In this document: positions 1-22,949 of the stretch, one piece after another
Numbering within the stretch: position 1 is the stretch's first letter
How the letters are laid out: every line of letters starts with the position of its first letter
Virus record (IMG/VR): IMGVR_UViG_3300044655_000021
Coordinates: 1-22,949 of that record
Source: a virus
DNA length: 22,949 bases
Strand: one strand, 5' to 3'
The notes under the pieces: model-generated
What the model was told of the DNA's origin: nothing
The model's input: the letters and a program-made list of their open reading frames with translations, nothing else
Database searches by the model: none
Translations under genes and position numbers: made by a program

Positions 1-2
1 AA

Positions 3-77
3 AGAAAGTCTAAAGCCTTTCATTACAAAACCGTTCCTGACCCACTTGTAAAAAAAACTTCCGTAAAAAAGGCTTGA
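3..77 (+). CDS. 3' end of an unidentified upstream gene (partial)
   Basis: Reading frame 3 is open from the window edge to a TGA at 75-77. It encodes 24 residues ending in VKKTSVKKA, a basic tail. The stop lies three bases before the GTG of the next gene, the tight spacing seen throughout this operon, which is the main reason to call it coding. The other forward frames stop early. In many phages an HNH endonuclease gene precedes the small terminase gene, but too little is visible to assign this one. Confidence 0.4.
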   Translation, partial: RKSKAFHYKTVPDPLVKKTSVKKA

Positions 78-80
78 ACT

Positions 81-539
81 GTGGCAAAAAACCAACTTCA
101 GGGCTTGAATAGCGTTGAAAAAATTGTTCAGTTAGTCGGTGAGCTCTCTGAAAAAATCCCATTACCTGAAGGCGTTGTCCTACGCAACGAAGATGAAGTT
201 ATAATTTGGGGACAGTTCACGCGCGCGCGCGCACGCGAGGGATGGCGAGACTTTGATTTATTACTGGTTGCAAAAGCGGTCAGACTTGAAGCGGACATTA
301 GAAAGCATCAGCAATCTCTTGATCGCACAGGCATCATTGTTAAAAATGATCGCGGCACACCGATTCCAAACCCTTTGATTAGCATTGTTGACTCGTTACA
401 GAGGCAACAACTTGCAATCATTCGTAGCTTGAGCCTCAACCAGACAGCGCAAGACCCGAGAACATTGAATGGTCAGGGCGTTGAACAAGGTAAGTTCTCT
501 AAGCAATTCAATACTTTTGATGACTTGATCGCACGATGA
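81..539 (+). CDS. terS: Terminase small subunit (P27-like)
   Basis: The 152-aa product is probably the DNA-recognition subunit of the packaging motor, which binds the phage packaging site and recruits the large subunit to the portal. The sequence is mostly helical. The stretch NPLISIVDSLQRQQLAIIRS near residues 97-116 matches the pattern of P27-family small terminases, where an Asn-Pro pair precedes a long helix. The start is GTG, with an AAAAAAGG tract at 65-72 as the likely ribosome site. The stop overlaps the large terminase ATG by 4 bases (ATGA), indicating translational coupling. A CG-alternating tract lies inside the gene. The call rests on position next to the large terminase plus the family-like motif, since small terminases diverge strongly. 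Confidence 0.8.
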   Translation: MAKNQLQGLNSVEKIVQLVGELSEKIPLPEGVVLRNEDEVIIWGQFTRARAREGWRDFDLLLVAKAVRLEADIRKHQQSLDRTGIIVKNDRGTPIPNPLISIVDSLQRQQLAIIRSLSLNQTAQDPRTLNGQGVEQGKFSKQFNTFDDLIAR

Positions 540-2068
540 AAACAGAAGTTACTCGCGGTGGCAGGGTCATTGCATTCATTGAACGCTACTGCAAAGTTCC
601 TAGTGGCGCGAATGTTGGTAAAGACTTGGTGCTTGATCCCTTTCAGAAAAAATTTATTCTCGATGTTTACGACAACCCGCATGGGACAAGGCGCGGTTAT
701 CTGAGCATCGGTCGCAAGAATGGTAAGACAGCTTTGATCGCTTGCTTGCTTCTTGCTCACCTTGTTGGACCTGAAGCCAAAAGAAACAGTCAGCTTATTA
801 GTGGCGCGATGAGTCGAGAGCAAGCGGCAATCGTGTATGACCTTGCATCAAAGATAGTGGCGTTGTCTGCGGAGCTAAGATCGATTATCAAAGAAGTGCC
901 AAGCTCAAAGAAGCTCGTTGGCATTCCATTAAATACCGAGTACCGAGCTATTAGTGCAGAGGGAAAAACAGCGCATGGCCTCTCTCCTGTGCTTGCGATC
1001 TTGGATGAGCTTGGTCAGGTGCGTGGTCCGCACAGTGATTTTGTGGATGCAATCACGACAAGCCAAGGAGCGCATGACCATCCGTTGTTGATTGCTATCA
1101 GTACGCAAGCACCGAATGATGCAGACTTGTTTAGCATCTGGCTTGATGATGCAAAGACAAGTGAAGACAAGAATATCGTTTGCCATCTGTATGAGGCGGC
1201 AAAGGATTGTGACCTAGAAGATAAGGTGGCATGGCAAGCGGCTAATCCCGCGCTTGGTCACTTCAGAAGTTTAGATGATGTTGTTGAGCAAGCCGCTAGA
1301 GCAAAGCGGATGCCGAGTTTCGAACCGACTTTTCGCAACCTTGTGTTGAATCAGCGAGTTGAGATGGTTGCCCCATTCGTAAGCAGAGGCGTTTGGATTC
1401 TCAATAGTTCTGAGCCTGACGAGTCGGTCTTTTATGAGGAGCCAGTCTATATCGGATTGGACTTGTCTGGTAAGAATGACTTGACCGCGATGGTCATGAT
1501 TGCGTGGCGAGACAAGTGGCACGTTAAGTCAATCTTCTGGACACCAGAAAAAGGATTGGCTGATAGGTCAAGAAAAGACAGAGCACCTTATGACATTTGG
1601 CAGAGCCAAGGATTCATAAGAACAATCTTGGGCGCATCAATTGATTACGAAGTTGTTGCTCAAGAGATGATGGATATATTGGTTGATTGCAATGTTGTTG
1701 CTGTCGGTTTTGATCGTTGGCGTTTTGATTTGTTGCAGAAAGAAATAACCGAGCTTGGCTTTGTGTTACCCTTAGTTCCATTCGGACAGGGCTTCAAGGA
1801 CATGGCTCCTGCGATTGATTCTTTGGAGACAGCATTGTTGAATGAACAGTTAGCGCATGGAGGCCATCCAGTTTTGACTATGTGTATGGCAAATGCTCGA
1901 GTTGAAAAAGATGCGGCAGGAAATAGAAAGTTAAATAAAGCAAAAGCAACAGGGCGCATCGATGGTGCGGTCGCATTAGCAATGGCTATTGGCGTTGCGG
2001 GTATGTCCAAACAAACTGAAGGCGATCTTAACGGATTCTTAGATGCACCTCTTGTAATGAAACAATAA
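536..2068 (+). CDS. terL: Terminase large subunit (Terminase_1, HK97-like)
   Basis: The 510-aa ATPase/nuclease pumps DNA into the procapsid and cuts the concatemer. The N-terminal ATPase shows a Walker A motif GRKNGKT at residues 59-65 and a Walker B motif VLAILDE at 152-158 (D157, E158). ISTQAP at 188-193 fits the coupling motif. The C-terminal RNase H-like nuclease begins with YIGLDLSGKNDLT, placing the first metal-binding Asp at D309. A later GFDRW motif and a near-terminal GRIDGAVALAMA segment supply the other acidic positions. Length and motif order are normal for PF03354 terminases. The start overlaps the small subunit by 4 bases. No truncation or missing active-site residue was seen. 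Confidence 0.97.
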   Translation: MKTEVTRGGRVIAFIERYCKVPSGANVGKDLVLDPFQKKFILDVYDNPHGTRRGYLSIGRKNGKTALIACLLLAHLVGPEAKRNSQLISGAMSREQAAIVYDLASKIVALSAELRSIIKEVPSSKKLVGIPLNTEYRAISAEGKTAHGLSPVLAILDELGQVRGPHSDFVDAITTSQGAHDHPLLIAISTQAPNDADLFSIWLDDAKTSEDKNIVCHLYEAAKDCDLEDKVAWQAANPALGHFRSLDDVVEQAARAKRMPSFEPTFRNLVLNQRVEMVAPFVSRGVWILNSSEPDESVFYEEPVYIGLDLSGKNDLTAMVMIAWRDKWHVKSIFWTPEKGLADRSRKDRAPYDIWQSQGFIRTILGASIDYEVVAQEMMDILVDCNVVAVGFDRWRFDLLQKEITELGFVLPLVPFGQGFKDMAPAIDSLETALLNEQLAHGGHPVLTMCMANARVEKDAAGNRKLNKAKATGRIDGAVALAMAIGVAGMSKQTEGDLNGFLDAPLVMKQ

Positions 2069-2072
2069 TCCA

Positions 2073-3302
2073 ATGGCAACACTTTATCAATCCCTACGTC
2101 GATGGTTCGGCAATGTTGGCTCAACTGGTCAACAAGATGGCGTTCAATTAGGCGAACCATTCACGCGAGTCTATGACAGCAACAGAGACTACGGCATTGA
2201 TGGTGCATTGCAAGTGTCCGCAGTATGGGCATCAATTGAATTACTGACAGACAACATCGCATCATTGCCATTGTTTGTTTACAAAAAAGACGCAAGCATG
2301 GAGGGACACAAGACTCTAGCTCGCGGCACACCGCTTTGGACATTGCTTCACACATCACCAAATCGTCGTCACACTCCGATGGAGTTCTGGCAATTCATGG
2401 TGATGAACTATTTATTAAGAGGTAATGCTTATGCAAGACTCAGTCGCAATGATGCGGGAGAAGTTATTGAGATGTGGCCTCTGGCTTCAGATCAAGTTGA
2501 GGTTGATGTTCTCGCTGATAAAACAGTCGTTTACAAATACCAATACGAAGGACAAGTAGCGGTCTACGACGAGAAGTCAATCTTCCATTGGCGCGATAAA
2601 GGCAATGGCATCATTGGCATGAGCCGTCTTGACTATATGCGTAACTCTGTTGGCATCGCTATCTCAGCGCAGAACCACACAGCAGATGTCTATAACAAGT
2701 CGGGCAAAAGACCTGGGGTCTTTATGATTGACAAGCTCTTGACCGAGGCACAGCGTACATCAATCAGAAATAATTATCGCGGATTGACTGAAGGTTCAGA
2801 TGATGACTTGCTAGTCTTAGAAGCGGGTGCAAAGTTTGAGCCATTGAGTTTGACTCCTGCTGATTTGCAATTGCTTGATACGCGCAAGTTCTCAGTTGAA
2901 GATATTGCAAGATGGTTCGGCATTTCCTCTGTGATGATTAACGATACAGCCAAGACAACAACTTGGGGAACTGGTATCAGTCAACTTATCGAAGGCTTCT
3001 ACAAATTCAGATTGCGCCCAATGCTCGAGTCACTTGAGCAATGCTTAGAGCGTAGAGTCTTAACAAGCGGACAGCGCGAGCTTTACAGCGTTGAGTTTTC
3101 TCTTGATGCAATCTTGCGCGGCTCACTTGCTGATCGTTTGGATGCAGGAGCTAAAGGCGTACAGAACGGACTTTACACTCGCAACGAATGGAGACAGTTA
3201 GAGAACTTGCCAAAGATGGATGGCGGTGATGAACTGACTGCTCAATTAAACCTTGCACCAATCACTCAATTAGGAAGCCAAGGCAATGCCAGTTCCCAAT
3301 AA
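2073..3302 (+). CDS. Portal protein (HK97 family)
   Basis: The 409-aa product is the dodecameric ring at one capsid vertex through which DNA enters and leaves, and to which the connectors attach. Family marks are the segment SAVWASIELLTDNIASLP near residues 49-66, EFWQFMVMNYLLRGNAYARL near 104-123, and the late region with EDIARWFGI and TTTWGTGISQLIEGFYKF, typical of PF04860 portals. Length matches the family. The gene starts four bases after the terminase stop and its 3' end overlaps the protease gene by 17 bases, so portal and protease are probably translated in tandem. Confidence 0.96.
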   Translation: MATLYQSLRRWFGNVGSTGQQDGVQLGEPFTRVYDSNRDYGIDGALQVSAVWASIELLTDNIASLPLFVYKKDASMEGHKTLARGTPLWTLLHTSPNRRHTPMEFWQFMVMNYLLRGNAYARLSRNDAGEVIEMWPLASDQVEVDVLADKTVVYKYQYEGQVAVYDEKSIFHWRDKGNGIIGMSRLDYMRNSVGIAISAQNHTADVYNKSGKRPGVFMIDKLLTEAQRTSIRNNYRGLTEGSDDDLLVLEAGAKFEPLSLTPADLQLLDTRKFSVEDIARWFGISSVMINDTAKTTTWGTGISQLIEGFYKFRLRPMLESLEQCLERRVLTSGQRELYSVEFSLDAILRGSLADRLDAGAKGVQNGLYTRNEWRQLENLPKMDGGDELTAQLNLAPITQLGSQGNASSQ

Positions 3303-4308
3303 TGCGATGGCTGAAGAAGCACAGCGTGGGCTTGATTGGCGTAGCGAGTTTGGTCGCGGTGGTACAGAGGTTGGCATTGCAAGGGCGCGTGACATTGTTA
3401 ACAAAAAAGATTTATCTGACGACACAATTGGTCGCATGGTTTCATACTTTGCTAGACACGAAGTTGATAAGCAAGCGGAAGGTTTCCGTCAGGGTGAAGA
3501 TGGCTATCCCAGTAATGGTCGCATCGCTTGGGCATTGTGGGGCGGTGATGCAGGAAAGACTTGGGCAGATCGTGAATGGGCTAAGATACAAGATTCGGAG
3601 AGTAAGATGATTGCAAGAAAGCAACTTTTATTAAACAGCGTTAGTCTTAAATTTGCAGACGCATCAAGCGGCAAGTTCGGAGGCTATGCTTCAACCTTTG
3701 GCGGCATTGATAGTTATGGCGACACAATCATGGCGGGTGCTTATAAGTCCGTCATTGATGCCGTGATGAATGGCTCTGCTCGTATGCCAAAGATGTTTGT
3801 CAATCATAAATCTTGGGAAGTGCCGATTGGTAAGTGGACTAAGATGACAGAAGACCAGAAGGGTCTATACATTGAAGGCGAATTAACAATGGGCAATCCT
3901 GAAGCCGCGATTGTTAAAGCCGCAATGCAACATGAAACAGTCGATGGCTTGAGCATTGGATATATGCTGAAGTCAAGCGATGTAGAATTTTCTGAGATCA
4001 ACGGACAAACTGTTCGCGTGATCAAGAACATTAGCGATCTGGCAGAAGTGTCAGTCGTAACTTTCCCTGCTGACGATATGGCTCGCGTTGACTTAACTAG
4101 CGTTAAGACTTCTCTTGATCAAATCGAAAGCATCAAGGATTTTGAGGACTTCTTGCGTGAGGCAGGAGGTTTCTCGAAGTCGCTCGCTACGGCTACGGCA
4201 AGTCGTGCGAAGCGTTTGTTTGCTCGGAGTGAGTCCGAGGAATTGCAATTGCCAAGTGAACTTCAGCGAATAATCGCTGAGAATCTTAAATCATCTCGGA
4301 CTCTTTAA
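3286..4308 (+). CDS. Prohead maturation protease (S78, HK97 family) with N-terminal extension
   Basis: The 340-aa protein is predicted to cut the scaffold-like N-terminal domain from the major capsid protein during prohead maturation. The protease domain runs from about residue 112 to 275. The catalytic His is H174 in MFVNHKSWEVPIGKW and the Ser is S223 in VDGLSIGYML; E254 in DLAEVSVVTFPA is a conserved acidic position. Residues 1-100 form a separate module (GGTEVGIARARD, MVSYFARHEVDK, GRIAWALWGGDAG) that is not part of a minimal S78 protease and recurs in phage proteins in my recollection; its job is unknown to me. A GGAAG sequence at 3273-3277 supports the ATG at 3286. The C-terminus carries a Ser/Ala/Arg-rich tail. 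Confidence 0.93.
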   Translation: MPVPNNAMAEEAQRGLDWRSEFGRGGTEVGIARARDIVNKKDLSDDTIGRMVSYFARHEVDKQAEGFRQGEDGYPSNGRIAWALWGGDAGKTWADREWAKIQDSESKMIARKQLLLNSVSLKFADASSGKFGGYASTFGGIDSYGDTIMAGAYKSVIDAVMNGSARMPKMFVNHKSWEVPIGKWTKMTEDQKGLYIEGELTMGNPEAAIVKAAMQHETVDGLSIGYMLKSSDVEFSEINGQTVRVIKNISDLAEVSVVTFPADDMARVDLTSVKTSLDQIESIKDFEDFLREAGGFSKSLATATASRAKRLFARSESEELQLPSELQRIIAENLKSSRTL

Positions 4309-4319
4309 AAGGAAATACC

Positions 4320-5513
4320 ATGTCTGATATCGCAGAAATTAAATCCCTAGCGGAAACCCAAGGCACATTGCTGAATACCACTCGTGAACTAAAGTCATGG
4401 ATGGAAAAAGCTAATGGCGAAATCGCGGCTTCTAAAAATGTTGAAAACGAAACCAAATCCGCAATGGAAAAACTTAGCTCTAAAGCGGCTGAGTTGACCG
4501 AGAAGTGTTTGGAACTTGAGCGCAAAATGTCTGACTCTGCTAAAGAAGGTCAGAAGGCTGAAGATTCATTGGGTGAGCAACTGGTTAAGTCCGATGCTTT
4601 CCAAGCAATGACTCAAGGTCGTAGCAAGTTTGCTCGTATTGAAACCAAGACAGCAATCGTTAATGCTACTGGTCAGAACCAACCTTTGGTCGCTGACTTC
4701 CGAGTCCCAGGAATTATCAACAATCCGAATCGCGTTTTGACTATTCGTGATGTATTGCCTGTTGGTCGCACATCTTCTAACTTGGTTCAGTACACCAAAG
4801 AGAATGTGTTTACTAACAATGCAAACGCACAATACTCAAGCCCTGCGCGTGAGAATGTGACGAAGCCTGAGTCAGCAATTACATTCACATTGGCTAACGC
4901 CCCTGTGGTGACATTGGCTCACTTCATTCCTGTATCTCGTCAGGTGTTGGATGATGCTCCTCAATTGCAATCTTATGTCAATGGTCGTTTGACTTATGGC
5001 TTGAAATTGGAAGAAGAAGATCAGTTGTTGAATGGTCTTGGTACAAGCGGAACAATCGCGGGTATCACAGCATCAGGCAATCACACAGCATACAGCCGTC
5101 GTGTTACTGGTGACACTAAGTTGGATACATTGCGTCGTGCGATTACTCAGGCTCAATTGTCTGACTATATGCCTGACACAATTGTTATCAATCCTGCTGA
5201 TTGGGAAACAATCGAAATCGCTAAGACCACTTATGGTGAATACATCTTTGGCGGTGAGAATGGTCCTATCAACGCATTGCAACCATTGATTTGGGGCAAG
5301 CGCGTTATCGCTACAAACAGCATGACTGCGGGTAAGTTCTTGGTTGGTGGCTTCACTATGGGCGCACAAATCTGGGATCGCATGGATGCCGCTGTTCAAA
5401 TCTCCTATGAAGATGGCGACAACTTCAAGAAGAACATGGCGACATTGTTGGCAGAAGAGCGTTTGGCTTTGACAGTCTATCGCCCATCCGCTTTCATTTA
5501 CGGCAATCTGTAA
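4320..5513 (+). CDS. Major capsid protein (HK97 fold)
   Basis: The 397-aa protein forms the icosahedral shell. Residues 1 to about 95 form a charged, heptad-rich region (KSLAETQGTLL to LERKMSD) like the HK97 delta domain, which acts as internal scaffold and is removed by the protease encoded just upstream. The shell domain follows, with typical segments such as FRVPGIINNPNRVLTIRDVL, AHFIPVSRQVLDD and YEDGDNFKKNMATLLAEERL. Length fits PF05065 capsid proteins. AAAAGGAAA at 4307-4315 is a clear ribosome-binding site, strong for this window, as expected for an abundant product. A terminator follows at once. The exact cleavage site cannot be told by eye. Confidence 0.97.
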   Translation: MSDIAEIKSLAETQGTLLNTTRELKSWMEKANGEIAASKNVENETKSAMEKLSSKAAELTEKCLELERKMSDSAKEGQKAEDSLGEQLVKSDAFQAMTQGRSKFARIETKTAIVNATGQNQPLVADFRVPGIINNPNRVLTIRDVLPVGRTSSNLVQYTKENVFTNNANAQYSSPARENVTKPESAITFTLANAPVVTLAHFIPVSRQVLDDAPQLQSYVNGRLTYGLKLEEEDQLLNGLGTSGTIAGITASGNHTAYSRRVTGDTKLDTLRRAITQAQLSDYMPDTIVINPADWETIEIAKTTYGEYIFGGENGPINALQPLIWGKRVIATNSMTAGKFLVGGFTMGAQIWDRMDAAVQISYEDGDNFKKNMATLLAEERLALTVYRPSAFIYGNL

Positions 5514-5521
5514 TTGAGCAG

Positions 5522-5550
5522 ACCCCCATGCCTCGCGGTGTGGGGGTTTT
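5522..5550 (+). terminator. Intrinsic terminator after the capsid gene
   Basis: ACCCCCATGCC at 5522-5532 pairs with GGTGTGGGGGT at 5537-5547. The stem has 11 pairs (two are G-T wobbles) closed by a TCGC tetraloop and is followed by TTTT. It begins nine bases after the major capsid stop codon, so it probably caps the head transcript or cuts down transcription of the genes that follow. Confidence 0.88.
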
Positions 5551-5582
5551 GTAATTGTTAAACTAACTGAAATAACCCCGCG

Positions 5583-6065
5583 ATGGAATTAGTTGAAATA
5601 ATTGCCCTGACTCATTTTGAAGATTCACGCATTGGTAGCGTGAGTAATAAGATGAGACTAAAAGTTCCGTCAGTAGTTGCTGACGATCTTCAATCAATTG
5701 GTGTGATTGAAATAGTAAACCCTCAAGTGGCGACCGCCAGATCAGTTCATATGACCGCACCGCAGGTCGATGGGCGGGGCGTGTCGCCTGTATTATTGCA
5801 AGCGGACCGAGTCTCACCGAGGAAGATTGCAACATCGTTGGAGACCAAGGATGGGCGACCATCGCAGTCAATGACAGCTATCGCAGAGCACCATTCGCAG
5901 ACTGCTTATATGCTTGCGATGAACAATGGTGGCGAGTCCACTTTGAGCGAGTCAAATCAGAATACGAAGGAGAATGTTGGACTCAAGACGAGGGGGCGGC
6001 CAAGAGGTACAAAATCAACCGCATTGGGTCTGAGTACAAAGAGGGACTCGGCACTAATGGCGTAA
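5583..6065 (+). CDS. Unknown protein; only the N-terminal part looks like real coding
   Basis: This open frame of 160 codons starts with MELVEIIALTHFEDS and keeps protein-like composition for about the first 50 residues (KLKVPSVVADDLQ-like segment through IGVIEIVNPQV). That resembles short phage proteins of the head region that begin with a small beta domain, but I cannot name it. From about base 5765 onward another frame carries a clearly recognisable protein (see 5711-6364), so the last 100 codons here, rich in Ser, Thr and Lys, are probably an overprinted shadow. The likely cases are a short gene followed by a separate gene, or one fused gene split by a frame change. No clear ribosome site precedes the ATG. 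Confidence 0.5.
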   Translation: MELVEIIALTHFEDSRIGSVSNKMRLKVPSVVADDLQSIGVIEIVNPQVATARSVHMTAPQVDGRGVSPVLLQADRVSPRKIATSLETKDGRPSQSMTAIAEHHSQTAYMLAMNNGGESTLSESNQNTKENVGLKTRGRPRGTKSTALGLSTKRDSALMA

Positions 6066-6364
6066 TCCATCAGGGCGGTAATAGTGGTTATCAAGCGATC
6101 AATCTTGCTTACCTATGGGGGGCAAAGACAATTGTTCTGCTAGGATTGGATTGTTCGCTTTCACCAAAAGGCGAAGCGCATTGGTTTGGTCAGCATGGTG
6201 AAGGATTAACAAATCATCAACCATTCCAGATGTGGCAAGCTAAGTTTCCGCAACTTGCAGTTGATCTGCAAGCTGAAGGTGTTCGAGTAATTAACGCAAG
6301 CAGACAGACAGCCCTGACTTGCTTTGAGCGTATGACGCTTGAGGAAGCAATTAAAGTATGTTGA
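5711..6364 (+). CDS. GPSL-motif protein, DUF115 / sialyltransferase-like; start codon unclear or frameshifted
   Basis: Frame 2 is open from just after a TGA at 5708-5710 to a TGA at 6362-6364. From about 5765 it encodes RWAGRVACIIASGPSLTEED, then ATIAVNDSYRRAPFAD and LYACDEQWW, and later HQGGNSGYQAINLAYLWGAK and TIVLLGLDCSLSPKGEAHWF. An early G-P-S-L loop, a middle NSGxxA helix and a VLLGLD strand are the marks of the DUF115 (Maf) and GT42 sialyltransferase-like group of Rossmann-type enzymes that use or make sugar nucleotides. No ATG, GTG, TTG or CTG occurs in frame between the stop and the GPSL motif; the first TTG is at 6146, deep inside the fold. Translation therefore needs a -1 frame change from the 5583 frame, a rare ATC or ATT start, or a missing base in the sequence. 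The end overlaps the next gene by 7 bases. Confidence 0.75.
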   Translation, partial: NSKPSSGDRQISSYDRTAGRWAGRVACIIASGPSLTEEDCNIVGDQGWATIAVNDSYRRAPFADCLYACDEQWWRVHFERVKSEYEGECWTQDEGAAKRYKINRIGSEYKEGLGTNGVIHQGGNSGYQAINLAYLWGAKTIVLLGLDCSLSPKGEAHWFGQHGEGLTNHQPFQMWQAKFPQLAVDLQAEGVRVINASRQTALTCFERMTLEEAIKVC

Positions 6365-7077
6365 CCTTATTGACAGCTACTGGTGCAAGACCGAAGGCGT
6401 GGGCTATCTGCGAACTGTGGATGGCTCGGCAGACTTACAGAGGAGATGTTCGTTGGATTATTGTTGATGATGGTGAGGTTGCACAGCCAATCACATTCAG
6501 CAAAAAGAAATGGACATTAGAAGTAATCAGACCTAATCCATTCTGGCAAGAAGGTATGAATACGCAAGCGCGTAATCTTCGGGCGGGTATGGATGTTGTT
6601 GGTGCAGATGAAAGAGTTGTATTCATTGAGGATGACGATTGGTATGCGGCTGATTGGCTCGAGACAATTGATAAGAAGTTTGAGAAAGCTGAGTTAATTG
6701 GTGAGGCTAATGCTCGCTATTACAACTTGCCTCAGAAATCTTATCGACCAATGTTCAATACTTTGCACAGCAGTCTTTGCTCATCTGCTATTCGAGGTCA
6801 GGCATTAGATACATTCAGATCAGTATGCAGAGCGCAGATTAAATTTATTGATGTATTGCTATGGCAAGCGCATGGTGACAATCATTTGTTTAGTGGTGAT
6901 CGTGTTCTTGGTATCAAGGGCATGGAAGGTCGCGGTGGCATTGGAGTTGGTCACGCAAAAGAATTCCGTGGAACAAAGGATGTTGGCGGTAAAATTTTGA
7001 AATCGTGGATTGGTGATGATGCTTTGGTTTATAAGCCAGAGGAAAAATTAAATGACGCAATTAGTTCGGAAAATTAA
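6358..7077 (+). CDS. Glycosyltransferase family 2-like protein (GT-A)
   Basis: The 239-aa protein opens with a beta strand (LTLLTATGARP) and shows a nucleotide-binding WIIVDDGE segment at residues 33-40 and a metal-binding DXD-type motif in VVFIEDDDWYAADW at 87-100. An NTQARNLRAG helix lies between them. These features fit a small GT-A fold transferase that moves a sugar from a nucleotide donor. No membrane segment is visible, so it should be cytoplasmic. GAGGAAG at 6341-6347 serves as ribosome site, and the ATG overlaps the stop of the GPSL gene, so the two are coupled. The 3' end overlaps the connector gene by 26 bases. The acceptor cannot be told from sequence; a virion protein or host surface glycan are the candidates. 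Confidence 0.82.
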   Translation: MLTLLTATGARPKAWAICELWMARQTYRGDVRWIIVDDGEVAQPITFSKKKWTLEVIRPNPFWQEGMNTQARNLRAGMDVVGADERVVFIEDDDWYAADWLETIDKKFEKAELIGEANARYYNLPQKSYRPMFNTLHSSLCSSAIRGQALDTFRSVCRAQIKFIDVLLWQAHGDNHLFSGDRVLGIKGMEGRGGIGVGHAKEFRGTKDVGGKILKSWIGDDALVYKPEEKLNDAISSEN

Positions 7078-7669
7078 ACGCACAAGCATAGTAACGACAG
7101 AGCCAATCACATTGGCAACTGCTCGATTACATTTGCGTCTTGATGCTGTTGGCTCTCCTGCCTCGCATCCTGATGATGCTTTGGTAACTGCATTGATCAA
7201 GACAGCGCGAGAAGCAGTTGAGTCATTTACTGAATTGACTGTTGCACAAACAACTTTTGCATTGGCTTTTGATGAGTTTCCTGTAAATGAAATTCCACTG
7301 GGAACAAGTCCAGTTAACTCAGTTACAAGCATCACCTATACAGATACGAATGGCGCGACTCAAACACTAAATGCCAATCAATACATCTTTGACTCTTATA
7401 GCAATCCTGCAAAGATTTTTCCTGTAACTACTTGGCCTCATACAAAGATAGTTCCGAACGCTGTCATTGTTAGATTTGCCGCAGGGTTTACAGATGGGTT
7501 AAGCCCTAATGAATATCCGATGCCTACTGCATTGAAGCAAGCGATGTTGTTATACATTGGTGAGCTTTATGAGAATCGTGAAGCAATCAATGTTGGAAAT
7601 ATCGTTACACAAATTCCTTATGGCATGATTCACTTGATGACTCCCTATCGCATTAACATGGGTGCGTAA
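7052..7669 (+). CDS. Head-tail connector (gp6-like / phiE125 gp8 family)
   Basis: The 205-aa product is predicted to form the first ring below the portal. It starts with the usual EPITLATARLHLRLD segment near residues 17-31, followed by DDALVTALIKTAREAVESFT helices. It ends with AMLLYIGELYENREA and a short PYRINMG tail, the pattern of this connector family. A central beta insertion (SVTSITYTDTNGATQTLNAN) is also typical of the longer phiE125 gp8-type members. The gene lies in the expected place before the adaptor gene and overlaps its neighbours on both sides. Confidence 0.9.
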   Translation: MTQLVRKIKRTSIVTTEPITLATARLHLRLDAVGSPASHPDDALVTALIKTAREAVESFTELTVAQTTFALAFDEFPVNEIPLGTSPVNSVTSITYTDTNGATQTLNANQYIFDSYSNPAKIFPVTTWPHTKIVPNAVIVRFAAGFTDGLSPNEYPMPTALKQAMLLYIGELYENREAINVGNIVTQIPYGMIHLMTPYRINMGA

Positions 7670-8019
7670 TGAGAATATCTAAACTTCAACAGCGAATTAC
7701 TGTTCAGCGTAGAAGCACTACGCTAGATGCTTATGGTCAAGAAATAAATTCTTGGACAAACATCGGAACAGTATGGGCAGAAGTTAAGCCGTTGAGTGGT
7801 ACTGAAAAAATGAGAACTAACGCTATGGTCGTTGAGTCTCAGATTACACATCGAGTCACAGTAAGATATTCTGCATTGTTCTTGCCATCCATTGATGCTG
7901 ACGCATGGCGTATTCTTTTTGGTACACGAATCTTTAATATCACAGCATCATGGAATGTTGACGAGTCCGATAAGACTATTATCTTTGATTGCACAGAGGG
8001 AAGTTTAGATGGCCAGTGA
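7669..8019 (+). CDS. Head-tail adaptor / head closure protein (SPP1 gp16-like)
   Basis: The 116-aa protein fits the phage head-tail joining family (PF05521): a start of MRISKLQQRITVQRRS, a DAYGQEINSWTNIGTVWAEV segment at about residues 21-40, a HRVTVRYS strand, and a final segment similar to RIFNITASWNVDESDKTI. It should close the neck after packaging and dock the tail. The ATG overlaps the stop of the connector gene by one base (TAATG), and its end overlaps the gp10-like gene by 11 bases. Confidence 0.9.
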   Translation: MRISKLQQRITVQRRSTTLDAYGQEINSWTNIGTVWAEVKPLSGTEKMRTNAMVVESQITHRVTVRYSALFLPSIDADAWRILFGTRIFNITASWNVDESDKTIIFDCTEGSLDGQ

Positions 8020-8524
8020 TCAGAGCATTTCAATAAGCGGGCTTGCTGACTTGCAGAAAATGTTAGATGAGTTACCCGCAAAGATAGAAGCCAACATCAT
8101 GCGAGGTGCATTGCGTCAAGGTGCTAATGTCTATCGTGATCGTGCGAGAAATGCCGCACCTGTCGGTAAGACTGGAAAATTAAAGAAAAGCATTAAAGTA
8201 AAAACTAATGTGAAAAAAGGAAAAGCTGTTTCGCAAGTTGTTGCGGGTGGCGGTGATGCTTTTTATGCGAAGTTTGTTGAATTTGGCACAGCTTCTTTTT
8301 ATGAAGGAAGCGGAAAGACAGTAGGCGGTCCATATAAGATTGCACCAAAGAATAAAAAGGCGATAAAATTTGGAGAAGTATTTTCTGAAACAGCCGTTCA
8401 TGAAGGTGTAAGACCAACTGGATTTATGCGTAAAGCATTTGATGGTGGGACTACTGAGGTAATTGATCAAGTCGCTGATTACATTCGTATGCGAATCGGA
8501 CGAGAGATTGTGAAATCATTATGA
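8009..8524 (+). CDS. HK97 gp10-family neck protein
   Basis: The 171-aa product matches the HK97 gp10 family: an N-terminal ISGLADLQKMLDELPAKI helix, then ALRQGANVYRDRARNAAPV, a basic KTGKLKKSIKVKTN segment, and the marker FVEFGTASFY. Near the C-terminus GFMRKAFDGGTTEVIDQV fits the family end. Proteins of this group act at the head-tail joint, between the adaptor and the tail terminator. Length is slightly above the family norm because of a Lys-rich insert at about residues 105-125. The stop overlaps the next ATG by 4 bases. Confidence 0.88.
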   Translation: MASDQSISISGLADLQKMLDELPAKIEANIMRGALRQGANVYRDRARNAAPVGKTGKLKKSIKVKTNVKKGKAVSQVVAGGGDAFYAKFVEFGTASFYEGSGKTVGGPYKIAPKNKKAIKFGEVFSETAVHEGVRPTGFMRKAFDGGTTEVIDQVADYIRMRIGREIVKSL

Positions 8525-8919
8525 ATCCAGAACTCATAATTGCCGCAATGCTGAACACAGCAGGGATTACAGCATTGGTCAGCACTCGCAAAGCAATGTC
8601 TCAGTTGCCGCAGAATACAGCCTTTCCTGCGCTTGTTTATACAGTCATTGATGCAATACCATTGCCACACATAAATTACGCAACAGAACGCCAGATGGCG
8701 CGAGCTAGAGTGCAGATCAATCCTCTTGCCAAAACAATGGCAGAGGTAAAAGCAATCCATGAACAAGTCCGCTTGGCTATGGATTTTAAATTACAACAAG
8801 TTTATGCGGGTAAGACAGTTATCAGTAGTCGCCTAGATTTATTCGGTTCACCCGAAAAAGATTTAGACACTGGTACTTGGACTCAATCCGCAGATTACAT
8901 GGTGTCCTACTATGAGTAA
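8521..8919 (+). CDS. Tail terminator / completion protein (DUF3168-like)
   Basis: The 132-aa protein fits the DUF3168/gp17-like group that caps the head-proximal end of the tail tube. Visible marks are an N-terminal helix (NPELIIAAMLNTAGITALV), the QLPQNTAFPALVYTVID segment at about residues 29-45, an ARARVQINPLAKTMAEVKAI strand-helix unit, and a SRLDLFGSPEKDLDTGTW strand near the end. Position as the last neck gene before the tube gene is normal. It overlaps gp10 by ATGA. A terminator begins 37 bases after its stop. Confidence 0.85.
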   Translation: MNPELIIAAMLNTAGITALVSTRKAMSQLPQNTAFPALVYTVIDAIPLPHINYATERQMARARVQINPLAKTMAEVKAIHEQVRLAMDFKLQQVYAGKTVISSRLDLFGSPEKDLDTGTWTQSADYMVSYYE

Positions 8920-8956
8920 GACACATAACAGTTTCAGGCATTTGCTTGAAAATTCT

Positions 8957-8981
8957 GCTCACATCCCTGTGGGCTTTTTTT
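8957..8981 (+). terminator. Intrinsic terminator between neck and tail tube genes
   Basis: GCTCACA at 8957-8963 pairs with TGTGGGC at 8968-8974 (one T-G wobble), with a TCCC loop, and is followed by seven T residues at 8975-8981. Only 20 bases separate the T run from the ATG of the tail tube gene, so the tube gene needs read-through, antitermination, or RNA processing here. I could not find a convincing promoter in the gap. Confidence 0.85.
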
Positions 8982-9001
8982 AAAACCGAGAGGAAAAGAC
9001 C

Positions 9002-9478
9002 ATGACAGTCCGCACATCCGCAGGGACAACACTCCGTGTTACTGCGTCAGCACCCGCTACCTTCAACAGCGCAGGGTACACAACCCTGTTTACAACATCT
9101 CCCGTCCCCGCACTCGTTGGTGAAGTCACCGACTTGGGCGAGTTTGGTCGTGAGTATGCTTTGGTCACGCATATGCCAGTTGGCTCGCGTGGCACACAGA
9201 AGTTCAAAGGCTCATTCAACGAAGGCACAATCACTTTGTCTTTGGGTTTGGACACCGATGACGCAGGTCAGATTATTATGAAAGCCGCAAGTCTTTCTGA
9301 TAACGACTATTCGTTTATGGTGACTACACAGAATGGTGACAAATACTTTTTCCGCGCACAAATCATGTCTTGGAAAGTAGGCGTTGGCTCTGTTGATTCA
9401 ATCACTACTGCAACTGCAACATTGGAAATCACAACCAATGCCGCAGGAGTTGGCATTGTTGAATCTCTTGCCGCTTAA
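9002..9478 (+). CDS. Major tail (tube) protein
   Basis: The 158-aa product should form the stacked rings of the tail tube. The sequence is rich in beta strands, Thr, Ser and Gly, with segments ALVGEVTDLGEFGREYALV and GTQKFKGSFNEGTITLSLGL, the DLGEFG...GSFNEGTI... pattern of siphovirus tube proteins. A later YFFRAQIMSWKVGVGSVDSI leads into a closing ATATLEITT strand. GAGAGGAAAA at 8989-8998 is a strong ribosome site, as expected for an abundant protein. It sits directly before the tail chaperone and tape measure genes. Confidence 0.9.
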   Translation: MTVRTSAGTTLRVTASAPATFNSAGYTTLFTTSPVPALVGEVTDLGEFGREYALVTHMPVGSRGTQKFKGSFNEGTITLSLGLDTDDAGQIIMKAASLSDNDYSFMVTTQNGDKYFFRAQIMSWKVGVGSVDSITTATATLEITTNAAGVGIVESLAA

Positions 9479-9525
9479 AGAATTGCCGTAAATGGCAACA
9501 CGCGCACCTACTCGGGTCAGTTCGC

Positions 9526-9583
9526 ATCCTTCGCGGGGTGCGGCTGATTCGAGCAAGGGCAATAACTCTCCCCGCGAAAGGAT
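9526..9583 (+). promoter_or_regulatory. Stem-loop that covers the ribosome site of the tail chaperone gene
   Basis: ATCCTTCGCGGGG at 9526-9538 pairs with CCCCGCGAAAGGAT at 9570-9583 with a single bulged A, giving 13 base pairs around a 31-base loop. The 3' arm contains AAAGGA (9577-9582), the best Shine-Dalgarno sequence for the ATG at 9591. No T run follows, so it is not a standard terminator. Folded RNA would hide the ribosome site and lower chaperone synthesis relative to the tube protein upstream. Confidence 0.65.
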
Positions 9584-9590
9584 TACTAAA

Positions 9591-9995
9591 ATGTTTGATA
9601 TCTCAGAACTAGCAGTTAAAGACACAGCCATCGTTGAATTGGAAACAGTTGAAGGCGATGCGTTGCTTGATGTAAATGGAAACCAACTTTCAATCACAGT
9701 CTATGGACCAGGCTCCAAGGCTTTTCAGAAGGCTCAAAGTATTCGCAACCGAGCGATTCTTGAGTATGTGAAGAAGGGTGGAAAGAAGATGAAGGAAGGC
9801 GAACAGCGCGAGCTTGATGCTGAGTTCTTATCTGCTTGCACAGTCAGCTTCAATGGCTTTGGCTATAAAGATTTCACAGGCGTTGAAATGTTTAAAGCCG
9901 CATATCTTGATTCAGCCATCGGCTTCATTACTGAACAAGTAAATAAAGCCGTTGGTGATTGGGCAAATTTTACTCAGGCATCATCGAAGACCTAA
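9591..9995 (+). CDS. Tail assembly chaperone, short form (lambda gpG-like)
   Basis: The 134-aa protein is predicted to coat the tape measure before the tube polymerises. It begins MFDISELAVKDTAIVELETV, continues with a GNQLSITVYGPGSKAFQKAQ beta segment and then a charged helix (YVKKGGKKMKEGEQRELDAE), like other siphovirus short chaperones. I chose ATG 9591 because AAAGGA lies 8 bases before it. An in-frame ATG at 9492 would add 33 residues rich in Arg and Ser with no good ribosome site. A slippery site near the end lets part of the ribosomes continue into the next frame. The TAA at 9993-9995 ends the short form. Confidence 0.85.
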   Translation: MFDISELAVKDTAIVELETVEGDALLDVNGNQLSITVYGPGSKAFQKAQSIRNRAILEYVKKGGKKMKEGEQRELDAEFLSACTVSFNGFGYKDFTGVEMFKAAYLDSAIGFITEQVNKAVGDWANFTQASSKT

Positions 9996-10447
9996 GTCTT
10001 TATGCGAGACAACTGGCTTGGTTCAGATCAATCCCAGTTGTCAAGCAAGAGAAATCGGTTGCATCAGGTGATAAGCAAGCTGAGTTAACACGCGCTGAGA
10101 AGATTCAGAAAAATGGCGGGAAGCCATTGATGCCTGATGTTGGTGATGCTGAATATGTGATAACCTATTGGCAAGATTTAGGCATGGTAGAAATGGGCGG
10201 GATGGGTTCAATACCATTGACCGCAAAAGAAATAATATCGTGGCAACAATGCACAGGCGTTGAGCTTACAGCTTGGGAATATAGAGCGATCAAACAAATG
10301 TCACAGGCATATTTGATGCAAGCTAAAGAGAGCGAAAAGCCAGAGTGCGAGCCGCCATTCGGTGATCCAATAAATGAGTTCGATAGAAATATCGTGAGCA
10401 AAAAAGTCGGCAATGCTTTCAAAGCATTCATTCAGGCAAAAAGGTAA
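9959..10447 (+). CDS. Tail assembly chaperone, frameshift extension (lambda gpT-like)
   Basis: This frame encodes the second domain of the chaperone and is probably made only as a fusion: 9591-9971 followed by 9971-10447, giving about 285 aa. The only independent start is a TTG at 9959 with no ribosome site, and the frame is closed just upstream. The extension begins YSGIIEDLSLYARQLAWFRS and has a central EYVITYWQDLGMVEMGGMG segment, then a helical LTAWEYRAIKQMSQAYLMQA region, which resembles the C-terminal chaperone parts that bind the tape measure. It ends three bases before the tape measure gene, the standard place for this gene pair in siphoviruses. Confidence 0.82.
   Translation: MGKFYSGIIEDLSLYARQLAWFRSIPVVKQEKSVASGDKQAELTRAEKIQKNGGKPLMPDVGDAEYVITYWQDLGMVEMGGMGSIPLTAKEIISWQQCTGVELTAWEYRAIKQMSQAYLMQAKESEKPECEPPFGDPINEFDRNIVSKKVGNAFKAFIQAKR
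9965..9971 (+). promoter_or_regulatory. -1 programmed frameshift site A_AAT_TTT
   Basis: In the frame of the short chaperone the codons are GCA AAT TTT ACT, so A_AAT_TTT fits the X_XXY_YYZ rule. Slipping back one base lets the ribosome read TAC TCA GGC and join VGDWANF to YSGIIEDLSL without a break. The long-form frame is closed by a TGA at 9956-9958, just before this site, leaving only a short overlap window in which the slippery heptamer falls. A small hairpin, AAGAC(9987-9991)/GTCTT(9996-10000), lies 15 bases downstream with the short-form stop in its loop. Confidence 0.82.
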
Positions 10448-10450
10448 GTC

Positions 10451-13400
10451 ATGGCAACAACAGTCGGGCAACTAACAATCGAGATGGCGGCTAACATTGT
10501 TCGCCTCCAACAAGATTTGGATAAAGCCAAGAACTCTGTTTCCTCTGCTATGTCGTCAATACAGAAGTCGGCAAGTATGGCGGCTAATGCATTGGGTGCA
10601 ATTGGAGTTGGCTTATCAGTTGCGGCTTTTACTGGATGGATTAAGAGCGCGATTGATGCGGCTGACGAAACAAACAAGATGGCGCAGAAGATTGGTGTCG
10701 CTGTCAAAGATGTAGCAGGGCTTCAGCTTGCCTTTAGACAGGCGGGTATTGATAGCGGGGCATTGCAAACAAGCATGAGTAAATTGTCTGTCGCGATTGC
10801 GAATGGCAATGATGCTTTTGTTGCAATGAACATCAGCACAAGAAACGCTGATGGAAGTCTTAAATCTACTCGCCAAGTTCTTGGTGAGGTTGCTGATAAA
10901 TTTAAGTCATACGAGGATGGTGCATCTAAGACTGCGCTTGCTGTTCAGTTGTTCGGCAAAGCAGGTGCAGATTTAATTCCATTGCTTAATGCGGGTGCAG
11001 ATAGCTTAGATCAGTTTGATGAGATGGCTCGCAAGCTAGGTCTAACAATCACAGATGAGACAGCCGCAAGAGCCGAGAAGTTTAATGACACATTGGATTT
11101 GATGGGTCAAGGCTTCAAAGGTATTTCCATGCAAGTGATGGCTGAGTTGTTGCCGACTCTTGAAGGTCTTGCAGATCAATTCTTCTCATCAATGACAGAG
11201 GGTGATCGCCTAGAGCGAATTGCTAAAGGCTTGGCTATTGGACTCAAAGGTCTTTACATAGTTGTTGTCTTAGTTTACGAAGCTGTCGAGACAATGGTTG
11301 ATACGCTATACACAGCGGGTCGACAAATCTATGCGGTGATGACAGGTGACTTTCAAGGTGCGATGAAGCTAGGCACAGATTACGCCAATCGCATGAAAAC
11401 AAATTGGACTGGTGCATTAGAAGAAGTTGACAAAGCATGGAACGCAAACGGAAGCACAGCAGTTTCCACAATGACAGCGATATCTAAGGCGGTGAAGAAA
11501 GAAGCTCCTTATGTGAGTGATGCTTCAAAGAAACAAGCTGATGAATTGAAGAAGCTAGAAGATGCTTATAAAAAGTTATTGACTAGCGTTGAAGAAAAGA
11601 TTGCAACAAATAAAGCTGAAGTAGATGCAAGCGAAAAATTAACTGAGTCACAAAAGCTAGAGATCAAATACACAAATGAGATTGAGGCGGGAACTCTCAA
11701 GCTGACTAAAGCGCAGAAAGATAATTTATTTGAAAAGCTGAAGCTCTTAAAGATTACTGAAGATGCAATTGCTCTTGCCAAGCTAGAGAAAGAAATTCTT
11801 GATGAGTCTGCTAAATCTAATTATGCAGTCTATGAATCAATCGTCAAAAAGAACAAAGCACTTACTGACGAAGTTATAAAACAAAAAGAATCTAATGACG
11901 CAATCTTCTTGGGTGCTGAAGCCATTGCAAAATTAGAAGTTGAAAAGTTACATGAGCAAGCAACAACAGCAAAGCGCAATGCTGAACTTGCAGAGGAAGC
12001 ATGGTTGAGCGAAGGCGTTGTTGATGGATACAAAGATCAAGCTAAAGCATTGACTGAATTGGCTCTTTCTAAGGAAAAGGCAATTGGTCTTAAAGCCGCT
12101 AAAGAAGCACAAGACGCATGGGACAAAGCCGCATCATCTATTACAGAAGGATTGACTGATGCGCTGATGCGTGGCTTTGAATCAGGCAAGGGATTCGTTG
12201 ATAACATCTTGAGCTTTATTAAAAACAAGTTCAAGTCAACAGTCGCTGAGTTCATCATTCGACCAATCATGTCGCCAATCGGAAATGCTTTTGCATCAAT
12301 GATGCCGACAGCCGCAGGAGCCGCAACTGGTGGCGGTGGAATGTTTGGAAGTATTCTTGGTGGCGCGAGTCAGATGGGTTCTTTGTTCGGAACTGGCGCA
12401 AGCGCAACTATGAGTGGCGCAGGATTCATGGACATGATGGGCGCGTCATCTGCAATGATGGGCAATGGAAGCATCATGGGCGGTATGAGTCTTGGCGCGG
12501 GTGCTGTAATGCCTTATGTGGCGGCGGCGGCGGCTTTAGTATCTTTGATTAAATCAATGGATGACTCAGGCACTATGCATACAGGTGGCGCGGCAACAGC
12601 GAGCGCATCGGGTGCGACAAGAACAACTGGCTCTGAGCTTAACTTTGTTGTCGATGTGAACAAAGAAATGCAAACGCAAATCGTCAACATGGCGGGAAGC
12701 ATTGCAAATACTTTGAACGGATTAGAGCGAGCATTCGGTCGAGCCGAGGAAGTTGTTGTCGGTCTTGGCTTCGCAGATGACTCAAGCGCAGATGGTGCAT
12801 GGGGCGCGTTGAAGATTCTTGCAAGCGGTAAGAGCCTTGTTGATTGGGCGCAAGGAGCCGACAAGTGGCCTGGATTTGAGTTCTCGGATTCAGCCGCAGG
12901 ATTTGAAGAATTCACTTTGAAGATCGCGACAGATGTTCGCACGATGGTTCAGAGTATGCAGTTGCCTGAGTGGGCGGCTAATCTTGCGGCAACCATAAAA
13001 GAAGGCGCGACACTTGAAGAAGTCTTAGCGGTTGTCAATGCCATCGCTGAATTGAAAGCGGCATTGGTTGGCGCATCTGAAACTCTGACATTGATGGGTG
13101 GTCCATTTGAGGCTTTGGCTTTGAGTGGTGAAGATGCTGTCCTTGCGGTATCCAATCTTGTTGGCGGTATTGATCAACTGATTGCCAAGGCACAAGGCTT
13201 CATGGCGAACTACTACACAGAGCAAGAGCAAGCGGGTGTCATTGCTACATCCCTTGTTCAGGCTTTGCAGAAAGCAGGGTTTACAGAACAGCAGATCGCG
13301 GCATTGCAACAGAGACAAGACTTTAGAACTTTGCTTGAAAGCATTGATGTAAGTACGACTCTAGGTCAAGAACAGTTTGCGGCATTGATTAACCTTCAGC

Positions 13401-14143
13401 AGAATTTTGCTGATGTGCAGGGATTGTTGGACACTCAGAATTTGACATTGCAAGAGCTTGCAAAGATGGCTCCGACAAATACCTTGCTTGATCAAATTAA
13501 AATTTTGACAGAAGCAGATACGGCAACAGCAACAGCAAATGCCGATATTCAAATTAACTCTTTAAATAATATTGATGTTGGAATTGTTTCAGTAGCAAGC
13601 GCAGTTGAATCTTTAGAAGGTGCGACAACGAATGGTTTGGCACAAGTTGCAACAGCAGTTGGAAGCGCATTCAATGATGCTAAAGCAGAGATCGCTTCGG
13701 CTAACGCATCTGCAACAGCCGCATGGAATAATGCGGCAACGGCAATCAGCCGCGCAAATGAAATTGCATCTGCATCTGTTGCGTTTGTAAGCCAAGTTAC
13801 GACAGCATCAATGATTGCTGATGACAATTCCTTTGTTGATAGGTTTGCATCAGGAGGTTCTTATGGTGGTGGTATGGCTTTGGTCGGAGAGCAAGGTCCT
13901 GAACTAATTAACTTTGGAAATTCAGGAACTGTATTCAACGCATCGCAAACAGCATCAATGATTGGCGGTGAGGTTGCGGGTGAGATAAGGGCTTTACGAG
14001 AAGAAGTCAGTCAGCTAAGATACGAGGCTAGATCAACAGCCGTCAACACTAGCAAGATATTTAAACTGCAAGATAACTGGGATGTTCGTGGTCTTACTGT
14101 TAAGACAGATGCTGATCAACCTTTGGACACAGTAACAGTATGA
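10451..14143 (+). CDS. Tail tape measure protein
   Basis: The 1230-aa protein sets tail length and is probably ejected into the host envelope with the DNA. The N-terminus is typical (TIEMAANIVRLQQDLDKAKN), followed by a hydrophobic GAIGVGLSVAAF segment. A second hydrophobic stretch at about 262-285 (GLYIVVVLVYEAVETMVD) and a third at about 683-705 (VMPYVAAAAALVSLI) could insert in membrane. Residues about 355-600 are a long Lys/Glu/Ala helical region. About 607-690 is unusually rich in Gly, Met and Ala. The C-terminal FASGGSYGGGMALVGEQGPE motif near 1130-1150 is common in tape measure proteins. AAAAAGG at 10438-10444 supports the start. By the usual 0.15 nm per residue rule the tail would be near 180 nm, an inference only. 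Confidence 0.96.
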   Translation: MATTVGQLTIEMAANIVRLQQDLDKAKNSVSSAMSSIQKSASMAANALGAIGVGLSVAAFTGWIKSAIDAADETNKMAQKIGVAVKDVAGLQLAFRQAGIDSGALQTSMSKLSVAIANGNDAFVAMNISTRNADGSLKSTRQVLGEVADKFKSYEDGASKTALAVQLFGKAGADLIPLLNAGADSLDQFDEMARKLGLTITDETAARAEKFNDTLDLMGQGFKGISMQVMAELLPTLEGLADQFFSSMTEGDRLERIAKGLAIGLKGLYIVVVLVYEAVETMVDTLYTAGRQIYAVMTGDFQGAMKLGTDYANRMKTNWTGALEEVDKAWNANGSTAVSTMTAISKAVKKEAPYVSDASKKQADELKKLEDAYKKLLTSVEEKIATNKAEVDASEKLTESQKLEIKYTNEIEAGTLKLTKAQKDNLFEKLKLLKITEDAIALAKLEKEILDESAKSNYAVYESIVKKNKALTDEVIKQKESNDAIFLGAEAIAKLEVEKLHEQATTAKRNAELAEEAWLSEGVVDGYKDQAKALTELALSKEKAIGLKAAKEAQDAWDKAASSITEGLTDALMRGFESGKGFVDNILSFIKNKFKSTVAEFIIRPIMSPIGNAFASMMPTAAGAATGGGGMFGSILGGASQMGSLFGTGASATMSGAGFMDMMGASSAMMGNGSIMGGMSLGAGAVMPYVAAAAALVSLIKSMDDSGTMHTGGAATASASGATRTTGSELNFVVDVNKEMQTQIVNMAGSIANTLNGLERAFGRAEEVVVGLGFADDSSADGAWGALKILASGKSLVDWAQGADKWPGFEFSDSAAGFEEFTLKIATDVRTMVQSMQLPEWAANLAATIKEGATLEEVLAVVNAIAELKAALVGASETLTLMGGPFEALALSGEDAVLAVSNLVGGIDQLIAKAQGFMANYYTEQEQAGVIATSLVQALQKAGFTEQQIAALQQRQDFRTLLESIDVSTTLGQEQFAALINLQQNFADVQGLLDTQNLTLQELAKMAPTNTLLDQIKILTEADTATATANADIQINSLNNIDVGIVSVASAVESLEGATTNGLAQVATAVGSAFNDAKAEIASANASATAAWNNAATAISRANEIASASVAFVSQVTTASMIADDNSFVDRFASGGSYGGGMALVGEQGPELINFGNSGTVFNASQTASMIGGEVAGEIRALREEVSQLRYEARSTAVNTSKIFKLQDNWDVRGLTVKTDADQPLDTVTV

Positions 14144-15036
14144 AAGTCATAAAGCCAGTTACAGTTACTCCTGAAATGATTCTGTCAAGCAATGTGACGG
14201 AGGCTTATGCGGCTTGGAGTGCAGGAACTACTTACGCGAAGAACGCAAAAGTAGATCACGGAATACATTACTTCAACAGTTTGGTCAATTCTAATACTGG
14301 CCATGATCCTGATACGAGTCCAACTTTTTGGGAGAACATCGGTCCTGATAACAAACACGCGATGTTTGATGGGCAAGTAAGCACGACAACAACTAAATCT
14401 GTCGCACCTCTTACAGTAACAGTCGCAACTGGAATTGTGAATAGTGTCGCAATGATTGGCTTGGTGGGACAGAGCGTAACAATTACAGTTACTAATGCAG
14501 GGGCAAGTCCTCCAGTTTACACAAGGACAATTCCTCTTGATGGCACGATCATCTTAGACTGGTATATGTATTTCTTTGAGCCATTCGTTCAGCTTGGTGA
14601 AGTTGTATTGACTGACTTACCGCCTTATCTGAATGCTAGAATTACAATGACATTGAATTCAGGAAGTGCTGTCGCTATTGGCGAATTATTGTTTGGGACT
14701 GTTTATACATTAGGTGCATTGGGTACAGAGATCGGTGCAACTGTCGGCATCATTGATTACAGTCGCAAAGATACAGACAATGAAACTGGCAAAACAACAT
14801 TCGTTCAACGAGCTTTCAGTAAGCGAATGAGTGGTCAGTTCTTGGTGAACAATGACAGCATCAATGGCGTTCAAAGAATCTTGGCAGATGTTCGCGCTAT
14901 TCCTAGTGTTTATATTGGCTCTGAAGAAGTTGCTTACGCGCCATTAGTTGTATATGGTTTTTATCGAGATTTCACAATTGACATTGCTTATCCAACTAAG
15001 AGCTGGTGCAGACTTGAAGTTGAAGGTTTGATTTAA
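14140..15036 (+). CDS. Minor tail protein with CBM-like N-terminal module
   Basis: The 298-aa protein follows the tape measure with an ATGA overlap, where distal tail and hub proteins are encoded. Residues about 20-70 (AAWSAGTTYAKNAKVDHG, then YFNSLVNSNTG and SPTFWENIG) match the W..GTTY..N..V....Y.S....N.G..P....FW pattern of small carbohydrate-binding modules seen in phage tail proteins. The rest is beta-rich, and the C-terminal half contains QRAFSKRMSGQFLVNNDSI and a VAYAPLVVYGFYRDFTIDI strand pair. It probably links tube to tip and touches surface sugars. Family assignment beyond minor tail protein is not secure. Confidence 0.75.
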   Translation: MKVIKPVTVTPEMILSSNVTEAYAAWSAGTTYAKNAKVDHGIHYFNSLVNSNTGHDPDTSPTFWENIGPDNKHAMFDGQVSTTTTKSVAPLTVTVATGIVNSVAMIGLVGQSVTITVTNAGASPPVYTRTIPLDGTIILDWYMYFFEPFVQLGEVVLTDLPPYLNARITMTLNSGSAVAIGELLFGTVYTLGALGTEIGATVGIIDYSRKDTDNETGKTTFVQRAFSKRMSGQFLVNNDSINGVQRILADVRAIPSVYIGSEEVAYAPLVVYGFYRDFTIDIAYPTKSWCRLEVEGLI

Positions 15037-15047
15037 AGGAAACAAAT

Positions 15048-15704
15048 ATGGCTATCAGTCCATTACCAACGCCACCGAGTCGGGAAGACCCGACAAACTT
15101 TGCGACTCGAGCCGATGCTTTCTTGGGTGCATTGCCAACATTCCAATCTGAAGCTAATGCTTTGCAAGTGGATGTAAACACAAGACAGACAACGGCAAGC
15201 ACAGCCGCGACAACCGCAACAACTCAGGCGGGTATAGCGACAACCCAAGCGGGGATTGCAACGACCCAAGCGGGTATTGCTACCACTCAGGCGGGTATCT
15301 CAACAGCAAGCGCAACATCTGCATCTGCATCTTGGGATTTGTTTGATGACAGGATGCTAGGCGCGAAGGCTTCAGACCCGACACTTGATAATGATGGCAA
15401 CCCCATTCTTACTGGTGCGCTTTACTTTAGCACCACAGTCAATAGAATGAAGGTCTATGACGGAACAGCATGGCAATTAGCTTATGTTCCTGCGGGAGAC
15501 TTTGTAACTGGTGCGGCAAGTTCTCAAACAAATTCAATTGTTCTGTTTGATGGGACAACTGGTAAGTTAGTGAAGCAAGCGAGTGTTGGAACATCTGGAC
15601 AATATTTGCAAAGCAATGGCGCGGGTGTAGCTCCTTCTTGGATTACACCTCCAGTTCCAGAGATTCCACAAGACAACGCACTTCTTTATTATTTCATGGG
15701 TTAA
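15048..15704 (+). CDS. Fibre-like tail protein with TTQAGIA repeats
   Basis: The 218-aa product starts with a proline-rich MAISPLPTPPSREDPTNFAT segment, continues with a helical FLGALPTFQSEANALQVDVN region, then four copies of a seven-residue TTQAGIA repeat at residues 58-85, followed by Ala/Ser-rich sequence. The second half (about 100-160) has GALYFSTTVNRMKVYDGTAW, a segment common in trimeric phage fibre proteins, and a KLVKQASVGTSGQYLQSNGA segment like those found before fibre tips. Heptads suggest a trimeric coiled shaft. AAAGGAAA before the ATG is a good ribosome site. It probably attaches the tip protein encoded next. Confidence 0.75.
   Translation: MAISPLPTPPSREDPTNFATRADAFLGALPTFQSEANALQVDVNTRQTTASTAATTATTQAGIATTQAGIATTQAGIATTQAGISTASATSASASWDLFDDRMLGAKASDPTLDNDGNPILTGALYFSTTVNRMKVYDGTAWQLAYVPAGDFVTGAASSQTNSIVLFDGTTGKLVKQASVGTSGQYLQSNGAGVAPSWITPPVPEIPQDNALLYYFMG
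15219..15302 (+). repeat. Four 21-bp tandem repeats coding TTQAGI(A/S)
   Basis: Units begin at 15219, 15240, 15261 and 15282. The amino acid heptad is kept (the last unit ends in Ser) while third codon positions vary between copies. The repeat is therefore old or selected at protein level, and forms the shaft region of the fibre-like protein. Confidence 0.9.
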
Positions 15705-15713
15705 GGATCAATC

Positions 15714-18098
15714 ATGGCACAAACTCCAATCTCAACATCAGTTCTATATAACTCAACTACACCAACAACAATCTATACTGTGCCAAGCGGTAAGACTGCT
15801 GTCGTTAAGGGTGTACTTGCGGCATCACAGGTTGCCTCTTATGACACAGTTACTTTGAATAAAGTTTCAAATGGAACTACTTATCCATTAGTTCGCAATC
15901 AATTAAGTGGTTATGCTAGCTATGGTTCTAGCACATATTACCCATCTAATGTTGGCGAGCAAACAATCAATTTATTGAAATCACCAATCACGCTGAGCGC
16001 GGGTGAATCAATTTCTATTTCAACATCAGGAACAAGTTACTACAAAGCAAATGTAACTGCATCATCATCAAGCTATAAGATTGCACAGTTTAAATATTTG
16101 AATGGAAACTATATTGCTGTTGGTCAAGATTCCTCTAATGCCCTTGGACTTATATTAACTAGCACAGATGGGATCACTTACACGCGCAGAACATTCACCC
16201 CAACTGTACAGCTAACAAACATCACATTTGGTAATGGTTACTATGTTGTTTGTAACGCTACTGGAGGGACAATTCATCACAGCACAGACTTAGTGACATG
16301 GACTGAAGTTGCATTGCCTACTACTTTTCCTTGCTATGCGATTACTTATGGTGGTGGAAAATTTGTAACTGGTGGTGGCAGTGGTCGTAGCTACTATGCT
16401 ACTTCAACTCCATTGAGTTGGACTGCGGCAACAGTATTCCAATCTGGAACAACTATCTATGCTATCAGCTACATTGGCACTAATTATTTCTACGGCAATG
16501 CGGGGATATCATATTACACAGCTGACTTCACAACATTTACTCAGCCATATATTGCGATCTTATCTGGTACAAATTCAACGGGTTCTGTTGCGGCATCACC
16601 AAATAAACTATTAACAACAAACAATTTAGTTCCAAGCACAAACCAGAACACTTTTTTGAGAACATCAACAGACGGAATCACATGGTCTGCTGTTACGACT
16701 AGTGGCAATAGTATGGGTTCCTATTCTGGTAGATCATACTATGTGGCGAATGGTGGCTACTATATCCAAAGAATTTACAATACTGGTAATGGTGAATATA
16801 TGTATTCACCTGATGGATCAACATGGTCTGCAACTCAATTCTCTCACTTAACTGGTTATACCAATGTAGGAAATTATTGTATTGTCCCTGCTTATGAGAA
16901 CACATCAAATGCTAGCTATACAAACAAAGCTATTGTCTATCAGGTAGCAGGCGGCAGTAATTATTTACAGGGAACTAATGTCAGCACAAGTGGTGTACTG
17001 AGCAATCAGAACTTTTCACAAACTGTTGCCGCATTTAGTGATGGAACTATTACAATTTCTCAAGCGGGTGTGATTGCAGGAAATCCATTTGATGGCAGTT
17101 GGGTATTTATGGGGCATTACGCAACAAGTAGTTATCAAGCGGGATGGGCTTATGGTTCTGGTCCAAACACTTTTGGAACAACGACCTATGGCTTATACAA
17201 CCCGAGCTACGGATATACAATTGGATCATGTTGCTCGGTAGGAGTCATGCCTAATAGTGCTGTCTATTTAGCAGGATCAACGACTAACAATGTATGGAGA
17301 CAAGACACATATAACGGAGGTTGGTATCCCTACATGGGTCACCCATCCTATACGGCTAGTCCTGCGGGATGGGATTACAGCGCGGCAGGAGGAGGTTCAG
17401 GTAATTGCGTTGGCTTTGCAAGAAGCGGTGATTTATCAACAAGCATATTAGTTATCTTATTTTCAAACGGATACTTTGCAAGAACAAACAATCAAGGAAC
17501 GAGTTGGACATTCGGAAATGTTGGAGCTTCAAGCTTCTCAACGCAATTGGACAATAGAAGTGCAGGTCCACTTAGATATGGTAATGGAAAATTCTGGGCT
17601 ATAAATAGTTCAGGTTTAACAGTTTTCAGCACAGATGGAATCACATGGACAACAATGATTTCCTCTGTTGCAAATATTTATCAATTAAATTCACTCAATA
17701 TTTTTCACACATCAGGCGGTATCTACACAACTAGTGGGAGTGAAGTAAATGCATTTGCTTTTAAAACATCTGCAAATTACACATCATCTAATTGGGCAAC
17801 AGATAAGTTGACTTATGTTGGATCTCAGTATTGGTTGATAGATGGAGCAACTTTATATTCATCTAGTGATTTAATTACTTGGACAAGCAAAGCATTTAAC
17901 TCAACAGCTGATAATGATTCTAGTTTTTGGACTGCAGGAAATTCAGCTATTGCTTACTCAGGTACAGGAACAAACCTTGCACTTGCGAATGCAAATGTGA
18001 TTACTCCAACTACATCAAGTTCTATTTCAAAACCTATAACACCAAGTTCTAATATCTATGTTGGAGCCGCTACTGCTTCCATCGTTCAAATTGACTAA
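15714..18098 (+). CDS. Tail tip / receptor-binding protein with Asp-box-like propeller repeats
   Basis: The 794-aa protein has an N-terminal beta domain (TSVLYNSTTPTTIYTVPSGK to TLSAGESISIST), then many units of the form S-T-D-G-I-T-W-T. Copies start near residues 150, 190, 318, 365, 592, 639 and 717, with weaker ones near 231 and 268. In the first half they recur about every 40 residues, the size of a propeller blade, and follow the S-x-D-x-x-x-x-W Asp-box pattern of sialidase-type beta-propellers. Between them are Gly/Tyr/Ser-rich strands. No catalytic set for a sialidase was recognised, so binding rather than cutting is the safer guess. It is the largest protein after the tape measure and the best candidate for host recognition. 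AAGGA at 15704-15708 is the ribosome site. Confidence 0.75.
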   Translation: MAQTPISTSVLYNSTTPTTIYTVPSGKTAVVKGVLAASQVASYDTVTLNKVSNGTTYPLVRNQLSGYASYGSSTYYPSNVGEQTINLLKSPITLSAGESISISTSGTSYYKANVTASSSSYKIAQFKYLNGNYIAVGQDSSNALGLILTSTDGITYTRRTFTPTVQLTNITFGNGYYVVCNATGGTIHHSTDLVTWTEVALPTTFPCYAITYGGGKFVTGGGSGRSYYATSTPLSWTAATVFQSGTTIYAISYIGTNYFYGNAGISYYTADFTTFTQPYIAILSGTNSTGSVAASPNKLLTTNNLVPSTNQNTFLRTSTDGITWSAVTTSGNSMGSYSGRSYYVANGGYYIQRIYNTGNGEYMYSPDGSTWSATQFSHLTGYTNVGNYCIVPAYENTSNASYTNKAIVYQVAGGSNYLQGTNVSTSGVLSNQNFSQTVAAFSDGTITISQAGVIAGNPFDGSWVFMGHYATSSYQAGWAYGSGPNTFGTTTYGLYNPSYGYTIGSCCSVGVMPNSAVYLAGSTTNNVWRQDTYNGGWYPYMGHPSYTASPAGWDYSAAGGGSGNCVGFARSGDLSTSILVILFSNGYFARTNNQGTSWTFGNVGASSFSTQLDNRSAGPLRYGNGKFWAINSSGLTVFSTDGITWTTMISSVANIYQLNSLNIFHTSGGIYTTSGSEVNAFAFKTSANYTSSNWATDKLTYVGSQYWLIDGATLYSSSDLITWTSKAFNSTADNDSSFWTAGNSAIAYSGTGTNLALANANVITPTTSSSISKPITPSSNIYVGAATASIVQID

Positions 18099-18108
18099 AG
18101 GATTAAAA

Positions 18109-18330
18109 ATGACAGATCAAAAAAACCCAATCGGACATTTAACAATTGATTTAACATTTACTGTTGATCAAGTGAATGAAATCTTGCATACTCTGGCTCA
18201 CTTGCCTTTTCATCAAGTTGCCTCTGTAATGAAGATGATTCAAGATCAAGCAATCCCACAAGCACATCAACATGAGCAAGCAATGCAAAGTGTTTCTGAT
18301 GTAATTGAAAAAGCTACGGAGGAAGTATGA
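18109..18330 (+). CDS. Small unknown protein after the tip gene
   Basis: The product is 73 aa, beginning MTDQKNPIGHLTIDLTFTVD and continuing with a helical NEILHTLAHLPFHQVASVMK segment and a His/Gln-rich end. AAAGGA at 18097-18102 fixes the start at ATG 18109; an in-frame ATG at 18058 would overlap the tip gene without a ribosome site. It has no membrane segment. Position directly after a tail tip gene would suit a tip assembly factor, but no family was recognised. Confidence 0.75.
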   Translation: MTDQKNPIGHLTIDLTFTVDQVNEILHTLAHLPFHQVASVMKMIQDQAIPQAHQHEQAMQSVSDVIEKATEEV

Positions 18331-18539
18331 AAAGAATTATTGCTCACAAATTACCAATAGATAGCGACGGACCAATATTAGTAAGATCAATTGTTCGTTA
18401 TGAAGGTGAGTTTGCTGATAAATACAAAGACCCTGCATTGACATACATTGATATTGAAGATGATGTTGAAGTTGATCTGCATTATGAAGTTATTGAAAAC
18501 GAAGATAGCTCATATACATTCAAAAAATATACCTCGTAA
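18327..18539 (+). CDS. Small acidic unknown protein
   Basis: The 70-aa product begins MKRIIAHKLPIDSDGPILVR and has a strongly acidic centre (YIDIEDDVEVDLHYEVIENE). GGAGGAA at 18317-18323 is one of the best ribosome sites in the window, and the ATG overlaps the previous stop by 4 bases. It looks like a compact alpha-beta cytoplasmic protein. I do not recognise a family. Confidence 0.75.
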   Translation: MKRIIAHKLPIDSDGPILVRSIVRYEGEFADKYKDPALTYIDIEDDVEVDLHYEVIENEDSSYTFKKYTS

Positions 18540-18549
18540 AGTTTAGACT

Positions 18550-18768
18550 ATGACTTCAACAGTTAATGAAGCCATAGTCACCAAAGCCGCAACAGCCGCC
18601 ACTTATGGCGGTTCAGGAGTAGCCGTAATATTTGGCTTAACAGCCAATGAGTTCGCGGCTATCTCTGGCGTTGTGATTGCTTTGGTTGGTCTATTGGTAA
18701 ACGTCTACTTCAAGCATCAGCACTTGAAGCTCGCGAGAGAATCAGCGAAAGCTGACGAACAAGAGTAA
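18550..18768 (+). CDS. Holin (two-segment, class II-like)
   Basis: The 72-aa protein has two hydrophobic segments, about residues 17-31 (ATYGGSGVAVIFGLT) and 34-55 (FAAISGVVIALVGLLVNVYF), and a charged C-terminal tail (KLARESAKADEQE). This is the layout of small class II holins such as those of the HP1/P21-type group. It would form the hole or depolarise the inner membrane at lysis time, releasing or activating the endolysin encoded about 2.2 kb downstream. The stop overlaps the next tiny gene (TAATG). The short distance to other lysis genes supports the call. Confidence 0.82.
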   Translation: MTSTVNEAIVTKAATAATYGGSGVAVIFGLTANEFAAISGVVIALVGLLVNVYFKHQHLKLARESAKADEQE

Positions 18769-18860
18769 TGGAAGATTGGGCTGTCGCTTTCCTTGCGGCA
18801 GTCACATTAGTCGCCACTATTCTGTGGTGCGTCTCAATTTTTATTTGGTACTGGACGTGA
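18768..18860 (+). CDS. 30-aa single-segment membrane protein
   Basis: ATG at 18768 overlaps the holin stop by one base, and the frame runs to a TGA at 18858-18860. The product starts MEDWAVAFLAAVTLVATILW, then CVSIFIWYWT, so nearly the whole chain is one membrane helix with an acidic N-terminus. The stop overlaps the GTG of the next gene (GTGA), which supports real coding. A holin partner or antiholin is possible, but no homolog was recognised. Confidence 0.6.
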   Translation: MEDWAVAFLAAVTLVATILWCVSIFIWYWT

Positions 18861-18982
18861 GTTTACTTACGTTTGTAATACTCGCGTCAATAGAATATCG
18901 CTGTGTCCGATGGACATGGATTGGTGATGTTTATAACCGCAGAGTAATTTGCCTTGAGTGGAAGAAGGTAGAACGGAAATGA
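18857..18982 (+). CDS. 41-aa conserved-looking phage protein, GTG start
   Basis: GTG at 18857 overlaps the previous stop (GTGA), and the stop overlaps the next ATG (ATGA). The product has a short hydrophobic start (SLLTFVILASIEYRC) followed by a Trp/Arg-rich part, WTWIGDVYNRRVICLEWKKV. I recall W-T-W-x-G-D-V-Y-N-R-x-V-x-C-L-x-W as a recurrent pattern in environmental phages; function unknown. A longer version from TTG 18776 is less likely because of the coupling at 18857. Confidence 0.65.
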   Translation: MSLLTFVILASIEYRCVRWTWIGDVYNRRVICLEWKKVERK

Positions 18983-19473
18983 TTGATCCGATGACAGCCC
19001 TTGCGGGAATACAGTCGGCTATCTCGATGGTCAAGAAGGCTAGTGCGGTGGCGAACGATCTTGGGTCTTTAGCCCCAATGATTGGAAAGTTATTTGACGC
19101 TAAGTCAACCGCCACTAAAGCCCTGATTGAAACGAAGAAGTCCAAAGGTTCCAATATGGGAACTGCTCTTCAGATTGAGATGGCTTTGGAACAAGCTCGA
19201 GCATTTGAGGAAGAATTAAAAATGCTCTTTATGACCACAGGCAAGATTGATGTGTGGAATAAAATTAAAGCTCGGCAAGATCAGATGGACATTGATGATG
19301 CTAGAGAGCTTCGCGCATTAGAGAGAGCAGAAAAGAAAGCCAAAGAAAAAGAAGCAGAATTAAATGAGTTGGCTGTGATTCTTGGAGTCTCTGCGTTTGT
19401 TCTGTTCTTAGTGGTAATCGGCATCTATGAGTTGATGGAGTTCTGTCAACAAACAAGAAGGTGTGGTCGGTGA
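18979..19473 (+). CDS. Membrane-anchored coiled-coil protein, unknown role
   Basis: The 164-aa product begins MIDPMTALAGIQSAISMVKK, has a central helical region with a long Glu/Lys/Ala stretch (ELRALERAEKKAKEKEAELN), and a C-terminal membrane segment at about residues 131-151 (LGVSAFVLFLVVIGIYELM). ATG 18979 was chosen over GTG 18958 because it overlaps the previous stop as ATGA. Proteins starting MIDPxTA with a C-terminal membrane helix are, in my recollection, widespread in uncultured marine phages and still unassigned. Its place between holin and spanins suggests an envelope role. Confidence 0.75.
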   Translation: MIDPMTALAGIQSAISMVKKASAVANDLGSLAPMIGKLFDAKSTATKALIETKKSKGSNMGTALQIEMALEQARAFEEELKMLFMTTGKIDVWNKIKARQDQMDIDDARELRALERAEKKAKEKEAELNELAVILGVSAFVLFLVVIGIYELMEFCQQTRRCGR

Positions 19474-19625
19474 ATGAATATCAAAAGACCTTTGACTTAT
19501 GCTTGAAGATTTTTTGCTATGGGTGCGTGGCTTTATATGCGCTCGGCTTTTTGAAATTCCTTCCTGATGATCTTAGCGATAAGATCGTTAATTTATTTTT
19601 GGGTCGCATAGGATTAGGCAAATGA
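19470..19625 (+). CDS. 51-aa membrane protein, GTG start
   Basis: GTG at 19470 overlaps the previous stop (GTGA). The frame encodes MNEYQKTFDLCLKIFCYGCV, a hydrophobic helix through about residue 31 (ALYALGFLKFL), then an amphipathic tail (DDLSDKIVNLFLGRIG). Three Cys residues lie in or next to the helix. The TGA overlaps the ATG of the next gene. The start-stop overlaps on both sides make it a real member of this cassette. Function unknown. Confidence 0.62.
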   Translation: MNEYQKTFDLCLKIFCYGCVALYALGFLKFLPDDLSDKIVNLFLGRIGLGK

Positions 19626-19798
19626 AAATATCTGCTTATCAGCAAAATGCTAAGATGCAATGGGAAGTTCAGAGACTTACCCATCAGCAGAACATGGAAC
19701 ATTTAGCGAAGCTGAACCGACAAGCTGACCAACAGCAGAAGGTTCAAGATATCAAATCACATTGGGTCAAGGTCAATCAAGTGGATGTAATGGCATGA
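19622..19798 (+). CDS. 58-aa Gln-rich soluble protein
   Basis: ATG at 19622 overlaps the previous stop (ATGA), and the stop overlaps the lipoprotein ATG. The product starts MKISAYQQNAKMQWEVQRLT and is rich in Gln, His and Lys throughout, probably one long helix with no membrane segment. No family was recognised. Confidence 0.6.
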   Translation: MKISAYQQNAKMQWEVQRLTHQQNMEHLAKLNRQADQQQKVQDIKSHWVKVNQVDVMA

Positions 19799-20001
19799 GA
19801 TATATTCTGCTTCTGCTTTTACTTACTGGATGCAAAGATGTTTATCGATATCCATGTCAGAACCCTGATAACTTTATCTTGCCTGAATGTCAGAAGCCGA
19901 AGTGCTTGTTTACTCAGCAATGTCCTGAATACTTAGTCGCCCCAATCTTGGAAAAGAAAGTAACAGATGTCCAACAGCCAGAAGCCAAAGCTAACAACTG
20001 A
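19795..20001 (+). CDS. Cys-rich phage lipoprotein
   Basis: The 68-aa product has a short signal sequence and lipobox, MRYILLLLLLTGC, with the lipid-bearing Cys at residue 13. The mature part carries four more Cys (21, 32, 37, 43) in a KDVYRYPCQNP...PEC...PKC...QQC pattern, which could form two disulfides in the periplasm. I recall this KDVYRYPC-type lipoprotein as common in environmental phages, function unknown. ATG 19795 overlaps the previous stop and places the lipobox at the correct distance; an upstream in-frame TTG at 19762 would bury it. The 3' end overlaps the next gene by 35 bases. Confidence 0.78.
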   Translation: MRYILLLLLLTGCKDVYRYPCQNPDNFILPECQKPKCLFTQQCPEYLVAPILEKKVTDVQQPEAKANN

Positions 20002-20509
20002 AGAATTTGAAGTTCGGGTCTGGGGCTTTGTGGTCATGGTGGTCACTTGCATCTTGTGCGTCATTGTCATTGCCCTTTTGTATTCTGTGACCTTCGTGAC
20101 ACAGCCAATCAAGAGCATGGCTCCAATTGACCAAGCCTATACCAAGATGCTCAACGACATTGTTCTGTTGATCGTTGGCGGCATCGGTGGGGTAATGACA
20201 AAGAGGGCGGCAGGGGCGGCTTCTAGGGCGTTCAATCCTACGCAACCATCCCAACCTATGTGTCAGCCGTATCAAGGGCAAGGAGGGGGTTTTAACCAAC
20301 CTTACAATTCTGGCTTCAGCCAAGCCTATAACCCGCCTTCGGCTTATGGGGGCTTACCAAGTCAGCCATTCGGTGCTATGCCAGTATTCGTCAATCCGCA
20401 ACTGGATGAAAACTGGACACCGCCACCGCCACCAGATACCCCGCCTGAACATTTGGAATCAGATGCAGATCGGGAAGTTATCGCTCTAGCAAGAACTGAG
20501 GCTGACTAA
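19967..20509 (+). CDS. Two-segment membrane protein with proline-rich tail
   Basis: The 180-aa product begins with a short charged segment (KPKLTTEEFEVRVWG), followed by a membrane helix at about 20-45 (VVMVVTCILCVIVIALLYSV) and a second one at about 64-78 (DIVLLIVGGIGGVMT). The remaining 100 residues are Pro, Gln and Gly rich (QPSQPMCQPYQGQGGGFNQP, later PPPPPDTPPEHLE). The first part resembles a short membrane protein found next to the Cys-rich lipoprotein in other environmental phages by memory; the long tail looks like an extra addition. It may span or press on the cell wall during lysis. Its stop overlaps the spanin ATG (TAATG). Confidence 0.72.
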   Translation: MSNSQKPKLTTEEFEVRVWGFVVMVVTCILCVIVIALLYSVTFVTQPIKSMAPIDQAYTKMLNDIVLLIVGGIGGVMTKRAAGAASRAFNPTQPSQPMCQPYQGQGGGFNQPYNSGFSQAYNPPSAYGGLPSQPFGAMPVFVNPQLDENWTPPPPPDTPPEHLESDADREVIALARTEAD

Positions 20510-21009
20510 TGTTTCCAATTCCTTTGCCTTGGCTTATCGTCGGAGTGATTGTTTCCTTGTTCGGAACTTATCAAGTTGGCCATCATTACGGATGGCTTGA
20601 GCGAGACAATGACATGAAGATTGCCATTGCAAAAAAGAATGAGGAAGCAAGGGCGACTGAGCAGAAGCTCAGTGAACAGATAAACACTAACGCAACTAAA
20701 TTATTGGAGGCAAACAATGTCCTTACTCAAAAGCAATCTGCTCTTGATCGCGCTATTCGTTCTGGCAGGGTGCGCCTCCCAACCGCAAGTTGTCAGCAAG
20801 CCGCCTCAAGTCCCGCCATTGCCACCGCAGATAGCAAAGAAACAAGAAGCCAACCTGACGGACAGACTGACACAGCTTCTAATGCCGAGCAAGAAACCCT
20901 TATCGCCATCGCAGAAATAGTCGCGCAGGGTGACAGGAATACTTTGCAACTGAACTCTTGCATCGATGCTTACAATGAAGTTAGGAATCTTTTAAATGGT
21001 AAGTCCTGA
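20509..21009 (+). CDS. Inner-membrane spanin subunit (Rz-like)
   Basis: The 166-aa product has an N-terminal membrane anchor (about residues 6-24, LPWLIVGVIVSLFGTYQVG), then a charged coiled coil (NDMKIAIAKKNEEARATEQK through ALDRAIRSGR), as expected of an i-spanin reaching across the periplasm. The C-terminal part has ETLIAIAEIVAQGDRNTLQL and NSCIDAYNEVR, a pattern often found in Rz proteins. Together with the lipoprotein nested inside it, it should fuse inner and outer membranes in the last step of lysis. Its end overlaps the endolysin by 14 bases. Confidence 0.87.
   Translation: MFPIPLPWLIVGVIVSLFGTYQVGHHYGWLERDNDMKIAIAKKNEEARATEQKLSEQINTNATKLLEANNVLTQKQSALDRAIRSGRVRLPTASCQQAASSPAIATADSKETRSQPDGQTDTASNAEQETLIAIAEIVAQGDRNTLQLNSCIDAYNEVRNLLNGKS
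20717..20920 (+). CDS. Outer-membrane spanin lipoprotein (Rz1-like), nested in Rz
   Basis: This 67-aa frame lies wholly inside the i-spanin gene in the +1 frame. It has a signal sequence and lipobox (NLLLIALFVLAGC, lipid Cys at residue 19) and a mature part that is proline-rich (SKPPQVPPLPPQIAKK), the classic Rz1 form. GGAGG at 20706-20710 lies six bases before the ATG. Nested Rz/Rz1 pairs are known from lambda and relatives, and the close fit makes the call strong. Confidence 0.9.
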   Translation: MSLLKSNLLLIALFVLAGCASQPQVVSKPPQVPPLPPQIAKKQEANLTDRLTQLLMPSKKPLSPSQK

Positions 21010-21610
21010 ACAATTACGCCAACTGAAGATTGAACCATCGTTGGCTGACCCATTCAACGAAACATTTGAACGCTTTGGAATTCTGACTCCAGTTCAGCAA
21101 GCCGCATGGCTCGGACAATGTGGTCATGAGTGCAACAACTTCAGAGTGCTTGAGGAGAATCTGAACTATCGTGCGGCAACTTTGCTGAAGCTCTTTCCAT
21201 TGACAGCAAAACGCGCTTGGGGTTTCACGCCTGAGTCAGCCGCACAGTACGAGCGTCAGCCAGTTAAGATTGCTAATCGCATTTACGGCTCTCGTATGGG
21301 CAACAGGGATGAGGCATCAGGGGATGGGTTCTTGTACCGAGGCTCAGGATTTTTACAATTAACTGGCGCGGCAAATTTTTTTCATGCAGGAAAAGCGTTA
21401 GGCGAAGACTTTGTTCGCAATCCTGATTTGGTTCGTACAGCGAAGTATGCGAGTCTCACCGCAGGATGGTTCTGGCAGACTCACAATCTGAATCAATATG
21501 CCGACAAAGAAGATTGGCTCATGCTGACAAAGCGAATCAATGGCGGCACGATTGGCTTAGAGGACAGGAAGATTCATATTAACCATGCTATTCATGTACT
21601 TGCTAATTGA
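20996..21610 (+). CDS. Endolysin, glycoside hydrolase family 19
   Basis: The 204-aa enzyme should cut peptidoglycan glycan strands. The catalytic acid is E45 in LGQCGHECNNF and the second carboxylate is E54 in LEENLNY. Further family marks are YRGSGFLQLTGAANF near residues 113-127 and KRINGGTIGLEDR near 179-191. No signal peptide or membrane anchor is visible, so export depends on the holin. AGGAA at about 20983-20987 supports the start, which overlaps the i-spanin end by 14 bases. Its last 54 bases overlap a converging gene on the other strand. No cell-wall binding domain is present. Confidence 0.93.
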   Translation: MVSPEQLRQLKIEPSLADPFNETFERFGILTPVQQAAWLGQCGHECNNFRVLEENLNYRAATLLKLFPLTAKRAWGFTPESAAQYERQPVKIANRIYGSRMGNRDEASGDGFLYRGSGFLQLTGAANFFHAGKALGEDFVRNPDLVRTAKYASLTAGWFWQTHNLNQYADKEDWLMLTKRINGGTIGLEDRKIHINHAIHVLAN

Positions 21611-21922
21611 TATCTTAACTCGCCACTCTCTTTCATTGCGACCTGAGTTTGACTTGACTGTCCGACCAGTAAGCTCAATAAGGTCACGCGCCTTCATCTC
21701 ATTCAGCCGCCTAGATACTTGACTGCCATCGAGCTTTGTATGCGCGGCTATCCCATCCTTTCCAAGCGCACCATGCTGTGCGAGACACGCCAAGATAATA
21801 TCGTGGTGCTGTGGGGCTATATCCTTGATTGAATCAGCCGCCTCAAAGGAAGTTACTGGGTCTGTACTTCTGACTCTTGGGAACTCTGGAAATATCTTGT
21901 CAAACATTTTGCGGTAATCCAT
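21557..21922 (-). CDS. Winged-helix DNA-binding protein
   Basis: The 121-aa product has an N-terminal RSTDPVTSFEAADSI segment found in many phage helix-turn-helix proteins, then a winged-helix domain at about residues 37-95: HDIILACLAQHGALGKDGIA, a recognition helix LDGSQVSRRLNEMKARDLI, and a wing (LTGRTVKSNSGRNEREWRV). It may regulate the early genes or another phage function; the target is not visible. AAGGAGAA lies a few bases before the ATG. Its end overlaps the endolysin end by 54 bases, so the two transcripts converge. Confidence 0.78.
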   Translation of the reverse strand: MDYRKMFDKIFPEFPRVRSTDPVTSFEAADSIKDIAPQHHDIILACLAQHGALGKDGIAAHTKLDGSQVSRRLNEMKARDLIELTGRTVKSNSGRNEREWRVKISISKYMNSMVNMNLPVL

Positions 21923-21982
21923 GATCTTCTCCTTTAAGGTAAGGGTACTGGCTTTTAAGTTTTCCCCTCGTTAATTTAATTA

Positions 21983-22225
21983 TCAGAACGGAACATCTGC
22001 ATCTTCATCTTGCGGGAAGCCATCATTCTCTTTTGGCTTTGGTGGGTTCAGATAAGCCCAACCATTCCAACCGCCATCGATAAGCGGAGTGCTATCCAGT
22101 TTTAGCATTGGTCCATTCTTTGTATCAATCACAGAGCCGATGCGCTGATAACGATTCTTACTTTCACCATTCTTATTGACATACTTTCCATTGGTGACGG
22201 AAACTTCGTAAATTGTTTTAGACAT
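21983..22225 (-). CDS. Small protein with SSB-like acidic C-terminal tip
   Basis: The 80-aa product begins MSKTIYEVSVTNGKYVNKNG, contains RYQRIGSVIDTKNGPMLKLD and a GWNGWAYLNPPKP strand, and ends DEDADVPF. The last residues copy the acidic Asp-rich tail with terminal Pro-Phe by which single-stranded DNA-binding proteins contact partner enzymes. The protein is too short for a full SSB OB fold and the core is not a recognisable SSB. The ATG overlaps the exonuclease end by 8 bases, so they are probably co-translated. A DNA-recombination accessory role is inferred from tail and neighbour. Confidence 0.72.
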   Translation of the reverse strand: MSKTIYEVSVTNGKYVNKNGESKNRYQRIGSVIDTKNGPMLKLDSTPLIDGGWNGWAYLNPPKPKENDGFPQDEDADVPF

Positions 22226-22880
22226 TTGCTTCTTTCTTTAAGTTAAAAAATTCATGTTGTTCGCTGATCTCGCGAATTACTTTTTCGTAATACTCTCTCG
22301 CGGCATCAACTTTAAATTTGATCTTATCTTCTAATGCCTGATCTCTTTTGTAGTGAACAAGCGTCACACGCAAGTCAGGAATAATGTGAGACACATCATG
22401 CAGACTTTGATCTTCCCATCCGATAAGATCATCGGGAGTATCAACTAAGCAGTAAGCAATGCTGAACTCAGGCACATCCCAGAGCATCATGTAAGCGCGA
22501 CCTTGCCATTCGTATCTGATCTCCTCACCTAGTGATGGCAGGGCGGGGAATGTAGCAAGACTCCAACTGGATTTGATATCGATGATTCTGTTGTCTCCAA
22601 CGATATCGCACTCACCAGTTATCCAATCATTGTTCTTGCGTTCCTCATTCTTGACATAGCCTGTATTCAAGACAGCGTTAAGCAAGGCAATCGAATCATT
22701 CTCAACTCTAGTCCCTTTGCTCATGTATTTGTTTGATATGCGCTCGTCATATCCGTAAACAAACTCCTTGGCCATCTTAATGATCGCAGTCTTTGCACCA
22801 ACCGAAAGCGTATCGCCTTTGGTCTTTGGCTCTGTCATGATGTCAGCCAGACTTGAAGCCCTGAACCTTTTGATTTTCAT
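22218..22880 (-). CDS. YqaJ-like viral exonuclease (PD-(D/E)XK)
   Basis: The 220-aa protein fits the lambda-exonuclease/YqaJ group, which degrades one strand of DNA ends for single-strand annealing recombination. An N-terminal RASSLADIMTEPK segment, the GTRVENDSI motif (E60), the active-site residues D92 in ITGECDIVGD, D101 and K103 in IIDIKSSWS, and QGRAY (Q126, Y130) form a complete PD-(D/E)XK core. A charged C-terminal helix follows. The ATG overlaps the stop of the gene before it (ATGA), so it sits inside an operon running leftward. A RecT-type annealing protein would be expected nearby, but none is visible in this window. Confidence 0.85.
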   Translation of the reverse strand: MKIKRFRASSLADIMTEPKTKGDTLSVGAKTAIIKMAKEFVYGYDERISNKYMSKGTRVENDSIALLNAVLNTGYVKNEERKNNDWITGECDIVGDNRIIDIKSSWSLATFPALPSLGEEIRYEWQGRAYMMLWDVPEFSIAYCLVDTPDDLIGWEDQSLHDVSHIIPDLRVTLVHYKRDQALEDKIKFKVDAAREYYEKVIREISEQHEFFNLKKEANV

Positions 22881-22949
22881 TTGGCTTCCAATCTTGTTTT
22901 GACTTCATTCTTTTTGGCAATGACTTTCCCTTGCCACTCTTTGCTGTGA
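22877..22949 (-). CDS. 3' end of an upstream minus-strand gene (partial)
   Basis: On the minus strand a frame enters from the window edge and stops at a TGA at 22879-22877, overlapping the exonuclease ATG. The 23 visible residues are basic, with KEWQGKVIAKKNEVKTRLEA before the final Lys. The overlap supports coding; the product cannot be named. Confidence 0.5.
   Translation of the reverse strand, partial: HSKEWQGKVIAKKNEVKTRLEAK

Follow-up and report, generated by a model that had tools for sequence, protein, structure and literature searches.

A conserved overlap in tailed phages predicted to join a head-type domain to a glycosyltransferase-like domain by -1 ribosomal frameshifting

Overlapping reading frames downstream of a capsid gene

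An enzyme-type domain encoded without a start codon of its own, close to the capsid gene of a tailed phage, is very probably translated by way of programmed -1 ribosomal frameshifting at a conserved site. Comparative sequence analysis supports the frame arrangement, the slippery site, a downstream stem, a switch in the frame under selection and dual coding, and from these features we infer the slip itself and its efficiency. The window, the whole 22,949-nucleotide stretch of viral DNA that was analysed, represents part of a tailed phage whose head is of HK97 type and carries terminase, portal, protease and capsid genes; the parts of the locus described below are on the + strand. The gene for the HK97-type major capsid protein (4320-5513) lies immediately 5' of the overlap locus, which is followed by a GT2-like gene (6358-7077, below the Pfam cut-off) that overlaps the enzyme stop, and then by connectors. 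Frame 2 is open from 5711 to a stop at 6362-6364 and encodes 217 residues including IIASGPSLTEED, NSGYQAINLAYLWGAK and TIVLLGLD, confirming the coherent GPSL-containing protein that the earlier note had described (open across 5711-6361). The ASGPSL motif of this frame starts at 5798, and none of the codons ATG, GTG, TTG and CTG occurs from the TGA at 5708-5710 to the GPSL codons, as had also been claimed.

The zero frame is represented by an ORF of 160 codons from ATG 5583 to 6065, delimited from the ORF list, the A9 alignment and an AF2 model, and a -1 slip from this frame enters the enzyme frame, in agreement with the previous suggestion that the two are joined by a -1 shift. Ribosomes would start at ATG 5583 and read a 46-codon domain (M1-N46, 5583-5720) that is common to both products and ends at the slip site. 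Most would presumably stay in frame to 6065, and their 160-aa product would end in a basic, AT-hook-like tail that is predicted to be disordered. At the heptamer A_AAC_CCT (5717-5723), which is in phase with ATG 5583 and is followed at a distance of 5 nt by a stem, some ribosomes would slip back by one base, from AAC CCT to AAA CCC, and continue in the -1 frame (coding part 5723-6364) to 6364. The product would be a 260-aa fusion (47 + 213) of the shared domain and the enzyme domain, the latter having no start of its own. No obvious Shine-Dalgarno sequence was found in the 14 bases before ATG 5583 (5569-5582); the position of this ATG is conserved among close relatives.

Distribution among relatives and selection on the two frames

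A scan for the enzyme returned 291 encoding stretches, the best 80 of which were kept and 79 analysed, one partial locus (L051) being left out. No ATG, GTG or TTG was present between the last stop and 30 codons past the start of the match in 73 of these 79 relatives (from the best 80 of 291), and the startless frame of the window is therefore not a chance feature. To these were added D3-like loci (the best 80 of 141 stretches), five loci from further viral scans with L070 and L080, only one of which (L172) came from a new contig, six loci from a scan of genome contigs and eight named phage records. The pool of 176 loci, in which some contigs occur twice, was reduced to 73 representatives at 90% DNA identity and divided by eye from the locus table into 61 of the frameshift type and 12 standalone loci with a start close before the enzyme or without an overlapping ORF (L058, L066, L067, L083, L084, L085, L087, L088, L089, L175, L177 and L178). 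Among the frameshift-type representatives, the enzyme frame is free of ATG, GTG and TTG ahead of GPSL in 57 of 61. Such a codon is present in the remaining four, GTG at -60 in L082 (phage D3) and at -105 in L157, and TTG at -423 in L027 and -399 in L074, only those of L082 and L157 falling within 120 nt. A zero-frame ATG at -215 is shared by 27 of the 61. Enzyme and upstream domain in a single frame were not noticed on inspection of the 73 representatives. Two of the standalone relatives, in Citrobacter phage phiNP (L084) and Cronobacter phage JK004 (L088), lie in stretches with almost no annotated CDS.

Matches also occur in bacterial genomes, 4 of the 399 genomes of the order of G001, G001 included, having one. 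Loci collected later from bacterial genomes, outside the 73, have the arrangement in three of three cases; their sites are one heptamer (GGGCCCT) and two C_CCT, and L188, one of the two loci without a heptamer, contains a TGA within its match and has GTG at -105. The Bradyrhizobium elkanii plasmid pUSDA31-2 (L184) carries an enzyme relative as a separately annotated CDS, in the vicinity of a phage portal gene and of a GT9 family gene. When zero-frame proteins were compared with the phage collection by tblastn, that of L167 gave no match and that of the window a single insignificant one (E 0.9).

Genes orf6.5 and orf7 of phage D3 are a case of the frameshift arrangement. In the deposited record the two overlap and the frameshift is unannotated; the deposited orf7 begins downstream of GPSL, which bears out the prediction that annotation can miss most of the enzyme. 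A decay mutation or a sequencing or assembly error, either of which would have split one fused gene recently, often produces such patterns in raw contigs and was among the options first listed. The probability of this is negligible here, given that the same arrangement occurs in 61 of 73 dereplicated relatives, including an isolate phage, and that conservation follows one frame before the site and the other after it.

Selection was assessed from nonsynonymous and synonymous codon differences among 17 close sequences. Upstream of the heptamer the nonsynonymous/synonymous ratio was 0.93 in the zero frame against 38.8 in the enzyme frame, whereas downstream of it ratios of 1.37, 1.11 and 1.18 were obtained in the enzyme frame against 5.4 to 6.8 in the zero frame. 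The ratios thus reverse at the heptamer, indicating that the frame under purifying selection switches there; relatives conserve frame 0 before the heptamer and frame 2 after it, rather than frame 0 in place of frame 2. A shift near 5763-5780, as previously placed, was rejected since purifying selection already acts in the -1 frame upstream of there, in the region from -74 to 0.

Initiation of the enzyme at a near-cognate codon of its own (ATC, ATT, ATA or CTG) within the overlap, coupled to the upstream ORF, is improbable on the same kind of comparison. Near-cognate starts occur in bacteria, the window has an ATC at 5741, and a near-cognate codon is present at -84, just before the heptamer, in 7 of 31 sequences. 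From -81 to -9 relative to ASGPSL, however, ATT, ATC, ATA or CTG is found in at most 4 of the 31 at any position and ATG, GTG or TTG in none; no standard or near-cognate start between heptamer and GPSL is common to these 31 sequences, and the ATC/ATT start envisaged earlier finds no counterpart in relatives. The commoner near-cognate codons at -6 (20/31) and -3 (13/31) come after residues that are already conserved in this frame (R -42, W -27 and G -21, each in 31/31), and initiation of this kind would leave conservation of the heptamer and the stem unexplained.

Slippery site and downstream RNA structure

The heptamer AAACCCT at 5717-5723, which includes the zero-frame codons AAC (5718-5720) and CCT (5721-5723), starts 6 nt past the last -1-frame stop (5708-5710). 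The earlier statement that no canonical X_XXY_YYZ heptamer is present holds within 5763-5780 but not for the region approximately 45 bases upstream, where this heptamer lies. Among the 61 frameshift-type representatives an in-phase heptamer occurs in 49, while the two remaining phases have 4 and 8, and codon-shuffled controls a mean of 10.3 (sd 2.8, maximum 20, 200 draws). The heptamers of the 49 comprise AAACCCN (25), CCCAAAN (11), CCCTTTN (6), GGGAAAA (3) and others (4). In the close family the heptamer is at -81 from ASGPSL, one subfamily having CCCAAA[CG] at the same spot, and 28 heptamer sites share this position. No Shine-Dalgarno-like stimulator was conserved in the 40 nt before the site in a simple 4-base motif scan of 31 sequences.

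A strict heptamer is absent from 12 of the 61, ten of which have a CCC in the -1 frame of the overlap (C_CCY-type sites); L086 and L077 have no assignable slip site. In L187 (-39 to -34 from GPSL) and in L166 a -1-frame stop, TGA, directly precedes the CCC codon, and a slip in the overlap can therefore enter only at or after CCC. The sequences of these lineages suggest that here a single Pro-tRNA slips.

RNAalifold analysis of 25 sequences gave a 9-bp stem 5 nt 3' of the heptamer, separated from it in the window by the spacer 5724-5728 and formed by 5729-5737 with 5779-5788, the 3' arm having one bulged base (5782). In these sequences 91.1% of cells are paired, two-sided changes are present in 8 of 9 pairs and the covariation score of the stem alone was reached by 0 of 500 shuffles. 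With the CCCAAA subfamily included (31 sequences) the corresponding values are 91.0% and 8 of 9, and the covariation score of both helices together was again reached by 0 of 500 shuffles. Shifting the partner by 1-3 columns reduced pairing to 28-50% in both the 25- and 31-sequence counts. The number of further pair types did not exceed that of shuffles (263/500 for 25 sequences, 286/500 for 31). For 59 assigned sites, consisting of 49 heptamers and 10 C_CCY codons positioned by hand, the score of a stem lying 4-9 nt downstream fell within the top 10% of control positions at 35 sites and within the top 25% at 49. Stems of different sequence occur in D3-like lineages, for example L155, L159, L160 and L169. 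Single-sequence folding energies of eight sequences were mostly unremarkable (z of -1.3 in the window, from -1.4 to +1.25 in six further sequences and -4.0 in L021), and RNAalifold did not return the stem from subfamily alignments A5 and A6, giving another hairpin for the D3-like A5 and another fold for A6. The stem presumably stimulates slipping. A second helix pairing a loop segment (5757-5767) with 5798-5808, the latter also coding for the start of ASGPSL, has 69.8% of cells paired and is suggestive of an H-type pseudoknot downstream of the heptamer, although it is weak in the window itself.

Transcriptional slippage, in which stuttering of RNA polymerase would yield a fused mRNA, could draw on the long A or T runs in the overlap of L054, L061, L031 and L176. 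The commonest sites, AAACCCN (25/49) and CCCAAAN (11/49), contain no more than short runs, and an RNA stem so spaced downstream of the site fits ribosomal slippage, making this a most unlikely explanation. The conserved heptamer, the stem and the frame switch support the unusual recoding event that the earlier note had named as one option.

Predicted products and related systems

The protein encoded by the -1 frame matched PHROG_4603, annotated as alpha-2,3-sialyltransferase, over residues 29-215 (E = 4.3e-47), while its best Pfam match, PF01973 (MptE-like), scored 27.2 bits, below the gathering cut-off of 34.6. An AF2 model of the enzyme domain (pLDDT 94.4) was aligned by VIA-align with the Maf glycosyltransferase 5mu5 (Z 15.6), the GT42 enzyme CstII (1ro7, Z 12.3) and MptE (8sd5, Z 10.9), identities being 11-17%. 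Foldseek matches were modest, the sole PDB chain at E up to 0.001 being the sialyltransferase ST8SiaIII (E 8.3e-4, TM 0.40). By predicted fold the domain thus belongs to the Maf/GT42/MptE-like (DUF115) superfamily, in keeping with the Rossmann-like enzyme of DUF115/GT42 kind expected from the sequence; a lack of any DUF115/GT42-type similarity, by which the earlier note would have been refuted, was not observed. In contrast to these structural relatives, the domain would here be joined by a frameshift to a head-type domain. GxS, NSG, GxD and HxxGxH motifs are invariant in the 50 sequences of the A2 alignment. In four loci (L078 and L170-L172) the -1-frame ORF extends approximately 500 codons beyond GPSL, the extension being weakly GT9-like in L078 and without a Pfam match in L170.

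Whether or not the frameshift operates, the -1-frame domain might instead be an MptE-like diphosphokinase or an inactive structural domain and no glycosyltransferase, a plausible but less likely reading. The best Pfam match is MptE-like, 8sd5 aligns at Z 10.9 and the Foldseek scores are modest; against this, Z is higher to the Maf glycosyltransferase and to CstII, the four motifs are invariant, and glycosyltransferase-like sequences occur among 10 downstream genes and extensions scanned (three GT2-like, one GT8-like and one GT9-like, mostly below Pfam cut-offs). Sugar (nonulosonate) transfer is a putative activity of the domain.

AlphaFold predicted a folded N-terminal domain for the zero-frame protein, with pLDDT of 90-94 in blocks covering residues 1-40 and 75 for residues 41-50, the last strand being 42-44, and low confidence from residue 50 onward. 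The slip codons are residues 46-47, where the folded domain ends, and the tail from residue 50 is read as disordered in the model. The best Foldseek match of the N-terminal domain was the C-terminal domain of lambda gpFI (2lsm, E 0.022), with 45 residues superposing at 1.3 A, 22% identity and Z 6.5, a value tied with those of other folds (GINS-type up to 7.5, ribosomal L9 at similar Z), so that the modelled resemblance to gpFI is weak. No gpFI family match was obtained in Pfam at E up to 1 for sets of 33 and 10 zero-frame proteins; Pfam gave DUF7210 and AT_hook below cut-offs and scattered marginal matches. AT_hook was matched at E up to 1 by 8 of 33 A9 members (best 0.019), the window's own protein matching nothing. 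The D3 protein gp6.5 belongs to PHROG_7993, and two other zero-frame proteins weakly match a head-tail connector PHROG. The ORF at 5583 directly follows the major capsid gene, as gpFI does, and an ORF of 214-438 aa lies upstream in 29 loci, not each of them typed as capsid.

The zero-frame tail of the window contains an AT-hook-like RGRP motif (5991-6002) within the dual-coded region. RGRP, KRGR or similar motifs were found in the zero-frame tail of 34 of the 61 representatives, whereas synonymous resampling of the enzyme codons gives an expectation of 0.9 (sd 0.92); the loci are related, and the 34 are not independent events. The position of the motif differs between lineages, and the tail as a whole shows no conservation at the amino-acid level among the 17 close sequences. 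The excess length of the zero-frame ORF was not compelling, being reached by 155 to 1048 of 3000 synonymous shuffles across nine loci, and the argument for a function of the tail is therefore carried by the motif test. Since the AT-hook-like motif exceeds expectation, at different places across lineages, the unshifted tail appears also to be functional, with the motif apparently selected.

As the N-terminal domain resembles the gpFI C-terminal domain and follows the capsid gene, it may bind the capsid lattice. The unshifted form, which would bind DNA through its basic tail, could then have a role resembling that of a packaging chaperone, and a glycosyltransferase would reach the head as part of the shifted form. 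This capsid-directed role of the shifted product is a tentative suggestion made by analogy. In its fullest form, equally speculative, a single capsid-binding domain would be made into two proteins in a set ratio by the conserved -1 frameshift, a gpFI-like AT-hook packaging chaperone and a head-targeted, capsid-decorating glycosyltransferase, with overprinted C-termini that are both selected and with the slip reduced in some lineages to a single Pro-tRNA step at C_CCY.

In the lambda gene order gpFI directly follows the major capsid gene. The position of the zero-frame ORF and the superposition with 2lsm are likenesses to gpFI, whereas the domain is here N-terminal, carries an AT-hook-like tail and a frameshift-added enzyme domain, and has no family-level sequence match. 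Binding of gpFI to the gpE lattice, and its proposed action through non-specific DNA binding, are described in PMC4856287.

Phage frameshifts are known mainly from tail chaperone and capsid genes. In lambda-like phages the tail assembly chaperone gpG/gpGT is made by a heptamer slip in the structural cluster. As predicted here, a -1 slip at a heptamer yields a C-terminally different product within a structural gene cluster; the present gene, in contrast, follows the capsid gene, has a covarying stem 5 nt downstream, would add an enzyme-type part on slipping and has a dual-coded unshifted tail. Frameshifting in phage tail chaperones is treated in PMC10885494, which also cites, as does PMC5009743, work on the -1 frameshift of the phage A2 head protein; PMC9024508 cites work on PSA structural proteins with a +1 frameshift. 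The A2 and PSA cases share with the present one a frameshift in phage structural genes, whereas the shift predicted here lies outside the major capsid gene and would add a catalytic-type domain. Phage P1 PmgO has a homologous enzyme domain (35.5% identity) but starts at an ATG of its own, in a locus where the frame that would feed a -1 slip is closed; standalone homologues of the enzyme, P1 PmgO and others, are thus already known. Literature searches covering open-access papers showed no description of this frameshift.

If correct, this is a conserved frameshift by which a head-type protein acquires an enzyme-type domain, selection acting on both of the alternative tails; annotation splits and truncates its product in the isolate phage D3. 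Whether an enzyme carried by a capsid-binding domain glycosylates phage heads becomes testable, and the loci provide a natural series of slippery sites (AAACCC, CCCAAA, GGGAAA, CCCTTT and C_CCY) with matching stems for studies of frameshift mechanics. Elsewhere in the window an ORF at 9492-9995 is overlapped by a -1-frame ORF at 9959-10447 that matches Phage_TAC_18, and a correctly phased AAATTTT lies at 9965; this pair is likely, from its sequence, to represent a tail assembly chaperone -1 frameshift.

Follow-up and report, generated by a model that had tools for sequence, protein, structure and literature searches.

Eight short genes, which begin with an HP1-family holin and are followed by Rz/Rz1 spanins and a GH19 endolysin, belong to a phage cassette which is built from at least two recombining modules, g3-g4-g5 (module A) and g7-g8 (module B). 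The two members of the second module, a cysteine-rich lipoprotein and a protein with two membrane segments, are almost always found together, in unrelated phages too, and are usually located beside a holin or a GH19 endolysin. The association of the small genes with lysis genes is well supported. We give roughly even credence to the reading that the eight genes are part of a lysis cassette in expanded form, in which g8 would act as a holin-like partner and g7 would regulate it at the outer face of the membrane.

Layout of the cassette

The window, which means the whole stretch of DNA that was analysed, is a 22.9-kb IMG/VR virus record. It represents a tailed phage whose host was probably a Gram-negative freshwater bacterium. 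The terminase, portal, protease, capsid and tail genes, assigned by PHROG matches, occupy the left part and are followed by tail-fibre-like genes, two uncharacterised small genes, the cassette, Rz/Rz1 and the GH19 endolysin; to the right of the endolysin the genes are carried by the opposite strand. All eight short frames, a count which includes the holin g1, are present between 18550 and 20509 (Table 1), exactly where the first-pass annotation had put them, and each junction that it had described is found as written: TAATG, GTGA, ATGA, GTGA, ATGA, ATGA and the long overlap, in the order from g1 to g8. The g8/Rz junction is TAATG, too. According to hydropathy, from which all topologies given here are derived, a membrane segment or a lipobox is present in the holin, g2, g3 (signal or TM segment), g4, g5, g7 and g8, and neither of the two in g6.

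Table 1 Genes of the cassette and of the adjoining spanin and endolysin region
Gene	Product	Position	Strand	Match or feature
g1	class II holin, 72 aa	18550..18768	+	PF16080 HP1 holin, E 4.6e-13; phrog_20 holin, 2.2e-15
g2	30-aa membrane microprotein (MxDWAVAF...IxWxW)	18768..18860	+	hydrophobic 5-19; TAATG junction with holin
g3	41 aa, GTG start; probably exported microprotein	18857..18982	+	CVRWTWxGDVYNRxVxCLEW; invariant C, W, W, C, W (two Cys)
g4	164 aa, MIDPxTA...RCGR	18979..19473	+	phrog_32327, E 2.8e-10; TM 131-149
g5	51-aa one-segment membrane protein, GTG start	19470..19625	+	
g6	58-aa soluble polar protein, optional	19622..19798	+	
g7	68-aa lipoprotein, lipobox LLTGC	19795..20001	+	four further invariant Cys
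g8	180 aa	19967..20509	+	phrog_25359, E 1.5e-8; 35-base overlap with g7
Rz	Rz-like i-spanin	20509..21009	+	phrog_2466, E 2.9e-9
Rz1	Rz1-like o-spanin lipoprotein, nested inside Rz	20717..20920	+	phrog_3198, E 1e-6
GH19	GH19 endolysin	20996..21610	+	PF00182, E 5.5e-9

The holin reaches 49.4 bits with the HP1-type profile PF16080 (curated cut-off 28.8) and the Glyco_hydro_19 domain of the endolysin 36.6 bits (cut-off 25.5); the endolysin possesses neither a signal nor a TM segment. Rz and Rz1 show the arrangement by which spanin pairs are recognised, an i-spanin with an N-terminal TM segment and a nested Pro-rich lipoprotein. No Pfam family was found for g2 to g8 and no function is described for them in the libraries searched, in line with the earlier statement that the set has no known job. 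g5 has no PHROG family either, and since the PHROGs of g4 (phrog_32327) and g8 (phrog_25359) are without a described function, these memberships explain nothing.

A scan for promoters and terminators gave fewer promoter-like sites than shuffled sequences and no more terminator-like sites than expected. A search for the host via prophages, in which the g4 profile was run against genomes, resulted in a single weak match on a Maricaulis MAG contig. Between the capsid and tail genes, an unusual position, a frame of 239 aa (6358-7077) resembles a glycosyltransferase-type protein; it has no PHROG match.

Conservation and selection

The set recurs in environmental phages, as the first-pass annotation had supposed: more than 150 relatives were collected from IMG/VR, with g4 and g5 in 152-156 loci and some contigs giving two. 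Either g4 or g8 served as the bait for collecting these loci, which were ranked by their similarity to it and are not fully independent; their frequencies therefore describe the relatives of the baits and not all phages. The proposed synteny comparison revealed a gene order that is kept in more than 100 of these metagenomic loci. g3 and g5 were found in 148 and 156 loci, respectively, g2 in 93 and g6 in 67, the latter being absent from about half of the relatives.

The stops or frameshifts which the first-pass annotation had named as grounds for refutation were not found in the small frames, which are open and ordered in the relatives; none of the unique homologues of any cassette gene contains an in-frame stop. 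The alternative frames are nearly always closed, with the 30-aa g2 and the nested Rz1 as exceptions. Of 19 internal stops flagged at first in g2, g5 and g7, the seven that were inspected proved to be tblastn alignments overrunning the true stop. The median dN/dS is 0.19 for g3, 0.07 for g4, 0.06 for g5, 0.09 for g6, 0.09 for g7 and 0.12 for g8, values which are comparable to the endolysin (0.09) or below the spanins (Rz 0.26, Rz1 0.33); the holin has 0.22. A median of 0.40 indicates weak constraint on g2. Judged by these comparisons all eight frames are genes, and purifying selection is clear in all except g2.

Overlaps of one or four bases are kept in unique sequences at g3/g4 (103/114), g4/g5 (95/109), g5/g6 (38/38), g6/g7 (44/44) and g8/Rz (82/82), whereas at g2/g3 just 20 of 60 retain it. 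Of 43 sequences that lack g6, 42 have a four-base stop/start overlap of the same kind between g5 and g7. Within this genome short overlaps occur at seven of the eight junctions inside the cassette versus five of 20 outside (Fisher p = 0.004); they are thus denser in the cassette, yet also a genome-wide habit. The kept overlaps suggest a maintained translational coupling, from which neither a fixed stoichiometry nor equal amounts follow.

Modules and exchangeable positions

It had been suggested that the cassette encodes one complex of fixed stoichiometry. This idea is not supported: the slot before g2/g3 varies, g6 is optional, and g3-g5 and g7-g8 are separable from each other, so that a single obligate complex of eight parts is excluded. 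The slot before g2/g3 is occupied by the HP1 holin (13 loci) or by a one-segment protein of either of two unrelated kinds (43 and 30 loci), or has nothing recognised in it; the three types are mutually exclusive. Representatives of both one-segment clusters matched neither XhlA (PF10779) nor any other Pfam family at E 0.1. The near-constant core g3-g4-g5 comes next, in a few loci placed after the endolysin. It is followed by g6-g7-g8-Rz-Rz1-GH19 in 114 loci, or alternatively by a 3TM-type protein with a T4-type lysozyme (16 loci) or a DUF4337 protein (10 loci); in one locus of the last kind (L055) a LydA-like protein matching the holin family phrog_3427 comes after the DUF4337 protein. The core occurs without g7-g8 and g7-g8 without g3-g5, and both modules combine with different holins and endolysins.

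For the proteins that may replace g6-g8 after g5, the assignment as holins is based partly on resemblance. The 3TM-type proteins match only the uncharacterised family phrog_6637, and the labels 'GTA 3TM holin' and 'XhlA-like' were not confirmed by Pfam and are no proof of holin identity. A role of g8 as a strict substitute for the 3TM-type protein was considered, as the two were never seen together at first, and was rejected after two loci (L279/L280) turned out to carry both.

DUF4337 (PF14235, E 1.1e-32 at L055:6656-7204) recurs after g4/g5 in other loci as well, together with LydA-like or 3TM-type proteins. In L080, at about 6.2-8.4 kb and past g3-g4-g5 and a DUF4337-like protein, IscU/IscA-like frames and an apparent UDP-diacylglucosamine hydrolase are found; either the contig is from a phage that carries host-like genes, or a prophage or assembly boundary lies here.

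The g7-g8 pair

For g7 neither a PHROG nor a Pfam family was found. Its alignments are characterised by the motif YRYxCQxPxNFx4CxxPxCxxTxxC, in which four cysteines are kept besides the lipid one, and in larger phages a membrane segment takes the place of the lipobox. The conserved cysteines fit an oxidising, external location. A structural model gave a small irregular domain (pTM 0.33) and was not used. g8 has two N-terminal membrane segments, the second of them weak and Gly-rich, and a Pro-rich tail; in the alignment both segments are kept around a short loop with the motif FVTQP...D, and the PHROG match covers this two-segment region (residues 7-85). The window g8 has no holin match in Pfam or PHROG, one distant g8 matches the holin family phrog_9987 weakly (E 0.074), and the HHalign probability between g8 and each of the holin-like families found here is at most 18%.

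Of the 81 loci in the divergent g8 set, 78 have g7 upstream of g8 and 69 have a GH19 endolysin in the vicinity. In a set of 239 g8 loci, which were not de-duplicated by contig, the numbers are 236 and 211. The recognised holin family adjoining the pair is of the HP1 type in 14 loci and of the LydA type in three. A clear g8 homologue in MW202675.1 (L162:3013-3282), which has a four-base overlap with the g7 gene, is unannotated in the GenBank record.

A tblastn search of INPHARED with the window g7 led to further weak matches, among them phage DSL-LC01, where an r1t-like holin candidate, g7 and g8 follow one another. DSL-LC01 was judged to be an actinobacteriophage by its authors on the basis of WhiB genes and host prediction (PMC10611076). 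One WhiB gene lies near the pair (PF02467, 3.6e-12), and the host is probably a monoderm member of the Actinobacteria. Among 80 IMG/VR relatives of the DSL-LC01 g8, both g7 and g8 are present in 73; an r1t-type holin-like protein, which matches the holin family phrog_443 (E 6.4e-6), is found in 51, all of them with g7 and g8. The WhiB pattern occurs in 5/80 of these loci versus 0/157 control loci. The nearest annotated cell-wall enzymes of DSL-LC01 are about 6-8 kb away from the pair. Given the pairing with g8 in phages of probable monoderm hosts and the separate Rz1 in the window, it is unlikely that g7 is simply a second outer-membrane o-spanin.

The membrane protein of 80-100 aa just upstream of g7-g8 in DSL-LC01 (L163:3630-3932) and its relatives (L331-L410) has its best match in phrog_26427, labelled 'nuclease', and matches phrog_443 holin too; the 'nuclease' label looks like a misannotation.

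Proposed role and alternatives

Among the three roles that had been suggested for the cassette, lysis control suits the data best. The cassette is framed by the holin, Rz/Rz1 and GH19. Several lines of evidence speak for lysis control: the holin, spanin and GH19 families, the conserved order and overlaps, purifying selection, the swapping of slots, the g7-g8 pairing and the lysozyme or peptidase genes next to most distant g4 relatives of cultured phages. It is weakened by the fact that neighbourhood is not function and that late operons may also harbour accessory genes for superinfection exclusion, as well as by the lack of a profile match between g8 and holins and by the distance of the DSL-LC01 pair from cell-wall enzymes. 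The mechanism assigned to g8 and g7 is inferred. The cassette would be translated late as a coupled series and supply two holin-like components, g8 and the slot-1 protein, the latter being the HP1 holin in the window and a one-segment protein in other loci. g8, with its predicted N-in/C-in topology, would depolarise or open the inner membrane together with the slot-1 protein. g7 may reside on the outer face of the inner membrane or in the periplasm, where it would bind the short external loop of g8 and set the time of triggering. g4, g5 and g3 may form a second accessory unit reaching from the cytoplasm to the periplasm, which would affect holin assembly or endolysin release. More tentatively, g7-g8 may be an unrecognised two-component envelope device which controls lysis alongside several unrelated holin families in phages of both diderm and monoderm hosts.

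g7-g8 could also prevent a second phage from entering or inhibit the lysozyme of its tail, for which Sp and Imm of T4 and the Cor/Llp-type lipoproteins are precedents of exclusion or envelope protection. A small Cys-rich lipoprotein together with a small two-segment protein has the anatomy expected of such a system, the pair moves between unrelated phages as one unit, and in many loci it is added to a recognised holin instead of replacing one. However, the overlaps tie it to the spanin genes here, it adjoins GH19 or a holin in most loci, and it has no match in PADLOC-DB, a library of anti-phage defence systems. The coupling to lysis genes also implies that the pair is probably made late, when exclusion would be of little use, and we consider this explanation unlikely. 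The same holds for the proposal that g8 acts as the principal holin under regulation by the slot-1 protein, loci without HP1 relying on g8 alone for holes. Most loci with a one-segment slot-1 protein indeed have no recognised holin besides the g8 candidate, the two-segment N-in/C-in layout given by hydropathy would suit a holin, and g8 is rarely combined with the 3TM type (2 of the 40 loci having this type). On the other hand, it coexists with HP1, r1t-like and LydA-like holins and, in the two loci mentioned above, with the 3TM-type protein, and it shows no homology to holins.

It seems improbable that small accessory genes with no relation to each other have loosely piled up in a late intergenic region, their overlaps reflecting genome compaction only. 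The overlaps outside the cassette, the optional g6 and the weakly constrained g2 would agree with such a pile-up; strong purifying selection, the order kept in so many loci, a stop/start overlap that persists with or without g6 and the near-obligate pairing of g7 and g8 do not. Least probable of all is that g4, g5 or g8 are packaged virion or DNA-entry components acting at the inner membrane during ejection. The genes come after the tail-fibre region and the g4 family has a wide distribution among marine phages, but the papers searched give no virion evidence and the coupling is to the spanins and the endolysin, not to tail genes.

Comparison with known lysis systems

The main elements in models of lysis by phages of Gram-negative hosts are holin, antiholin, endolysin and spanins. 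The classic cassette of this kind, with an HP1-family holin, Rz/Rz1 and GH19, has the same late cluster of holin, spanins and endolysin; unlike it, the widespread group of freshwater phages described here adds seven conserved small coupled genes, mostly for membrane proteins, between holin and spanins. If g7-g8 regulates lysis, a shared control layer is missing from current models and annotation, and one that recurs in phages of probable monoderm hosts.

In T4, the periplasmic antiholin RI gates the inner-membrane holin T. The logic proposed for g8 and g7 is similar: a periplasmic protein would gate a lysis protein of the inner membrane. The proposed likeness is one of logic; in build, g7 is a four-Cys lipoprotein and g8 has two segments with a short external loop. 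A genetic precedent for two-component holin-like systems exists in mycobacteriophages, where the timing of lysis is affected by both LysF1a and LysF1b of F1, one of which has two segments in an N-in/C-in layout and the other one segment (PMC13056207). The cassettes described here likewise combine a two-segment and a one-segment protein, a likeness of layout; in contrast to g7-g8, no lipoprotein partner is described for LysF1a/LysF1b. Furthermore, multi-holin cassettes are known from Gordonia phages, an organisation which according to the authors was not previously described for Gram-negative hosts (PMC9671378). Many small and diverse membrane proteins are exchanged between those cassettes as they are here, although the Gordonia phages have Gram-positive hosts.

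The g4 superfamily

g4 matches its PHROG profile over the full length (residues 1-153). Its AlphaFold2 model (mean pLDDT 72.8) comprises three helices (4-24, 28-54 and 60-87) and one long helix (90-158) running into the membrane anchor, so the protein is predicted to be a helical bundle with a C-terminal membrane anchor and a Cys-containing tail. In the PDB just generic three-helix bundles were found by fold search, with a best Z of 11 that is below the telling level for helical bundles, and in a viral library uncharacterised phage proteins, mostly of uncultured Caudovirales. The profiles of g4 and g7 gave no sequence match in the PDB. By tblastn against INPHARED the window g4 and g8 detected uncultured Manatee Spring phages only, and g5 had no match.

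More distant members, which share the motif MxDPxTAxxxAxxAxxxxKKGxxxGRELxxM..., are present in uncultured phages with g7-g8 and in the cultured phages HMO-2011 (gp60), several Roseobacter CRP phages and Limnohabitans phage DC31. They are connected to the window family by an HHalign probability of 99.3% (E 4e-20). Most of the cultured-phage relatives adjoin a lysozyme or peptidase gene; in HMO-2011, CRP-1 and DC31 a gene for a lysozyme, endolysin or peptidase follows the g4-family gene within about 1-2 kb. For DC31 an endolysin is annotated and a holin is not (PMC12195039). The g4 family is directly testable in the cultured phages DC31, HMO-2011 and CRP-1.

A further protein, which has two segments and carries an EF-hand-like DxDxDG motif at its N terminus, adjoins endolysin or g7-g8 genes in CRP-1 (gp56, L323:3712-4041), DC31 (gp112, L325:3485-3823) and two other loci (L218 and L230). 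CRP-1 gp56 matches the uncharacterised family phrog_27150, and the protein is possibly a calcium-responsive holin-like protein.
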